Source: Neobacillus nitrireducens (lineage in GTDB: Bacteria > Bacillota > Bacilli > Bacillales > Cytobacillaceae). Taken from it: a stretch of DNA of 64,000 nt. This document shows positions 1-64,000 of this stretch, one piece after another (positions within the stretch are counted from its first letter, which is position 1; every line of letters starts with the position of its first letter). Where the stretch lies: assembly GCF_030915405.1 (NCBI RefSeq), contig NZ_CP133262.1:930001-994000 (forward strand). Reading direction: 5' to 3'. The notes beneath the pieces are model-generated. The model worked only from the letters and a program-made list of their open reading frames with translations, had not been told where the DNA came from and ran no database searches. The translations under genes were made by a program, and so were the position numbers.

Positions 1-254
1 TCTCCCTCCCGAGGCTGGATGATTTCCTTAAACTCCGTACCTACCTTATTTTTATGGTGAAGTGGCGAGCCTGGTTGAACGGATAGATGTTGCGAGAAAA
101 TGACATGCCCCTGTAGAATCCGCCATTCTGCTAAAAGACGAGCCATATTTTCTTCTGCCTGCGGGTTGTTCCGCTGCCCCCAATAGGGATCATCAAACCC
201 TTTTTGCACATCTAAGATTAATAAGGCAGGCAGTTCTCTTAACTTATTTATCAT
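1..254 (-). CDS. Isochorismatase-family cysteine hydrolase, partial (C-terminus beyond left edge)
   Basis: The leftward frame opens with ATG at 254 (GTG at 257 is an alternative) behind an AAGGGTG ribosome-binding site and stays open to the window edge, so about 84 N-terminal residues are seen. The segment PALLILDVQKGFDDP is the typical first strand of the isochorismatase/nicotinamidase fold, with the catalytic Asp in LDVQ. A later stretch, HVIFSQH followed by PGSPLHH, fits the second conserved strand. The catalytic Lys and Cys lie outside the window, so the substrate cannot be inferred. The family assignment is fairly secure from the N-terminus alone. Confidence 0.75.
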   Translation of the reverse strand, partial: MINKLRELPALLILDVQKGFDDPYWGQRNNPQAEENMARLLAEWRILQGHVIFSQHLSVQPGSPLHHKNKVGTEFKEIIQPREG

Positions 255-312
255 CACTTTGAAACACCCTTCTGCTTCATTTATCTTTATTTTACCCAAA
301 ATAAAAATACTT

Positions 313-332
313 AATGAAAATTTAAATTCATT
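313..332 (-). terminator. Weak hairpin at end of terC-like gene
   Basis: AATGAA and TTCATT arms flank an AT-rich loop directly after the TAG stop, followed on the minus strand by AAGTATTTTTATTTT. The stem is short, so this is only a possible terminator. Confidence 0.35.
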
Positions 333-992
333 CTATATTAGTTTTTTCCTAGAAATTATATATCCAAAGCCAATAACAAGAACTGTAATTGTCATTGGAA
401 CCAATAAATGTAAATCACGAGTTAGTAGAGGTTCAAATTTTGGTTCTCCGATGATCATTTCACCTGCAGTCCAAGCTAGAATTCCTGCACCGGCATAAGA
501 GATAGCTGGATACCTTTCCATTGCTTTTAATATGATCTGACTCCCAAAAACAACGATCGGAATACTAACAATAACCCCGATCATAATACCGGCTAAATTT
601 CCTTCAACGGCCCCGGCAATGGCTAGTACGTTATCAAGAGACATGACTGCATCAGCAATAATGATCGTTTTCACCGCGGAAACTAGACTTGAACCCCCTT
701 CCCTAAGATTTCCTTCTTCCTCACCAATTAATAGTTTAATCGCAATATACACGAGCAGGAGCCCGCCAATAAAAGTGACGAAAGGTATGTTTAATAGATA
801 AATGATGGCCACTGCAAAGATTAACCGTAAAATAATGGCTCCAAATGTTCCCCAAAAGATTGCTTTCTTTTGTTGCTTCTTGGGGACATTCCGAGATGCC
901 ATTGCAATGACCACGGCATTATCGCCACTTAAGACAATATTGATTAAAATAATTTTCAAGAGAACAGCTAATGACAAATCAAAAGTCTCCAA
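333..992 (-). CDS. TerC-family integral membrane protein (YjbE/YkoY-like, possible metal exporter)
   Basis: A protein of about 220 residues with seven or so hydrophobic segments. It carries the two family signatures: NIVLSGDNAVVIAMA near the N-terminus and ADAVMSLDNVLAIAGA in the middle, whose acidic residues sit inside membrane helices. In Bacillus, TerC relatives help manganese export, often in secretion-linked metalation; that role here is by homology only. The likely start is TTG at 992, because AGAGGTGA lies 4-5 bases before it; GTG at 1001 lies inside that site. No yybP-ykoY manganese riboswitch is visible upstream, unlike some relatives. The gene follows queE on the same strand but is separated by a terminator. 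Confidence 0.85.
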   Translation of the reverse strand: METFDLSLAVLLKIILINIVLSGDNAVVIAMASRNVPKKQQKKAIFWGTFGAIILRLIFAVAIIYLLNIPFVTFIGGLLLVYIAIKLLIGEEEGNLREGGSSLVSAVKTIIIADAVMSLDNVLAIAGAVEGNLAGIMIGVIVSIPIVVFGSQIILKAMERYPAISYAGAGILAWTAGEMIIGEPKFEPLLTRDLHLLVPMTITVLVIGFGYIISRKKLI

Positions 993-1076
993 AATAATCA
1001 CCTCTGGACAAAGTTAATCTTGTCATTATATGAAGTTAATATTAAAAGAAGACCTGACTTCATCATATAAAGCAAC

Positions 1077-1113
1077 GCAAAAAACTACTCCCAACAAAGA
1101 TTAGGAGTAGTTC
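1077..1113 (-). terminator. Rho-independent terminator after queE
   Basis: The arms AACTACTCC (1083-1091) and GGAGTAGTT (1104-1112) pair perfectly, and the minus strand continues into a T-run. It lies about 75 nt after the queE stop and closes the queCDE transcript. Confidence 0.85.
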
Positions 1114-1186
1114 ATGAACCTATCGAATTAGGAATTATGCTCCCTACTAAATATAAAACTAGATAGCCCTTATTCCCGTGAGTCAC

Positions 1187-1915
1187 CTACACGCCGCGCT
1201 TATTTCCCCAAAGAAGCGCATGTAACTGCGGCAAAACCTTCACATCATTCAATTGCTGATCCGCAACTACACAATTGACTAACCACTCATATTTCAACAG
1301 TAGTTTCTGAATCAATTCATTGTTATTGAAATTGGTGATATCATCGTTCCCAACCTGGAGATAAAAAGGGATGTCTGCATAGCGGTTATGGACCATCTTT
1401 GCATACTCAAGATCGACCTCATCAAAGATGACTACTTTTAGACTGACTTGATGTTTAAACTCATTGTCGTTTAAATTTTGAAAAATAGAATCTAAGATTT
1501 CAAAATTAGTAACCATACGGGAACTTGGCGGTTTTGGTGAAATGGTTAATTCATCGATGTTTAAGAACCAGTCCTGCCACCTGCTGCCTTGTGTTTCAAT
1601 ACCAACTTTGATGTCGTTTTCTCTAAGTAAATCAATAAATACATCTAAATTTTTCAACAGCGCCGGATTTCCCCCTGAGATGGTTACAAAAGAGAAATTA
1701 TCGCCGCCGATTCGCTTCAATTCAGCCCAAATTTCTTCTGCCGTCATTAACTGAATATCATCTTTGGCACTGCCATCCCATGTAAAGGCTGAATCACACC
1801 AGCTGCATGAATAATCACAGCCGGCCGTTCGAACAAACATCGTTTTTTGCCCAATGACCATGCCTTCTCCCTGAATGGTTGGGCCAAATATTTCTAATAC
1901 AGGAATCTTACTCAT
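1187..1915 (-). CDS. queE: 7-carboxy-7-deazaguanine synthase (radical SAM)
   Basis: QueE converts 6-carboxytetrahydropterin to 7-carboxy-7-deazaguanine, the third step of preQ0/queuosine synthesis. The radical-SAM cluster motif CDYSCSWC (CxxxCxxC) is present, followed by SISGGNPAL-like and LTISPKPPSS segments typical of Bacillus QueE, and the C-terminus ends LLWGNKRGV. I favour the ATG at 1915 (MSKIPVLEIFG), which matches the usual length of about 242 residues; an upstream in-frame ATG at 1927 overlaps the end of queD and adds only four residues. Translation is probably coupled to queD. It is the last gene of the preQ1-controlled operon. queF is not next to it, unlike in B. subtilis. Confidence 0.95.
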   Translation of the reverse strand: MSKIPVLEIFGPTIQGEGMVIGQKTMFVRTAGCDYSCSWCDSAFTWDGSAKDDIQLMTAEEIWAELKRIGGDNFSFVTISGGNPALLKNLDVFIDLLRENDIKVGIETQGSRWQDWFLNIDELTISPKPPSSRMVTNFEILDSIFQNLNDNEFKHQVSLKVVIFDEVDLEYAKMVHNRYADIPFYLQVGNDDITNFNNNELIQKLLLKYEWLVNCVVADQQLNDVKVLPQLHALLWGNKRGV

Positions 1916-2388
1916 TCCTCCATCCACTCCCTTCTTGCTTCTGCGTAGCTGGTTGGAGTTTCAAAAAGACGGACAAATTCCACTCTTGCTCCATCATACT
2001 GATGCTTACGATCTTCTGCTGCTAATGCTTCCTTCATTTTCTCGTAAATCCAAACCACCATATTTTCTGCTGTGGTATTCATGAAAGGAAGGGTTTCATT
2101 CAAGTATTGGTGATCAAGGAATATTTCGATATCGTTTTTCCAGATTTCTTTTATATCGCCAAAGTCAATCATTAAGCCGCGATCGTCGACAAAGCCGCTT
2201 AATCCAAAAATCACTCGGTACGTATGACCGTGCAAATTCTTACATTTCCCTTCATAGCAGTGCAAGTGGTGTGAAGCATCGAACGTAAATTCTTTGCTCA
2301 CGAGTACACGCTTGGTATGATATTTTAATTGATGCGGATGAATATCTTCATTTATTTTCTGAAGTTTATCAACGATTCTAAAACCCAT
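1912..2388 (-). CDS. queD: 6-carboxytetrahydropterin synthase
   Basis: QueD makes 6-carboxy-5,6,7,8-tetrahydropterin from 7,8-dihydroneopterin triphosphate, the first committed step to preQ0. The motif FDASHHLHCYEGKCKNLHGH contains the zinc-binding histidines and the catalytic Cys region of the PTPS/QueD family. At 158 residues it is slightly longer than B. subtilis QueD because of an N-terminal extension. The start lies two bases from the queC stop and the end overlaps queE, so the three genes form one tightly packed operon. Confidence 0.95.
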   Translation of the reverse strand: MGFRIVDKLQKINEDIHPHQLKYHTKRVLVSKEFTFDASHHLHCYEGKCKNLHGHTYRVIFGLSGFVDDRGLMIDFGDIKEIWKNDIEIFLDHQYLNETLPFMNTTAENMVVWIYEKMKEALAAEDRKHQYDGARVEFVRLFETPTSYAEARREWMEE

Positions 2389-2390
2389 CG

Positions 2391-3047
2391 CTAAAACCTC
2401 CCATGAAGGAAGTCATCGAGCCCTCGTTTTCTTAATACGCAAGCTGGGCATTCGCCGCATCCGTCTGCAATCACACCATTGTAGCAGGTTAACGTTTTTT
2501 CGCGAACAAAATCCAATGCGTCTAATTCATCTGCCATAGCCCAAGTTTGGGCTTTGTTGATCCACATTAACGGGGTATGAATGACAAAATTATCGTCCAT
2601 GGATAAATTCAAGGTGACGTTTAATGATTTGATAAAAATATCGCGGCAATCCGGGTAGCCGCTAAAATCTGTTTCACAAACACCGGTCACTAGATGCTTG
2701 GCACCGGTTTGACGTGCTAACACACCAGCAAAAGTTAGGAATAACAAGTTACGACCTGGCACAAAAGTTGAAGGAAGTTCTCCTTCGCCCCCATCCGTGA
2801 CCGCAATATCTGAACGTGTTAATGCATTCGGTGCCAGTTGATTTAATAAGGACATATCTAAAATATGGTGTTTTACACCAAGTTCATTCGCTATATTTTT
2901 GGCACATTCAATTTCTAAACTATGCCGTTGATTGTAATCAAACGTAACAGCTTCTACTTCTTTAAATTGTTTTAACGCCCAAAATAAACAAGTGGTGCTG
3001 TCTTGTCCACCACTAAACACGACAATTGCCTTTTCATTTTTCAACAT
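2391..3047 (-). CDS. queC: 7-cyano-7-deazaguanine synthase
   Basis: QueC converts 7-carboxy-7-deazaguanine to preQ0 using ATP and ammonia. The N-terminal PP-loop [15 protein letters not shown] marks an ATP pyrophosphatase. The C-terminal [20 protein letters not shown] holds the four zinc-binding cysteines of the family. Its length of 218 residues is normal. It is the first gene of queC-queD-queE, and its leader carries a preQ1-I aptamer followed by a terminator, so the whole operon should be shut off when preQ1 is plentiful. Confidence 0.96.
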
Positions 3048-3074
3048 TTAAATCTAATACATCCTTTCAAATAG

Positions 3075-3104
3075 AAAAAACAGTACCCCAAGATAGAAGT
3101 ACTG
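3075..3104 (-). terminator. Riboswitch-controlled terminator upstream of queC
   Basis: On the minus strand CAGTAC (3104-3099) and GTACTG (3086-3081) form a hairpin followed by TTTTTT, directly after the preQ1 aptamer. Its position indicates control by premature transcription termination. Confidence 0.85.
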
Positions 3105-3110
3105 CTTCAT

Positions 3111-3144
3111 CTTAGTTTTTTTAATGAGGGGGGCTAGAACCTCT
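3111..3144 (-). promoter_or_regulatory. preQ1-I riboswitch aptamer
   Basis: On the minus strand the leader reads AGAGGTTCTAGC, then a C-rich loop ending in CCCTC, then TTAAAAAAACTAAG. This matches the class I preQ1 aptamer: the first hairpin arms AGAGG and CCTC(A), plus the A-rich tail that forms the pseudoknot. It precedes queCDE and is followed by an intrinsic terminator. The call rests on sequence match and on the known association of this class with queuosine genes. Confidence 0.95.
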
Positions 3145-3273
3145 ATCGCACGATGCGAATTATATAATTTTTAAATGACTAAATGATTATAAACCATTTA
3201 TTCAACTTTTTCACCTATTTGACGAGATTTTATTAGGAAAATTAAAAAAGACAAGTGACTAGAGTTATCTTTG

Positions 3274-3738
3274 TCACCTGCCCCTTCGCTGCATATAAAG
3301 TTTTCTTTTTATTTCCTTCTCCAATGTTTGAAAAAATGATTCCAAACCCCTATTCGCTCCGCCCTCAATTACACGCTGTCCTGCCAAAGCAAGTGCACCG
3401 GTAACCTGGGCTTCCGCCGTACAGTTTAGTTTGGTTGTCCCTTTGATATCTTTTATAAACAGGTCTGCGTTACCGACGATTTCTCCGATATTCCCTGCCC
3501 CTTTTACTTGTAAGTGAATTAAGGAAGATGACTGCATTTCATTAAGTCGAATCTTAACGGAAAACAGATCTTGGATGGGGCCCATATTTACCTCTAATTG
3601 TGCTTGGTAAACATCCTTAGAAGTTTCCATAAATGACTTACAACCTGGAAGAGAATTTCTCAATACATTTTCATCCTTTATATACTTCCAGACAACATTC
3701 CTCGGCAAGCCGAATGTGTAATCGTACTCAATTTTCAC
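3274..3738 (-). CDS. CoxG-like SRPBCC-family protein
   Basis: A soluble protein of about 154 residues in the START/SRPBCC superfamily. The pattern KIEYDYTFGLPRNVVWKYI at the N-terminus, followed by LPGCKSF, is typical of the carbon monoxide dehydrogenase subunit G (CoxG) branch, and the end TLEKEIKRKLY fits the long C-terminal helix. The start is GTG at 3738, preceded by GGAGGGG at normal spacing; the longer frame has no ribosome-binding site. Many CoxG-like genes in Bacillus stand alone without CO dehydrogenase, as here, and their ligand is unknown. Confidence 0.75.
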   Translation of the reverse strand: MKIEYDYTFGLPRNVVWKYIKDENVLRNSLPGCKSFMETSKDVYQAQLEVNMGPIQDLFSVKIRLNEMQSSSLIHLQVKGAGNIGEIVGNADLFIKDIKGTTKLNCTAEAQVTGALALAGQRVIEGGANRGLESFFQTLEKEIKRKLYMQRRGR

Positions 3739-3812
3739 TGTGTCCCCTCCAATTGACCACAAGAATAACCATTAATTATATGTATTCAATTGGAGTGTGG
3801 AAGGTTATTACA

Positions 3813-3844
3813 TAAAAAAGGGCAGTTTTTAATCTGCCCTTTTC
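3813..3844 (-). terminator. Terminator after phosphoglycerate dehydrogenase gene
   Basis: The arms AAAAGGGCAG and CTGCCCTTTT enclose a short loop, with A/T runs on both sides. It lies just after the serA stop. Confidence 0.85.
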
Positions 3845-3863
3845 CAACTATTTAAATTATGTC

Positions 3864-5063
3864 CTATAAAACCCGAACTGTAACAATACCTTCTATTTGG
3901 TTGATTTTTTCCAATACCCCCGGAATGATATCCCCATTTACTTTATTGTCAATATCAATCATCGTATAGGCGTATTCTCCGCGACTTCTATTAATCATGT
4001 CAGCGATGTTTAAATTATAGCTTGAAATCGCCAATGTGATCTGACCCACCATGTTTGGCACGTTTTTGTGGAAAGCCGCCACACGGCGCTTGCCTGTAAA
4101 TGGAATAGAAGCATTTGGAAAATTCACTGAGTTTTTGATATTTCCTGTTTCCAAAAACTCTTTCACCTGGCGAGCGGCCATAATGGCACAATTCTCTTCT
4201 GATTCTTGAGTAGAGGCACCAAGATGCGGAATGGGAATAGCATTTTTCATTTTCAATACCTTTTCATTTGGGAAGTCTGTTATATACTTACCAACTTGCC
4301 CGCTTACAAGAGCTGCAGCCATATCCGTTTCATTGACAAGCTCTCCCCGAGAGAAATTTAAAATATGAACACCTGGCTTCAAAATGCTGAAGGTTGCTTC
4401 GTTAAACATACCTCTAGTATCATCCGTTAACGGAACGTGAACCGTAATATAATCAGAATTAGCAAACAGCTGTTCAATCGTCATCGCACGCTGAACATTG
4501 CGAGACAAGTTCCAAGCGGTATCAACAGAAATAAATGGGTCAAATCCAATAACATCCATGTCTAAATCAAGTGCATCATTAGCTACTAGCGCACCGATTG
4601 CACCCAATCCAATGACACCCAGTGTTTTCCCTTTAATTTCTTTTCCAACGAATTGTTTCTTACCTGCTTCAACCAGCTTCGGAATTTGGTCACCTTCGCC
4701 ATCTAACGCCTTTGTCCATGTAATGCCGTCAAACAGGTTTCGGGATGAAGCCATCAAGCAAGTTAGCACCATTTCTTTTACAGCATTAGCGTTTGCCCCA
4801 GGGGTATTGAAAACCACAATCCCTTGCTCTGTGCATTTTTCAACAGGAATATTATTAACTCCCGCTCCCGCACGGGCAATCGCCTTTACGTTGTTCCCCA
4901 ATTCTAAGGAATGCATGTTAAAACTGCGGACAACAATCGCATCAGGATTTTCACTGTCATTATCAATGATGAAGTGATCCTTATTGAATACCTTTAACCC
5001 GCTCTCTGCAATATTGTTTAACGTTTTAATTGTTTTCATTTTGTCTACTGTTGTTGTGCTCAT
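3864..5063 (-). CDS. serA: D-3-phosphoglycerate dehydrogenase (short form with ACT domain)
   Basis: It oxidises 3-phosphoglycerate to 3-phosphohydroxypyruvate, the entry step of serine and hence glycine and one-carbon synthesis. The NAD-binding loop GVIGLGAIGALVAN lies near residue 145. The catalytic Arg is in FSRGELVNE and the catalytic His in IPHLGAST. A C-terminal ACT-like region (about residues 325-399, IDIDNKVNG near the end) suggests regulation by a small molecule. At 399 residues it is the short form, not the ~525-residue B. subtilis type. The leader carries a ZTP riboswitch, tying it to folate/one-carbon status. Confidence 0.88.
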   Translation of the reverse strand: MSTTTVDKMKTIKTLNNIAESGLKVFNKDHFIIDNDSENPDAIVVRSFNMHSLELGNNVKAIARAGAGVNNIPVEKCTEQGIVVFNTPGANANAVKEMVLTCLMASSRNLFDGITWTKALDGEGDQIPKLVEAGKKQFVGKEIKGKTLGVIGLGAIGALVANDALDLDMDVIGFDPFISVDTAWNLSRNVQRAMTIEQLFANSDYITVHVPLTDDTRGMFNEATFSILKPGVHILNFSRGELVNETDMAAALVSGQVGKYITDFPNEKVLKMKNAIPIPHLGASTQESEENCAIMAARQVKEFLETGNIKNSVNFPNASIPFTGKRRVAAFHKNVPNMVGQITLAISSYNLNIADMINRSRGEYAYTMIDIDNKVNGDIIPGVLEKINQIEGIVTVRVL

Positions 5064-5174
5064 ATTGTTTTCTCCTCTATTCTTTTATGATAGTTTGAAA
5101 TCCCAAAAATTCCGAGCGAGCAGATATGATTAAATTTTCTCAAAATCTGTATCTACTAAAATATTGAAATATAA

Positions 5175-5199
5175 AAGTAGCCTTGGCTACAAGCCACTT
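5175..5199 (-). terminator. Putative expression-platform terminator upstream of serA
   Basis: On the minus strand AAGTGGCTTG and its imperfect complement CAAGGCTACTT enclose a TAGC loop, followed by TTATATTT. It lies between the ZTP aptamer and the serA start and is the most terminator-like hairpin of the leader. Confidence 0.6.
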
Positions 5200-5225
5200 A
5201 ATCTATCCCCTCCTAATATACAGAA

Positions 5226-5253
5226 AGAGGTAAGGAACAATTCCCTTACCTCT
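5226..5253 (-). promoter_or_regulatory. Strong hairpin directly after the ZTP aptamer
   Basis: A 12-bp stem (AGAGGTAAGGAA region against TTCCTTACCTCT) follows the aptamer at once and overlaps its last conserved bases. It has only a weak T-run, so it may act as switch hairpin rather than as terminator. Confidence 0.55.
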
Positions 5254-5320
5254 GCCCAGGCGAACGGCTTCGACTTAATGTGCTCCCTCACGGTACTCCG
5301 TGTTTCGCCAGTTACACATC
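5253..5320 (-). promoter_or_regulatory. ZTP (pfl) riboswitch aptamer
   Basis: On the minus strand: P1 arms ATGTG and CACAT, then AACTGGCGAAA, P2 arms CACGG and CCGTG with loop AGTA, then GAGGGAGCAC, a linker, and GCCGTTCGCCTGGGCA. These are the conserved blocks and order of the ZTP riboswitch, including the CCUGGGC pseudoknot loop. The class senses ZTP/ZMP, which accumulate when 10-formyl-tetrahydrofolate runs short, and usually switches genes on. Here it lies upstream of serA. Confidence 0.9.
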
Positions 5321-5337
5321 GTCTTTTCATTTATCTT

Positions 5338-5366
5338 ACAATATCAAATTTTCCAAAAACATTCAA
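5338..5366 (-). promoter_or_regulatory. SigmaA promoter of the serA leader
   Basis: The minus strand shows TTGAAT (-35), a 17-bp spacer and TATTGT (-10), placing transcription start about 10 bases before the ZTP aptamer. Confidence 0.6.
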
Positions 5367-5433
5367 GCGTTATGTGTCAAAAAAAATGCTTTTTTAATAT
5401 ATTATTTTCGACTTCACTTCATGACAGCGCTTC

Positions 5434-6459
5434 CTACTTTAACTTTTTAAAATCCTCAATAAATGCTACTACCTCTTTCTCTTTTGTTGCCCAAGAGGTT
5501 ACTAGACGAATAGCTGAATAATCGGTATCAACCTTTTCCCAAATATGAAACAAATAATTTTTTTCGAGTTCCGTAATCAGCGCATTTGGTAATATCGGAA
5601 AGATTTGGTTCGATGGAGAATGGGTTAGAAATGGAAAATCTCCCTTGCTGATTTCATTTCTTAGTATGGTTGCCATTTTATTGGCATGTGTAGCCAACTC
5701 AAAGAACAAATTGTCTCGGAACAGTTCAAGAAACTGAATACCCAACAGCCTGCCCTTTGCAAGCAGAGCACCCTTTTGCTTCATATGATAGCGAAAATCC
5801 TCTTTCAGAGAATCATTGCAAATCACTAAGGCCTCACCAAGAAGCGCTCCATTTTTTGTTCCCCCAATATAGAAAGCATCGACAAGTCCAGGGAGATCGC
5901 TTAATTGAAGATCATTCCCCTCCGAACAAAGGGCAGAACCTAGTCTTGCACCATCCATATACAAAAAGAGTTGGTTCTTTTTACAAAAATCACTTAACTG
6001 GATGAGCTCGCTCCGGTTATAAATGGAACCTATTTCGGTAGAGTTCGATATGTACACCAGCTTCGGTTTGACCATATGCTCATCAGGATGACCTTCAAGG
6101 ACCGCTTTCACGTCAGATGGCGTTAGCTTCCCGTTCTTAGCTTCTATCGAAAGAACTTTATGTCCAGTGGCTTCGATTGCACCTGTTTCATGACTCAAAA
6201 TATGACCGGTACTGGCAGCCATTGCCGCTTCATGAGGTCTTAAGAAAGCTGAAATGGCAATTAGATTAGTTTGTGTTCCGCCTGATAAAAGATGAATATC
6301 TACATCTGGCCGTCCCATTTTTTCCTTTAATAGCTCAACCGCTTTTCGTGAAAATTGGTCCTCCCCATATCCATCCGCCTGAACAAGGTTGGATTCCAAT
6401 AATGCATTCAAAATTCTAGGATGTGCGCCTTCGCTATAATCGTTCTTAAAGCTGTACAT
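5434..6459 (-). CDS. Low-specificity L-threonine aldolase (PLP-dependent)
   Basis: It cleaves L-threonine (or allo-threonine) to glycine and acetaldehyde. The 341-residue sequence matches the beta-eliminating lyase fold: YGEDQFSRKAVELLKEKMG near the N-terminus, HLLSGGTQTNLIAI, HILSHETGAIEATGH for substrate binding, LFLYMDGARLGSAL, and the PLP-binding Lys in FYIGGTKNGALLGEA. The gene lies upstream of serA on the same strand but the riboswitch leader separates them. Both enzymes feed the glycine/serine pool, so the placement may be functional. Confidence 0.88.
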   Translation of the reverse strand: MYSFKNDYSEGAHPRILNALLESNLVQADGYGEDQFSRKAVELLKEKMGRPDVDIHLLSGGTQTNLIAISAFLRPHEAAMAASTGHILSHETGAIEATGHKVLSIEAKNGKLTPSDVKAVLEGHPDEHMVKPKLVYISNSTEIGSIYNRSELIQLSDFCKKNQLFLYMDGARLGSALCSEGNDLQLSDLPGLVDAFYIGGTKNGALLGEALVICNDSLKEDFRYHMKQKGALLAKGRLLGIQFLELFRDNLFFELATHANKMATILRNEISKGDFPFLTHSPSNQIFPILPNALITELEKNYLFHIWEKVDTDYSAIRLVTSWATKEKEVVAFIEDFKKLK

Positions 6460-6505
6460 CGGATTTCCCCCGTCTACTTTTTTAAATTGTAACTACATGT
6501 CCATC

Positions 6506-7327
6506 CTAACATATTTTTTCAAAACGCAAATGAACAAACTTCATCAACTTAAATAAATCAACAACCTTCATCATTAGCTGGGTTCCGCTTTCCCACAACT
6601 TATTTCTGGGCATCCCTTTAAAATATGGTTCGCTGGAAAGTACCTTGATTCTTTTCGACCATCTTTCAAGAACTTTAGGATTGTTGACATAGAAATACAT
6701 TTTCGCTCCCTTGTTCCCTGTTTTTTCCACTGTACGATTAGAAGTCTTTAACATTAATTTGGATTCCGCATCGAAGAATAGCTCTCCTCCTGGAAAGCGA
6801 AGCGCCATCTCCTGAAACATTACTCTTAACTGATTCTCCTGAAAATAGTAGAAAACACCGGCAGAAATAAAAAGGATGCCATCTCCCTCCTTAAAAATCA
6901 CGTCATCAAACCAAGAAACATCTAAGAAAGATTTGGCAATGCTGATGTTCCTGGGTGAGTCAGGAATGAGGCTTTGCCGGAAAGCGATCGCATCAGGTAG
7001 ATCCAGGTTGTACCAGTTTAGTGTGCCATTATCCACTCTTGAAAAACTCGTATCTAGTCCAGCACCGATGTTTACAATTGTGGCCCGAGGGCGTTTTTCT
7101 ATAAACGCTCGGATGGTATCATCCATCTTTCGTGCCCGAACGATATAGCTAATCCCTCCGTATTCACCAAAGGTATTAGCTATTTCCGTAAAATCAAAAT
7201 CACAACCTTTAATGATCTCGATTGCTTCTTTGTCATTCAGTATTTCCGGATTCTTCACACTAGCAGTTGCTCGTCCCCAAAGAGGAATTAACATGGTGCC
7301 TTGAACGGATTGTAAATCTAATGACAT
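6506..7327 (-). CDS. SAM-dependent O-methyltransferase, TcmP/LCM family
   Basis: A 273-residue class I methyltransferase. The SAM motif TIVNIGAGLDTSFSRV, the following WYNLDLPDAIAFRQ and the later ILFISAGVFYYF are characteristic of the leucine carboxyl methyltransferase/TcmP branch, known from polyketide tailoring and uncharacterised Bacillus proteins. Its start is one base beyond the stop of the MarR gene on the same strand, so the two are co-transcribed. The methyl acceptor is unknown; the partner regulator suggests a response to a small aromatic or toxic compound. Confidence 0.8.
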   Translation of the reverse strand: MSLDLQSVQGTMLIPLWGRATASVKNPEILNDKEAIEIIKGCDFDFTEIANTFGEYGGISYIVRARKMDDTIRAFIEKRPRATIVNIGAGLDTSFSRVDNGTLNWYNLDLPDAIAFRQSLIPDSPRNISIAKSFLDVSWFDDVIFKEGDGILFISAGVFYYFQENQLRVMFQEMALRFPGGELFFDAESKLMLKTSNRTVEKTGNKGAKMYFYVNNPKVLERWSKRIKVLSSEPYFKGMPRNKLWESGTQLMMKVVDLFKLMKFVHLRFEKIC

Positions 7328-7328
7328 C

Positions 7329-7760
7329 CTAGCTTTCCTCCATTTTTTTTAGTAGATAGTTCACTTTATGCAAAGCATAGTGAAGATCGAGTTGCTCTTC
7401 ACGATTTAATTTTGTTAGGTCATCAACGAAATTCTGATAAATTTTCGTCCATTTTTCTTGTTGTAAAGATTTTCCTTGCTCAGTTAATTCAATTACAAAT
7501 GACCTCTTATCCACCCTATTTTGGCTTTTAGTTATAAAACCTTGATCCATTAATCGCTTAATCAAGTCGGTCATTTGCTGCTTAGGTACATTTAAGGCCT
7601 CGCTTATTTGCTTGATTGACAGGGGATGCTGATTCATAAACAAAAATTCTAAGATTTGATTCTGCAGGTGCGTTAAGTGACTAGATTTTTGATTTAGCCG
7701 TTGAAAATTCTTAAACAAATTAGGGATTAACTCGATATATTCCTTACTAATTTCAGACAT
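7329..7760 (-). CDS. MarR-family transcriptional regulator
   Basis: A 143-residue winged-helix protein. The core HPLSIKQISEALNVPKQQMTDLIKRLMDQGFI is the helix-turn-helix and recognition helix, followed by the wing QNRVDKRSFVIELTEQGK, which is the DxR motif of MarR proteins. The first gene of a two-gene operon with the TcmP-like methyltransferase, it probably controls that operon and itself. The upstream intergenic stretch is AT-rich with several TATAGT-like repeats, but I cannot pin down one operator. Confidence 0.88.
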   Translation of the reverse strand: MSEISKEYIELIPNLFKNFQRLNQKSSHLTHLQNQILEFLFMNQHPLSIKQISEALNVPKQQMTDLIKRLMDQGFITKSQNRVDKRSFVIELTEQGKSLQQEKWTKIYQNFVDDLTKLNREEQLDLHYALHKVNYLLKKMEES

Positions 7761-7986
7761 AGTGTTTGATCAACTCCTAATATAGTAATGAATTATATAC
7801 CCATTTTATTATTATTCAAGTTTTTTATCATATTTAGTAAAAAATAATATACTATATTAAATTTTATTCATTTTATAAATACAAAATCTTAGATGTATGT
7901 TCACCTGATATTGGCAATACTTTTATGTTTTACGTTCCGAAATAGGTTGTTATAATGGTGGGTATGAAATATTAGGAGGATGTCAC

Positions 7987-8217
7987 ATGACCACATTTGA
8001 AAAGTTAAAGCCTATTATCGCAGACCAACTGGGTGTCAAAATGGACCATATCAAACCTGAAGCTTCATTCAAAGATGACTTTGAGGCCGATTCCCTTGAT
8101 ATGGTGAACCTGACGATGGAAATTGAAGATGAATTCGCGATCGAAATTAGCGAAAAGGTTGCAGAGACACTTCAAACCGTCGCTGATGTTGTAAACTTTA
8201 TTGAAAATTCTCGTTAA
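7987..8217 (+). CDS. Stand-alone acyl carrier protein
   Basis: A 76-residue acidic helical protein with the phosphopantetheine site EADSLDMVNL (Ser36). The start follows AGGAGG with normal spacing, and TATAAT lies upstream at about 7951-7956. It is not part of a fab cluster; the neighbours are a MarR gene and htpG, and a terminator follows at once, so it is a monocistronic second ACP. It could serve fatty acid synthesis or a specialised pathway; the sequence alone does not tell. Confidence 0.92.
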   Translation: MTTFEKLKPIIADQLGVKMDHIKPEASFKDDFEADSLDMVNLTMEIEDEFAIEISEKVAETLQTVADVVNFIENSR

Positions 8218-8226
8218 TTAAATAGG

Positions 8227-8268
8227 AAAAGAGTTATTTTGAATTTATATCAAAATAACTCTTTTTTT
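8227..8268 (+). terminator. Terminator after acyl carrier protein gene
   Basis: A 16-bp stem, AAAAGAGTTATTTTGA against its complement, is followed by a run of seven T. Confidence 0.92.
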
Positions 8269-8277
8269 ATAATGTTG

Positions 8278-8308
8278 AAAAGCCGCTCTCGCTTTGTGCG
8301 AGAACGGC
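8278..8308 (-). terminator. Terminator after htpG
   Basis: On the minus strand GCCGTTCTCGC and GCGAGAGCGGC pair around ACAAA and are followed by TTTTC, 18 nt after the htpG stop. Confidence 0.85.
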
Positions 8309-8325
8309 CAGTTCACCAAAAAAGT

Positions 8326-10206
8326 TTATACCATTATTTTACAAATATCATTAGTAAATTCAACTGGGTCTTGGATTGGTAATCCTTCAATTAATAGTGC
8401 TTGATTGTATAATAACTTGGTGTATAGATCCAATTTACCTTTGTCATTTTCAAAAGCCTCTTTTAGTGTTTGGAAGACCTCGTGATTATTATTGATTTCT
8501 AAAACCTTATCCGCTTTAACATTTTGGTTATTCGGCATCATCGCAAGAATTTTTTCCATTTCAATCGATATTTCGCCTTCAGTTGCCAAGCAAACCGGGT
8601 GGGATTTTAATCGTTTTGAAATCCTAACATCCTTTACTTTATCCGCTAAAATATTTTTCATAAAGTCAAAGAGTTCTTTGTTTTCCTTCTCATTTGCTTC
8701 GGATTCGTCTTTAGTGTCTTCTCCTTCGATTCCTAAATCTCCGCTTGAGATCGATTTGAATTCTTTTTCATTGTAGTTTATTAACATTTTAATCGCGAAC
8801 TCATCGATATCCTCGGTGAAATAAAGAATTTCGTAGCCTTTTTCAGAGACGAATTCTGCCTGAGGTAACTTTTCAATACGATCAATCGATTCACCAGAAG
8901 CGTAATAAATATATTTTTGATCTTCAGGCATTCTAGACACATATTCATCTAGGGTAACCAGTTTCTTCTCTTTAGATGAATAGAACATGATTAGATCTTG
9001 TAATAATTCTTTATTTGCCCCGAAGTCATTATATACTCCGTACTTTAACTGACGACCAAACGATTGATAAAATTCTTCATACTTTTCTCGTTCTTTCCTT
9101 TGAAGGCTCAGTAATTCGCTTTTGATGTTTTTGTTAATATTTTTCGCAATTAGCTTCAATTGACGATCATGCTGAAGCATTTCTCTTGAAATGTTAAGCG
9201 ATAAATCTTCAGAATCGACCATCCCTTTCACGAAACTGAAATGGTCCGGAAGTAGGTCTGCACATTTTTCCATAATCAGAACCCCATTGGAATAGAGTTC
9301 TAAGCCCTTTTCAAATTCTTTGGAATAGAAGTCAAACGGTGTTTTTTCAGGAATATAAAGAATCGCATTATAGCGAATCGAACCTTCGACACTGATATGG
9401 ATATGTTTGATTGGCTTATCAAAACCGTAGCGTTTTTCGCTATAGAAGTTCTCATAATCAGCATCAGTCAGTTCGCTCTTATTTTTTTTCCAAATTGGAA
9501 CCATGCTATTGATGATCTGTTCTTCTTGATAATCCTCGTATTCGGACTCACTGCCTTCTTTCAGTCTATTGCTAGTGACATCCATTTTGATTGGATAACG
9601 AATGAAATCCGAGTATTTCTTAATAATCGACCTCAAACGATATTCTTGTAAATATTCATCATAATTTTCATCTTCGGTATTCTCTTTAATTTTTAAAATA
9701 ACTTCTGTGCCAACTGAATCTTTTTCTACTGACTCAATCGTATACCCTTCAGCACCTGTCGATTCCCATTTAAAGGCCTCATCACTGCCTAATGGTTTAC
9801 TAATTACAGTTACGACGTCAGCTACCATGAATGCAGCATAAAAACCTACCCCGAACTGACCGATAATGTCATAGCCATCTTTAATTTCGTTTTCCTTTTT
9901 AAATGCTAGGGAACCACTTTTGGCAATCGTCCCGAGGTTATTTTCCAATTCTTCTTTCGTCATTCCGATTCCGGTATCAAGAATCCTTAATGATCTGTTT
10001 GCTTGGTCTGGGATCAATTTAATGAAATAGTTATCTTTGTTGAAACTTAAAGCATCGTCCGTTAACGCTTTGTAATAAATTTTATCAATCGCATCGCTGG
10101 CATTCGAAAGTAACTCCCTTAAAAATACCTCTTTGTGTGTATAAATGGAGTTAATCATCATTTCTAGCAATCGTTTAGATTCTGCTTTAAACTGTTTCTT
10201 CGACAT
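8326..10206 (-). CDS. htpG: Molecular chaperone HtpG (Hsp90)
   Basis: The 626-residue bacterial Hsp90. The N-terminal ATPase (about residues 1-215) shows [25 protein letters not shown] and [15 protein letters not shown], the Bergerat-fold motifs that bind ATP. The middle domain carries the catalytic Arg in [11 protein letters not shown], and the C-terminal third is the dimerisation domain. It is monocistronic, with its own promoter and terminator. A perfect CIRCE operator overlaps the start of transcription, implying HrcA repression; in B. subtilis htpG is not in the HrcA regulon. Confidence 0.97.
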
Positions 10207-10276
10207 GAAAAATCCCCTTTCTATCTTTATTATGTAAAAGCTGATTTAGACTATCTAAAAAGTAAATCAGCATTTC

Positions 10277-10303
10277 TTAGCACTCTAACCACAAGAGTGC
10301 TAA
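10277..10303. promoter_or_regulatory. CIRCE element (HrcA operator) upstream of htpG
   Basis: TTAGCACTC, nine bases, then GAGTGCTAA: an exact match to the CIRCE consensus, with both 9-bp arms intact. It lies 70-97 bases before the htpG start codon and just downstream of a sigmaA-like promoter, where HrcA binding would block transcription. Confidence 0.95.
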
Positions 10304-10315
10304 TCCATATATTTA

Positions 10316-10343
10316 AATATCATATTCTTAGTCATCCTGTCAA
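10316..10343 (-). promoter_or_regulatory. SigmaA promoter of htpG
   Basis: The minus strand has TTGACA (10343-10338), a 16-bp spacer and GATATT (10321-10316). The CIRCE element begins 12 bases further on. Confidence 0.65.
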
Positions 10344-10495
10344 TACGTAAACAGATTTTTGCCCCTGAAACAATCGTTGGAAAAATAAAAATCATACCGC
10401 TTTTCTAGGGTTCGTATCAATTTCTCACACAACTGTCATATTCGTAACAATATTGACATATACTTTATCAATCGCATAGGAAGGAGGGTGAACCA

Positions 10496-10681
10496 ATGGA
10501 TAATCGAATTTTCTTATTTCTTGCCACGATATTATCTGGTTTTGCACTTATTAGAGTTCCTTTAGCTGATTCATTTCTTGATAGCATTTCCCCCGTCACA
10601 GATATTATTGGCATACTAACTATCCTCATCTTCTCACTCGTGTTAATTTATAAAGGCGTAAAAAGCTTGTTCACTAAGTAA
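10496..10681 (+). CDS. Small membrane protein of unknown function (61 aa)
   Basis: Two hydrophobic segments (roughly residues 5-21 and 33-54) joined by a loop with acidic residues, and a basic end KGVKSLFTK. The start codon follows GGAGGGTG at good spacing. A terminator lies 10 bases after the stop, so it is transcribed alone. I do not recognise a family. The clean ribosome-binding site, start, stop and terminator make it a probable real gene. Confidence 0.65.
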   Translation: MDNRIFLFLATILSGFALIRVPLADSFLDSISPVTDIIGILTILIFSLVLIYKGVKSLFTK

Positions 10682-10687
10682 ATATAA

Positions 10688-10722
10688 TGAAGAAAAGCAC
10701 TCTTTTAGAGTGCTTTTCTTCA
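10688..10722. terminator. Bidirectional terminator
   Basis: The 12-bp arms AGAAAAGCACTC and GAGTGCTTTTCT lie between two convergent genes, with T-runs on both strands. It serves the small membrane protein gene and the GtrA operon. Confidence 0.88.
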
Positions 10723-11130
10723 TTAGGACCCCTTTTTTGAAAACACAAACAGCTTTTGCCCAAAATAGTTTAACAACGTGTATAAACAGGTACTTATCAG
10801 GACGGAGATATCGGTTTTAACTACTAGGCTGAAGAACTCATTATTCTTTAGAATCCATTCAACAAAACTTCTTCCCATTTCATAAGAAATGAAATAGCAG
10901 CCTAAGATAACAACAATAAAGCGGAAACCACTCTTTGAAACTGAATTTTTACTTTTAAATGTAAAATTTCTATTTAAAATGAAACTGACACAGGCCCCTA
11001 TCGAATTGCCTAAGAAGGTAGCTACCCAATAGGATTGTCCAAGGGCATGTATAAGGAGATACATGATCGATAACCCAACGCCAGTATTCACAACTCCTAC
11101 CATTATAAAGCGAACGAATGAATATTTCAT
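10723..11130 (-). CDS. GtrA-family membrane protein
   Basis: A 135-residue protein with four membrane segments. FIMVGVVNTGVGLSIMYLLI and FILNRNFTFKS are the standard GtrA marks. GtrA proteins are thought to flip undecaprenyl-phosphate-linked sugars across the membrane, working with a GT2 glycosyltransferase. The gene follows such a glycosyltransferase by nine bases in the same operon, which supports the role. Confidence 0.88.
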   Translation of the reverse strand: MKYSFVRFIMVGVVNTGVGLSIMYLLIHALGQSYWVATFLGNSIGACVSFILNRNFTFKSKNSVSKSGFRFIVVILGCYFISYEMGRSFVEWILKNNEFFSLVVKTDISVLISTCLYTLLNYFGQKLFVFSKKGS

Positions 11131-11139
11131 AACCGACTC

Positions 11140-12141
11140 CTAATTTATCACTGCTTCACTCTGTTGTTTTTCTCTTATTATATTTGTGTACAAATCTTTT
11201 TCAACGGCATATCTTGGCCGTCTTTTAACCTCATGATAGATTTTACCGATATACTCTCCAATTATACCGATACCCAACATTTGTAACCCCCCAACAAACC
11301 AAATGGAAATAATTAGAGAAGTCCATCCGGATTCGGTGTGACCTAATAATTCTTGGGTTATCGCATAGCCCCCTGCAATGGCACTTATTAACACAGCCAA
11401 AAATCCAATAAATGTGACAAATCGAATGGGGGCGACACTAAAGGATGTCATTCCATCAAATGCGAAAGCAAGCATTTTCTTAAGTGGGTATTTGGACTCT
11501 CCAGCAAACCTCTCTTTTCTGTCATAGTAGACCTTTGTAGATTTAAAACCTACAAGTGATACAAGCCCACGAAGAAATAAATTAGTTTCTTTATATTTTA
11601 ATAGCTCATCTAAAGCACGTTTACTCATCAGGCGAAAATCTGCATGGTTTGGGACAAGTTTAATCCCGATTCTTTCCATTATGCGATAAAATCCTAAAGC
11701 AGTTGTCCGTTTAAAATACGTATCCGTCTCTCGGCTATCCCTAACACCCAATACAATATCCTGTCCTTCCCAAAACTTTTCAATAAATTGATGGATAACC
11801 GTTATGTCATCCTGCAAATCTGCATCGATTGAAATGACACAATCCGAATGTTTAGCGGCTGTCTCTAATCCGGCAAGGAGTGCATTTTGATGACCAACAT
11901 TTCTAGCAAGCTTCAATCCTCTAATATTTGGATTTCTTTCATTCTCCACTTCAATTAATTCCCAGGTCCGATCCCTACTGCCATCGTCAACAAAGAGAAT
12001 CATGCTGTCTATTGAAATCATCGAATCCTCGATTAATTCAAGTAAAACAGAAGATAATTGTGCCGACGTTTCAGCTAATACTTCCTCTTCATTAAAACAA
12101 GGGACCACAATCGTTAACACTGGTTTATTCAAATGGAACAC
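11140..12141 (-). CDS. Family 2 glycosyltransferase, DPM1/YkoT-like, with two C-terminal membrane helices
   Basis: A cytoplasmic GT-A domain (about residues 1-230) starts VLTIVVPCFNEEEVL and holds DDGSRDRTWELIE and the nucleotide-sugar/metal motif SIDADLQDD. Two membrane helices follow (about 230-250 and 270-295). This architecture, next to GtrA and a large polytopic protein, fits a polyprenyl-phosphate sugar synthase that starts modification of a cell-surface polymer. The B. subtilis pair YkoT/YkoS has the same neighbour types. Donor and acceptor are unknown. Confidence 0.85.
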   Translation of the reverse strand: MFHLNKPVLTIVVPCFNEEEVLAETSAQLSSVLLELIEDSMISIDSMILFVDDGSRDRTWELIEVENERNPNIRGLKLARNVGHQNALLAGLETAAKHSDCVISIDADLQDDITVIHQFIEKFWEGQDIVLGVRDSRETDTYFKRTTALGFYRIMERIGIKLVPNHADFRLMSKRALDELLKYKETNLFLRGLVSLVGFKSTKVYYDRKERFAGESKYPLKKMLAFAFDGMTSFSVAPIRFVTFIGFLAVLISAIAGGYAITQELLGHTESGWTSLIISIWFVGGLQMLGIGIIGEYIGKIYHEVKRRPRYAVEKDLYTNIIREKQQSEAVIN

Positions 12142-12153
12142 TCCTTTCCAACC

Positions 12154-13842
12154 TTATTTGACTTGGTAAAGGTAAATTTTCCAAGCAGAATCTCTTTGCT
12201 CAAAGGCTTTTTTGAATACAAGCCCATTTTCATCTGCATTTAAGATCGGGACCGCTGAGAAGATATATTCTCCGCCCATCTTTTTAAGTACATTTGTATT
12301 AATTTCTAAATGGTCAAGCTTTACCTTTGAATCTTTTTTGAACTCATAATTTTTCCCTAACTTTGCGACAAAAAGATAACATCTGCCGCCCCAATCATCG
12401 AAGTATTCCTTCAATGCAGGACTTTTATCTAATTCTTTCGAAATGATTTTCCGGAACTCTTTTTTATAAGCTAAGGGATAGAAATTATTATACGTATCAA
12501 GTGTATAAAAACCATTGTATTGAGCAATTGCCGGGTGGAGTCCGATACTTACCACCCTGTAACTACTTTGGGGTTTACCGATATATTTTTTAATTTCATG
12601 AAATTGACTTGTCGCATAGAATTGCTTTACAGAAGGCTTTCCAGCTACTCTGTAGACAATTTCATCATTTGCTGCAAACAAGACTAAAATTTGAAGAATG
12701 AGACATATTTTAACAAACTTCCGCCAGTTCTTTCCTAACTTCCAAAGTAAATACGAACCAACTGCAAAGATGAGATAAATGATTAACGGTCTCAGGAAAT
12801 GAAATCTTGCAAAGTTGAATGTATTTAGGAGAGAAACACGCTCCTTTAGCGGCTCCCAGCCTTTATAAAACCAAAAAGCATACCAAACTGATAAAACGAT
12901 ATTAAACATGAAAAGATAAAGGTAGCGATTTTCTAACCAGTCTCTCTTTTTATTTTTCAACATACATAAAACCAGAAAAGAAAGTGGGACAATGATAAAG
13001 CTGTGAAGTGTTAATACATGTGTATGTCCCCAAAAATAGTTTTTAAAAACTAACCGGATGGTGTGCCAAAAGCTAAGTTTTGAACTAACAAATTCATTTC
13101 TGCTGGTCGGTGCATCAGGAAATACTAACGAGTAAACTAGACGATACTCAATCAGTAAATAAATAACCGTCATTAGTGCGATACTGAAAAAGAAGCACCA
13201 ATTGCTTTTTCTTTTCACAAGAAAATCTCTTAGCCACAATATCCCCATGAAACATAAAAAAAAGAAAAATCCTAACACAAAACTTGAATAGAACGGTAAC
13301 AATATAAGAGTGAGCCACTCTTTCCAGGTATGACTACCCTCTCTTATATTCAAAAAAGCCCATAAGGCGAGTGGCATTCCCAGCGTACTAAGCATACCCG
13401 ACGGCCAAAAAGGGGTCAGGGCAAAAGCCACCGATACCCATACACGGATCAGGTACGCTTCTTCATCCCTTACAAAATGTTTCTTTAGGAGAATATACAT
13501 ACCTAGAAAGGCAAACACTCTTGTAATTGCTTGACTAACAGAATAAGCGAACATGGATGGAAACAAGTTATGTAACCACTCGATCCCGCTGAACTCAGTT
13601 CCAAAAGCATTTCGCGGCAGACCATTAATAATTTGCGGGAGTGTACTGTTAATCCCGCCAAATAATTGCCCGCTATTTTTCAACACTTTGTACCAGGCAA
13701 TGTTAGAATCTAAATTATCATGAACCCTTATATGGGCGTTTTCCCCTAAAATAAACAAGGGTGAAACGTATACGATCAATAGAAGTGTTGCAATGTATAA
13801 ATTCTTTTTCTCTAGATTAGCGTTCTTCCAAAAATTAAACAT
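12154..13842 (-). CDS. Large polytopic membrane protein, YkoS-like
   Basis: A 562-residue protein with about ten membrane segments in the first 400 residues and a soluble C-terminal region. The first loop, ENAHIRVHDNLDSNIAWYK, has the Asp-rich look of GT-C fold glycosyltransferases just after helix 1. It resembles B. subtilis YkoS, partner of the glycosyltransferase YkoT, and sits directly upstream of a YkoT-like gene and GtrA. A role in transferring a lipid-linked sugar outside the membrane is plausible but inferred. Confidence 0.7.
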   Translation of the reverse strand: MFNFWKNANLEKKNLYIATLLLIVYVSPLFILGENAHIRVHDNLDSNIAWYKVLKNSGQLFGGINSTLPQIINGLPRNAFGTEFSGIEWLHNLFPSMFAYSVSQAITRVFAFLGMYILLKKHFVRDEEAYLIRVWVSVAFALTPFWPSGMLSTLGMPLALWAFLNIREGSHTWKEWLTLILLPFYSSFVLGFFFFLCFMGILWLRDFLVKRKSNWCFFFSIALMTVIYLLIEYRLVYSLVFPDAPTSRNEFVSSKLSFWHTIRLVFKNYFWGHTHVLTLHSFIIVPLSFLVLCMLKNKKRDWLENRYLYLFMFNIVLSVWYAFWFYKGWEPLKERVSLLNTFNFARFHFLRPLIIYLIFAVGSYLLWKLGKNWRKFVKICLILQILVLFAANDEIVYRVAGKPSVKQFYATSQFHEIKKYIGKPQSSYRVVSIGLHPAIAQYNGFYTLDTYNNFYPLAYKKEFRKIISKELDKSPALKEYFDDWGGRCYLFVAKLGKNYEFKKDSKVKLDHLEINTNVLKKMGGEYIFSAVPILNADENGLVFKKAFEQRDSAWKIYLYQVK

Positions 13843-13985
13843 TTTTTCACCGCATTATATAAATTTCTTCGTAAACTACTTTCAAATCCGTTTCAATTTA
13901 TTGAGTACAGGGATAGTATAGTGTGACAACCTAAAAATCGTATGAATGAAACATTAAAAATTAGTTAAAAAATTGTTTCAACAGC

Positions 13986-14020
13986 AAAAAAAAATCGTGA
14001 ATTCTAATAAGAATTCACGA
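13986..14020 (-). terminator. Terminator overlapping the stop of the 87-aa protein gene
   Basis: On the minus strand CGTGAATTC and GAATTCACG pair around TTATTA, followed by nine T. The TGA stop lies inside the stem. Confidence 0.88.
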
Positions 14021-14278
14021 TAACGCGTACTTAATGCCGGCAAGCTTAATATTATTTTTATCGTGTGACCCACAAGGTGTAACCACATAAGTCATTTCAC
14101 AGCTTGGACAGTTCATAATAACTGTTTCTAATGTAAAGGTCTCTCCGCATTCACAACGAATCTCGTGTGCAACTGTTGGAGCAATATGATCTTTCCCTTT
14201 ACTTTTCACATGATCAACCAGTTCTTTCCCATCTTTTAAATCCGGATGACAACCGCAGCTCACTAAATACCCCTCCAA
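14015..14278 (-). CDS. Small cysteine-rich, zinc-ribbon-like protein (87 aa)
   Basis: Eight cysteines, several arranged as metal-binding pairs: CGC near the N-terminus, CEC around residue 43 and CPSC around residue 57, plus a CGSHD near the end. Such spacing suggests a small zinc-binding protein. It stands alone between the YkoS-like operon and an amino acid permease. The start follows GGAGGGG. I do not recognise a named family. Confidence 0.7.
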   Translation of the reverse strand: MEGYLVSCGCHPDLKDGKELVDHVKSKGKDHIAPTVAHEIRCECGETFTLETVIMNCPSCEMTYVVTPCGSHDKNNIKLAGIKYALS

Positions 14279-14356
14279 GAATATATCATTTAAATAAAGA
14301 ATAGCATAAAAACGTATTCATCCATGTCTCTAAAAGTAAACATATTATGAACGAAA

Positions 14357-14397
14357 CAAAAAAAGAAAAGGCGATGCTTCTCTAATAGAAGCATCGC
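14357..14397 (-). terminator. Terminator after amino acid permease
   Basis: The arms GCGATGCTTCT and AGAAGCATCGC are followed on the minus strand by CTTTTCTTTTTTTG. It ends about 18 bases after the stop. Confidence 0.88.
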
Positions 14398-14414
14398 ATC
14401 CCAGACATTACTTA

Positions 14415-15935
14415 TCATCCATCATAACGCTCTCTTTTTCTCTCTTCTTCTTCAAACATTTCGTCATTGTCCTTGATTGGATTGCGTTGGAGTATATCCT
14501 GTGATTCGTTTGACGGGTGACTTTTGTTCAATTCCTCTGCGAATTCAGTCAAAAAACTTGGTTGATGTTTCATGATAGGGTTCCCTTTTCTTGTCGTATT
14601 CTGCACTTTGCTCCTCGAGGTTAATCTCATCACATAATAAATCAACGAATACACCACTACCATAACAATCCCTGCTACCAGCCCTACTCCCTGGCCGGGA
14701 ATAAACGGCATACACATGAGGACAATAATCATGCTGATTAAAGCAGTCCAAGAAGTGTACGGATACCCGCGCATTTGACATACACCCTCGGGAGGACAGC
14801 CGTTTCTTTTGCGGAAGCGAATATGACTCGCCATAATCACGGTGTATGTAAAGATCAAAGCGAAGCCGCCCGTCGTGATAAGCACCAAATACACTCTAGG
14901 AAACAAGAGGCCAAAGCCGAGTCCAACAAGCATTGCAAATCCAGAAAATAGGATTCCGCGATACGGTACGTCCGTTTTATCCCTTAGCACATTTGGCGCA
15001 TGTCCTTCGTCACTAAGCGACCTAATCATTCTCCCAAGCCCAAATATACAAGCCAGCATAGCAGATAGGATGGCAGATATTAACACAATATTTATTGCTT
15101 TCCCTGCCCAGCCAATCCCCCATCTTTCCAAGGAGGCCACCATCGGACTTACGTTTTCGTTAAGAGTTGCTGTAGGAATTAGGGGTAAAAGAACAGCAGC
15201 ATAAAGGATGTATAAACCAACAAGTGAAAACACGGTATACCGAATCGCTTTAGGAATCGTATCTCGTGGATTCTCAGCCTCTGTTGCCGCAAGTCCAATG
15301 ATTTCAAAACCTGCATAAGCAAAAATCACCAGCAGCATACTTCCTGCGATCCCCTTTATCCCACCAGGCATGATCGGCTCAGTTTTTAACTCACCCGCAC
15401 CGATGGGCGGATTTCCCGGAAACAGACCGAGAATTAATACAATGGCCGTGATGATGAAAAAAATAATCGCGAATATTTTTATTGCTGATAAGCCGCTTGC
15501 CAGCTTGCCAATTTTATCAGCACCTAGTAGGTTAAGGAGTGTAACACCGATAATAATCGCACTTCCCAATAACCCAATGGATACATTCGGAAACCACTCA
15601 CGGATTAGAATGGAGATAGCTGTCGCTTCACTTGACATGGATAAAACGGTTCCTGTCCAATAAAGCCAACCCACAACAAACCCCGTTCCCTCGCCAAGTT
15701 CTCGAGCCGCAAAAGTACTAAAGGATCCTGTGGTTGGATTGCCGACGGTCATTTCAGATAAGGCATATAGAATTAAATATACTAATCCACCTGCTAAAAT
15801 GTAGGATATTAAAATTGATGGCCCTGCGGCATGGATTGCGACGGATGAACCTAGAAAAAAGGACCCTCCAATTACACTTCCTAAAGCCATCATGGTTAAC
15901 TGCCAGGCGGAAAGCCCTTTGCGTGTTTTCTCCAT
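14415..15935 (-). CDS. APC-superfamily amino acid permease
   Basis: A 506-residue transporter with 12 predicted membrane segments. The N-terminus shows LSAWQLTMMALGSVIGGSFFLGSS, the unwound first helix that binds the substrate amino group in APC proteins. Helix 6 region YAGFEIIGLAATEAENPRDTIPKAI is the second conserved block. It resembles the amino acid transporter (AAT) branch that imports amino acids with protons. The C-terminal tail of about 60 residues is hydrophilic and acidic. Substrate is not deducible. It is monocistronic. Confidence 0.88.
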   Translation of the reverse strand: MEKTRKGLSAWQLTMMALGSVIGGSFFLGSSVAIHAAGPSILISYILAGGLVYLILYALSEMTVGNPTTGSFSTFAARELGEGTGFVVGWLYWTGTVLSMSSEATAISILIREWFPNVSIGLLGSAIIIGVTLLNLLGADKIGKLASGLSAIKIFAIIFFIITAIVLILGLFPGNPPIGAGELKTEPIMPGGIKGIAGSMLLVIFAYAGFEIIGLAATEAENPRDTIPKAIRYTVFSLVGLYILYAAVLLPLIPTATLNENVSPMVASLERWGIGWAGKAINIVLISAILSAMLACIFGLGRMIRSLSDEGHAPNVLRDKTDVPYRGILFSGFAMLVGLGFGLLFPRVYLVLITTGGFALIFTYTVIMASHIRFRKRNGCPPEGVCQMRGYPYTSWTALISMIIVLMCMPFIPGQGVGLVAGIVMVVVYSLIYYVMRLTSRSKVQNTTRKGNPIMKHQPSFLTEFAEELNKSHPSNESQDILQRNPIKDNDEMFEEEERKRERYDG

Positions 15936-16134
15936 TTATTTAGTTCTCCCATATCAGTTATTTTGTAAAATGACATTAATCGTATTATTTACTCGTCACA
16001 TTAAAATGATTCTGACAAGAACACAAGTACTCACCTACATTGGGTGATATTATTTTTTTAAAACACTAAAGCATGCTATTCTGTACTTAACTATTCAGTA
16101 ATATTGGATGATCAGAAAATCAGGGGGAGTATTA

Positions 16135-17043
16135 TTGAAGACCTATACGAATTTAGATAATGTCACAAGCTACAAAACGTTTAAGGATATGAAGAAATGG
16201 CAGAAGGAACGCAGGAAGAAAGTGAAAGATTTAACCGTAAACATTGAACAGTGTCCTTCTAAAAAGGTTCTAGAACTAAATGAAAACAGAAGTAAGACTT
16301 CCTATACATGGGTGGGTCATTCCACCTTTTTCATTCAAATGAATGGGATCAATATCCTAACTGACCCAGTTTGGGCCAAGCGGATGGGACTAGAAAAAAG
16401 GTTAACAGAACCGGGTCTCCCGTTAGCAGAATTGCCCGAGATTGATGTGGTTGTGATTTCGCACGGCCATTACGATCACTTGGATTTCCCAACTCTTAAA
16501 AAATTACCAGGGAATCCGCAATTCTTTGTTCCCGCTGGTTTGAAGTCTCTTTTTAACAAAAAAGGTTATCAAAAGGTAGTCGAAATGAATTGGTGGGAAA
16601 GTACTGAACACAGCGGAATTAGCTTTCACTTTGTCCCTGCACAGCATTGGACAAGAAGGTCGCTGAAGGATATAAATACCTCACATTGGGGTGGCTGGAT
16701 CTTTCAAACTCTTGAAGAAACATTGTATTTTGTCGGGGATACCGGCTATTTTAGCGGCTTTAAACAAATTGCCGAACGTTTCACGATTGATACAGTGTTT
16801 ATGCCCATTGGCGCCTTTGAGCCAGAATGGTTTATGGCACCGGCCCATATTTCACCAGAAGACAGTGTGAAAGCCTTCAGTGAATTAAAAGCAAGATATT
16901 TTGTTCCGATGCATTATGGCACCTACCGATTAGCTGATGATACAGGACCAGAAGCGTTGGAACGATTAATCCAAGAATGGGGAAAGCAGCAAATACCTAA
17001 GGAACAATTAAAAGTACTGCTACTTGGAGAAACGGTATTTTAG
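16135..17043 (+). CDS. MBL-fold metal-dependent hydrolase (NAPE-PLD-like)
   Basis: Metallo-beta-lactamase fold with two metal sites: VVISHGHYDHLD (HxHxDH), a His in PAQHWTRRS, the bridging Asp in FVGDTGY, and HYGTYRL near the C-terminus. The N-terminal TYTWVGHSTFFIQMNGINILTD-type strand and the WMAPAHISPED loop are typical of the branch related to N-acylphosphatidylethanolamine phospholipase D and UlaG. TTG at 16135 is the likely start because GGGGGAG lies five bases before it; the in-frame ATG at 16108 has no such site. Substrate unknown. Confidence 0.82.
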   Translation: MKTYTNLDNVTSYKTFKDMKKWQKERRKKVKDLTVNIEQCPSKKVLELNENRSKTSYTWVGHSTFFIQMNGINILTDPVWAKRMGLEKRLTEPGLPLAELPEIDVVVISHGHYDHLDFPTLKKLPGNPQFFVPAGLKSLFNKKGYQKVVEMNWWESTEHSGISFHFVPAQHWTRRSLKDINTSHWGGWIFQTLEETLYFVGDTGYFSGFKQIAERFTIDTVFMPIGAFEPEWFMAPAHISPEDSVKAFSELKARYFVPMHYGTYRLADDTGPEALERLIQEWGKQQIPKEQLKVLLLGETVF

Positions 17044-17144
17044 TCCCCCTGCATCCATTCAAAATTTACCTGTTCGTTTCTTCGAATACATTCTCTTAAA
17101 AAGGTGACGATATGTTTGTAAGACTTTTTAAGGGAGTGACTATA

Positions 17145-17843
17145 TTGGTGAAAAAAAGCTGGATGACCTTTGTTTTAGCAACAAGCCTTTTTGGATTAAC
17201 CGGCTGTGCAAATACTAATAACGATGTAGCCAATGACAATAATGCAGGCAATATGGGTGTCAACAATGTTAGAAACAATGCCTTAAATGATGTGAATGTC
17301 AGGAATGTTTCTAACCAAAATTTACGTGTTTCCGCTCGTGCCGTTCAGAACGTGGAAAATTTAAAAGAGGTCGATCGTGCAAATGTCATCATTCGCAATA
17401 ATGATGCTTATGTGGCCGTCCGATTAGAGGGTACTCAAAATGGGACGCGCGCCGGTGGCAGTACAACAGGTACGGGTCCAAATATGCATGCCACATACGG
17501 GAATGGCTATAATTCCGGCACCACTGGGGCCAATGGCTCTACTAACCTGAATGCTAATACGGGTAATCGCTACAACGATAACATTACTGGAACCACTGGA
17601 ACAAGTTTGAATGGACGTGTTAAACGTGCCACTGATCTTAATGGACGCGGCACCACTTCACTGGACCGAAAAATCAAAAATCAAGTTCGTGCTGCTGATC
17701 GCAGTATTGACAATGTATATATTTCTTACGATACCGATACGTTCGGTCGAATGACCAACTATACCAATGATATTCGTACTGGAACAAACCGAGATGGTCT
17801 ATGGAACGATTTTACGAATTCTGTAAATAGGATGTTTAGATAA
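17145..17843 (+). CDS. YhcN/YlaJ-type sporulation lipoprotein
   Basis: The first 21 residues form a lipoprotein signal with the lipobox LTGC, so the mature protein would be anchored by lipid outside the membrane. A region very rich in Asn, Thr and Gly follows (about residues 105-160), and the end, TNDIRTGTNRDGLWNDF, matches the YhcN/YlaJ family linked to spores. The start is TTG at 17145 (GTG at 17148 also possible), eight bases after GGGAG. A strong terminator follows. Role in germination or the spore cortex is inferred from the family. Confidence 0.78.
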   Translation: MVKKSWMTFVLATSLFGLTGCANTNNDVANDNNAGNMGVNNVRNNALNDVNVRNVSNQNLRVSARAVQNVENLKEVDRANVIIRNNDAYVAVRLEGTQNGTRAGGSTTGTGPNMHATYGNGYNSGTTGANGSTNLNANTGNRYNDNITGTTGTSLNGRVKRATDLNGRGTTSLDRKIKNQVRAADRSIDNVYISYDTDTFGRMTNYTNDIRTGTNRDGLWNDFTNSVNRMFR

Positions 17844-17850
17844 GAAAGCA

Positions 17851-17880
17851 GCTGCCGGAAAATTTTCCGGCAGCCTTTTT
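17851..17880 (+). terminator. Terminator after the lipoprotein gene
   Basis: A 12-bp perfect stem, GCTGCCGGAAAA against TTTTCCGGCAGC, then CTTTTT. Confidence 0.92.
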
Positions 17881-17994
17881 AGATATAGACCTCTTCTCTC
17901 TTCTCTCTTCACTCTAATAGTCTGGAAATCACTACCTACTTATTTCACTCCCTGAATATTTTTGTTATAATTGAATATTCAAGGAGTGGATAAT

Positions 17995-18812
17995 ATGAAA
18001 TTTGTTAAATATCTGTCCGTTTTCGTATTGCTCATTGGCCTTGGTATTTCTGCATGGTTTTTTTATCCACAGTACCAAATACACCAGATGAAAAAACACG
18101 CGGTTGCAACAAGCAAGAGCGATAACCAAATCTCTTATCTCAATTATTATCGCACAGCTAAAACATCACCGATACACCATTTGGCGCTCGGCGATTCCAT
18201 CATACGTGGTGTAGGTGCCGGAAAAAATGAAAATTTTATCAGTTTGTTTTCTAGTAAATTAGCAGAACAAACCGATAAAAGGATAGAATTTCAAAATCAA
18301 GGAATGAACGGGATAACGAGTGGTGAACTAAACAACCTGGTTCAGGATGGTCGATTTGATAAATTGATCAAGGATGCCGACATAGTCACAATTAATGTGG
18401 GCGGCAATGACATCCTTCGAATGGCAAACGGACAAAACTTTCGTACAGTATTTCAAAGTTATGACCAATTACAAACTACGTTCTCGAACAATTTGTCAGA
18501 CATTACGGCCAAAATTACTTCGCTAAATCCCAATGCTACGATTGTATTCTTAGAATTGTACAATCCATTACCATCTGATGAACAGATGTATTCATTGGCG
18601 GATAAATTGCTGCCGAAATGGAATCTTAATATCTATGAAGTTGCTAATAAAATCCCGGGTCGATTGTCATCGAAACGACCAAGGTTATTAACGGGGATCA
18701 TCTGCAGAACCTTTCACCTGATGGCGTCCATCCTAATTTGGCTGGTTATACCGCCATCTCCGAGCAAATGATGTATCAATTTAAACATCAATTTAGAAAA
18801 AGTTCGGTATGA
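17995..18812 (+). pseudogene. SGNH/GDSL hydrolase (YpmR/LipC-like), interrupted by a frameshift
   Basis: After an N-terminal membrane anchor, HLALGDSIIRGVGAG is the catalytic Ser block and NVGGNDIL the oxyanion block. The frame from 17995 runs into unrelated sequence (GRLSSKRPRL) after IYEVANKIPG and stops at 18771. In the next frame, from about 18660 to the TGA at 18812, the missing C-terminus reads SIVIETTKVINGDHL and then LSPDGVHPNLAGYTA, containing the catalytic Asp and His. One base gained or lost in the CCCGGG at about 18654-18659 restores the full protein. Start chosen by AAGGAGTG before ATG 17995. Either a recent inactivation or a sequencing error. Confidence 0.85.
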
Positions 18813-18816
18813 ATTG

Positions 18817-18876
18817 AAAAAAACACCCTCCACGATTCAATAATTGCTAATTGAATGTGGACGGGTGTTTTTTGTT
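18817..18876 (+). terminator. Terminator after the SGNH hydrolase gene
   Basis: A long imperfect stem: AAAACACCC, CCAC and ATTCAAT pair with ATTGAAT, GTGG and GGGTGTTTT, followed by TTTG. It comes right after the true (frameshifted) stop, supporting 18812 as the original gene end. Confidence 0.85.
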
Positions 18877-18929
18877 TCAAGAATACTACTCACATAAACT
18901 TAGTGATGACGCTTTCTTTCCTAGGTCAA

Positions 18930-19499
18930 TTATATATAGTTCTGTTTTACTGATTTGAGAGTCAACTCATGTTTATTGCGTCGTTTTTTTAGCCTTTTCG
19001 CCTTTTCCTTTTCATAAAAATGGTAGACAATAAAGTATGAGCATGTACCTAGAATCACCCCGAAAATGGTCATTCCTATTAAAGTATGGAACCCTCCATG
19101 GAGAACACTAACTAAACTATGAAAATCACCGTGAATTAACTTTTGAAAAGAAAATGACGATTTGTGCCCGCGCCCTAAATGGACCTTCATTGGAAAGATC
19201 AATTTCCCAAGTGTTTTAGCAAACGGTATTAAAATAACTGGAAGTAAGGTTAATTTTCCGATGACATTCCCAATAATCGATGCAGGTAAGGAACCTTTCG
19301 CTAATCGGACAATCGGAACAAATAATATATAAATAAGTGAACCAGTTGAAAGAACCAACATTTCCAATCCTAGTCCAAGTGCAAATCCTAATGATACTTT
19401 TCTTGCTCCACCAGGAGACCGAAGAAGTTTAGTAATATTAAACTTAAAAGCACGTCCAAATCGTTGAAAAAAATTATACTTTTTTGGTTTTATGCTCAT
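18930..19499 (-). CDS. DUF2062-family membrane protein
   Basis: A 189-residue protein with about three membrane segments. The stretch GGARKVSLGFALGLGLEML, followed by helices ending in FVPIVRLAKGSLPASIIGNVIG, is the DUF2062 signature. The function of the family is not established; relatives occur near cell-envelope genes. Highly basic C-terminus (KAKRLKKRRNKHE). It is monocistronic. Confidence 0.75.
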   Translation of the reverse strand: MSIKPKKYNFFQRFGRAFKFNITKLLRSPGGARKVSLGFALGLGLEMLVLSTGSLIYILFVPIVRLAKGSLPASIIGNVIGKLTLLPVILIPFAKTLGKLIFPMKVHLGRGHKSSFSFQKLIHGDFHSLVSVLHGGFHTLIGMTIFGVILGTCSYFIVYHFYEKEKAKRLKKRRNKHELTLKSVKQNYI

Positions 19500-19685
19500 A
19501 CAGGTGTCTCCTTACTACAATTTATAAGTTTATTATACTATTTATAAGCCGAAACTACTATTCTAAAGAATGAAAAAAATTTCCCAATATAATTGGAAGG
19601 CTGACCCTTGCCAGTATCTCTAAAGTCCATTATTTATTTTTATATAGTATAATAAGAAAATTATATCAAACAGGAGTAGAGATTA

Positions 19686-20948
19686 TTGGAAAAACAAACA
19701 AGCAAGTACCGATGGGTCGTTTTTGTGTCAGTATTATTTACTTACTTATTAATTGTAAGTCAAAGAACCGCACCGGGGTTAATATCCGATCAATTGATGA
19801 AGGATTTCAACATTTCAGCCGCTACGATTGGATTACTGACAAGTATTCAATTTTTTGCTTATGCTGGATTACAGATTCCCATTGGGATTTTTTCGGATCG
19901 GTTTGGTCCTAATTTATTTCTAGTCATCGGGGCACTTCTTAATGGGGTGGGAACGTTAGTGTATAGTTTAGCCTCGAATGAAGTGGTATTTCTTTTCGCA
20001 AGATTATTAGTAGGTATCGGTGATGCGGCTATTTGGGTAAATTTAGTCCTTATCTTAAGTCAATGGTTTAAAGTGAGGGAATTTATCGGATTGCTCGGTA
20101 TTGCCGGGATGGCCGGCAGTTTAGGATTTTTGCTCGCGACTGTCCCTTTTTCCGCATGGATTACTGTATCAGGCTGGAGAGCTCCCTTTTTTACAACAGG
20201 AGTTTTGTTAATTCTTTCTGGCATCCTCCTTTATTTTGTGCTTGTAAAAAAACCTAAATCTTATGTTTGGAATCAAACACCCTCGAAGAAACCAAAAAAG
20301 CCTCGTGAAAAAACGGTGGTTATGTTGCGTCGTATTTTTTCCAGTCGTCAAGCTTGGGCAGCCTTCTTTTGCCACTTTGGAACGGTCGGTACCTATGTAG
20401 GCTTTATTGGTTCATGGGCGGTCCCCTATGGGATGCATGTGTATGGATTATCTCGATCAGATTCGAGTCAGCTTATTATGGTCGGCCTTGTGGGGGCAAT
20501 GATCGGTGCCCCATTAACCAGCTGGATCTCGAGCCGTATCGACTCCATCAAGCGTCCGTATCTTGTTGTTCACTGCATCGTGTTTTTAAGCTGGGCTTCC
20601 TTCCTAATAATGAATGGTAAGCCGCCAATCTATTTGCTCATGGTTATTTTCTTTATAACCGGTTATGGTAATGGGGCGAGTGCCTTAACCTTTGCCATTG
20701 TTAGAAAATCCTTTGATATCAAAGAAGTCGGAGTTGTTTCCGGCTTTGCGAATATGGGCGGTTTTTTAAGTGCCGTCCTTTTGCCAAGCATTTTTGGGAA
20801 AGTGTTAGACCACTTCCATTCCTCAGCAAGTAGTGTTGGCTATCATTATGGTTTTATCATTCCGGTCCTTTTCTCCTTACTCGGGTTATTAGGCGGGACG
20901 ATTATTGTCGAGAAACGTAAGAAAGCTGTGCAAGAACAGGCAATTTAA
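19686..20948 (+). CDS. MFS transporter (12 TM)
   Basis: A 420-residue major facilitator with 12 membrane segments. Loop 2-3 has GIFSDRFGPNLFLVIGA, a variant of the MFS motif GxxxDRxGRR, and the central loop is Lys/Pro-rich (KKPKKPREK). The start is TTG at 19686, about nine bases after AGGAG. Substrate is unknown; its shape resembles organic-anion and sugar-acid importers rather than drug pumps, but this is weak. A bidirectional terminator follows. Confidence 0.82.
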   Translation: MEKQTSKYRWVVFVSVLFTYLLIVSQRTAPGLISDQLMKDFNISAATIGLLTSIQFFAYAGLQIPIGIFSDRFGPNLFLVIGALLNGVGTLVYSLASNEVVFLFARLLVGIGDAAIWVNLVLILSQWFKVREFIGLLGIAGMAGSLGFLLATVPFSAWITVSGWRAPFFTTGVLLILSGILLYFVLVKKPKSYVWNQTPSKKPKKPREKTVVMLRRIFSSRQAWAAFFCHFGTVGTYVGFIGSWAVPYGMHVYGLSRSDSSQLIMVGLVGAMIGAPLTSWISSRIDSIKRPYLVVHCIVFLSWASFLIMNGKPPIYLLMVIFFITGYGNGASALTFAIVRKSFDIKEVGVVSGFANMGGFLSAVLLPSIFGKVLDHFHSSASSVGYHYGFIIPVLFSLLGLLGGTIIVEKRKKAVQEQAI

Positions 20949-20951
20949 GAT

Positions 20952-20990
20952 AAAAACTAGGAGACTCCGGTGGAGCCTCCTAGTTTTTTA
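20952..20990. terminator. Bidirectional terminator between MFS gene and 170-aa protein gene
   Basis: The arms AAAACTAGGAG and CTCCTAGTTTT with an inner CTCC/GGAG stem, with T-runs on both strands. Confidence 0.88.
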
Positions 20991-20995
20991 TGTTT

Positions 20996-21508
20996 TTATT
21001 TGATTTTGTAATCCATTACCCATTTGGTGTTTGGCAAATAATTAATTAAGAATCGTCTCCCATCCATATTCTTATCGATGGGGTAGTGTGGATTGGGCGC
21101 AATACTCAGGCGTTTATTGTTGATTATGATGGTTACCGGCCCTCCAATTTCACCTTTTGCAGGCTGCTCATAAATAATTTTTGAAGGAATCCCTTCTAAT
21201 TTTGTGTAATTTTTTTTTATGTAAGCAGGTGAATCTGCCCAAAAGCTTGAGGCACTAAATAATGCCAGAGCTCCAAGCCCTAAAATAACCAAGCGAGATA
21301 CCCATGTGACGGATGATCCGATATATGGTAATTCTTGTATTCTGTTGAATCCCTTCCAGTCGTTTTTTACTTTTAAACTCAACAATATAAATGATAAACC
21401 AGCACCAGTTAGCCCAATTGCGCAGAATGGAAAGTTATTTGTATAAATGCCAAGTGGAACTAATAATAAGAAGGTAATACCAAGTCCTAATATAAATGGT
21501 GCTTTCAT
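20996..21508 (-). CDS. Hypothetical membrane protein (170 aa)
   Basis: Three hydrophobic segments in the first half (about residues 5-20, 27-46 and 70-88) and a C-terminal soluble domain of about 80 residues, predicted outside the membrane. That domain contains ITIINNKRLSIAPNPHYP-like strands. I do not recognise the family. A ribosome-binding site (GGAGAG) precedes the ATG, and the gene has its own terminator. Confidence 0.65.
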   Translation of the reverse strand: MKAPFILGLGITFLLLVPLGIYTNNFPFCAIGLTGAGLSFILLSLKVKNDWKGFNRIQELPYIGSSVTWVSRLVILGLGALALFSASSFWADSPAYIKKNYTKLEGIPSKIIYEQPAKGEIGGPVTIIINNKRLSIAPNPHYPIDKNMDGRRFLINYLPNTKWVMDYKIK

Positions 21509-21635
21509 ATATTACTCTCCTTTTCAGATATACTTTCCCTTATATTATGTGTAATTCTTTCCAAAATTAGTTCACCAACTATTTGCATGTAATTGATGGC
21601 AAGTAGTTAAACTATGAGAAAAACGGAGAATTAAA

Positions 21636-22373
21636 ATGAACGAAAAAATAGCAATCATAACTGATATTCATGGTAACTACTCTGCCTTAAAGGCTGTTTT
21701 AGACGATATTAATGAGGATCAAGAAATAAAGCATACCTATTGTTTAGGGGATTTGGTCGGGATTGGCTATGAAACGAACGAGGTTCTTCAGTTACTAAGC
21801 TCACGAGCTGATATTTCCTTTGTGATGGGAAACCACGATGAAGCTATTTTGGATATTATTGCGGGTAGAGAGCCGTATAGCAGGGGTAGTGAAAAGATCC
21901 ATCATCAATGGATTGCATCCCATCTTGACCGAAAATTTATTCCCTTCTTGAAAGAGATTCCTGTCACTTTAGAATCGGTATACAATAGTAAAAAGCTGTA
22001 TTTTGTTCATTACCATCTAAGTGAACAAAATGATTTTATCCCACTGGATAAAGAACCATCTGATAAGAAGCTTGATGAGCATTACCGAGCATCCGCAGCT
22101 GATATCGTTTGTTTTGGCCACCATCATGTAATTCACCACTTTAAGTCTAAGGAGCGACTCTATCTTAACCCGAGTTCTTTAGGTTGCAATTATCAGCCCT
22201 TGGCACCCTATGCAGTTGTGATGATCGGTGAACAAGGAGATATTTCTGTTTCATTTAAAGAAGTGCCCTATGACAATAAAGAGTTCTTGTTAGGTTTTAA
22301 AATTCAGAATGTCCCTGATGCTGATTATATTTTAAAGATTTTTTATGGTGACCAACATTTGAAGTATATGTAG
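21636..22373 (+). CDS. Metallophosphoesterase (calcineurin-like)
   Basis: A 245-residue enzyme with the five metal-binding motifs of the family: ITDIHGNYSAL (DxH), LGDLVGIG (GD), VMGNHDEA (GNHD), FVHYHL, and CFGHHHVIHH (GHxH). Two metal ions would activate water to hydrolyse a phosphate ester or anhydride. Relatives include the YfcE/PrpA-like phosphoesterases and stress-linked Ser/Thr phosphatases. The actual substrate cannot be read from sequence. Transcribed alone. Confidence 0.88.
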   Translation: MNEKIAIITDIHGNYSALKAVLDDINEDQEIKHTYCLGDLVGIGYETNEVLQLLSSRADISFVMGNHDEAILDIIAGREPYSRGSEKIHHQWIASHLDRKFIPFLKEIPVTLESVYNSKKLYFVHYHLSEQNDFIPLDKEPSDKKLDEHYRASAADIVCFGHHHVIHHFKSKERLYLNPSSLGCNYQPLAPYAVVMIGEQGDISVSFKEVPYDNKEFLLGFKIQNVPDADYILKIFYGDQHLKYM

Positions 22374-22430
22374 GTAAGGAAGATTTCTCTTTATATACGA
22401 GGTCCAAACGCTTTAGGAGCAGGGTAAAAT

Positions 22431-22455
22431 GTCCATCGGTCACGTTCCGATGGAC
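22431..22455. repeat. Inverted repeat between convergent genes
   Basis: GTCCATCGG and CCGATGGAC arms with a 7-base loop. It lacks a clear T-run, so it may be a weak bidirectional terminator. Its GTCC/GGAC core resembles the hairpin half of the composite repeats described elsewhere in this window. Confidence 0.5.
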
Positions 22456-22474
22456 CAATCGATGTAGTCATTTA

Positions 22475-23035
22475 CTAAACTTCAATATGCTTAATAACTT
22501 TCGCAGGATTTCCACCCACAACTACATTATCTGGTATATCTTTTGTTACGACAGCCCCAGAAGCGACAACGACATTGTTCCCAATATTAACCCCAGGATT
22601 AATCACCGCTCGCCCGCCAAGCCAGACATTATGACCGATATTTACCGGGATCCCGTATTCAGCACCTGATACTCTTTCCGTTGGATTTAAGGGATGTGTT
22701 GCAGTATAGATATGTACTCCAGGTGCAATAAAACAGTTATCACCGATGCGAATTTCGCAAACATCCAAAAACACACAATCATAATTCGCATAGAAATTTT
22801 CACCAAGATGGATGTTATACCCGTAATCACATCGAAATGTTGGTTCTATGTAGAGACTTTTTCCAGTTGTCCCAAACAGTTCTTTTAAAAGTTCGGTCCT
22901 TTTGTATACATCGGTTTCAAGTGTTTGATTGAATAACCTGGTTAACCCCTGAGCGTTCAATCTTTCTTTTACCAATTCTGGGTCTGCAGCATTATAAAGT
23001 TCGCCATTTACCATTTTCTCTTTTTCAGTTTTCAT
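22475..23035 (-). CDS. maa: Maltose/galactoside-type O-acetyltransferase
   Basis: A 186-residue left-handed beta-helix acetyltransferase. [18 protein letters not shown] is the Mac domain at the N-terminus, and hexapeptide repeats follow, including [17 protein letters not shown] and [13 protein letters not shown]. The catalytic His is in IYTATHPL. It acetylates sugars such as maltose or glucose with acetyl-CoA, possibly as detoxification. The order of blocks matches Maa of Bacillus and E. coli closely. Confidence 0.9.
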
Positions 23036-23197
23036 CTATCAGAATCTCCTTATTTATGTAAAATAAATATTTTTTAAAAACATTATACCATTTTTTATAT
23101 TGCTTGAAATTCGATATAGGTACAAAGCCTTAAGGAAGATAGATGGATTTACTTTCCTTAAGCATCTCGTAAAATACATAGAAGGAGGTTGTGAAAA

Positions 23198-23515
23198 ATG
23201 TTCAAACGAGTAATCATCCTTTTGGTGCTCTCATCAGTTTTAATTGCATTAGTATTAGTTAATGACCATGCATCCGCTCCTGTTAACCATACGATAACTA
23301 AAAGTAATGGTTCCACTAATTACACAATGGTAGAATACAAGATTAGCAAAATAAAAGGAAATCAATATTATGGAAAAAATGAAGACGGGACGGATATTAT
23401 TTTTTCATCAAAGAACATCCTTTCAGGAGACAAAATCCGGGTTCATGATGTGGTCATCTGCTATTTTGAAAAAGATAATTTAGGTAAGGGCCTAGTGAAA
23501 GTTGAAAAGAAATAA
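23198..23515 (+). CDS. Small secreted or membrane-anchored protein of unknown function (105 aa)
   Basis: An N-terminal hydrophobic segment (about residues 4-20) ends in a possible cleavage site near NDHASA. The rest is a small beta-rich domain with GDKIRVHDVVICYFE. The start follows AGGAGG. A possible OB-like fold could be tested, but no family is recognised. The next small gene follows 25 bases later on the same strand, so the two may share a transcript. Confidence 0.6.
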   Translation: MFKRVIILLVLSSVLIALVLVNDHASAPVNHTITKSNGSTNYTMVEYKISKIKGNQYYGKNEDGTDIIFSSKNILSGDKIRVHDVVICYFEKDNLGKGLVKVEKK

Positions 23516-23539
23516 TTTTTAACAGAAAGGATAAAAATT

Positions 23540-23761
23540 TTGAAGGAATTTACTATTTGCTATACGTTTGATAACGATATAATAACCGAAAAAGTGATAA
23601 AAGATTTAGATGTAAAGAAAGAAGATGTTGAACAAGAAGTAGTCGAAATGATGGATCAAAATAGATACTTTATTGTAAAAAATGACCAAGGGAATTATAT
23701 CATTAATTCATATCTAGTTCGTTTTGTACAGATAATTAATGAAAGAATATTAGTTAAGTAA
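23540..23761 (+). CDS. Small hypothetical protein (73 aa)
   Basis: An acidic protein with alternating strands and a helix (KKEDVEQEVVEMMDQNRYF), then a strand motif IVKNDQGNYIINSYLVRFVQI that looks like a small alpha/beta fold. The start is TTG behind GAAAGGAT. The stop lies next to a clear terminator, so this is the last gene before the Tn554-like region. No family recognised. Confidence 0.6.
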   Translation: MKEFTICYTFDNDIITEKVIKDLDVKKEDVEQEVVEMMDQNRYFIVKNDQGNYIINSYLVRFVQIINERILVK

Positions 23762-23805
23762 AATAGGAGAATTAGTTTCGATCACTCCCCTCCTATTTTA
23801 CTTTT
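23758..23805 (+). terminator. Terminator after the 73-aa protein gene
   Basis: The arms AAATAGGAG and CTCCTATTT (23761-23769 and 23790-23798), then TACTTTTCTTTT. Confidence 0.8.
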
Positions 23806-23862
23806 CTTTTTCCTGCTCACAAAGAAAGTAAAGCAACCTATGATAAAACACAACTATAATTA

Positions 23863-23906
23863 GGGATAGACCTTAACGTATTCTACGTGGGGTTTATCCC
23901 TTTTTA
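23863..23906 (+). terminator. Second hairpin terminator before the Tn554-like genes
   Basis: GGGATAGACC pairs with GGTTTATCCC and CGTA with TACG around TTC, followed by TTTTTATTG. No gene ends just before it on the plus strand apart from the one already terminated, so it may belong to the element's left end or insulate tnpA from read-through. The rest of 23762-24061 is AT-rich and holds a TTGACA at 23917-23922. Confidence 0.7.
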
Positions 23907-24061
23907 TTGTACTTTATTGACAGTAAAACCCTATTTCATAATTATAGTAGTCAAAGTATACTACGAAGGTACATTCTGTTTTGTTGAAATTAGGATAAGT
24001 CCAATATGATTGAAATTTACTAATGGAGTAAATTCCCCATTAAATAAGTAAAAGAGGATGG

Positions 24062-25195
24062 TTGGTTATGAAAGTCCAAGAGATCATTGTCTCAGGTAAT
24101 AGAAAGAGATATTTACTTCAAGATAACCATGGGGAATTTGTAAAACCAGTAGTAAAATTCCTCAAGTATATGGACAACACTGGATCTTCCAGAAATACAC
24201 TCCGTTCTTATTGCTTTGCATTGAAATTATTTTTTGAGTTTCTGGAGCAAAAGCAGGCAGATTACAGGGATATCGGAATTGACAATATGGCGGAGTTTGT
24301 TAGGTGGCTTCAGAATCCCTATCGGGATTTAAAGGTAATTAATATAAAACAAACAGATGTTAAAACGAGAAAGGCTTGTACAATTAATATCTATCTTGAC
24401 AAGGTCTACTCATTTTATGATTATTTGATGAGGCATGAAGACTACGCTTTGGATTTATCTGAGCGTCTGAAAAGTCAGATACTCGCCTCTAGGGGTAGTT
24501 TCAAGGGCTTTCTCCACCACACACTTAAAAATAAATCAAAAAATATTATGATTTTGAAACTTAAGGAACCAAGGGAAAAGTTAAAAGTTTTGACATCAGA
24601 ACAGGTACAAAAATTAGTTGATGCATGTCGGAACGTCAGGGATAAATTTTTATTGGCACTTCTTTATGAGACAGGCATTAGGATTGGTGAAGCCCTATCA
24701 CTTCACCTTTCTGATATTGTTCCAGCAGCAAAAAAGATCACAATACGAGATCGTGGAGAACTTATTAATGGTGCAGAGATTAAGACAATATGTAGCCCCC
24801 GCACGCTTGATATATCAAATGAATTAGCTAACCTTTACCGGGCTTATATCATAGATATTCATACAGACGAGATTGATACAAATTTTGTTTTTATAAAACT
24901 TCGCGGGGAACAAAAAGGGAGCCCCCTCGATTATCATTGCATTCAAGCACTTTTTAATCGTCTTAAAGCAAAAACTGGAATAGATGCGACACCCCATATG
25001 TTACGTCATACAAATATAACGGAGTTATGGAAAACAGGTGAAATGCGTCCTGAAACTCTTCAAAAGCGAGCAGGACATGCCCATGTGCAAACAACAATTC
25101 AAATGTATATTCACCCTTCTGAAGATGATATACGGAATGATTGGGAGAAAGCTATGATGCAAAAACAATTAAGGGAGGAGAAAAATGAAGAGTAA
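24062..25195 (+). CDS. tnpA: Tn554-type tyrosine recombinase TnpA
   Basis: A 377-residue site-specific recombinase. The N-terminal SAM-like core-binding domain (SSRNTLRSYCFALKLFFEFLEQ) is followed by the catalytic domain with Arg in ETGIRIGEALSLHL, His-x-x-Arg in HMLRHTNI, a later His in AGHAHVQTTIQMYIH and the nucleophilic Tyr in the same block. It overlaps tnpB by 11 bases, implying coupled translation. In Tn554, TnpA and TnpB are both needed for site-specific insertion. Confidence 0.9.
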   Translation: MVMKVQEIIVSGNRKRYLLQDNHGEFVKPVVKFLKYMDNTGSSRNTLRSYCFALKLFFEFLEQKQADYRDIGIDNMAEFVRWLQNPYRDLKVINIKQTDVKTRKACTINIYLDKVYSFYDYLMRHEDYALDLSERLKSQILASRGSFKGFLHHTLKNKSKNIMILKLKEPREKLKVLTSEQVQKLVDACRNVRDKFLLALLYETGIRIGEALSLHLSDIVPAAKKITIRDRGELINGAEIKTICSPRTLDISNELANLYRAYIIDIHTDEIDTNFVFIKLRGEQKGSPLDYHCIQALFNRLKAKTGIDATPHMLRHTNITELWKTGEMRPETLQKRAGHAHVQTTIQMYIHPSEDDIRNDWEKAMMQKQLREEKNEE

Positions 25196-27182
25196 CACTG
25201 TTGCTTATCAACCCTGCGTAACATCCGAGAAAACGGCAGTGATTCAAGAGCAATTGTGTGGGTATTTTGAAAATGATGTATGGGATTTAACAAACTCCTT
25301 TTTTAAGGTATACGGTGGTGGTAGTTCTTGGTCCGCCTCGAAAACAAAAATAGATTTTACATTCTTATCTAATTCAATTAGACATGAAATTAAATTTTTC
25401 TTCGCTAATAAATTGGTGAATGAGAGTTTATCCCTTAGTACATTAGTGTTGTATTCATTTTCACTTGTACACTTAAGTCATTTCTTGGAGAAATATTATT
25501 CTAAGATTGAGAGTTTGGTAGATATACCTTTTAATCAGGGCTTAATGAAATACAAAACTTTTTTGACCAATACAGGTATCAGAATAATAACAAAGAGTGG
25601 CAATAACTCCTCACATATTACAGTTTTTAATTCAATTATTAAATATTTATCTCACTTCTATGATACACGGGAAGAGCTTGAGAAGGATGTATGGGATTTG
25701 AGAAAGATACCGAATGCAAGGTATACAATAAACGGAACCCATTATCTCCTTTCTTTTGAGAAAATCCCTACACCATTTCGAAAAATAGTAAAGGAATATT
25801 GTGCTTATGCATTAACCTATTTAAGTCAGGGTAAATTAGCTGGTCATATTATAGGGATCAGTAGTTATTTAAACTACGTTAAGGGACAACATCCAGATTG
25901 GAAAGATTTTAGCCAATTAAAAAGAGAAGACATTGAAAAGTATTTAATTTATTTTAATCAGAGTAACTCCTCTTATAGCCCATATTATAGGAATTTTTTG
26001 ATTTCATCTGTTAAATACTTTTTAGAGTATCTTCAACGTTCTGAACGATCTGAAGCTCCGTTAAAGCATATCGGCACATTATTTTTTAGGGAGGATTTTT
26101 TGAAGCAACCGAAGCAAAATGAAAATCAAATTAAATATATTCCTGAAACCGTCATGAATCAGTTGGAGCTTCTTATAAACCTGAATCCAGAAGACGTTAA
26201 TCCACCTATGAAGGATAATGAAAAAGAATATGTACCAATTGTGATATTACTTATAGCTACCGGATGGAGAATAAGTGATATTTTGAACCTCCGGTTCCAA
26301 AATTGTTTGATACCCACAAACAATGGTTATTATTTACAAGGAGATATTCCAAAAACAGATGTGAAACAACACCGAGTGCCTATTGATAAGGAACTAGCTA
26401 AAGTTTTACAAGTCATTATAGAGCAAACAAAAGACAAAACAACACATAAGAACAATCCCGAAGGGTATTTATTTGTTCGAACAAAAGGAAAACGGAAGGG
26501 AAAACCTTTCACTGACCAAAGTATTCGCGATGCATTAAATCGTTGGGCTGAAAGATATTCCATTGTAGATCAAAACGGAACTGTCTATCACTTTGGAAAC
26601 CATGCATTCCGGCATACAAAAGGTGTAGAATTAATCAACCTTGGAATGAATTTAACTCACATTATGAAATGGTTTGCCCATTCTTCACCTGAAATGACAA
26701 TGAGGTATGCCAAAATTGCCGATGATACCCTTAGAAAAGAATGGTTAAAGGCACAAGAAAAAAAGGGTCCACTCTTACGAGTTGACCTTGGTATGGCGAG
26801 AGTATCAGAAATGAATTTGGATGAGGACCTTATCCATTGGGAATATATTCAAAGTAATATTGAGGCAGTACGTGTTCCTTTAGGCTATTGTTTGGCTTCT
26901 AAAAAAGAGGGTTGTCCATATGTAATTACACCTTGTTTAACATGTCCTAATTTTTGTACAACCCCCGAAAATCTTCCCGATTTTAACAGAGAAATCAAAA
27001 AGGTTGAAGAACATATAGAAATGACGAGGCATTACCCAATATACAACGAAAAAACGCTAGAACAATTGAACAATCTAACAAGAGTTAGGGATCAACTTAC
27101 CGAGGGTAAAGCTCACCGTGGTTCTAGTGCCAAAAGAATATTACTACAAGCTCAGGAAAGAAAAGATAGTGTGGTGAAATAA
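25185..27182 (+). CDS. tnpB: Tn554-type tyrosine recombinase TnpB
   Basis: A 665-residue tyrosine recombinase, longer than TnpA at both ends. Catalytic residues lie in ATGWRISDILNL (Arg), HAFRHTKGVEL (His-x-x-Arg) and AHSSPEMTMRYAKI (His and Tyr). After the catalytic domain comes a cysteine cluster, CPYVITPCLTCPNFC, likely a zinc-binding motif, and then a helical tail. It shares its last base with the start of tnpC (the TAATG overlap), which is typical of the family. Confidence 0.9.
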   Translation: MKSNTVAYQPCVTSEKTAVIQEQLCGYFENDVWDLTNSFFKVYGGGSSWSASKTKIDFTFLSNSIRHEIKFFFANKLVNESLSLSTLVLYSFSLVHLSHFLEKYYSKIESLVDIPFNQGLMKYKTFLTNTGIRIITKSGNNSSHITVFNSIIKYLSHFYDTREELEKDVWDLRKIPNARYTINGTHYLLSFEKIPTPFRKIVKEYCAYALTYLSQGKLAGHIIGISSYLNYVKGQHPDWKDFSQLKREDIEKYLIYFNQSNSSYSPYYRNFLISSVKYFLEYLQRSERSEAPLKHIGTLFFREDFLKQPKQNENQIKYIPETVMNQLELLINLNPEDVNPPMKDNEKEYVPIVILLIATGWRISDILNLRFQNCLIPTNNGYYLQGDIPKTDVKQHRVPIDKELAKVLQVIIEQTKDKTTHKNNPEGYLFVRTKGKRKGKPFTDQSIRDALNRWAERYSIVDQNGTVYHFGNHAFRHTKGVELINLGMNLTHIMKWFAHSSPEMTMRYAKIADDTLRKEWLKAQEKKGPLLRVDLGMARVSEMNLDEDLIHWEYIQSNIEAVRVPLGYCLASKKEGCPYVITPCLTCPNFCTTPENLPDFNREIKKVEEHIEMTRHYPIYNEKTLEQLNNLTRVRDQLTEGKAHRGSSAKRILLQAQERKDSVVK

Positions 27183-27562
27183 TGAAACACAAAAGAAATA
27201 CTGAGGCAGTCGTTGCATATGCAAAAAAGAAAAAAGAAGAAACAGTTGATAAGGTTGAACAAACGATTAAACAATTGATCCAGCAGAATGAAAAAATAAA
27301 TTTCAATACTGTTACAATCGCAGCAGGAGTTTCTAAGTCTTATTTATACAACCAAACTGAACTAAGGGAAAGGATTGAAACCCTTCGTCAGCAACAACGA
27401 GAAGTGGCATCTCCAAAGAATATAAAGAAGAATATGAATGTTGAGAATAAAGATAGCTTAATTCAAGTCTTTCGCGAACGCATTCGAGAATTAGAAAAGG
27501 AAAACAAGCAATTAAAAGAGGAAATTAAAAGAGTTAACGGTAAGCTATATGAAAACTTTTAG
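27182..27562 (+). CDS. tnpC: Tn554-type auxiliary transposition protein TnpC
   Basis: A 126-residue, highly charged protein. Residues 1-75 hold a helix-turn-helix-like segment (NTVTIAAGVSKSYLYNQTEL) and the C-terminus (about 95-120) is a coiled coil, RERIRELEKENKQLKEEI. In Tn554 TnpC is not essential but raises frequency and orients insertion. The position right behind tnpB and the fold agree with that assignment. Confidence 0.85.
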   Translation: MKHKRNTEAVVAYAKKKKEETVDKVEQTIKQLIQQNEKINFNTVTIAAGVSKSYLYNQTELRERIETLRQQQREVASPKNIKKNMNVENKDSLIQVFRERIRELEKENKQLKEEIKRVNGKLYENF

Positions 27563-27590
27563 GAGACAACTTTATTACGAAAATTTGAAG

Positions 27591-27640
27591 AAAGGCTCTC
27601 ACGTTGTGTACATATACACAACGTGAGAGCCTTTTATTTC
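27591..27640 (+). terminator. Long perfect hairpin after tnpC
   Basis: A perfect 20-bp stem (27591-27610 with 27615-27634) around the loop CATA, followed by TATTT. It probably ends the tnpABC transcript and may mark the right side of the element. Confidence 0.9.
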
Positions 27641-27693
27641 CTTACATTTTAATTATTTTAGTCTTGATTTCATAGCGGCGGCTGTCCATACAA

Positions 27694-28514
27694 CTATTCG
27701 ATTTGCGGGCCCTTCATTATTACTTTATTATAAGCTAATTTAAAACCGCTCTTTCCATATTCCTGGCCGATGTGTTATTCGGTTTAGTCGTCACAGTCAA
27801 ATAGGTACAACCCTTAGATTTTGCATAATTTATTCTTTCTTCAATCAGCAGGTTTTGATAGCCTCTCCCTTTATGTGTTCGAATCGTACTAGTTAAAAAC
27901 ATTTCACCCAGCTGGTCTGATATCACTATAAATCCACCTGCCACACTTTCTTCCTTTTCTTTTACTAAAAAAGCAGCTGAATTAGATAAATTAAAAAATC
28001 CTCTAACTGATTCGATTGAATCCTCTGTTGTTTTCTGATTTTCTGAAAAACCCAATGCAACCGTCCGGGCCCATTCAGATGATTCTTCTGCACTCACTTT
28101 TACAATGGAAATATCTTCATTTTTCCATTTGCCCTTACTGGGATTCCAATCCTCTAATTTGAGTATCCAAACCGTTAGAAAATGATCTAGGGTGTAACCT
28201 TTAGCCTGGAGTATTTTTAGTAAGGATTGATTAGCATATGGGGTTACTTCAAAATGGATAGTTGCACAATTTCCCTTTTTTCGAATATAGTTTTCTACAC
28301 TTTCGATATCACTTAATAAAACATCGCCAGTTAAGCCAAAGCCTACCCCAAAACAATAATTATCCATTTGAAACATTGTGCCCTTTGCATTTAATGAGAA
28401 ATAATCCCCATTATAAGATGTTGACATTTTATTTCGATTAATTATGTATTCCATTGTACCTTTTATTTTTATATTCTCTATTTTTCGTACTAAATCTTCT
28501 TTGTATAAAGTCAC
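27694..28514 (-). pseudogene. GNAT-family N-acetyltransferase, frameshifted near the C-terminus
   Basis: The open frame runs 28514-27735 and ends NTSARNMERAVLN. GNAT proteins normally have NxxSxxxxExxGF here. Adding one G to the GG at 27746-27747 gives ERAGFKLAYNKVIMKGPQIE and a TAG stop at 27694, the expected C-terminal strand. An acetyl-CoA loop precedes it (TIRTHKGRGYQNLLIEERI) and a family-typical N-terminal half (residues 1-130) is present. One base is therefore missing, and the last functional strand is lost. It lies next to the Tn554-like element, pointing towards it. Acceptor unknown. Confidence 0.8.
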
Positions 28515-28739
28515 TATATAGCCCCCGAGCGCATTTATGTCCTAACTATACCTATTTTCACCATAATTATATATTAATTGTAAACATCTTAGAGACGTTC
28601 TTATATAATTTTCTTTGGAGATAAGGTAATATTCTTTTTCAAAAATTTTTTTATTAGTCATTTGGTCTAAATCTATCTCATATATTTTATATGAGCATTT
28701 TTTATGTATCAAATCCCCTAAGAAATAGGTGAGACCAAA

Positions 28740-28958
28740 ATGTTTGCTGTTCATTTTATTGAAAAAAATAACGTTTTATTAACTCAACTATTAAATACAC
28801 TGCCAACCGAAGGTGAAGAGTTAAAAATTAAAGGCCGTAAAGCGAAGGTATCAAGTGTTAAGAAAGTTGATGAACTAAATGTTCATGTGCTTGTTACCAT
28901 CGAGGTCGTTACTAAAAGTAAGTTTGTTGTCGATAATTCAAAAAAGAAAAAGCGGTAG
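28740..28958 (+). CDS. Small basic protein of unknown function (72 aa)
   Basis: A compact beta-rich protein (KIKGRKAKVSSVKKVDELNVHVLVTIEVV) ending in a Lys-rich tail DNSKKKKR. AGGTGAG stands eight bases before the ATG, and a hairpin terminator follows the stop. Its size, charge and layout suggest a nucleic-acid or envelope-associated small protein, but no family is recognised. A leftward frame overlaps its start and was rejected. Confidence 0.55.
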   Translation: MFAVHFIEKNNVLLTQLLNTLPTEGEELKIKGRKAKVSSVKKVDELNVHVLVTIEVVTKSKFVVDNSKKKKR

Positions 28959-28965
28959 AAATTGT

Positions 28966-28992
28966 TTATCCCTTATTTAAGGGATTTTTTTA
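28966..28992 (+). terminator. Terminator after the 72-aa protein gene
   Basis: ATCCCTTA and TAAGGGAT arms followed by seven T. Confidence 0.85.
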
Positions 28993-29038
28993 TGCTTAAA
29001 TCTGCCTCTTGAGCTCCCTCTATAAACATTAGACGGAA

Positions 29039-29096
29039 ATTTTCCGCCTATGAATTCTCATACCTACGCAAAAATCAATACGAGAAGGCGGAAATG
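29039..29096. repeat. Inverted repeat in a gene-free stretch
   Basis: TTTCCGCC...TTCTC pairs with GAGAA...GGCGGAAA (an asymmetric internal loop in the left arm), in the 335-base gap between the 72-aa and the phage-like 106-aa genes. Nothing else is seen there except an AT-rich run before 29295. It could be a small structured RNA or part of a degraded mobile element. Confidence 0.4.
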
Positions 29097-29294
29097 GTTT
29101 GCAAACCTCTTCGACTCGAGTCTTTAAATTACTTTTTAAAAATTCAAATAAATAGTAGCAAAATATCAATACGTGTTATACAATATATTTATTATCAACA
29201 ATCTGTTACATAACAGAATAACCAAATTAAACATTTCGGGTTACTACTAACATGAATAAGAATTATAAAAAATGAGAGAAAAGGGGAATTTACG

Positions 29295-29615
29295 ATGAAC
29301 AAAACTGATTCGATTGCACGTAGAATACTTGGTTGGAAGTTAAATCGATGGGATCGCTGGTATGATTATGAAAAGGCTACCTTCATCCACGAATCTGATT
29401 TCCAGCCCGAGAAAAATCTTGACCATGCCATGCTAATCGTGGACAGATTAAAGGATTTTGGCTATACCTTTACAACCAATGGAGAATCTGAAGCAAGCTT
29501 TAATGACGTCCGTGCAACCGGAAAAACACTATCACAAGCCATTACGAATGCTGCCTACACCATCATTGAAAATAACGTGGAAGATAGGTCGACCATTTGG
29601 GCACAATTGTGCTAA
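29295..29615 (+). CDS. Small protein resembling phage ABA-sandwich-domain proteins (106 aa)
   Basis: The sequence has WKLNRWDRWYDYEK near the N-terminus, LDHAMLIVDRLKDFGYTFTT and a C-terminal ITNAAYTIIENNVE. This arrangement resembles small Bacillus proteins related to phage BC1872-type ABA-sandwich domains, which are often annotated without function. AAAAGGGG precedes the ATG, and a strong hairpin terminator follows. A prophage remnant origin is possible; no other phage gene is nearby. Confidence 0.6.
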   Translation: MNKTDSIARRILGWKLNRWDRWYDYEKATFIHESDFQPEKNLDHAMLIVDRLKDFGYTFTTNGESEASFNDVRATGKTLSQAITNAAYTIIENNVEDRSTIWAQLC

Positions 29616-29625
29616 AACTAATAAC

Positions 29626-29673
29626 AAAAGGAGTTGATTACCCACGTATGGTAGGTTATCAACTCCTTTTATT
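29626..29673 (+). terminator. Terminator after the 106-aa protein gene
   Basis: AAAAGGAGTTGAT pairs with ATCAACTCCTTTT across a loop that contains an inner ACC/GGT stem. TATT follows. Confidence 0.88.
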
Positions 29674-29687
29674 CATACCTGAGCTTT

Positions 29688-29853
29688 CTAATGATTGATT
29701 AATTCTGTACCATATGAGTTATCAATTGCACAAAGCCATTCACCTTGTGAATTTTTCTTAAACACATAAGTCGCCTTTCATCAACGTATCAAAATCTTCT
29801 GATTTGATTGCAATATCACACTTTTTGATGATCTCTTTTAATTCATGTTCCAT
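29688..29853 (-). pseudogene. Remnant of a DUF4440/SgcJ-type (NTF2-fold) protein with an internal deletion
   Basis: On the minus strand an ATG at 29853 opens MEHELKEIIKKCDIAI and then KSEDFDTLMK, the typical first helices of DUF4440 proteins. After about 25 residues the frame is lost, and the next frame continues VFKKNSQGEWLCAIDNSYG, the typical C-terminal strands, ending in TAG at 29688. Intact relatives have about 70 more residues between these parts. An internal deletion of some 200 bases explains both. Assignment of family is by motif. Confidence 0.6.
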
Positions 29854-29887
29854 CCTCTATTCCCTACCATACATACTCAAATTAACC

Positions 29888-30469
29888 TCATTTCGGATAG
29901 AGAATCTCATCGATGATCCCATATTCTTTCGCCTCTTCAGCACTCATGAAGTAATCCCGGTCCGTATCCTTCGCTACCTTTTCAAGCGGTTGTCCGGTCC
30001 TTTCTGAAATTATTTGATTGATATGCTCTCTTAGCTTTAAAATTCTTCGTGCGGAAATTTCAATCTCCGTTGCCTGCCCTTTTGCCCCTCCTAAGGGCTG
30101 ATGAATCATAATTTCACTATTCGGCAGTGCATACCGTTTTCCCTTTTTTCCGGCAAGCAGTAACATCGCCCCAAATGAAGCGGCCATTCCTGTGCAGATT
30201 GTCCTGACGTCCGGCTTAATGTATTGCATTGTGTCAAAGATAGCAAAGCCAGCGGTAGTCAAGCCTCCCGGGCTATTAATATAAAGCGAAATTTCTTTAT
30301 CCGGTGCGTCTGCTGCTAAAAATAATAATTGGGCAACCACACTATTGGCAGTATGTTCATTGATTTCATCACCAATGATGATAATTCTGTCCTTTAACAA
30401 TCTTGAGTAAATATCATAAGAACGTTCCCCACGATTCGATTGTTCGATTACATATGGAATGGTACTCAT
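29888..30469 (-). CDS. clpP2: ATP-dependent Clp protease proteolytic subunit, second-type paralogue
   Basis: A 193-residue ClpP. The catalytic triad is intact: Ser98 in GMAASFGAM, His123 in MIHQPLGG, Asp172 in [32 protein letters not shown] and the helix E region [17 protein letters not shown] are canonical. It lies 27 bases after a sigma-factor gene, not in the usual clpP locus, so it is likely a ClpP paralogue that depends on this sigma factor. ClpP needs an AAA+ partner (ClpX or ClpC) not present here. Confidence 0.88.
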
Positions 30470-30496
30470 TCCAATCCCTCCTTAAAAGCAATTTGG

Positions 30497-31216
30497 CTAT
30501 GCAGCCATGCAGAGAGTGCTTGAAGGAGAATAATCTGATTTGGACCGTATTTTACCTGTCACCAACATAGAAACTTCACTATTTATTCTTAATGGAATTG
30601 ATTCAATGAGGATAGTTGGATCTTGATTTTTTAATGCCTCATAAAATAGATCCGAAAGCTGTTCCCTTTCATTCTCTTCCCAAAAGGTTTCCGCCGAAAG
30701 GAATTGTTGTTCTTCATTTATCTTTTCCAAACGCTTTTTGGCACGATGAAGATTGGACTTCACTGCCATTTCTGTAGAATCTAATATTGATGCGATTTCC
30801 TTCAGCTGGTATTGAAATCCCTCTTTTAACAAAAAAATAATCGCTTGATTAGGCGTAAAGTTCTTCAGGAGTATATCCACCAATTCCCTTGTGTCATCCA
30901 GTGAATTGGTTAAAGCAGTATTGGCAGAATCGAGATTTGCCTCCACTGTTTCCTTTTTTCTTTTTCGAAGCATATCTACCCAATGATTATAAGCAATCTT
31001 ATTTAGTAAAGCAGTGGACATCTTTTGCTGATTACTGCAATATTTTAACGCCTTGATAAAAGTCTCTTGTGCAATTTCGTCTCCATCCCATCCATTTCGG
31101 GTGAGAAAGTGACAATATCGTTGGAGTTTTGGATAATTTTCAATCCAAAAATCCTCCCCAATCCTATCTTCAAGCTCTTTCCCCTCCAGGGTGACTTGAC
31201 TAAGTTTGTATGACAT
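30497..31216 (-). CDS. Sigma-70 family RNA polymerase sigma factor (ECF-like)
   Basis: A 239-residue sigma factor. Region 2 is ENYPKLQRYCHFLTRNGWDGDEIAQETF with the ECF-type DEIAQETFIKAL core. Region 4 is LLKEGFQYQLKEIASILDSTEMAVKSNLHRAKKRLE. A C-terminal extension of about 70 residues, QFLSAETFWEENEREQLSDLF onward, is longer than in simple ECF factors and may be regulatory. Start taken as ATG at 31216 after AAAGGAG. No anti-sigma gene is adjacent; instead clpP2 follows in the same operon. Confidence 0.85.
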   Translation of the reverse strand: MSYKLSQVTLEGKELEDRIGEDFWIENYPKLQRYCHFLTRNGWDGDEIAQETFIKALKYCSNQQKMSTALLNKIAYNHWVDMLRKRKKETVEANLDSANTALTNSLDDTRELVDILLKNFTPNQAIIFLLKEGFQYQLKEIASILDSTEMAVKSNLHRAKKRLEKINEEQQFLSAETFWEENEREQLSDLFYEALKNQDPTILIESIPLRINSEVSMLVTGKIRSKSDYSPSSTLCMAA

Positions 31217-31441
31217 TGATTTCACTCCTTTGCACTCTCTACATTATTAACGTTTCAAATTAGCTGAAAAGATACGGGGGGATAATTTTTTTTTGATAAT
31301 ATAGGATGCTCCCATTATATTCATATTTAACCGATGGAGAAGAATTTTAGATGATTTTGGTGAAAAATAATGATGGACTATTTTTATAAGCCTGATATAA
31401 TCCATATATAAAACAATAATTTATTCTTAAAGGTGGACATT

Positions 31442-31639
31442 ATGGCGAACACTTGTAGATATGTTGTCAACGCACTTGGTAAAGGTGGGGAAACATATTA
31501 TACGCTTTGTAAAGATAAACAAGAATTACAGAATTGGATTACAACCAATCAAGAGAAATTGATCATGGAAGAATTAAAGGTAACTGATAAGAATCAAACT
31601 TTGTTCTCTAAACTATTTAACTTAAAAAAATTATATTAA
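31442..31639 (+). CDS. Small conserved-looking protein (65 aa)
   Basis: The sequence begins MANTCRYVVNALGKGGETYYTL and continues with an amphipathic helix, KQELQNWITTNQEKLIMEELKV. AAAGGTGG stands before the ATG at 31442, which I prefer over an in-frame GTG at 31433. A terminator follows. It reads like a small soluble alpha/beta protein; no named family is recognised. Confidence 0.6.
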   Translation: MANTCRYVVNALGKGGETYYTLCKDKQELQNWITTNQEKLIMEELKVTDKNQTLFSKLFNLKKLY

Positions 31640-31646
31640 TTTTTCA

Positions 31647-31682
31647 GATGCCATTCTTAATAGAATGGCGTCATTATTTTTG
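31647..31682 (+). terminator. Terminator after the 65-aa protein gene
   Basis: GATGCCATTCT and AGAATGGCGTC arms, then ATTATTTTTG. Confidence 0.82.
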
Positions 31683-31762
31683 TAGATTACTAGTCGATGA
31701 TAATAAGTTGGAATTTTTTGTGAATAAACCTATAATATATTTAATGTAGGGGGTGCTTGTTT

Positions 31763-31960
31763 GTGGAGGAAATGAAAGAGGATAATAGCCAACCAGGTTC
31801 CAATAACAACAAAAATGATATAAGAGTAAATAATCATTTCACTTTAACCATTAACCTTGGAGATCCCTTAAATTTATTTGCACTAATCGGCAGCATATAT
31901 GTAGTTAAGCGATTGGTAAAAAAACGTAAAGCCAGACGTAAAAAAATGCAATGGCCTTAA
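31763..31960 (+). CDS. Small single-pass membrane protein (65 aa)
   Basis: A hydrophilic N-terminus rich in Asn (GSNNNKNDIRVNNHF) is followed by a membrane segment LNLFALIGSIYVVKRLV and a strongly basic end KKRKARRKKM, suggesting the C-terminus faces the cytoplasm. The GTG at 31763 has GGGGGTG seven bases before it. The stop lies inside the hairpin terminator. No family recognised. Confidence 0.5.
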   Translation: MEEMKEDNSQPGSNNNKNDIRVNNHFTLTINLGDPLNLFALIGSIYVVKRLVKKRKARRKKMQWP

Positions 31961-31977
31961 ACCATAGCATTTTTTTA
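31940..31977. terminator. Bidirectional terminator overlapping the small membrane protein stop
   Basis: AAAAAATGCAATGG pairs with CCATAGCATTTTTT, with A/T runs on both sides, and it separates this gene from the convergent 122-aa gene. Confidence 0.85.
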
Positions 31978-31987
31978 CGTGTACTTT

Positions 31988-32356
31988 TCAGTCTTCTAAT
32001 TTTCTTAATTTCTTTCTTAATTCAATCATTACAGCTCTCGGGTTCTCAACTTCAAAAATGACATATTTATATTTTCCGAAATTCTCAAGCTCTATATGGA
32101 CTAGTGGTACCTTATGTTCAGATGAAATAAAATACCATTCGTTTCCAAACTTGAAACTGCCTTCATAAATATTAAGTGGTGCGATGGCAGTACCAGGCAT
32201 GCGAAGCATCCACATAGGCGGGTCAAAGTCATCAATATAAACATTTTTAATCGTTTTATAAGGAATTTTTAACTGCCATTTTAGTGCAAAAAGGCTTAAA
32301 ACCCCTGTTAACTTTAGTACGAATTCTTCCTCTTTAAAGTGCACTTCCCTTCCCAT
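31988..32356 (-). CDS. PH-domain-like protein of unknown function (122 aa)
   Basis: A single beta-rich domain with pairs of strands and a C-terminal helix (NPRAVMIELRKKLRKLE): WQLKIPYKTIKNVYIDD, EWYFISSEHKVPLVHIELE, YKYVIFEVENP. The order of strands and the closing helix look like bacterial PH-type folds. It lies between a small membrane protein gene and a MATE pump, but reads separately. No precise family can be named. Confidence 0.55.
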   Translation of the reverse strand: MGREVHFKEEEFVLKLTGVLSLFALKWQLKIPYKTIKNVYIDDFDPPMWMLRMPGTAIAPLNIYEGSFKFGNEWYFISSEHKVPLVHIELENFGKYKYVIFEVENPRAVMIELRKKLRKLED

Positions 32357-32435
32357 AAAGGGTCACCTCACTTGCAGATTTGAAACATACCATCATTTAT
32401 ATTTTACCACTGGAAGATTCCGGAAGCCAATTATT

Positions 32436-33797
32436 TTAAAAATTTTCTACACTGACAAATTTTCTCCTTTGAATGTAGATGAGCCTAATGGAAAGGGCGA
32501 TTCCGGCTGCGAGCAGGCCGATGGTCAAGCCGATCCAATAGCCTCTTGCACCTAAACTAGTGTAATTAGCAAGCAGATAACCTGCTGGAAGACAGATGAG
32601 CCAATAAGCGATTAATGACATAATAAAGGCAAGATTGACATCCTTATACCCTCTTAAGGCGGCTTGTGCAGTCGCCTGAATGGCATCACAAATTTGGAAA
32701 AATAGTGCAAAGATTAAAAAATTAGCTGTTAAGTTGATAACGGCCGTTTCATTCGAATAAAAACCAGCCACTTGATAGCGAAAGATGACTACCAATAACC
32801 CAGTCACAACGGCAATTAGAATAGCCAGATAAACACCTAACCAACTGTATTGTTTGGCATCTTTATAACGCCTTGCCCCTACTTCATATCCGACAAGTAC
32901 AGTCAGAGCAGTGGAAATACTAATCGGGATCATGTAAAGAAACGAAACAATATTTAAGGCAGATTGATAGGCAGCAATCGTAGTAACATTAAATTTACTT
33001 AAAAGAATGGTAACCAATGCAAACATACTCGTTTCAAAGAATGTTGAAAGGCCCATCGGCACACCAATCTTTAATATTTCTTTACATTTATCCCAAGAAA
33101 ACTCTTTAATATCGGCGAAAACCGGGTACGAAGAGAATGGTTCTTGTGTTCTAACAATGAAGACCGTCATCAGCATAATCGCCAAATACGTAAATGATGT
33201 CGCATACCCTGCCCCAGCACCCCCAAGCTTCGGAAAACCTAATTTTCCAAAGATGAGCACATAGTTCAAAAAGAAATTAGCAGGTAATGATAATAACATG
33301 ATGATCATGATGACCCTTGTTTTTCCAAGGGCATAAATAAAGGATCTTAACACATTAAAAATAAATAAAGGCAGAATTCCATAGCTGAGTCCAACTAGAT
33401 AATCAAAGGCAGTATCTTGAACACCTGTTGGCAGTTTCATTTTATCCAGGAGCGGGTCTAACAAAAAGCATCCAAAAATGATCACCAATGATGCAATCAG
33501 AATGGACAGATAGATTCCATGCTTCACAATTGATGCCACTTCATTGCTCTTCTTTTCACCAAAGCGTTGGGCGGCAATAGGTGAAACAGCTAGAAGTATC
33601 CCGCTGATCCCCGTAAATATCGGACTCCAAATCGACGAGCCAATCGCAACTCCGGCTAATGCGGTGGAATTGAACTTCCCTGACATAATCGTATTAAAAA
33701 ACACCATTGAAAACATCCCTAGCTGAGTAATTAAGATAGGAATTAACAAGATCAATATTTGCTTTGTTTTTTCCTTTAAAGTAAAGGTTTGATTCAT
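32436..33797 (-). CDS. MATE-family efflux transporter
   Basis: A 453-residue pump with 12 membrane segments in two halves. GISGILLAVSPIAAQRFGEKK and the later NVTTIAAYQSALNIVSFLYMIP-type helices belong to the MATE (NorM) family. It would exchange sodium or protons for cationic drugs or metabolites. The gene is alone, preceded by a GGAGAACC site before ATG at 33797. Confidence 0.9.
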   Translation of the reverse strand: MNQTFTLKEKTKQILILLIPILITQLGMFSMVFFNTIMSGKFNSTALAGVAIGSSIWSPIFTGISGILLAVSPIAAQRFGEKKSNEVASIVKHGIYLSILIASLVIIFGCFLLDPLLDKMKLPTGVQDTAFDYLVGLSYGILPLFIFNVLRSFIYALGKTRVIMIIMLLSLPANFFLNYVLIFGKLGFPKLGGAGAGYATSFTYLAIMLMTVFIVRTQEPFSSYPVFADIKEFSWDKCKEILKIGVPMGLSTFFETSMFALVTILLSKFNVTTIAAYQSALNIVSFLYMIPISISTALTVLVGYEVGARRYKDAKQYSWLGVYLAILIAVVTGLLVVIFRYQVAGFYSNETAVINLTANFLIFALFFQICDAIQATAQAALRGYKDVNLAFIMSLIAYWLICLPAGYLLANYTSLGARGYWIGLTIGLLAAGIALSIRLIYIQRRKFVSVENF

Positions 33798-34018
33798 AGA
33801 TTGGTTCTCCTTGATAAATAAAAGTCCGAAACTTCATTATACTCTATATTGGATGAATATTCCTCAATTAAATTGGAGGACATTGAAGTAATTGACTTGT
33901 TAAATTCTAATGGACACGATGTGTGATTGTAACCTCTTCTATTCAAGATGTGACTCCAATCACAACTTCAACATTTTCATTATTTTAAAATAAATACAAA
34001 GGGACTGGTGATATTGAC

Positions 34019-34297
34019 ATGGAAAAACATAGGATTGATTTTGGTGTTTTTGAAAGCTATCACAATCGACAGGTAATTCTGAACTACTATGATGACGAGG
34101 ATTTTTTATGGAAAAGAGATGGGTTTCACTTTCATTCGATCCAATTATTAAATGACCAGCTTATATTTTCAAAAAAGGATGGCAATACCCTAACCATTTC
34201 ATTGAAAAATTATGATACCGTTGCTAGAAACAATGATTTTCAAAATTATTTTACATTAGGAAAGGGAGAGGCACGGTTAGAGATCTATCTCCCTTAA
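34019..34297 (+). CDS. Hypothetical protein (92 aa)
   Basis: A beta-rich, acidic sequence with repeated short hydrophobic strands (SIQLLNDQLIFSKKDGNTLTISL). GGGACTGGTGAT stands before the ATG. The stop is followed by a bidirectional terminator. It may be a small OB- or PH-like fold. No family recognised. Confidence 0.5.
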   Translation: MEKHRIDFGVFESYHNRQVILNYYDDEDFLWKRDGFHFHSIQLLNDQLIFSKKDGNTLTISLKNYDTVARNNDFQNYFTLGKGEARLEIYLP

Positions 34298-34305
34298 AAA
34301 TATAA

Positions 34306-34335
34306 AAATAGGACCTCCATGAGAGCGTCCTATTT
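34306..34335. terminator. Bidirectional terminator
   Basis: AAATAGGAC and GTCCTATTT arms flanked by A/T runs, between convergent genes. Confidence 0.8.
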
Positions 34336-35160
34336 CTTTACAATTTTTGACGGATTATTGATTTTATATGGCACAGGCACATCTACTAAAAATTCTTCGT
34401 CCACATCTTTTCCCTTACCAAGCTTCTTTGCAGCCACTTTTCCATCGAATTCCAGTGAATCCCCTAACACTAGTTCAAACTTTTTGAGTGTCTTGCTGTG
34501 ACTGCACCAAGCCAGTCCGATTTCAAGTGGATTTTCCGCATGGATGACCTGTACATTTTCTAAGACAACTACTTCATCATTTTCTTCATTAAATGGATTG
34601 TAGACAAGCGCAAACTGTTTGACACATGCAGTAAAATGAACTTTATCCATCGGAAGTTCGAGCTTTGGTGCCTTCTCCTTTTTAGGTTTAGGTTCCTTTG
34701 CTTTTGGTGGCTTTACTGCTTCCTTTTTGGCAGGTTTTTCGGCAGGTTCAGAGGTAACCTCTGCAATTATTGGGTCATTTCCATCACTTGTCACAAGGTC
34801 GGGGCCAGCGGTTTCTTTTTCATCAAAAGTTAACAGGCTTTCCTTTCCAAAGCTCGATTGTTGCATTTCCTTTAAATAGGCCGGGTGGATGCAGGTGAGA
34901 TTTCCGTCTTGGAATTCAATCACTAACGTATTAATATCCAACGCGCTCCCGTAAGTTTCATATCCTTTAATGGTCACAAGACGCTGATAGTTTCGGTCCT
35001 TATACCAGAATTCCTTTTTCGCTTCCCGTGCCGAGGATAAACCCCATTCCTTTAACTTCACCTTATAATGATCAATATCAAGAAAGGTTTCATACTCACC
35101 TTTTGGCGGAATATATTTCGTCAACTCTGACTGTTCCAATTGCGGACGCTGAATTATCAT
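34330..35160 (-). CDS. Hypothetical protein with Lys/Pro/Glu-rich central linker (276 aa)
   Basis: An N-terminal domain (residues 1 to about 110) rich in aromatic and charged residues, then a linker of KEPKPKKEKAPK character, and a C-terminal domain of about 100 residues ending VPVPYKINNPSKIVKK. The ATG at 35160 is preceded by GGAAGTGTTAGG; the longer frame upstream has no ribosome-binding site. No family is recognised. The two-domain layout with a flexible basic linker suggests an adaptor or cell-wall/DNA-associated protein. Confidence 0.55.
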   Translation of the reverse strand: MIIQRPQLEQSELTKYIPPKGEYETFLDIDHYKVKLKEWGLSSAREAKKEFWYKDRNYQRLVTIKGYETYGSALDINTLVIEFQDGNLTCIHPAYLKEMQQSSFGKESLLTFDEKETAGPDLVTSDGNDPIIAEVTSEPAEKPAKKEAVKPPKAKEPKPKKEKAPKLELPMDKVHFTACVKQFALVYNPFNEENDEVVVLENVQVIHAENPLEIGLAWCSHSKTLKKFELVLGDSLEFDGKVAAKKLGKGKDVDEEFLVDVPVPYKINNPSKIVKK

Positions 35161-35223
35161 CCTAACACTTCCTTCTACTATGTATGTGATTTTATTATAT
35201 TTCAACTACTGCAAATAAAAAAG

Positions 35224-35252
35224 GGGGAAGAGCTAATCCTCTCCTCCCTCCA
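35224..35252 (-). terminator. Hairpin terminator in the exon beyond the intron
   Basis: On the minus strand GGGAGGAGAG pairs (one mismatch, one G-T) with CTCTTCCCCC and is followed by TTTTTT. It lies just after the intron 3' end and before the leftward 276-aa gene, which has no promoter in between that I can see. Confidence 0.6.
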
Positions 35253-35308
35253 TTCTTTATATTGAATCGAGTAGAGGGAAAATAATTAATTATTTTCGCC
35301 CCTCTCAC

Positions 35309-35342
35309 ACCACCGTACGTACGGTTCCGTATACGGCGGTTC
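35309..35342 (-). ncRNA. Group IIC intron domain V
   Basis: A 34-base hairpin with both arms GC-rich and the ACGTACG bulge region, four bases after the stop codon of the intron protein. It is the catalytic core of the ribozyme. Confidence 0.85.
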
Positions 35343-35345
35343 AAT

Positions 35346-36620
35346 TTATATTACAGTGTGTACTTTTAGATAATGTTCTAAAGCGGAGGGAAGTCCCCTC
35401 TGCTTTAGTCTTTTGTTCGAAATTGCTCTTTGAACGACTTTCGATAATCCGATGAATCGGTAACCTCTTCGACAGAAAGTTAATCCTTTCGCCTCTTCCT
35501 CAGGAATCCCTAATTGAACAAGCGATTTGATTTGTTTCTTCGATACCTTCCATTGCTTCCAGATGATAACTCTAATTCTGGAGCGAAGCTTCTTATCTAT
35601 CTCAGTCAACGCTTTTTTCATATTTGAGATTCTAAAGTAATTGACCCACCCAAGTATGACTTGTTTCAGTTTTAAAATTCGGAAGTCTAGCGGAACACTC
35701 CAGTTTCGCTTTGTTAATTTTCGAAGCTTCCTTTGGAATTTCTGTATTGACATGGGATGGGGTTTTACTTGATACCTCTTGTTTTTTGTATCGTAATAAT
35801 ATCCAAAGCCTAAGAATTTTAACTCTTTTGGGCGAGAGATTTTGCTCTTCTCCACATTGACTATTAATCCTAGTTTTTCTTCTATAAATCTCACGATTGA
35901 TTTCATCACTCTGTTTGCTGCTGTCTCACTCTTTACAAAGATAAGAGCGTCGTCAGCGTATCTCACGAATCGTAGTCCTCTTTTCTCTAGTTCCTTATCG
36001 AGTTCGTTTAACATAATGTTACTCAATAACGGACTAAGGTTTCCTCCTTGCGGAGTCCCGACTGGTGTTTCTTCATATTTCCCTTTCACCATGACTCCAC
36101 TGACTAAGTATTTTCTGATTAACGAGATGACATTACCATCATCTATTGTGTTGGCAATAATTCGCATGAGTTTATCGTGATGGACTGTATCGAAGAATCT
36201 TTCGAGGTCAATGTCTACCACCCAATCGTGCCCATCGTTCAGAAATTCCAAGCTTTTTATAATAGCCATCTCACAGCTTCTTTTTGGTCTAAAGCCGTAA
36301 CTGAATTCGCTGAATTGCTTTTCAAATATCGGACTGAGAACTTGATGAATGGCTTGTTGAACTACTCTATCCACTACTGTTGGTATTCCCAACTTGCGCA
36401 TCTTGCCATTTTCTTTTGGGATTTCCACTCTTAAGGCAGCTTGTGGTTGGTATTTTCTTGTTCTGATGCGCTGACGTAGCTCATCCTTATTCTCTCTCAG
36501 ATATTGCTTTAGTTCTTCGACTGTTACTCCATCGACCCCGCTCGCACCTTTATTTTTATAGACACGCAGGTAGGCTTCGTTCATATTATGATTACTTAGA
36601 ATCTGTTCTAAAAGTTCCAC
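35346..36620 (-). CDS. ltrA: Group IIC intron-encoded reverse transcriptase/maturase
   Basis: A 424-residue protein with reverse transcriptase blocks GASGVDGVTVEELKQYL, FSEFSYGFRPKRSCEMAI, DWVVDIDLERFFDTV, VGTPQGGNLSPLLSNI and catalytic RFVRYADDALIF, then a maturase (X) domain. It lacks the D and En (HNH endonuclease) domains of IIA/IIB proteins, as class C intron proteins do. It helps fold and splice the intron and copies it into new sites. All catalytic residues are intact, so the intron could still be mobile. Confidence 0.93.
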   Translation of the reverse strand: MELLEQILSNHNMNEAYLRVYKNKGASGVDGVTVEELKQYLRENKDELRQRIRTRKYQPQAALRVEIPKENGKMRKLGIPTVVDRVVQQAIHQVLSPIFEKQFSEFSYGFRPKRSCEMAIIKSLEFLNDGHDWVVDIDLERFFDTVHHDKLMRIIANTIDDGNVISLIRKYLVSGVMVKGKYEETPVGTPQGGNLSPLLSNIMLNELDKELEKRGLRFVRYADDALIFVKSETAANRVMKSIVRFIEEKLGLIVNVEKSKISRPKELKFLGFGYYYDTKNKRYQVKPHPMSIQKFQRKLRKLTKRNWSVPLDFRILKLKQVILGWVNYFRISNMKKALTEIDKKLRSRIRVIIWKQWKVSKKQIKSLVQLGIPEEEAKGLTFCRRGYRFIGLSKVVQRAISNKRLKQRGLPSALEHYLKVHTVI

Positions 36621-37123
36621 ACTCGTTTCTCCTTCCCTCTCACGTAGTAAGTAATAGCTCCATTTTGGTTAGCCTTTGAGATACGCTCATACTTTCACCA
36701 TTAATACATTCGGAGTCCGTCACTTACGCATTCGTGGTGTTGAAACACTATAAATTGTTCAGCCCTTCATGAACTAAATTCACTACTATGGCTTCTGCTG
36801 ACTTCTTGCGGCTAACCTTTTTCGACTGTACTTCCGTACATCCGCAAGACCTCCCAGGGTAAGACAACTATCTTTCCTCTTTTACTCGCCTGATTTACTC
36901 TATAAAGTTACGCACATCTTTTGGACTTTGACTTGTATTGGAGTCTCATCCCTTTATAAAGCCTTAGTATCAGATTTCTGTTCGTCGAGCCAAGATTTTA
37001 TTCCACGCTTCCTTCAGCCCTTACCTCACGGTAAGTACCTTGCGCTTCCTTAGTGGTTGGTCGATGTGTACCCCCACAGTGGACTTTCACCACCTAGGTA
37101 GTTGCCATGCCTGGCACACAATT

Positions 37124-37154
37124 AAAAAAAGGCTCTACGAGAGAGCCTTTTTCT
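37124..37154. terminator. csp terminator, and insertion site of the intron
   Basis: AAAAAGGCTCT and AGAGCCTTTTT with a short loop; on the minus strand seven T follow, then AATT and the intron start. This is the 3' end of the csp gene and the target that a class C intron recognises. Confidence 0.9.
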
Positions 37155-37174
37155 TCACATTTATGTGGTTTAGA

Positions 37175-37375
37175 TTATGCTTTACGAACGTTAGTAGCTT
37201 GTGGTCCACGTTGACCTTGCTCAACTTCAAAAGTCACTGCTTGACCTTCGTCTAAAGATTTGAAACCTTCGCCTTGGATAGCAGAGAAGTGTACGAATAC
37301 GTCGTCTCCAGCTTCGCGCTCGATGAATCCAAAACCTTTTTCTGCATTAAACCATTTTACTTTACCTTGTTCCAT
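37175..37375 (-). CDS. cspD: CspA-family cold-shock protein
   Basis: A 66-residue nucleic acid-binding protein: [18 protein letters not shown] carries RNP1 (KGFGFI) and [11 protein letters not shown] carries RNP2. It melts mRNA secondary structure during cold shock and in fast growth. Start is ATG at 37375, seven bases after AGGAGG; the longer frame extends into the leader. The sigmaA promoter at about 37,502-37,530 gives a leader of about 120 bases, typical of csp mRNAs. The letter of the gene (cspB/C/D) cannot be settled. Confidence 0.92.
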
Positions 37376-37501
37376 TTGTGTTTCCTCCTGCTGTGTGCTT
37401 TGCACACATAAAATTACTATCCTTGCTCAGTTCGATCTTTTAGACAAAAAGCAGTATTCCCTTTTTTCATCCTTACCGACTAACAAAAATAATTCTCCCT
37501 A

Positions 37502-37530
37502 ACTATAACAGATGGTCCAACATAATGCAA
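37502..37530 (-). promoter_or_regulatory. SigmaA promoter of the csp gene
   Basis: On the minus strand TTGCAT (37530-37525), a 17-bp spacer and TATAGT (37507-37502). Confidence 0.7.
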
Positions 37531-37631
37531 ATGTATCTGCGGAATTTATTATATCTATTGTAAAAATACTGGAATTATTCCGTTGTTTTTCAATTCTTAA
37601 TTAGCATTAATATAACAATCTAGGAGGTGAA

Positions 37632-37675
37632 TTTTTTCTTGTTCAACTTACTTTTTTTCGTTGAACAAGAAAAAA
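37632..37675. repeat. 16-bp perfect inverted repeat upstream of the MFS gene
   Basis: TTTTTTCTTGTTCAAC and GTTGAACAAGAAAAAA around a 12-base loop. A-rich tails follow the stem on both strands instead of T-runs, so it is not an ordinary terminator. AGGAGGTGA stands just before it at 37,622-37,630, with a TTG eight bases on. Confidence 0.75.
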
Positions 37676-37725
37676 GTTATTTTAAAATATAATTATTTTT
37701 TAAAAAAAATGCAGTATTCTTGATG

Positions 37726-37731
37726 TATAAT
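37726..37731 (+). promoter_or_regulatory. Probable -10 box of the MFS gene
   Basis: TATAAT, with a TG directly before it, is about 36 bases before the MFS start. No good -35 is visible, so this may be an activator-dependent promoter. Confidence 0.45.
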
Positions 37732-37766
37732 GACTATAGAATTTTTTATAAAAATGGTGGGTGGAC

Positions 37767-38987
37767 ATGCGCACATACAACGAAAAAGTAAGTATCTATC
37801 ATGGAATGGTGTCGACCATTGCTGTGAACCTTGCTAGTAACTTTTTTCCTATTTTCGCCATATCTATTCTCGGCGCAAGCAACTATCAAGTGGGGCTAAT
37901 CAGCTCCCTGCCGCCCTTGGTTGCACTTATCATGACCATTCCAGCTGCAATCCTATTGAATCGCTTAGAGCAGCAAAAGAAGACCGTAGCCATGTCTGTT
38001 TTATGGGCTCGAATCTTGTTTGCCCTTTTAGCTGGTGTGCTTTTCATTGGCTCAGCTTATCAAGCATGGGCGTTTTTAATCATTGTAGCTGTAATGAATG
38101 TTCCGGGAACGATATCAAATATTGGCTGGCAAACACTGATTAGCGGAATGATTAAAGAAGACCGAAGAGGAGCATTTTTCAGTGACAGAAACCGCCTATT
38201 AACGATTGTCGGGATGATCACTACGTTGATCATTGGAATCATCATGAAAAACCAAACCGACAATGCCATTGCCTACCAGGTTTTATTTCTGATCGCATTT
38301 CTTTTTGGATTATTAGAAGTATTTTTCTTAATGAAGCATAAAGAAACAGTTCAAACGAAAACTACCAAGCAGCAAAAGAATTCGCCCATGGATTGGTCCA
38401 TTTTTAAGGATAATGGGTACAAATGGTTTCTAATAACTGCCCTCTGCTTTAACTTCTCATGGCAAATGGCCTGGGGATTATTCAATATTTATAATGTAAG
38501 ATATGCTCATGCTACAATTCTTTGGATCAGTATTTTCTCAGTAGCTAATCAATTAGTACAGATCTTTACCTTCCCATTATGGAAAAAATGGGCCGATCAA
38601 AAATCCACCACTTTGGTGCTCGTTTGGGTAGCAGTTGGGATGGCCACTGCCCCGTTCTTGACCGTTTTGTCTACTAATCTAATCTATTTGACATTTGTAT
38701 CAATGACATCCGGGTTCTTTGTTTCCGGTACGATGCTGCTTTTGTTCAACTTGCTGTTGGAGCAATCTCCACAGGAAAAAAGAACGTATTGCATCACAAC
38801 TTATAATGTTCTATTATCCTTTGTTGCCTTCATCGCACCGCAAATCGGGATATGGCTGCTCGAAGTAACTGGCATGCAAAAATCGATGGGCATCATATCC
38901 ATCCTAAGATTCATCAGCGCCATCGTCTTCTTTCTCATGTATGTAAGATTTATGAAAAATAGGAAAACAGCCTTGCAAGAAAGCTAA
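37767..38987 (+). CDS. MFS transporter (12 TM)
   Basis: A 406-residue transporter with 12 membrane segments, N-terminus MRTYNEKVSIYHGMVSTIAVN. Helix 4 and loops show RILFALLAGVLFIGSAYQAW and TLISGMIKEDRRGAFFSDRNRLL, a loop motif seen in a Bacillus group of uncharacterised MFS proteins related to sugar or drug exporters. The ATG at 37767 has GGTGG six bases before it. Substrate unknown. Confidence 0.82.
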   Translation: MRTYNEKVSIYHGMVSTIAVNLASNFFPIFAISILGASNYQVGLISSLPPLVALIMTIPAAILLNRLEQQKKTVAMSVLWARILFALLAGVLFIGSAYQAWAFLIIVAVMNVPGTISNIGWQTLISGMIKEDRRGAFFSDRNRLLTIVGMITTLIIGIIMKNQTDNAIAYQVLFLIAFLFGLLEVFFLMKHKETVQTKTTKQQKNSPMDWSIFKDNGYKWFLITALCFNFSWQMAWGLFNIYNVRYAHATILWISIFSVANQLVQIFTFPLWKKWADQKSTTLVLVWVAVGMATAPFLTVLSTNLIYLTFVSMTSGFFVSGTMLLLFNLLLEQSPQEKRTYCITTYNVLLSFVAFIAPQIGIWLLEVTGMQKSMGIISILRFISAIVFFLMYVRFMKNRKTALQES

Positions 38988-39009
38988 TCATATAGTTTTG
39001 GTGTCCGTT

Positions 39010-39057
39010 TTGGTGTCAGGCACCAACAATGGACATTCGTCCGTGTACAGTGGACAT
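39010..39057 (+). repeat. Composite repeat, copy A (palindrome plus GTCC hairpin)
   Basis: TTGGTGTCAGGCACCAA at 39010-39026, then a region with GTCC and GGAC arms (GTCCGTGTACAGTGGAC at 39039-39055). Located 23 bases after the MFS stop, reading in the gene's direction. Confidence 0.7.
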
Positions 39058-39483
39058 TTATTTTGAAGTTGGTTCAATTGTTAATTTTCGCAGCAAGGTG
39101 AAAAGTTGGTCTTTTTCTTCTTTTGTTAATCCACTTGTAAGAAGTTGGTTTGATGTTTCTAAGATGTCTTGGAGGGTTGGATGAAATTCCAGCCCTTTTT
39201 GTGTTGGGTAGAGTTGATATGAACGGCGGTCCTCTTTATCAACCCTGCGTTCAATATACCCTGCTTCCTCTAATTGTTTCGCGGCACGCGCAGTGGTAGC
39301 TTTATCAAATTTTAATTCTAAAGTCAATTGATCCTGATTGATGCCAGGACGCCTTAATATCTCAATTAAAAAACTATGCTGCCCTCCCCCGCCAATTTGA
39401 TATACTTTTAATTCTTTTGTTAAGAATTTCTGGTTTTGTCGATTGATTTGAGAAATCAGCTTTCCAAATGGTTTTCGTTCCAT
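39058..39483 (-). CDS. MarR-family regulator, divergent to a DHA2 pump
   Basis: A 141-residue winged-helix protein. GGGQHSFLIEILRRPGINQDQLTLELKFDKATTARAAKQLEEAGYI is the dimer and helix-turn-helix region and RVDKEDRRSYQLYPTQKG the wing. Start is ATG at 39483 after AAAGGGGG. It is divergent from a 14-TM drug pump, and two near-identical palindromes lie between them. It probably represses both genes and lets go when it binds a toxic compound. Confidence 0.9.
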   Translation of the reverse strand: MERKPFGKLISQINRQNQKFLTKELKVYQIGGGGQHSFLIEILRRPGINQDQLTLELKFDKATTARAAKQLEEAGYIERRVDKEDRRSYQLYPTQKGLEFHPTLQDILETSNQLLTSGLTKEEKDQLFTLLRKLTIEPTSK

Positions 39484-39534
39484 CTCGGATCCCCCTTTTA
39501 AATGTGTCAACAAAAGAAATATTACCTCAAATTA

Positions 39535-39548
39535 GTTGCACGCGCAAC
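39535..39548. promoter_or_regulatory. MarR-type operator, copy 1
   Basis: GTTGCACGCGCAAC, a 14-base near-palindrome between the divergent marR and pump genes. It matches copy 2 except for C to T in the centre. Confidence 0.75.
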
Positions 39549-39577
39549 AATCATAAGATAGACTTTCCGTGACGATA

Positions 39578-39595
39578 TAGTTGCATGCGCAACTA
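39578..39595. promoter_or_regulatory. MarR-type operator, copy 2
   Basis: TAGTTGCATGCGCAACTA, an 18-base near-perfect palindrome 34 bases before the pump's start codon. Its centre lies 45 bases from that of copy 1. Confidence 0.78.
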
Positions 39596-39628
39596 TTAAT
39601 CTACCATTCCTAAAATGAGGTGTTTCCC

Positions 39629-41080
39629 ATGAATCCCCATGCTAAGACCTTTCAAGCCGATGAAATGATTCAAAAAAGACGCTGGTCAATATTAGTTATT
39701 CTCAATTTAATTGTCTTTATGTCTACGCTCGACGGGAGTATTGTCAATATTGCACTCCCGGTAATATCAAAAGAAATGCACCTGCCCATCTCCCAAACGC
39801 AATGGATTGTCAGCGGTTATCTAATCACCGTTTGCACGTTTATTCTATTGTTTGGTAAATTAGGAGATTTATTTGGGAAAATTAAAATTTTTAAAATAGG
39901 GGCCATTATTTTTTTACTAGGTTCCTTATTATGCGGATTTAGTTCCTCTCTCCTAATGCTAGTTCTCTTTCGGATTATCCAGGCGATCGGTGCTTCGATG
40001 ACGATGGCAAACAGCCAAGGAATTATCACTGAAATTTTTCCACCAAATGAGCGTGGAAAGGCACTAGGTCTAATTGGTACGTTTGTTTCACTTGGGAGTA
40101 TTGCTGGTCCTAGTCTGGGTGGAATATTAGTCTCTTCCTTAGGCTGGGAATATATATTCTGGGTGAATATCCCAATCGGATTAATCATCATTGCGATTGG
40201 CTGGAGAATACTTCCAGTTGATATTACATTTGTGAAGGCAAAGCTTGATCTAATAGGCAGTTTTTTATTTTCCACCTTTATTATTTCCTTGTTTACTGGA
40301 CTCCTATTAGGGCAGCAAGCGGGTTACGAGGATATTCGTATATTAGTTTCATTTACCATTGCCGTGTTTACCTTTTTCTTGTTTATTAGAGTTGAGAAAC
40401 AAAAGTCTGACCCCATGCTGCAATTGGCTCTCTTCATGAACCAGTCATTTTCAGTAAGTATACTCTGTGGATTTCTTACCTTTGTGGCAACCTTTTGCTT
40501 TAATATCCTTGCACCGTTTTATACGCAAAATATTTTACATTTATCGCCAGTCAATGCCGGATTATTATTAATGTTATTCCCAATAACCATGGCAGTCGCT
40601 GCACCACTTAGCGGAGCGCTCTCCGATAAAATTGGGTCGGAACAGCTAACCTTCGCTGGATTACTTGTCATGGTGATTGCCCAAGTTGGCTTTTCCACCT
40701 TACATATGGGCAGTTCGATCCTAACGTTTGGATTGTTAGTGGCCCTATTAGGAGTGGGGAATGGACTTTTCCAATCACCTAACAACTCGTTGGTTATGTC
40801 TTCTGTCCAGAGATCGCAGCTTGGCATTGCTGGCAGTGTCAATTCACTGGTAAGAAATATTGGAATGGTCGTCGGAATATCAGTAGCAACGACTAGTTTA
40901 TTTAGCGTTATGAGTTCGAAGGCTGGATACCGGGTCACCGATTTAATACCCAACCGTCCGGATATCTTTATTGAAGGGATGCATTTTGTCTTCATCGGCT
41001 CAGCATCGATTTGTTTATTTTCCGCCCTTTTTACCGGCTGGCGCTTACTTAAATCCAAGGCTGCCATTAGTCATTTGTAA
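39629..41080 (+). CDS. DHA2-family drug efflux pump (14 TM, EmrB/QacA-like)
   Basis: A 483-residue transporter with 14 membrane segments. MSTLDGSIVNIALPVISKEM is the family's motif D1, and WIVSGYLITVCTFILLFGKLGD includes motif A. GSVNSLVRNIGMVVGISVATTSL is in the second half. Start is ATG at 39629 with GAGGTG six bases before it. It is divergent from a MarR gene and should be derepressed by a substrate, as a multidrug exporter. Confidence 0.9.
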   Translation: MNPHAKTFQADEMIQKRRWSILVILNLIVFMSTLDGSIVNIALPVISKEMHLPISQTQWIVSGYLITVCTFILLFGKLGDLFGKIKIFKIGAIIFLLGSLLCGFSSSLLMLVLFRIIQAIGASMTMANSQGIITEIFPPNERGKALGLIGTFVSLGSIAGPSLGGILVSSLGWEYIFWVNIPIGLIIIAIGWRILPVDITFVKAKLDLIGSFLFSTFIISLFTGLLLGQQAGYEDIRILVSFTIAVFTFFLFIRVEKQKSDPMLQLALFMNQSFSVSILCGFLTFVATFCFNILAPFYTQNILHLSPVNAGLLLMLFPITMAVAAPLSGALSDKIGSEQLTFAGLLVMVIAQVGFSTLHMGSSILTFGLLVALLGVGNGLFQSPNNSLVMSSVQRSQLGIAGSVNSLVRNIGMVVGISVATTSLFSVMSSKAGYRVTDLIPNRPDIFIEGMHFVFIGSASICLFSALFTGWRLLKSKAAISHL

Positions 41081-41208
41081 TCACCTTATCTTTTACTAAA
41101 AGAATTTACGAGGATATACCCAGAAATAGCTTGGATTAAAGGAACGAATAGTTTAAAAGTTTCATACTTTTTTAGAAGGAGTGGTTGTGGAAGGAAGCAG
41201 GTGCGAAA

Positions 41209-41937
41209 ATGATTAATATAAATCAGCAAACGATTCATCTGGATGACCTTAGTAATTACCTTACAACAAATGAACAGAAAGACATCGTTACGAAAATGGT
41301 GAAATCAAAAGAGGTTTTTTATTTTCAGACGTTGAGTGAATTTGAATTCGAGCTGCTGTTCAGAACAAAGACACTTAAGGCTGCACATGATCTTAATAAT
41401 AGTAAAGTACAGTTTACGACCTTTACGTATGCGTTTTGCAATAGAAAGTATTGGGATCGTCTAGGTAATGGCGGTTTTCTTCTCAAACCAAACGTTAGAC
41501 CCTCGGGCGCCATTCTTGATATCTTAAAAAATGGATCGCTTTATGCCTTTGACTGTTCCACAGGAATTGCCATTGTCTTATATCTTGCGACCCTGTATTC
41601 GATTGGTAGCAGAAGATTTGATCTCCTTTTTGATCGGCTGCTTTTATTGGATTGGCAATTTCATCATCCCCTAAGGCTAACTCAGAAATATGGGGATGAC
41701 TTCATACCAGGTGATATCGTGCATTTCAATAATCCGGATGTTAACCCGAAAGAAGCGCATTGGCGTGCAGAAAATGTGATTTTTATGAGTGATGACCAAT
41801 ACTATGGACATGGAGTAGGCATCAAAAAGGCAAGCACGATACTTTCCTTCCTAAATAAAAAAAGAAAGCCCAATTCACGAATCCCTGCATATCTCATGAA
41901 CCTTATCACAAGACCCGTTTATCAAAACTTTTCATAA
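41209..41937 (+). CDS. tgl: Protein-glutamine gamma-glutamyltransferase (spore coat transglutaminase)
   Basis: A 242-residue enzyme that cross-links spore coat proteins by epsilon-(gamma-glutamyl)lysine bonds. Shared blocks with B. subtilis Tgl include FYFQTLSEFEFELLFRTK, LLLLDWQFHHP and HWRAENVIFMSDDQYYGHGVGI. The catalytic Cys is at 116 in FDCSTGIAI. The residue before it is Asp, where the B. subtilis enzyme has Glu115. Start is ATG at 41209 after AGGTG. A strong hairpin terminator follows. Confidence 0.9.
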   Translation: MININQQTIHLDDLSNYLTTNEQKDIVTKMVKSKEVFYFQTLSEFEFELLFRTKTLKAAHDLNNSKVQFTTFTYAFCNRKYWDRLGNGGFLLKPNVRPSGAILDILKNGSLYAFDCSTGIAIVLYLATLYSIGSRRFDLLFDRLLLLDWQFHHPLRLTQKYGDDFIPGDIVHFNNPDVNPKEAHWRAENVIFMSDDQYYGHGVGIKKASTILSFLNKKRKPNSRIPAYLMNLITRPVYQNFS

Positions 41938-41942
41938 AAACG

Positions 41943-41978
41943 AAGACCGCTGCCATTGAAAGAAGGCAGCGGTCTTTT
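41943..41978 (+). terminator. Terminator after tgl
   Basis: AAGACCGCTGCC and GGCAGCGGTCTT arms, then TTGC. Confidence 0.9.
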
Positions 41979-41994
41979 GCATGAAAGTTCAAGA

Positions 41995-42055
41995 GCAAAC
42001 CGTCCACCCACAGCGGACAGTTTGCTTGTATTGTCTTTTTGTGGTGCCTGACACC
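41995..42055 (-). repeat. Composite repeat, copy B, after thiY
   Basis: On the minus strand GGTGTCAGGCACC (42055-42043) begins nine bases after the thiY stop and is followed by a hairpin with arms GCAAAC-GTCC and GGAC-GTTTGC (42025-41995). Same order and orientation relative to the gene as copies A and D. Confidence 0.72.
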
Positions 42056-42063
42056 AATATGGT

Positions 42064-43059
42064 TTAGAAATTAATAAATGCATCCCCAGCTTGGACGGAT
42101 GGTTTAATGACTTTGTTGTCTTTTAGCCATTGGGCGGTGTTTTTCCATGTTTCAGGGTCTTGGTAGCCGAATGGTTTTTCTTTTGCATCCATCAGCGGGA
42201 GGAGGATTTGTAAGCTTTTTGTTTCGACATCCTTCTCTAGTGGTGACGTTTTATCTTCATGGTTCATTAATATCGAGAGACCGTCTTCGGGATGAGACTG
42301 AACGTATTTTTGACCCTCTGTAATCGCGGCCATAAACTTTTTAAATACGGCTGGCTTTTCTTTCAATCCTTTTTCACTAGCGACCAATACCAATTCATAA
42401 TAATCAGGTACGCCAAAGTCTGCAGGATTTAAAGTTCTCATCGGGTGCCCCTCTTTATCAAGCAATAATTTCTCATGGTTAATATAACCGCCGATTAGGG
42501 CATCTGTTTTTTTCGTTGCCATCGCGGGGATCAGATCCCAGCCGACATCGACCATTTTAATCTTCTCGGCATTTCCGCCGTCCGCTTTTACCATGGTTTG
42601 AACAATCGCTTCATCTAACGGAATCGATGGATAACCAATCGTTTTCCCTGCTAAATCCTTAGGGGATTGAATCGGACCATCGGCTTGCACCATTAATTGA
42701 TTTAGCGGGTGGCGGACAATCGCACCAAATGATTGCACGGGAATATCTTCACTGCGTGCCACGAGTACCTGTGGTTGATAGCTTAAGGCCATATCCATTT
42801 GATTCGCTGCGACAAGTTTGAGCGGATCATTCGTATCTGCAGGCATTTGAATATCTACATCTAAGCCTTGTTGTTTAAAGTATCCCTTTTCCTCAGCTGC
42901 AAACAGGAATGAATGGACCGCATTAGGGTACCAATCGAGCATTAAGCTTACTTTCTGAAGTTTCTCGTTCGAACCGCCCTTTTTCTCTGCTGCTTCTTTT
43001 CCGCAAGCACTTAATAAAAGTAACAATAGACTGACCATAATCAAAAAACTCTTTTTCAT
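42064..43059 (-). CDS. thiY: Thiamine-pyrimidine precursor ABC transporter, substrate-binding lipoprotein
   Basis: A 331-residue periplasmic-type binding lipoprotein. The lipobox LSACG (Cys19) follows a hydrophobic signal. The mature protein has the NMT1/THI5-like fold: LQKVSLMLDWYPNAVHSFLF is the typical motif, found in pyrimidine-binding ThiY. It should capture a formylaminopyrimidine product of thiamine breakdown for import through ThiXZ. It is the last gene of the TPP-riboswitch operon. Confidence 0.9.
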   Translation of the reverse strand: MKKSFLIMVSLLLLLLSACGKEAAEKKGGSNEKLQKVSLMLDWYPNAVHSFLFAAEEKGYFKQQGLDVDIQMPADTNDPLKLVAANQMDMALSYQPQVLVARSEDIPVQSFGAIVRHPLNQLMVQADGPIQSPKDLAGKTIGYPSIPLDEAIVQTMVKADGGNAEKIKMVDVGWDLIPAMATKKTDALIGGYINHEKLLLDKEGHPMRTLNPADFGVPDYYELVLVASEKGLKEKPAVFKKFMAAITEGQKYVQSHPEDGLSILMNHEDKTSPLEKDVETKSLQILLPLMDAKEKPFGYQDPETWKNTAQWLKDNKVIKPSVQAGDAFINF

Positions 43060-43077
43060 TTTTACGTTCTTCCTCTC

Positions 43078-43851
43078 TTAGTTGAAGCGATTTCTATTTT
43101 TTAATACCTGTTTTTCCAATAAACCAATCAATAAAAATAAAACGATCCCAAGCATGGACAAGAGGAATATCGATGCAAACACGGAGTCCGCCTGTAAGTT
43201 ACCCGACATTCTTCGACTGAAATACCCTAAGCCTTCACTTGCCCCCAGCCATTCACCAATCGTCGCACCGACGACGCAATAAACAACCGACAATTTTAAT
43301 CCTGAAAAAATGGCAGGCAACGCCATCGGCAGTTGAATTTTATTAAAAATGTCCCAGCGATTAGCACCCATTGTTAACAGTAATTCACGATATTCAAGAC
43401 TACCTGTTTTCAGCCCATCATAGGTACTGACGACGATAGGAAAAAATGCAGTTAAAATGGTGACGGCAATTTTGCTCCAAATCGAATACCCGAACCACAT
43501 GATAAAAATCGGTGAAATGGCAATGAGCGGCACTGTTTGAGAGATGACAAGAAACGGATAAAGAACTTTTTCTAATGAACGGGAAAAATGCATTCCTACT
43601 CCCATGATTAGACCGCCGATTACAGACAGTCCGAACCCAATCAGAACTTCCTTTAAAGTTGCGGGTAAATGCTCCTCAAACAACAGTTGTCGATTTTCAA
43701 GCAATGCTCCCCAAATAGCTGATGGAGCAGGCAAAATAAATGATGGGATCATTCCCTGCCAGACTACCCACTCCCATCCACTGACGAGAAGGAGGACAAC
43801 TAATAAAAACAAACCGTACTGGTCTGTCCATTTTTTCAACCTAGCTTTCAT
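43078..43851 (-). CDS. thiX: Thiamine-precursor ABC transporter permease
   Basis: A 257-residue integral membrane protein with six membrane helices. The ABC-coupling EAA loop is LLTMGANRWDIFNKIQLPMALPAIFSGLKLS. It belongs to the taurine/nitrate/pyrimidine permease group and pairs with ThiY and ThiZ. Its start overlaps the end of thiZ by 11 bases. Confidence 0.9.
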   Translation of the reverse strand: MKARLKKWTDQYGLFLLVVLLLVSGWEWVVWQGMIPSFILPAPSAIWGALLENRQLLFEEHLPATLKEVLIGFGLSVIGGLIMGVGMHFSRSLEKVLYPFLVISQTVPLIAISPIFIMWFGYSIWSKIAVTILTAFFPIVVSTYDGLKTGSLEYRELLLTMGANRWDIFNKIQLPMALPAIFSGLKLSVVYCVVGATIGEWLGASEGLGYFSRRMSGNLQADSVFASIFLLSMLGIVLFLLIGLLEKQVLKNRNRFN

Positions 43852-44578
43852 TTTGAATCAGCCACTCCAGTTCTTTTCTCATCGTAATAAACTCAGATTG
43901 ATAGATTAGCTGTGAACTTCTAGGCCGTGGCAGGGTGACCTTCATTTCTTTCATTCCTTTATCGTGGAGCACATAAACTCTGTCGCTTAACAAAATGGCC
44001 TCCTCCAGGTCATGGGTAATGAACAATACCGTCTTTTGTAATTCCCCCCACAGCCCTAGTAACCATTGATGCATGTTTCGTTTTGTCAGCGAATCAAGTG
44101 CGCCAAACGGCTCATCTAATAATAGAAGTTCTTTTCCCATCATCAGGGTCCTTAAAAAGGCGACACGTTGCTTCATTCCTCCCGAAAGCTCTTTGGGATA
44201 GGTATTTTCATAGTCTGCTAATCCAAAACGTGCTAACCACTCTTTTATTTCAGGTAATTTCGCTTGCTTACGCTCCTTAGTAACTTCAAGAGGTAATAAT
44301 ACATTTTCTAATACCGTTCGCCACGGTAACAGCAAATCTTTTTGCGGCATATAGCCAACACTTCCTAATCGCTTTCCAGTCCGTTGACCATCAATCAGGA
44401 TGTCCCCCTGATCTGGTTCGAGTAAGCCGGTTATCAATTTGAAAAGCGTACTTTTCCCAGATCCGCTCGCACCGATAACAGAAACAAATTCTCCGCGCAG
44501 TACATCGAAGGTAAGTCCTTGGAAGATTGGCTTTTCCTCCTCAAAAGAATAGGAGAGTTCTTGAATTGATAACATCAT
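43841..44578 (-). CDS. thiZ: Thiamine-precursor ABC transporter ATPase
   Basis: A cytoplasmic ATPase with Walker A GASGSGKST, signature LSGGMKQR and Walker B LLLLDEPFGALD. The best start is the ATG at 44578 (or 44575), just after the tenA stop, which gives MMLSIQELSYSF; the longer frame extends into tenA and is unlikely. It drives import through ThiX, with overlap at both gene borders. Confidence 0.88.
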   Translation of the reverse strand: MMLSIQELSYSFEEEKPIFQGLTFDVLRGEFVSVIGASGSGKSTLFKLITGLLEPDQGDILIDGQRTGKRLGSVGYMPQKDLLLPWRTVLENVLLPLEVTKERKQAKLPEIKEWLARFGLADYENTYPKELSGGMKQRVAFLRTLMMGKELLLLDEPFGALDSLTKRNMHQWLLGLWGELQKTVLFITHDLEEAILLSDRVYVLHDKGMKEMKVTLPRPRSSQLIYQSEFITMRKELEWLIQNES

Positions 44579-44582
44579 CGAG

Positions 44583-45254
44583 TTAGACAGGCCACTCGCC
44601 TCCCTGGTAAACCATATCCCAAAACATATATTCAAACCGAGATGTTGTCAGGAAATGCTCTTCCAAGATGGCTAACTCCCGCTCCGGTTTTCCATCGGTC
44701 AAGTTATCGAGCAAATCAATCAGCCAGGCAGTTAATGAACCAAACTCATTAGATGAGTACATTTTCACCCATTCACCGTAGAGTAGATGTCCGCTAGCAT
44801 CAGGATAGTTGGCTGCTAGCATCATGCTAATCTCCCGGTAGCTCCACATGCACGGCAAGAGAGCAGAGACTAATTCCGCAAGCGACCCATTCTGTGCGAC
44901 ATTCAACATATACCGTGTGTAAGCTAAATTGATCGGCATTGGTTTTGTATCTTCCAGCTGTTGATCTGTAATCCCAAATCTCGCAGCGTACTGTCGGTGA
45001 AGGTCCATTTCTCCATGTAATGTCTCATCCAGAAGCTTAGCAAAAGCTGCCATCGTCTCAATGTCTCTTGCTTTAATTGCCCCTGCCGCAAACAACTTGG
45101 AGTAGTCAATTAAAAACACATAGTCCTGTTTCATATAGCGGATAAATGATTCGACGGGCAGCTCCCCTGTTCCTATCCCGACAACAAAGGGATGTTGATG
45201 GGTTTTCTCCCAAATATCACTTACTTTTTCAAAAAGTCTCTGGGTAAATCTCAT
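44583..45254 (-). CDS. tenA: Aminopyrimidine aminohydrolase (thiaminase II)
   Basis: A 223-residue all-helical enzyme. YMKQDYVFLIDYSKLFA and LLPCMWSYREI carry the substrate pocket and the catalytic Cys. It hydrolyses 5-aminomethyl-HMP to HMP, following YlmB in recycling thiamine breakdown products. It lies between the ylmB stop (5 bases away) and thiZ in the operon. With ylmB broken, formylated precursors would not reach it unless deformylation occurs elsewhere. Confidence 0.92.
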   Translation of the reverse strand: MRFTQRLFEKVSDIWEKTHQHPFVVGIGTGELPVESFIRYMKQDYVFLIDYSKLFAAGAIKARDIETMAAFAKLLDETLHGEMDLHRQYAARFGITDQQLEDTKPMPINLAYTRYMLNVAQNGSLAELVSALLPCMWSYREISMMLAANYPDASGHLLYGEWVKMYSSNEFGSLTAWLIDLLDNLTDGKPERELAILEEHFLTTSRFEYMFWDMVYQGGEWPV

Positions 45255-45258
45255 ATCA

Positions 45259-46542
45259 CTACTGCTCCTTTCTCGTGTTGCACCACTCAGCGATAAATAC
45301 AGCTAACACTTTTGTGAAATCTAATAATTGGCGAATCTCCACTTTCTCATTCACAGCATGAGCGTCTTCCAATTTTCCAGGTCCAAAAATGGCTGTTGGA
45401 ATACCCGCCCGTCCCAACCAGCCTGCATCAGTAACGGTGGTAGACATCCCCACAGTTGGACGGTACGTTAACAATTTTTCAAACGAGTTAGCTAATGCCT
45501 TTGTGCCGGGATTATTCACATCAATTTCCAATGATGGAAAAATTTCACCACGGTCGACAATCATGGATTTTCCGCCCCAAACAAATTGTGGTGGATTCTC
45601 ACGAAGCCATGGATCTGCTGCTGCAACCGCACCAATATGTTGTTCAATTTCATTAATTACCTCTTCGTAGTCTTCATCTGGGTAAAAGTGAACCGTTACC
45701 CAAAGGGCACAACGATCAGCGACAAAGGCAGCATGCCGTCCACCTTCAATGACGGCAGGATTTATGGTATTTGTGCCGGCAGGAAAGCCTTCATAGTTTT
45801 TCGTAATAGCTCAGTGTCGTTCTAATTCTTGAAGCCCGGAAATAATTTTCATCATTTTCTCAATGGCACTGGCCCCTTTAACACCACCGCCGGCATGAAT
45901 CATCTTCCGCCGCATTGCATCATGATGGGTTTCCTTGCTTTGAATGGTTATCCATCCGGTAATGACGCCGCCTTGTCCTTGGATATGTAAATCACTCGTA
46001 TCGACCACTACCGCATAGTCGGCTGTATACCCTCTCTCCACGCATGCTAGGGTTCCAGCCTCCCCAACCTCTTCGCCAATAACCGATTGAAATTGGAGAT
46101 CGCCTTGGAGCGAAATTCCCATTTCTTTTAAAAGTTTAATCGCGATAAGTGATGCTGCAATACCACCCTTCATATCGGCCACACCACGTCCATAAATATG
46201 ACCTTCTTTGCAATATGCTGAAAATGGAGACTCCTCCCAATCAGAGTGATCACCCACTTCTGCGACATCGACATGACCATTTACAATTAAACTATTAAAA
46301 CCTGCAGGAGATTCTCCCGGTAATACACCGACGACATTAGCATCGCCCGGGTAAACGTCCCACTTATCGGTGTTAAATCCCAAGTCTTCTAAATAATCCT
46401 TTATAAAATTCTGCACTTCATTTGTATTCCGAGCAGGAGGACTAACCGTTGGGAATGCAATAAGTGCTGTCACCAATTCAATTAATTCCGCTTCTCGCCC
46501 TTCTACTTCTTGCGAGATTTTAGCTAGCAGATCTCCATTCAT
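45259..46542 (-). pseudogene. ylmB: Formylaminopyrimidine deformylase (M20 family), interrupted by an in-frame TGA
   Basis: YlmB removes the formyl group from N-formyl-4-amino-5-aminomethyl-2-methylpyrimidine before TenA acts. The gene reads through in one frame of 427 codons plus stop, but codon 244 is TGA at 45813-45811. The flanks read QELERH and AITKNYEGFP; YlmB relatives have Trp (TGG) between them, so one G-to-A change makes the stop. Metal-ligand blocks NGHVDVAEVGD, GVADMKGG and IGEEVGEAGT precede it, and the C-terminal half (GTNTINPAVIEGGRHAAF onward) is intact. Either pseudogene, sequencing error, or UGA read-through. Confidence 0.9.
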
Positions 46543-46567
46543 GTGTACACACCCTTATGACCAAAGA

Positions 46568-47080
46568 TTACTTCCTGATTGTTGTGTCATTTTCATTCAC
46601 AATTAATACTTTTTTCCTTAAAAAAACAGTTAGGATAATAAATCCAAGCAGCGCTCCTGCAAACGAACTAAAAATAAATAAAGGAATAAATCCAAACACA
46701 GTCGCTTTTTGGCCAAGAATAAGTGTTGCGATTGGATAGGAAAGGAGTGCGCCTAGGATTCCTGTCCCAATCACCTCACCGATAAAAGCAAGATATAGTT
46801 TTCGCGTTTTCCAGAATAAGAGCGAGGCAAGCAATGCTCCGACCATACTGCCGGGAAAGGCAAAAAGTGAACCCGTTCCCATTAAATTTCTGAGTAATGA
46901 AACACCAAAGGCCTGGGCAACCGCATAATAAGGACCTAACAAAACCGCTGATAAAACATTCATAAAATGCTGAATCGGAAAGACCTTTGTAAAGCCGATG
47001 GGAATATAGAAAAGATTGCTCGAAATGGTTCCAATGGCGATCATCATCGCGGTCAACGTCAGTTTATGGGTTTTTGTCAC
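46568..47080 (-). CDS. thiW: Thiazole/thiamine-precursor transporter (ThiW)
   Basis: A 170-residue protein with about five membrane helices, starting [21 protein letters not shown] and containing [30 protein letters not shown] and [20 protein letters not shown]. This is the ECF S-component pattern of ThiW, which takes up hydroxyethylthiazole. It lies between thiE and ylmB in a thiamine operon, as found in several Firmicutes. Four-base overlap with thiE. Confidence 0.88.
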
Positions 47081-47736
47081 GATTCCACCACGCCTTTAAG
47101 AATGACACTCTTTCTTAATGCCCGCGCTGCTTCCTGCGGTGAGTCTGCCAGGCTGATGGCTGTTATCACTGAAACCCCATCAGCTCCCGCCTCAATAACC
47201 GAACCTGCATTTTCAATCGTGATACCACCGATTCCAACAATCGGTGTCTCGCAGCCCTCTTTACGTAGTTTTTCAATCAACGTCGTTCCTCGAGAGGGCT
47301 TGGCATCCGCCTTTGTTTTGGTCGGAAAAACAGGTCCAATCCCAAAATAATCCGCTCCATCTTGGATTGCTGTCAGGGCTTCTTCTGTAGAATGGACGGA
47401 AACCCCAAGGATTTTATCCGCGCCGATTTTCGTTCGAACTGTTTTTACTGTTTCATCCTCTTGCCCGATATGAACACCGTCCGCATCTATCGCAACAGCT
47501 AGCTCAATGTCATCATTCACAATGAAGGGGATTTGATGTTCTCGACAAATGGTCTGTAGCATTTGAGCCAGTGCATATTTTTCAGAACCAGTGAATGCCC
47601 CTTCCCCTTTTTCGCGGAATTGAAAAAGGGTAATTCCACCTGAAATCGCCTCATTTAGCACAGCGGCTGGATTTTTCACACAGTTGGTACTTCCCATAAT
47701 AAAATAAACACGTAATGCCTCTCGCAAATCAATCAT
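47077..47736 (-). CDS. thiE: Thiamine phosphate synthase
   Basis: A 219-residue TIM-barrel enzyme that joins HMP-PP and HET-P to form thiamine phosphate. Motifs [10 protein letters not shown] (phosphate and pyrophosphate binding), [22 protein letters not shown], and [10 protein letters not shown] are typical. Start is ATG at 47736 after AAAGGAG; it overlaps thiD by four bases. Confidence 0.94.
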
Positions 47737-48551
47737 GATCTGTTTAACTCCTTTGCGATGTTTCTTTTTCGATAGGCCCAATGGTTAGTTGGCCCATGTC
47801 CCTGACCAATCTCTAGTTGATCCTCAATTGCCGCCTGAATAAAATCCTTGGCTTTCAAAACGGCTTCATAAACAGTTGCCCCTTTTGCCAGCTCAGCAGT
47901 GACCACAGCGGAAAATGTACATCCGGTTCCATGTGTGTTCTTTGTCTCGATTCGCTGACTTGTAAAGGTGAAAAATTCCTTCCCATCAAATAATACATCG
48001 GTGGACTCGGACTCGTTCTCATCGTGACCGCCTTTGATTACAACATTTTTGACACCTAAGTCATATAATCTTTTGGCAGCTTCCCGTTTATCTGCGGTGC
48101 TTTGAATCACCATGCCCGTTAGCACTTCCGCCTCAGGAATGTTCGGTGTGATTACTTTGGAACGTGGTAACAAGTATTTTTTCAAAGCCGAAATGGCTTC
48201 CATTTGCAGCAAAGAAGCGCCACCTTTGGCAATCATGACTGGATCAACCACCACATTCTCCCATCCATAAAACGTCAGTTGATTAGCGACAGCCTCTATA
48301 ATTTCCGCATTGAACAGCATCCCTGTTTTTATTGCATCTGCACCAATATCCTCGCCAATCGCTTCAATCTGCTTTCTTACTGCCTCTGCAGACATTGGAT
48401 AAACCGCATGAACTCCTAGTGTATTTTGGGCCGTTACAGCCGTCAACGCTGACATCCCGAACACCTCTAATTCCTGAAACGTCTTTAAGTCGGCTTGAAT
48501 TCCGGCACCGCCGCCGCTATCTGAACCTGCGATTGTTAATGCCTTTTTCAT
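47733..48551 (-). CDS. thiD: Hydroxymethylpyrimidine / phosphomethylpyrimidine kinase
   Basis: A 272-residue ribokinase-fold enzyme. The N-terminal [20 protein letters not shown] is the typical ThiD block, and the anion hole lies in [18 protein letters not shown]. It phosphorylates HMP to HMP-P and then to HMP-PP. Preceded closely by thiM and overlapping thiE. Confidence 0.95.
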
Positions 48552-48566
48552 TAAAATTACCCCCTT

Positions 48567-49382
48567 TTATTGATTCACCTTTGTAAATAAAGCATGTGAA
48601 ATTATATCTTCCGAAGAAACTAAAGCTAATTGATTTAAAAATTCAATTTGGAAACTTCCCGGTCCCATTTCAGCTGTCTGTGCTGCCGCGTTTTCAGCAG
48701 CAATCTCATAGAACGTTAATGCAGACACCGTAGCTTGAATCAGATCCTTTTCCACCCCTGCAAATGCCCCAATCACTGAGGTTAATAGACACCCCATTCC
48801 CGTCACTTTTGTCATAATCGGATGTCCATTGCGAACAAGATAGGTTGTTTCACCGTCCGAGACGACATCCTCTTTACCAGTGATGACGACAACACATTTC
48901 CATGTTTGGGCCGCTTTGATCGCGAGGGTAACAGTATCCCCGTTTGCTGTCGTACCTGCATCGACGCCCTTAATTTCCCATTTCTCCCCGATAACATTAG
49001 CTATCTCCGCTGCGTTGCCCCGAATCACAGAGACTTTTACTTCGCTCATTATTCTTTGAGCGGTTTCGGTTCGGTAGGACGTGGCTCCGGCACCAACTGG
49101 ATCAAAGATGACTGGTACAGCAGTTTCATTGGCCGCTTTTCCGGCAATAATCATCGATTCTACTGTTTGTGGATTTAAGGTACCAATATTCAAAACTAGT
49201 GAACTCGCAATCTTAGCCATGTCAGCAACTTCTTCGGCAGCATACGCCATAACTGGTGAGGCACCTAGGGCGAGAAGCCCATTTGCGGTGAAATTTGTGA
49301 CGACCACATTGGTGATATTATGTACAAGCGGGTTAACCTTTCTTACTTTTTCCAATGCTTCATATAAGCTGTTTTTTTCCAT
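48567..49382 (-). CDS. thiM: Hydroxyethylthiazole kinase
   Basis: A 271-residue ribokinase-fold kinase. [30 protein letters not shown] is the ThiM N-terminus, and [11 protein letters not shown] and [18 protein letters not shown] hold catalytic Cys and anion-hole residues. It phosphorylates hydroxyethylthiazole salvaged from outside, feeding ThiE. It is the first gene of the operon, directly behind the TPP riboswitch. Confidence 0.95.
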
Positions 49383-49417
49383 TCCAATCTCCCCTTTTCT
49401 TTTTTAAAAAATAAAAA

Positions 49418-49443
49418 AACCAGATCCATAAACGGACCTGGTT
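49418..49443 (-). terminator. TPP riboswitch expression-platform terminator
   Basis: On the minus strand ACCAGGTCCG and its complement GGATCTGGT are followed by a long T-run, 36 bases upstream of thiM. TPP binding should favour it and shut the operon. Confidence 0.85.
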
Positions 49444-49479
49444 AGTTAGTCAGAGAAAAAACAAAACATTCACTTGGCT

Positions 49480-49568
49480 ACTTTCCTACGCTGGTATTAC
49501 CCAGATCAGGTCCGAAGGGTTAAAAACTAATCGTTTTCTCTCAGCCTGATTACAGGGCACCCCTAGTA
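49480..49568 (-). promoter_or_regulatory. TPP riboswitch (THI element)
   Basis: On the minus strand: ACTAGGGGTGCC, then CTGAGAG, then ACCCTTCGGACCTGATCTGG followed by GTAATACCAGCGTAGGAAAGT. These are the conserved THI-box blocks. It is in front of thiM and followed by a terminator, so the nine-gene thi operon is controlled by thiamine pyrophosphate. Confidence 0.97.
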
Positions 49569-49658
49569 GATCTTGTATTTAATTAATTACATGATATTCC
49601 TATGATACTAGAATGTAAAGGAAAAAGATTCAACGAACTATCAGTTTACATAACATTA

Positions 49659-51272
49659 TTATTTTTTAAACTTATACGGAAATGTAACAATAAATGTTGT
49701 CCCTTTTTCTTTTTGGGAGTGAATTTCCAACTGTCCCTTTAATTTCTCCAAGCTTCTCTGCACTAAATATAAACCAATTCCTCGATTTTCACCCTTAGTA
49801 GAATACCCCTTAACACATATGCAATTAATTATATCCTTATCAATTCCCAGTCCTGTATCATGGACCTCCAACGCCAGGACTTCATCGTAATAGTCAAACC
49901 TTAAGGTAACTTTTTTCAGTGGTCGGTCCGCGACTGCATCCAGGGCATTATCGATTAAATTCCCAAGAATCGTGACCACTTCATGCGTGGCTTCTTGCTG
50001 CTGCGGTTCCGGTACATTTCCTTCCCCATCAATCAACAATTCACAGCCATTTTCCCTGGCATTGCTGAGCTTCCCTAAGATAAAACCAGCTAACACGGGA
50101 TCTTTAAATCGACTGACGACAAATTCTACCTCTGATTGTTGGTGGTCGACAATTTTTGTTATGTAGGAAGAAACCCTTTGGTAATCCTTCATGTGGATTA
50201 ATCCTGAAACCACATGAAGCTTATTCATAAATTCATGTGACTGGGTTCGCAGTGCCTCTGCGTATAACTTTACACCGGTTAATTGTTCAGCCAATTCCTT
50301 GATCTCTGTTTTTTCCCTGAATGTTGAAATCGCTCCGACAATTTTCCCCTTCACAATCACTGGGACTCGATTGGTTAAAATAGTAATATGATTTATTTCC
50401 TGTTCTTGATCTAACTGTGGTTCACCTGTTTTTAACACAGTAGAGAGTTTGGTATTCGGCATATATTCATCCACTTTTCTTCCTAAAAAAGTCCCCTGAA
50501 TACCAGCTTTGTGAAGCAGTCTGATCCCCTCATTATTTAAAAGTGTCGTTTTCCCATCTTGGTCAACGGCCAAAATTCCTTCCTTCGTTGATTGCAGCAT
50601 TGCACTTCGTTCTTCAAGCAATTTGGCTATTTCACTCGGTTCAAGTCCAAACAGAATCGCTTTAATTTTTCTTGCGAGAAACAATGCCCCAAGAATACCG
50701 ACAAGAATTCCAACGCCAACTCCAATTAAAATAATTTTCCGGCTCTGGGCGATGGCCTGATTTACTTTTTCTAAAGAAATTCCTACTGCAACGGCCCCTA
50801 TTTGGTGATTCTCATGGTCATAAACAGGAACAAACGAGCGTAAAGACAATCCCAATGTTCCTCTAGCAGTTGAAATATGCTCTTTTCCTTTTAAGACCGG
50901 ACCTTCATCTCCGCCGATAAAATGCAAACCTATTAGGTTGCTGTTTGGATGTGATTTTCTAAACCCATACATGTCCATGACGACGATAAATTCAACATGT
51001 GTTGACCTTTTTATATCGTTCGCATAGGATTGGATATTATTTTCGGTCTTTTTATTGGAAAGTCCCTCAATGACAATCGGTGACCTTGCTACGATCCTTG
51101 CAATATCCGTTGCTTTCTCTGCTTGGCTTTTCTCCGTTTCTTTTGAAATACGGTTGGTGATCAATATTTCGGTTACTATCAAGGCCATCACGACCACGAT
51201 ACAAACCAGCAGGGTAATCGTTGATTGCAGCCGAAGTTTTGGTTTTCCTAGCCTTAGTTTCCACCACAACAT
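49659..51272 (-). CDS. dctS: Sensor histidine kinase of the DctS/CitA/DcuS type
   Basis: A 537-residue membrane kinase with helices at about residues 17-38 and 180-200 enclosing an extracytoplasmic sCache domain (KSHPNSNLIG, FVPVYDHENHQIGAVAVGIS). A PAS domain (about 215-320) follows. The phospho-acceptor His is in RTQSHEFMNKLHVVSGL and the ATPase at the C-terminus (NALDAVADRP, GLGIDKDIIN). Ligands of this family are C4-dicarboxylates, citrate or fumarate. It lies head-to-tail with its regulator and beside the divergent dctP. Confidence 0.92.
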   Translation of the reverse strand: MLWWKLRLGKPKLRLQSTITLLVCIVVVMALIVTEILITNRISKETEKSQAEKATDIARIVARSPIVIEGLSNKKTENNIQSYANDIKRSTHVEFIVVMDMYGFRKSHPNSNLIGLHFIGGDEGPVLKGKEHISTARGTLGLSLRSFVPVYDHENHQIGAVAVGISLEKVNQAIAQSRKIILIGVGVGILVGILGALFLARKIKAILFGLEPSEIAKLLEERSAMLQSTKEGILAVDQDGKTTLLNNEGIRLLHKAGIQGTFLGRKVDEYMPNTKLSTVLKTGEPQLDQEQEINHITILTNRVPVIVKGKIVGAISTFREKTEIKELAEQLTGVKLYAEALRTQSHEFMNKLHVVSGLIHMKDYQRVSSYITKIVDHQQSEVEFVVSRFKDPVLAGFILGKLSNARENGCELLIDGEGNVPEPQQQEATHEVVTILGNLIDNALDAVADRPLKKVTLRFDYYDEVLALEVHDTGLGIDKDIINCICVKGYSTKGENRGIGLYLVQRSLEKLKGQLEIHSQKEKGTTFIVTFPYKFKK

Positions 51273-51302
51273 GAGCCCCCCTCTCTCAAGCAGTCAATTA
51301 AA

Positions 51303-51980
51303 TTAAACTCCGTAACGATTGATCGGTCTTCCCACGCCGCCGTAATGGATATGTATTTTCACTTTTCCTTCTTTTTCTAAGTAATCAAGGTATCTTCGAG
51401 CGGTTACCCGTGCCATGCCAATGCTTTCCGCTACTTCTTCTGCAGATACAGGCTCGTTTTCCCGTGAAATAAAGGTGGTGATTTTTGTTAAGGTATTCAT
51501 GTTTAATCCCTTGGGTAGGTTCTCTCTTTCACATTCTTCTTTTCTATCAATAAATAAAAGCTGATCCAGTTCCGCTTGTAAAAGTGCTTTCTTTTCTCCT
51601 AGTTTTACACGATAGTTTTTATAGTTATCTAGTGATTTTTTTATTCGATCAAATGTAAATGGTTTCATTATGTAGTCAACTGCCCCTTGTTGAAGGACTC
51701 CATGGATGGTTTCAATATCGCTGGCAGCCGTTATTGCGATCACATCAATCGAATAAGCCTCCGAACGCAGCTCTCTAAGCATTTCCACTCCACCCATATA
51801 TGGCATATAAAGATCAATAATCGCAAGGTCAGGCTTAAGCTCTTTGACTAATCGCAGTCCCTCCATCCCATTGGAGGCGATTCCGATAATCGAGAACCCT
51901 TCAATCCTGTCAATAAATTGACGGTGCACCTCCCTAACCATCGGATCATCTTCTATCAATATTACTTTTAACGGAAACAT
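51303..51980 (-). CDS. dctR: Response regulator of the CitT/DcuR/DctR type
   Basis: A 225-residue regulator: receiver domain (phospho-acceptor Asp56 in AIIDLYMPYMGG) and C-terminal helix-turn-helix (AEEVAESIGMARVTARRYLDYLE) that ends in the family's VGRPINRYGV-type tail. It is co-transcribed with dctS and divergent from dctP, which it probably activates when the kinase senses a dicarboxylate. Confidence 0.92.
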   Translation of the reverse strand: MFPLKVILIEDDPMVREVHRQFIDRIEGFSIIGIASNGMEGLRLVKELKPDLAIIDLYMPYMGGVEMLRELRSEAYSIDVIAITAASDIETIHGVLQQGAVDYIMKPFTFDRIKKSLDNYKNYRVKLGEKKALLQAELDQLLFIDRKEECERENLPKGLNMNTLTKITTFISRENEPVSAEEVAESIGMARVTARRYLDYLEKEGKVKIHIHYGGVGRPINRYGV

Positions 51981-52196
51981 CCCCTGCTCCCCCTTACAGT
52001 AAAAGAAATTAATTTCCAGTTTATATTATTATCATGGCCTATTTTATTAAAATAGTAAATTCTTAGATGACAATTTTATTAGATTTTTATGAAAATTAAT
52101 AAAAATATACTTTCTATAACAAAAGGAACAATAAGACCAATATGACCAAAAACTTAATATTATCTGAATTTTCATTTATTATGTGCTTGGGCGGGA

Positions 52197-52210
52197 AGAA
52201 AGCGTTAACA
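52197..52210 (+). promoter_or_regulatory. cre-like site (CcpA) before dctP
   Basis: AGAAAGCGTTAACA differs from the cre consensus TGWAANCGNTNNCA only in the first base. It stands 31 bases before the dctP ATG, in a place where CcpA would block transcription in the presence of glucose. Confidence 0.7.
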
Positions 52211-52240
52211 ATTTTTAATAAACAAAGGGGTGTATGAGGA

Positions 52241-53506
52241 ATGAAAATTAATTTCAAAAATTTGACGGTCCAAGTATTACTGGGGATAGTACTTGGGATT
52301 GTCATCGGATTTCTTTTCCCGAAATTCGGTACAGAATTAAAGGTTTTAGCGGATATTTTTATCAAGTTAATTAAGATGGTCATTGCTCCGATCGTATTCT
52401 TTACAATTGTCATTGGTATTGGAAACATGGGGGATTTGAAGAAAGTTGGGCGTATTGGCGGGAAAGCGCTTCTGTATTTTGAAATTGTAACGACGTTTGC
52501 TTTAGCGATTGGTTTACTACTAGTTAATATCATTAAGCCGGGTTCAGGCTTTAATACAGATTCCGTAAAAGGCGGAGATATTTCACAATTTACCACACAG
52601 GCAAAAGAAAGCAGTCATGGCGTCATCGAATTTATTTTAGGAATTATTCCCGATAATTTTGTCGGCGCAATGGCGAAGGGCGAGCTGCTCCCAATTTTAT
52701 TCTTTGCCGTACTTTTCGGGATTGCACTTGCTTCCTTAGGGCAAAAAGGGAAACCAGTCGTTGCCTTGTTTGAACAATTTACGGAGATATTTTTTAAGAT
52801 TGTTAATATGGTAATGAAATTCTCACCTATTGCTGCATCTGGCGCAATGGCCTATACGATTGGAAATTTTGGTCTTGGCTCGTTAGTTTCCCTGGGGAAA
52901 TTGATGGGTAGTGTTTATGCTACGATGTTTCTTTTCATCGTCTTTGTGTTAGGGACCATCGCGAAACTTTATGGCTTCAATATTCTAAAATTTATCGCTT
53001 ATATTAAGGAAGAAATTCTCCTGGTGTTAGGTACCTCATCCTCGGAATCGGCACTGCCAAGAATGATGGAAAGATTGGAAAAATACGGTTGTTCGAAATC
53101 CGTTGTCGGGCTTGTTGTTCCAACAGGTTATTCCTTTAACTTGGATGGGACGGCTATTTACCTTTCAATGGCTGCACTCTTTATTGCTCAAGCTTACAAT
53201 GTCGATATTACCATTTGGCATCAAATCACCTTGTTAGGTATTCTAATGCTGACATCTAAAGGTGCGGCCGGTGTAACAGGTTCAGGTTTTATTACACTTG
53301 CTGCTACTTTGTCTGCGTTCCCGGTGATTCCAGTGGAAGGGATTGCCTTATTACTAGGTGTCGATCGTTTTATGTCTGAAGCCCGTGCGATTACTAACTT
53401 GATCGGTAATGGGGTGGCTACTGTGGTTGTTTCCAAAATGGAAAATGAGTTCCATCCTAATTCCGAACTCCAAAGTGCCAAAACAGATAAATCGATTAGT
53501 GCGTAG
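52241..53506 (+). CDS. dctP: Dicarboxylate/proton symporter (DAACS family)
   Basis: A 421-residue cotransporter in the glutamate/dicarboxylate family. [20 protein letters not shown] is the serine-rich hairpin HP1, and [23 protein letters not shown] and the following [15 protein letters not shown] are the transport core. It imports succinate, fumarate or malate with protons. Start ATG with GAGGA close by. A strong terminator follows. DctSR lies divergently upstream. Confidence 0.94.
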
Positions 53507-53520
53507 AAATTACAGAAAAA

Positions 53521-53557
53521 TGGCTTGGGGGATTTTCCTCCAAGCCACTTTTTTTTG
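53521..53557 (+). terminator. Terminator after dctP
   Basis: TGGCTTGGGGG and CCTCCAAGCCA arms, then CTTTTTTTT. Confidence 0.9.
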
Positions 53558-53576
53558 TGGAATTGATAGTTGAATC

Positions 53577-53816
53577 TTAATTTTTCGCTAGGTCTATTAG
53601 TTCCTTTAGTTCATTTGTGAATCCTTTGACTGCACGATTTTCAACGACTGTCACTGGAACTCCAAGAAAGCCGAATTTCTCCACTTCCTTCTGATATTCC
53701 GGATTCGCCATCACGTCCCTTGATTCAAAAACTATTCCCTCTTCGGTTAGGACTTTTTTGACCATCGTGCACTCGATACAGTCGTTTGTTGTATAGACGA
53801 TTACTTGTTTGTTCAT
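53577..53816 (-). CDS. Glutaredoxin-like thiol reductase (NrdH type)
   Basis: A 79-residue thioredoxin-fold protein with the redox motif TTNDCIECTMVKKVL (CxxC) near residue 13 and the cis-Pro loop LGVPVTVVENRAVKGF. Such proteins reduce disulfides, for example in ribonucleotide reductase. It is monocistronic here. Confidence 0.88.
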   Translation of the reverse strand: MNKQVIVYTTNDCIECTMVKKVLTEEGIVFESRDVMANPEYQKEVEKFGFLGVPVTVVENRAVKGFTNELKELIDLAKN

Positions 53817-54059
53817 TATTTAATTTCCCCTTTATATATTTATAGAAATCAATTTTGTATTAAATATCGATAATTGTCTAATCATGCGCTTTCCCGAGGA
53901 ATAATTTAGGTTTATTTCCCAATCATCCTTAAAATTTGGACAGCCCTTTTTCAATTATACAAGACATTCGTTTATGCTTGTCCATCAGTTTTACATACTA
54001 TGATTTATGTAAGGGGCCCCTTATTGAATTGAAATTCATATCTAGAAAGGGGGAAACAA

Positions 54060-54203
54060 ATGAATATTGCTAATTTCATTACTACACTAGGCAAGGTGCT
54101 CGTGATTATTTTATTATTGCTTGCATTGCTTGTAGCTAGCTTATTCGGCCTCGATACAACTCCGATTAATAATGCCATCATTGCTATTTTACAAGACCCT
54201 TAG
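54060..54203 (+). CDS. Small membrane peptide (47 aa)
   Basis: MNIANFITTLGKVLVIILLL then LALLVASLFG and a short polar tail. One membrane helix (about residues 12-33). AAGGGGG lies before the ATG at good spacing, and a hairpin terminator follows the TAG. It lies in a region with no other gene (53,817-54,399). No family recognised; small Bacillus membrane peptides often act in stress or toxin-antitoxin systems, but nothing shows this here. Confidence 0.55.
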   Translation: MNIANFITTLGKVLVIILLLLALLVASLFGLDTTPINNAIIAILQDP

Positions 54204-54266
54204 TCGGTTTAGCATATGAATGGAGATTATTATTCAAGGAATTCCTAATTGATGGAGCCATGAAAT

Positions 54267-54310
54267 CTAGAAGATTATTAATTAATGATATAATCTTCTA
54301 GGTTTTTTCT
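54267..54310 (+). terminator. Terminator after the 47-aa peptide gene
   Basis: CTAGAAGATTA and TAATCTTCTAG arms around an AT-rich loop, then GTTTTTTCTT. Confidence 0.88.
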
Positions 54311-54399
54311 TAAAATTAGCTGATTTTGATTTTTAAGGCATTAGTTATTTAGAATTTACGGTACTTAGTACTATCCTTAATTAAAAAGGTGGATTAAAT

Positions 54400-54933
54400 A
54401 TGTCTAAAAATAAGAAAGAAAAAAGTGTCAAGAATTCGGACAACATCGAAGCTCAGGATAATACCCTCGAAAACACAAATAATTTAAATGCAATTCCACT
54501 TGATTTAAATTCTTTAATGAACAATTTTGATTTGAAATCTTTAACGGGAATGGATAAAACACAAATGAATAGTGAAAATTCCTTGGATATAAATTCTTTA
54601 ATGAACAATATTGACATGAATGCATTAATGAAAAACGTTGATATGGGCGCTTTAATGAACACGGCAACCAATCTTTTAAAAGATGATTCTTTAAAGAATT
54701 CTGCGAAGGACCTTGGTAATAGTACACAAGTTCCTATCCTAAATCTCCTCAACGGTGCTGATAAAAAAGAAAATGGATCGTTGACTTCAATAGCTGAAAA
54801 ACTGGAAAAATTATCTAATGAATTTTCGGAGTTAAAAAAAGAACTATTAGAACTTAAAGAACAAAATCAAAATCTTACGATATTAATCAATAGATTATTG
54901 GAAAAAAGTGATTCAAAAAAGAAAAGTAAATGA
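54400..54933 (+). CDS. Repeat-containing hydrophilic protein with C-terminal coiled coil (177 aa)
   Basis: Residues 33-90 contain imperfect repeats with the shape SLMNNxD-x-x-ALM (LNSLMNNFDLKSL, INSLMNNIDMNALMKNVDMGALMN), then a coiled coil at about 130-170 (LEKLSNEFSELKKELLELKEQ). Lys-rich at both ends. No signal peptide. The repeats suggest a structural or scaffold protein, possibly spore-linked. AAAAAGGTGG precedes the ATG. No family recognised. Confidence 0.65.
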   Translation: MSKNKKEKSVKNSDNIEAQDNTLENTNNLNAIPLDLNSLMNNFDLKSLTGMDKTQMNSENSLDINSLMNNIDMNALMKNVDMGALMNTATNLLKDDSLKNSAKDLGNSTQVPILNLLNGADKKENGSLTSIAEKLEKLSNEFSELKKELLELKEQNQNLTILINRLLEKSDSKKKSK

Positions 54934-54962
54934 TTTGCAGAAACTTTTTCATATTAATAACT

Positions 54963-54990
54963 AAAAAACCTTGAAACTCAAGGTTTTTTT
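54963..54990 (+). terminator. Terminator after the repeat protein gene
   Basis: AAAAAACCTTGA and TCAAGGTTTTTT arms with a short loop. Confidence 0.85.
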
Positions 54991-55044
54991 AATGAGCTTA
55001 TGGTAATCCATCCCCTAGCACGAACCTGAAAAGCGGCTTTCTGT

Positions 55045-55057
55045 GGTGCCTGACACC
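55045..55057. repeat. Composite repeat core, copy C
   Basis: GGTGCCTGACACC, identical to the palindrome core of copies B and D but without a GTCC/GGAC hairpin. It is not directly behind a stop codon; it lies about 180 bases before the Zn-ADH start. Confidence 0.6.
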
Positions 55058-55086
55058 AAGAGTTACCATATAACGAAAAATTGTTT

Positions 55087-55134
55087 CAATTTGCCGTTAA
55101 AGTGGCTGGCTCGTGCCAACTTTCCGGCAAATTG
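55087..55134. promoter_or_regulatory. Long inverted repeat, probable activator binding site (UAS) of the Zn-ADH promoter
   Basis: CAATTTGCCG (55087-55096) and CGGCAAATTG (55125-55134) form perfect 10-bp arms. Inside lie AAAGTGGC and GCCAACTTT, a second nested pair. Its centre is about 70 bases before the -24 element. Large dyads at this distance are typical enhancer sites for NtrC-type activators, and such an activator is encoded next door. Confidence 0.65.
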
Positions 55135-55161
55135 ATTGTGTATTTTGATTATTTTCACTAA

Positions 55162-55175
55162 TGAAAGCGCTTTAA
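55162..55175 (+). promoter_or_regulatory. cre-like site (CcpA) upstream of the Zn-ADH
   Basis: TGAAAGCGCTTTAA, one mismatch from the cre consensus TGWAANCGNTNNCA. It lies between the inverted repeat and the -24 element and may give glucose repression. Confidence 0.6.
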
Positions 55176-55179
55176 TAGT

Positions 55180-55195
55180 TGGCACGATATTTGCA
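55180..55195 (+). promoter_or_regulatory. Sigma-54 (-24/-12) promoter of the Zn-ADH
   Basis: TGGCACGATATTTGCA matches TGGCACN5TTGCW exactly, with GG and GC twelve bases apart. It is 43 bases before the start codon. No good sigmaA -35 is seen in the same place. Confidence 0.9.
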
Positions 55196-55237
55196 TTTAA
55201 TATATGTGAATACGATTTACAAGGGAGATGGGAAGTA

Positions 55238-56317
55238 ATGTGTACGAATGAAAATCAAAGTGGTGTTGTTCTTATGAATGACACCAAGCCAGAAACAAAG
55301 ATGATGAAGGCAGCCGTTGTTAACGAGCATCATCAAAAGCTTGAAATTAAAGAAGTACCTGTTCCGGAATTAGAGTATGGCGAAATATTAGTTAAAATTA
55401 AAGCATGTGGCGTTTGTCATACCGATCTTCACGCTGTCAATGGAGATTGGCCGGTTAAACCAAAGCTTCCTCTAATTCCAGGGCATGAAGGTGTTGGTAT
55501 CGTCGAAAAAGTGGCAGAAGGGGTATCTTCCATTAAAGTAGGCGATCGTGTCGGTATTCCGTGGCTGTATTCAGCCTGTGGTGAATGCGAATATTGCTTA
55601 ACAGGGCGTGAGACGCTGTGCTTGGCACAAGAGAATGCGGGCTACTCCGTCGATGGCGGTTATGCTGAATATTGTAAAGCACCGGCCAACTACGTGGTGA
55701 AAATTCCTGATGGTCTAGATTTCCATGAAATCTCTCCAATTTTTTGTGCAGGTGTAACTACTTATAAAGCATTAAAAGTTTCCAATGCGAAGCCGGGTGA
55801 TTGGGTTGCTATTTATGGAATTGGCGGTCTTGGACACGTGGCCCTTCAATATGCTAAGGCAATGGGCTTCAATGTAATTGCGGTAGATATTCAAGATGAT
55901 AAGCTCGAACTTGCCACCGAATTAGGAGCGGATAAAACGATTAATGGATTACGGGTTGACCCTGCGGAGGAAATTAAGAGTCTAGTTGGCGGCGTTCAAG
56001 CTGCCATTAGTGTGGCTGTAACCAAGAAAGCCTTCGAACAAGCCTATGGATCTGTAAAAAGAGGCGGTACATTAGTAGTCGTCGGTCTTCCAAATGCTGA
56101 CCTGCCAATCCCAATCTTTGATACAGTATTAAATGGTGTAACGGTAAAAGGCTCGATTGTGGGTACAAGAAAAGATTTGCAAGAAGCGATTGAATTCGCA
56201 GCACAAGGTAAGGTAAGAACCAATATCGAGGTTCAGCCGCTTGAAAAAATAAACGAAGTTTTCGAACGGATGGAAACCGGTCAAATTAACGGCCGAGTCG
56301 TCTTAACATTGGAATAG
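55238..56317 (+). CDS. adhA: Zn-dependent alcohol dehydrogenase
   Basis: A 359-residue medium-chain [20 protein letters not shown] and GHEGVGIV hold catalytic zinc ligands, [15 protein letters not shown] the four structural-zinc cysteines, and [12 protein letters not shown] the NAD(H) loop. It interconverts primary alcohols and aldehydes. The start is ATG at 55238 after GGGAGATG, about 20 residues longer than the Geobacillus ADH-HT type. It stands behind a perfect sigma-54 promoter, and next to an NtrC-like activator, which implies inducible expression. Confidence 0.92.
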
Positions 56318-56339
56318 CACCTATAAGGGAATAAATAAG

Positions 56340-56381
56340 AAAAGGCCCGCGACGAACAGGTTTTCATCGCAGGCCTTTTTT
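56340..56381. terminator. Bidirectional terminator between Zn-ADH and the NtrC-type regulator
   Basis: AAAAGGCCCGCGA and TCGCAGGCCTTTT arms, with T-runs on both strands. Confidence 0.85.
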
Positions 56382-56421
56382 GTATGCAAGCTGTCGGTTC
56401 TAAGCATTCTTACTAATCTAT

Positions 56422-57870
56422 TTAGCTGCTTTCATTCTTTTCATTTAAAATATATCTGAGCTTCCTCATCGTTATTTGTAATCGTTTTGCTGTTTCCCTT
56501 CTATTCCCATGAGTTTCCTTTAACGTTCTCTTTATAAATGCCTTACCAACAACAGACTCTAATTGTTTGATTTGTGCTAAGACTTCCTCCAAATCAATTT
56601 CTTCCTTTTGTTCGAAAGCTGATAAAGTTTTTTCGACCCAGCTTTGCAAAAAACCTTCCATATGTAATTCTAAATCTGCTTGTTCTGTTTGTTCTGTCTG
56701 CTTAATCGGGGTCCCTGCATTTATAGCCAATGGCAGATTGGCGGGTGTTATGATCGCATCGGCCGAATCTGACAAAGTTACCACCCTAGTAACAAAATTT
56801 GAAAGTTCGCGAATATTCCCTGGCCACCTATAGCCCTGAAGCACCTTTAAGGCATCATCCGAAAATGTGATCGAATTGTTTGTGTGACGCTGTAATAAAT
56901 GTTGAATCAATTGAGGGATATCCTCTTTTCTTTCTCTTAATGGAGGAATATTTAAATGAACCACATTCAAGCGATAAAAAAGATCTTCTCTAAATTTCTT
57001 CTGCTGAACAGCTTCTTGGAGGTTTACATTTGAAGCAGCTACTAATCGGGTGTTGGTATGAAGAGTATTCTCGCTTCCCACACGCATAAATTCTCTTGTT
57101 TCAAGGACTCGAAGTAGTTTAACTTGAATGGAGTGAGTGGCCTCAGCCACCTCATCAAGGAATAATGTTCCTTTGCTGGCAATTTCAAATAAACCTTTCC
57201 GCAGATGCGATGCCCCCGTAAATGCTCCCTTTTCATGTCCAAACAGTTCGCTTTCTAATAACGATTCCGTAATTGCACCACAGTTTACCCCGATAAAGGG
57301 CTCGTTATTTCGTTGACTTGCTTCGTGAATAAAGCGCGCCAGTACCTCTTTTCCTGTTCCGGTTTCACCCTCTATTAACACAATTACATTTTTCCCGGCT
57401 ACTTTATATGCCGTTTCTATTAATTGATTCATTCCAGGGTTTTTTCCAATGATCAATCCGATTTTATTGGCTAGATCATTGATTTGCTGCCGGGTGGTGC
57501 TGCCCGTTGAAATTAATAGCTGATCAATTTGTTTTTCCAATATATCTATATCATCAAACGGTTTTTCGATATAATCACTTGCTCCTAATTTTATCGCTTC
57601 AACTGCCGTGTGAATCGTACTGTACCCCGTCATTATTACGGCTTTACATGCGGGTTGCTGTTTTTTCAAATCTTTTAAGAGTGTTAACCCGTCTGCATCC
57701 GGGAGCTTTAAATCAATCATTGCTGCATGAAAGTTGCTCCTTGAAAAATCGATTTTGGAGAACTCTTTCCCGCTGTTAACTACCTTAACGTTAAAGCCTT
57801 TCGATTTAAAAAGGTGGGACAAGAAGTTTCCAATCTCTATTTCATCATCCACTATTAGTAAATTTGTCAT
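56422..57870 (-). CDS. NtrC/AtoC-type sigma-54-dependent response regulator
   Basis: Domains in order: receiver (Asp53 in MIDLKLPDADG), AAA+ ATPase with Walker A GETGTGKE (168-175) and the sigma-54-contact loop GAFTGA (215-220), Walker B-like GTLFLDEVAEA, and a Fis-type helix-turn-helix at the end (GNRRETAKRLQITMRKLRYIL). It should activate sigma-54 promoters after phosphorylation. Its start overlaps the kinase gene by four bases. The adjacent convergent Zn-ADH has such a promoter and is the natural target. Confidence 0.95.
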   Translation of the reverse strand: MTNLLIVDDEIEIGNFLSHLFKSKGFNVKVVNSGKEFSKIDFSRSNFHAAMIDLKLPDADGLTLLKDLKKQQPACKAVIMTGYSTIHTAVEAIKLGASDYIEKPFDDIDILEKQIDQLLISTGSTTRQQINDLANKIGLIIGKNPGMNQLIETAYKVAGKNVIVLIEGETGTGKEVLARFIHEASQRNNEPFIGVNCGAITESLLESELFGHEKGAFTGASHLRKGLFEIASKGTLFLDEVAEATHSIQVKLLRVLETREFMRVGSENTLHTNTRLVAASNVNLQEAVQQKKFREDLFYRLNVVHLNIPPLRERKEDIPQLIQHLLQRHTNNSITFSDDALKVLQGYRWPGNIRELSNFVTRVVTLSDSADAIITPANLPLAINAGTPIKQTEQTEQADLELHMEGFLQSWVEKTLSAFEQKEEIDLEEVLAQIKQLESVVGKAFIKRTLKETHGNRRETAKRLQITMRKLRYILNEKNESS

Positions 57871-59528
57871 CCCTCGACCTCCGGCTCATAAGACAAATGA
57901 GATGGTAATCGCAATGTGAAGGTGCTTCCTTCTTCCACAATACTGCTCACTTCGAGTTTACCTCCATGGGCATTTGCAATTCCGAAACTTACAGAAAGAC
58001 CCAGTCCGGTACCCTTTTCTGCTTCTTTTGTCGTGTGAAATGGATGAAAAATTTCGGATAACCTGTTTTCTTCGATTCCGATTCCATTATCTTTGACGGT
58101 TAATTGCACTTCATCTTCTTGATGTGAGCTGATGATAGTAATTTCTTTGTTTCCTTTATCTGACACCTCTAAAGCATCTCTCGCATTTAAAATTAGATTA
58201 ATAATGATTTGTTCTATTTGCTGCTGACTCCCCTCAATTTCAGGCAGGTCCTCATCAAGTTCAAGTATTATCATAATTTCATTTTTTTCTATTTGGTATC
58301 TTAGTAAATTAAGAACTTGGTTTATTCCTTCGTTTAATGAGAAGGCTCCAAAGATGTACTCATCCTGGCGGGAAAAAGTAAGTAAGCTTTTAATGATTCG
58401 CTTACAGCGGTCCCCGCAGTTTTTAATATCGTTTAAAAGGATATATGAAGGATCATCCTTTGCTTTATTTCTTAATAAAAGCTGGGAATTACCCAGAATA
58501 GCAGTTAACGGACTATTTAATTCATGGGCAATTCCAGCTGCCATCTCGCCTATCGCTGCAAGCTTACCTGAATGGAGGAGTTGTGCCTCCATTTTTCGTT
58601 TTTCGGTTACGTCTTTTAAATAGAGAATTACACCATACACCCGATGTTGATGGTTCTGGACCGGATAGGTATACGTTTCACATATGGAGTTATTTTCAAA
58701 AAAGATATCTCTATATCCAGTCCTTTGGGAACGAAACGTTTCTTCGATAATCGACTTACATTCTTTCCGCAATATAGCAAACGATGGAGAATGCTCTTTC
58801 AATTGAAAAAATGATCGAACGGAATCATTAAATTGAAGGACATTTAAATTTTTATCAAAAACAATAATCATATCATCTACAGCTTTAAAGGTGTCCTCCC
58901 ATTGCTGCTTCCCGCGGACAACTTCATGGTACAGTTGGGTATTTTCAATGCTGACCGCAAGATGGTCGGTCAATTGTTCAAGAAATAACAGGTCATCATG
59001 ACCCCATTCAGACGGGTCTTGCCGTCCGATACTTAATACACCTATGCCTTTATTTTTTATAAAAATCGGCAGGACAATCACACTATGTATTTGAAGGTCA
59101 AGCAAATATTCATGTTCAAAAAAGTCTTCACTTGAGTCTAGCAATTGATGAAAGATGATCTGTTTGTTTAACAATGCAGACCAGTAGAGAGACTTTCGAT
59201 TCGGTATCGCAGAGTTAATTTTCAAACCACGATTTTCTTCAGGATATACATTCGTTAATATGAGTTCACTATTCTGAAGCAATAATAAACTCAGCCGATC
59301 ACAAAGCAACAGGCCCTTTAATTTATCAAGGACATTTTGAAGCATTTCATCTAATGACATGTCTATTTTCATACTTTTCATTACTTCATTAATGATTTCC
59401 AGTTGAATGTTCTTCTTTCTTAATTGCTGAACAGTTGTTTTCAACTCGGTATAATAGTTTTTTTTCGATGATTTGACTCCTGTTAAGAGCGCAATCATTT
59501 CCTGCTTGTCTTCAAGCACGGGGTTCAC
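57867..59528 (-). CDS. Soluble sensor histidine kinase (GAF-PAS-HisKA-HATPase)
   Basis: A 553-residue kinase without membrane helices. A GAF domain occupies about residues 45-200, PAS about 210-310, then HisKA with His335 in GIAHELNSPLTAIL and the ATPase with NARDAL, DNGIGIEENRL and GTGLGLSVSFGIA. A cytoplasmic GAF/PAS kinase most likely senses an internal metabolite or redox state, perhaps an aldehyde or NADH level (inference). It is sandwiched between the Fe-ADH gene and its response regulator. Confidence 0.92.
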   Translation of the reverse strand: MNPVLEDKQEMIALLTGVKSSKKNYYTELKTTVQQLRKKNIQLEIINEVMKSMKIDMSLDEMLQNVLDKLKGLLLCDRLSLLLLQNSELILTNVYPEENRGLKINSAIPNRKSLYWSALLNKQIIFHQLLDSSEDFFEHEYLLDLQIHSVIVLPIFIKNKGIGVLSIGRQDPSEWGHDDLLFLEQLTDHLAVSIENTQLYHEVVRGKQQWEDTFKAVDDMIIVFDKNLNVLQFNDSVRSFFQLKEHSPSFAILRKECKSIIEETFRSQRTGYRDIFFENNSICETYTYPVQNHQHRVYGVILYLKDVTEKRKMEAQLLHSGKLAAIGEMAAGIAHELNSPLTAILGNSQLLLRNKAKDDPSYILLNDIKNCGDRCKRIIKSLLTFSRQDEYIFGAFSLNEGINQVLNLLRYQIEKNEIMIILELDEDLPEIEGSQQQIEQIIINLILNARDALEVSDKGNKEITIISSHQEDEVQLTVKDNGIGIEENRLSEIFHPFHTTKEAEKGTGLGLSVSFGIANAHGGKLEVSSIVEEGSTFTLRLPSHLSYEPEVEG

Positions 59529-59532
59529 CTTC

Positions 59533-60696
59533 TTACAATGCGTTTTTTAGAAGTGTCTTTACTTGCTCGAGATTGACATCGCGGGGATTGGTAATCATAC
59601 AAGCATCAATAAGTGCCAGTTGTCCGGCCCAATCAATCATATCCTCCGTTATTCCAACATCCCTTAATCTTTGTGGCGCACCAATATCAGCAGCCAGGTC
59701 CCGAACGAATTGAATGGAAGCATTTCCTGCTTCACGCTCTGACATTCCTCTTAGGTCAAATCCCATAATAGCTGCTATATCAGAAAAGCGTTCCGGCGCT
59801 GCAATAAAATTAAAATCCATTACATAAGGCAGTAAAACGGCATTGATTTCTCCATGAGAAATCGGCAGCTTTCCGCCGATGGCATGGGAAATGGCATGTG
59901 CAGCACCAAGGATGGCATTGGAAAAAGCAAGTCCTGCCTGTAAACTCGCCATGGCCATCGCTTCCTTTGCTTCTTCATTAGTCTTCGAAGCCACCGAGGG
60001 CCGTAAAAATTTCGAGACTAAGGAAAGGGCATTTTTTGCCTGAACATCTGTTAGCGGTGTAGCAGCCGTGCTGACATACGCTTCGATTGCATGCGTAAGG
60101 ACATCCAAACCCGTTGCCGCAGTGAGGCTACTGTCTTTTGTAACAAGCGTTAATGGATCAACAATCGCAATATCCGGGACCAATGTTTTCGAGATGATGC
60201 TCATTTTCTTTCCCCGCTTCGAATCGACGATGACAGAGAATTGAGACACCTCAGAGCCGGAGCCGGCAGTAGTCATTATCATAATCATCGGTGGAAGAGG
60301 CTTTTCTATTTTATCGACCCCTTCATAATCACTGATTTGTCCGCCGTTTGTGGCGAGGATGGCTATAGCCTTTGCCGAATCTAATGCACTCCCCCCACCC
60401 AAACCTATGATAGCGTCACATTCATTTTCAATATAGGCCCGACACCCCTTTACTACGTCGGTATCCTTTGGATTTATTGTGACATCAATATGGGTTGCAT
60501 ACGGCAGGTATGACTCTTTGCAGATAGAGATCACTTTATCGAGCCATCCTGCATTGGCAACTCCGTAATCGCTTACAATTAATACTTTCTTAGCTCCAAG
60601 CCGTAAACAAGCATCCCCTACCTGTTTTATAGCATTCTTTCCAAAAATAATCTCAGGCGTAACAAATTTACTAATATGCAATACTACCATCCCCAA
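59533..60696 (-). CDS. Iron-containing alcohol dehydrogenase
   Basis: A 387-residue group III ADH. The NAD loop GLGGGSALDSAKA and the metal ligands in DVLTHAIEAYVS (His), AHAISHAIGG and ISHGEINAVLLP are conserved. It uses iron (or another divalent metal) to interconvert an alcohol and aldehyde, possibly butanol, ethanol or 1,3-propanediol type. The TTG at 60696 has GGGAAG nine bases before it; ATG at 60690 is an alternative. First gene of the operon with kinase and activator. Confidence 0.92.
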   Translation of the reverse strand: MGMVVLHISKFVTPEIIFGKNAIKQVGDACLRLGAKKVLIVSDYGVANAGWLDKVISICKESYLPYATHIDVTINPKDTDVVKGCRAYIENECDAIIGLGGGSALDSAKAIAILATNGGQISDYEGVDKIEKPLPPMIMIMTTAGSGSEVSQFSVIVDSKRGKKMSIISKTLVPDIAIVDPLTLVTKDSSLTAATGLDVLTHAIEAYVSTAATPLTDVQAKNALSLVSKFLRPSVASKTNEEAKEAMAMASLQAGLAFSNAILGAAHAISHAIGGKLPISHGEINAVLLPYVMDFNFIAAPERFSDIAAIMGFDLRGMSEREAGNASIQFVRDLAADIGAPQRLRDVGITEDMIDWAGQLALIDACMITNPRDVNLEQVKTLLKNAL

Positions 60697-60906
60697 ATAG
60701 TTATTCTTCCCTATTAAATTTCACGAAAATAAAGCAAAATCCTTTATTTCCTCTAAATTATTTCACAGCATCAAGATAATATAATAATTACAGTGCAAAT
60801 ATTAGAATAATTTCATGGAAATAGAGCAGCTACCACTAGTGAACAAAGCATGCATGAAAACAAACGCCATTAAAATCGAAATCCGCCAATCCAAGGAAAT
60901 TAATCT

Positions 60907-60972
60907 AAAAAAGCCAATGTCCACGTTGGGTGGACATTGGCTAAATAGTTTCTTTTTATGGTGCCTGACACC
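60907..60972 (-). repeat. Composite repeat, copy D, forming the hut terminator
   Basis: On the minus strand GGTGTCAGGCACC (60972-60960) lies nine bases after the hutG stop, followed by a perfect hairpin (GCCAATGTCCAC and GTGGACATTGGC, arms 60941-60930 and 60924-60913) and TTTTTT. The second half is an evident terminator. The rest of 60,697-60,906 is AT-rich and shows no clear gene. Confidence 0.85.
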
Positions 60973-60980
60973 GAATATTT

Positions 60981-61976
60981 TTATCGAAGCATGACTCCAG
61001 ATAGAAAGGTTAGGAATACATGGGTGCCAAGTTTGACGGTGGGTTGAGCGAATGTATCCTTTAGTGGATCCAGGCAGACGATGTCCATGGCTTTTACTTT
61101 GGGATGTTTGGCAGCAGCCAGTACTCCTTCTAGCAGTTCTACTGTTGTCATGCCCCCCGGCGTTGAGGCTGGTACCCCTGGTGCATAGGCGATATCAAGC
61201 ACATCCATATCGACTGTTAGATAAATAGTATCTACCTTTGCAGCAAGTTCTTCTAAACAGGCCCCCACTGTTTCTTCGATCCCTTTTTTTCGTGTTTCAC
61301 GAAGTGTAAAATAATTGACGCCTTTTTCATCTGCATACTTCTTCAAATCTTTTGTGTTAAAAAACCCATGCAGGCCGATATTGTACATATTCCTTCCCTC
61401 AACGATTCCACTCTCAATTAAGTTACGCATGGGAGTCCCGTTGGAGGGTCCGTTATCGGACATGTCTCGTAAATCAAAATGAGTATCAAACTGTAGAATT
61501 CCAATTTTCTCATCAGGCCTCGCATGTTGAAGTCCCTTTACCATCATCGCTGTAATCGAATGATCTCCGCCAATTGCACATATTTTGGAGGTTTCAAAAT
61601 GCTGATGAAGTGCAGTAGACGCTGCGATGATATTGTCATGGCAACGTTTGATATCGGTAACATGCATCGCTACATCACCAACATCCACTGCTGTCATTTC
61701 CGACAAATCGATATCTTCGTCAAGATTATACGTTGTGAACCCCTTCCAAGCACGGCGGAATGCCTCAGGAAATTCAGAAGCACCCGAAGCGCTAATCGAT
61801 GAGCGAGACAGTGGAACACCAACAACTACAAAGTCGGTGTCCTTACTTTTCTCAGGATCAGAAGAAGCCGAAAGCGGCTGAATCCACTCGTGCACCTTTG
61901 CAACCTCGGCCCCTTCATCTGGTCTTACCCATGTAAAACTCGGCGGATTCAGTTTAGGATAGAGAAAGCTCTTCAA
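60981..61976 (-). CDS. hutG: Formimidoylglutamase
   Basis: A 331-residue arginase-fold enzyme that hydrolyses N-formimidoyl-L-glutamate to glutamate and formamide, the last step of histidine degradation. Manganese ligands are in GGDHSIT, FDTHFDLRD and TVDMDVLD. The TTG start is preceded by GGGGAGG and overlaps the hutI stop by 23 bases, so translation is coupled. Confidence 0.93.
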   Translation of the reverse strand: MKSFLYPKLNPPSFTWVRPDEGAEVAKVHEWIQPLSASSDPEKSKDTDFVVVGVPLSRSSISASGASEFPEAFRRAWKGFTTYNLDEDIDLSEMTAVDVGDVAMHVTDIKRCHDNIIAASTALHQHFETSKICAIGGDHSITAMMVKGLQHARPDEKIGILQFDTHFDLRDMSDNGPSNGTPMRNLIESGIVEGRNMYNIGLHGFFNTKDLKKYADEKGVNYFTLRETRKKGIEETVGACLEELAAKVDTIYLTVDMDVLDIAYAPGVPASTPGGMTTVELLEGVLAAAKHPKVKAMDIVCLDPLKDTFAQPTVKLGTHVFLTFLSGVMLR

Positions 61977-63246
61977 CTAACTGACCTCCCCTGACAACCA
62001 CTTGACCATTTTTCACGACCGTATCCGTATGATTCACACCATAAGAGTATTGCAGTTTCATATAATTCCCAAGGTTAAAAATCGTGACGTCCCCTTTTTT
62101 ACCAACTTCTAAGCTGCCAATTTCACGCCCGCGATTAATCGCATGGGCAGCATTAATTGTCGTGGCAGTAATTACTTCTGCCGGTGTCATCCCCATTTTT
62201 AAACAGCCTAGATTCATAATAAATGGCAGTGAAACCGTTGGTGATGAGCCGGGATTACAATCGGTTGAAAGTGCCACCGGTACACCTAAATCTACCATTT
62301 TGCGACCATTCGCGGACTCTGCCATTAAAAAGTATGCCGTTCCAGGTAGCAACACACCGACTACTCCTTTATCAGCCATTGCTTTCATGCCTTTTTCTGA
62401 TGCTTTTAAGAGATGGTCCGCCGAAATGGCCCCAACCTCTGCCGCTAATTCTGCCCCTTCATAGGGCTCAATTTCATCAGCATGTATCTTCGGAATCAAG
62501 CCATAGCGCAGGCCTGCTTCAAGAATCTGTTTCGATTGCTCTGGTGTAAACACACCATGTTCACAGAAAACATCATTAAATTCAGCCAGGCCGAGCTCTG
62601 CCACCTTTGGAATCATTTCATCAATCAGCAATCTTACAAACTCATCTGGATTTTGTTTGTATTCCTTCGGAACGGCATGAGCTCCCATGAAGGTTGAAAC
62701 AACATCAATCACATGCTTGTCGTTTAGCTGTTTGGCCACTTCTAGCTGCTTTAATTCGGTTTCCCATTCCATCCCGTAACCGCTTTTCGCTTCAACCGTT
62801 GTAACGCCGTGGCGGAGAAATTGATTCAAGCGCTCATAGCTTTCTTGAAAAAGCTCTTCATGTGTTGCCGACTGCGTCCTTCTAGTCGTTGCATAAATCC
62901 CGCCGCCGCTATTCATGATTTCCATATAGGTGGCACCTTGAAGTCGCATATTAAACTCATTTTCTCTGCTGCCGGCAAATACAAGATGTGTGTGTGGGTC
63001 AACAAGCCCCGGAGTTACCAGTTTACCACTCGCATCCACCACTTCTGCCTCGTCAAGGCGACCGGAATATTTTTCAAAAAGCTCTACATCTGTACCAACA
63101 GCCTGAATCACTCCGTCTTCAATCCAAATACTGCCATTCTCAATAATGCCAAGCTCAGACATCTCGCCCTTTACACGGGGAGCATCGGAACTCCCCTGTA
63201 ATGTCACAAGCTGAGAGGCATTTCTGATAAAAATTGGTGTACTCAT
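61954..63246 (-). CDS. hutI: Imidazolonepropionase
   Basis: A 430-residue amidohydrolase that opens 4-imidazolone-5-propionate to formimidoylglutamate. Metal ligands lie in VDPHTHLVFAG, KIHADEIEPYEGA and LSTDCNPGSS. Third enzyme of histidine degradation, between hutU and hutG in the operon. Confidence 0.95.
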   Translation of the reverse strand: MSTPIFIRNASQLVTLQGSSDAPRVKGEMSELGIIENGSIWIEDGVIQAVGTDVELFEKYSGRLDEAEVVDASGKLVTPGLVDPHTHLVFAGSRENEFNMRLQGATYMEIMNSGGGIYATTRRTQSATHEELFQESYERLNQFLRHGVTTVEAKSGYGMEWETELKQLEVAKQLNDKHVIDVVSTFMGAHAVPKEYKQNPDEFVRLLIDEMIPKVAELGLAEFNDVFCEHGVFTPEQSKQILEAGLRYGLIPKIHADEIEPYEGAELAAEVGAISADHLLKASEKGMKAMADKGVVGVLLPGTAYFLMAESANGRKMVDLGVPVALSTDCNPGSSPTVSLPFIMNLGCLKMGMTPAEVITATTINAAHAINRGREIGSLEVGKKGDVTIFNLGNYMKLQYSYGVNHTDTVVKNGQVVVRGGQLVEELSLS

Positions 63247-63267
63247 TAATCTATCATCCTCTCATTC

Positions 63268-64000
63268 TTAGTCTTGATTAAGCATTGGCATTTTGATGCC
63301 CTTTTCTTTTGCTGTTTTAATCGCAAGCTCATAGCCTGCATCGGCATGACGGACAACACCCATGCCGGGGTCAGTTGTTAATACCCGTTCTAAACGTACT
63401 TCCGCATCCTTTGTACCATCTGCAACAATTACCATTCCCGAATGCTGCGAATAACCCATACCGACGCCGCCGCCGTGATGTAATGAAACCCAGCTCGCTC
63501 CGCCAACCGCATTAATCATCGCATTTAATATCGGCCAGTCGGAAACTGCATCGCTGCCGTCTCTCATTGCTTCTGTTTCTCGATTTGGTGATGCTACTGA
63601 ACCGGCATCTAAATGATCACGGCCAATAACGATTGGTGCCGATACTTCTCCCGAAGCTACCATATCATTGATAACTTTACCAAAACGGGCACGATCACCA
63701 TAGCCAAGCCAGCAAATCCGGGCAGGAAGGCCTTGGAAGCTGATTTTTTCTTGAGCCATTTTTACCCATTTGCAGAGATGTTCATCATCTTTGAATTCGC
63801 GAAGCAAGGCTTCATCAATTTTACGAATATCCTCAGGATCTCCTGAAAGTGCTGCCCAGCGGAAAGGACCTTTTCCTTCGCAGAATAATGGACGGATATA
63901 GGCGGGAACAAAACCTGGGAAATCAAATGCATTTTCTACACCTTGATCCTTCGCTACTTGACGAATGTTGTTCCCGTAATCAAAAGTGACCGCACCTTTT
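63268..64000 (-). CDS. hutU: Urocanate hydratase, partial (N-terminus beyond right edge)
   Basis: The frame is open from the stop at 63268 through the right end, covering about the C-terminal 244 residues. [60 protein letters not shown] and [13 protein letters not shown] are hallmark urocanase blocks around the NAD site and its conserved cysteine region. It hydrates urocanate, the second step of the Hut pathway. hutI follows 21 bases later. hutH and hutP, if present, lie outside. Confidence 0.95.

Follow-up and report, generated by a model that had tools for sequence, protein, structure and literature searches.

The CIRCE operator on htpG of Neobacillus nitrireducens is very probably an old class I arrangement

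The htpG (Hsp90) gene of Neobacillus nitrireducens is preceded by a perfect CIRCE element, and we judge it very likely (probability roughly 0.9) that this element is a standard class I (HrcA/CIRCE) operator in an arrangement that is old and not newly gained. Nearly all relatives examined have CIRCE on htpG, and the arrangement is therefore old and ordinary. Heat-shock gene classes are usually defined on Bacillus subtilis, where HrcA does not target htpG, and the useful point is the reversal of this picture: among the Bacilli examined, it is the B. subtilis htpG model that forms the exception, so that an htpG gene with CIRCE is to be read as class I by default.

The window, by which we mean the whole 64-kb stretch of DNA analysed, carries htpG on its minus strand at 8326–10206, an open reading frame of 626 amino acids that matches the Pfam HSP90 family (PF00183, E 2.2e-113). 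The CIRCE operator, a predicted HrcA binding site with palindromic arms, lies on the same strand at 10277–10303, ends 70 nt before the htpG ATG and reads TTAGCACTCTAACCACAAGAGTGCTAA, with 0 mismatches in the arms; in this it bears out the first-pass annotation, which had described the arms as perfect and whose span of 10277–10343 took in operator and promoter together. This is the single match to TTAGCACTC-N9-GAGTGCTAA within the window, and its chance origin is ruled out by the 0.01 matches expected there at three or fewer mismatches and by mononucleotide-shuffled upstream regions, in which the best match had at least four mismatches in 690 of 690 trials. Directly upstream of CIRCE, a consensus scan of the minus strand finds a sigmaA-like promoter, TTGACA-N16-GATATT (10316–10343), with TTGACA at 10343–10338, a 16-nt spacer and GATATT ending at 10316. 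The same scan returned 15 promoter-like pairs over 3 kb, where shuffled sequence gave 9.8 (sd 3.4), and taken alone it is weak evidence for the pair; a TTGAC box, however, stands 34–45 nt ahead of CIRCE in all 56 htpG loci of the genus, and the annotated placement of CIRCE right after a sigmaA-like htpG promoter holds up. Transcription of htpG would start near 10309. CIRCE lies between the −10-like box and the htpG start, in the promoter or 5′ leader of the chaperone gene. The leader RNA is predicted to form two hairpins, the one of CIRCE and a further, clade-specific one (10240–10271, minus strand) between CIRCE and the ribosome-binding site, with −25.6 kcal/mol and a z score of −2.99 for both hairpins together. 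The stem of the second hairpin can be read by eye in the six nearest members of the genus, with some pairs wobble or lost.

Three CIRCE elements, all perfect, are present in the 5.15-Mb genome, with none at 1–3 mismatches; a control pattern, CIRCE read backwards, gave 1 match. The two other elements precede genes reading as groES-groEL (L002) and as hrcA followed by grpE (L003). HrcA is thus encoded in the genome (L003, PF01628), and its gene is itself preceded by CIRCE. With CIRCE at groESL, hrcA and htpG, the predicted HrcA regulon consists of groESL, the hrcA operon and htpG. The membership of htpG is well supported at the level of sequence, because the arms are perfect, the site is in the right place, hrcA is present and the site is conserved in orthologues. 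In known HrcA/CIRCE systems, HrcA is described as keeping its operons low and GroESL as keeping HrcA active, until unfolded protein titrates GroESL and the operons are released (PMC3828012, PMC8957991). By analogy with this family, HrcA, held active by GroESL, would bind the palindrome that directly follows the sigmaA promoter, keeping htpG low; heat or misfolded protein would occupy GroESL, HrcA would be released, and htpG would be induced along with groESL and the hrcA operon.

CIRCE was counted as present upstream of htpG at two or fewer arm mismatches. Within the genus, 56 of 60 genomes have htpG, and all 56, the window genome included, carry the element (53 perfect, 3 with one mismatch). 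The family draw of 61 genomes yielded 50 with htpG and CIRCE in 48 of the 49 others, the remaining one having 4 mismatches; three of the family genomes (G024, G041, G054) are also in the genus draw. From 150 genomes of the order, 92 had an htpG match, and CIRCE is found in 86 of 89 upstream regions read from other families. This count leaves out G188, which has a distant match only, and G189, dropped because its htpG match is split over two frames; in G189 a perfect CIRCE lies 57 nt before the split gene. The class draw of 121 genomes gave 47 with a match, 43 upstream regions read and CIRCE in 37 of these, with G355 and G391 left out (distant matches only), G170 counted with its genus and G364 read from a fragment. 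As G099 and G141 occur in both the order and class draws, the count for new class genomes is 35 of 41. Among named relatives, Clostridium included, CIRCE occurs at 76 of 80 htpG loci (58 perfect); these loci are the best 80 of 117 relatives by protein similarity, overlap in part with the draw genomes and are the source from which Clostridia were sampled.

Across 134 family and order sites with three or fewer mismatches, the nine columns of the variable spacer hold only 0.07–0.56 bit, and the arms are therefore what is kept; the lowest arm column stands at 120/134, a value partly forced by the selection of sites on their arms. On an HtpG tree of 141 rows, CIRCE is present in 23/23 on the mostly clostridial side and in 112/118 on the other, where the six rows without it are scattered (one of them, L106, has 4 mismatches). 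This distribution suggests that CIRCE on htpG is probably ancestral to at least the Bacilli, and perhaps to Bacilli and Clostridia together, and by parsimony that it was lost in the B. subtilis-like genus lineage and in a few other branches. The trees are midpoint rooted, so the choice between gain and loss rests on parsimony and distribution.

The largest group of htpG genes lacking the site is found in a B. subtilis-like genus, g68, of which 31 genomes were drawn and 23 have HtpG; CIRCE precedes htpG in 0 of the 23, the best string having 5 mismatches. A locus of Bacillus changyiensis (L037) and a g68 locus (L353) share an identical 27-base best string at an identical distance, from which it follows that g68 includes named Bacillus species; we infer that B. 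subtilis is among them. Two members of the genus, G170 and G197, which are in both the order and g68 draws, each keep two CIRCE elements (two or fewer mismatches) at loci that by eye contain hrcA and groEL, with 1 and 2 matches, respectively, to the reversed control pattern. Downstream of the promoter, 13 of the 23 g68 loci have the element GATGCTG(A/T)(A/T)AAG(A/G)NTTTAC, one of them with an exact GAAAAGG. A shorter form is present in 14 of the 23 and, of the 181 loci from the family, order and class draws, in L183 and L202 alone, both of which come from G170 and G197. In B. subtilis, htpG is reportedly under positive control through a GAAAAGG element near its promoter, and the g68 element fits that control element. 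The B. subtilis gene and the window htpG are the same gene with a sigmaA-type promoter, but the window gene has CIRCE and no GAAAAGG in the 200 nt upstream, unlike a positively controlled htpG of the B. subtilis type. Because CIRCE is near-universal elsewhere and found at 0 of 23 loci in g68, the B. subtilis-like state looks derived.

Four of the 80 named loci (L028, L037, L043 and L051) lack CIRCE upstream of htpG at two or fewer mismatches, as do three of the 89 of the order draw (G130 and the g68 members G170 and G197). In G007, one perfect arm is kept, with 4 mismatches in total. The class draw contributes genus g132 of family f50, with CIRCE before htpG in 0 of 4, and two lone misses, G307 and G320. 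Given the 0/23 of g68, the 0/4 of g132 and the lone misses G307, G320, L028 and L051, CIRCE is not indispensable to htpG. In G130 (L237, L155), operator and gene have been parted naturally: a CIRCE with one mismatch is still there, but the gene of an IS110-family transposase stands between it and htpG. The four g132 loci (L388, L390, L394 and L395) have a common leader containing TCATTCGATATCCAA, perhaps another control element.

Published descriptions of clostridia resemble the window genome in having HrcA sites before groE, the dnaK operon and hsp90/htpG. Three exact CIRCE elements are given for C. cellulovorans, at groE, dnaK and hsp90 (PMC8336468), and HrcA sites were predicted at four operons of C. 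acetobutylicum, htpG included (PMC3828012). The fourth of these, at CAC2705, sets C. acetobutylicum apart, and nothing else essential differs in what these sources describe; under stress from butanol and butyrate, its htpG was overexpressed (PMC3828012). In B. subtilis, HrcA represses the hrcA operon and groESL, as predicted for the window genome, but the HrcA targets that PMC8957991 names do not include htpG, whereas the window htpG has CIRCE. Other Firmicutes have been given the B. subtilis-based class of htpG as well, an example being C. difficile, in which htpG was called class IV and its transcript was unchanged at 41 °C, the authors' earlier proteomics having given more HtpG (PMC3408451). 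For C. botulinum, htpG was reported as heat-induced, the operons of dnaK and groESL being the only ones for which the accessible text of that source mentions CIRCE (PMC3806222). Among the matches listed from the literature searched, which covers few subscription journals, the accessible text gave no statement for Bacillales of an ancestral htpG CIRCE with B. subtilis-like loss.

An old operator does not imply that the gene copy itself descended vertically, and we somewhat favour the possibility that this htpG arrived by horizontal transfer together with its promoter and CIRCE, the operator being old, the copy not vertical within the genus and HrcA control ready-made. The HtpG proteins of the genus do not form one clade: 29 of the 56 genus rows group with 20 others, and enforcing otherwise costs 149 in log-likelihood (AU p 0.0003, LG+G4), a p value calculated without a mixture model and weakened because the group was named after the first tree had been seen. 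Four of the 60 genus genomes have no htpG match, all four close to the window genome by HrcA (92–93%), and the neighbours of htpG differ among groups (48 loci). On a hemN-hrcA-grpE tree, the window-type HtpG requires 3 changes, forced by starred branches, although the other type requires only 1, the types are labels assigned by the analyst, and the tree stands in for the species from one 4-kb locus in the 30 of the 60 genomes whose HrcA proteins are most similar. The same pattern as from transfer is expected from an old duplication followed by differential loss, and either would explain the conflict among HtpG lineages, though each of the 56 htpG-bearing genus genomes has a single match. Every genus htpG copy examined has its own CIRCE despite conflicting lineages and varied contexts, and the operator seems to travel with the gene.

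Transfer of htpG is compatible with the class I explanation of the operator. We lean, with reservations, toward a joint account in which CIRCE-controlled Hsp90 is ancestral in Bacilli and Clostridia, the genus of B. subtilis is an exception throughout, having lost CIRCE on htpG and in part of its members carrying a conserved GAAAAG-containing element by the promoter instead, and htpG in Neobacillus is an accessory, horizontally moving gene with its own CIRCE. If this is true, CIRCE is a universal plug-in operator that would put an incoming htpG under the HrcA of the recipient at once.

That CIRCE serves instead the small open reading frame divergent from htpG (10496–10681, plus strand) is very improbable. 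The palindrome works both ways and sits in the shared intergenic region, and two weak plus-strand promoter-like pairs (9/12) occur at 10200–10233, before CIRCE; we nevertheless reject it as the main target, on the 192 nt that separate it from CIRCE, on a scan that lists no plus-strand promoter-like pair between 10303 and 10496, and on the stability of the CIRCE–htpG distance, which stays at 20–106 nt in relatives (179 nt at one named locus) while neighbouring genes change. The reading that we credit least is the one offered by the first-pass annotation, that htpG seems to have joined the HrcA regulon with groE and dnaK in a rewiring relative to B. subtilis, taken here as a recent gain: membership agrees with the sequence and the site is indeed absent from B. 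subtilis-like genomes, but the check proposed there, a survey of htpG upstream regions in related genomes, found CIRCE in nearly all of them, and the 56/56 of the genus and the family and order counts refute a recent gain, against which the class draw and the clostridial loci also speak.

The divergent frame itself encodes a membrane-like product of 61 amino acids with no Pfam match. Adjoining it is a terminator-like hairpin (10685–10725) in which GCACTC-N4-GAGTGC repeats the core of CIRCE around a short spacer, probably by chance. Elsewhere in the window, Rfam matches mark a ZMP/ZTP riboswitch at 5247–5325 (minus strand, 53.9 bits), upstream of a D-2-hydroxyacid dehydrogenase gene that is probably serA (3864–5063), and a TPP riboswitch at 49466–49574 (minus strand), ahead of three genes that by eye resemble thiM, thiD and thiE. 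Three further Rfam matches outline a group II intron at 35266–37035 on the minus strand, with an open reading frame at 35346–36620 that by eye is reverse transcriptase-like.
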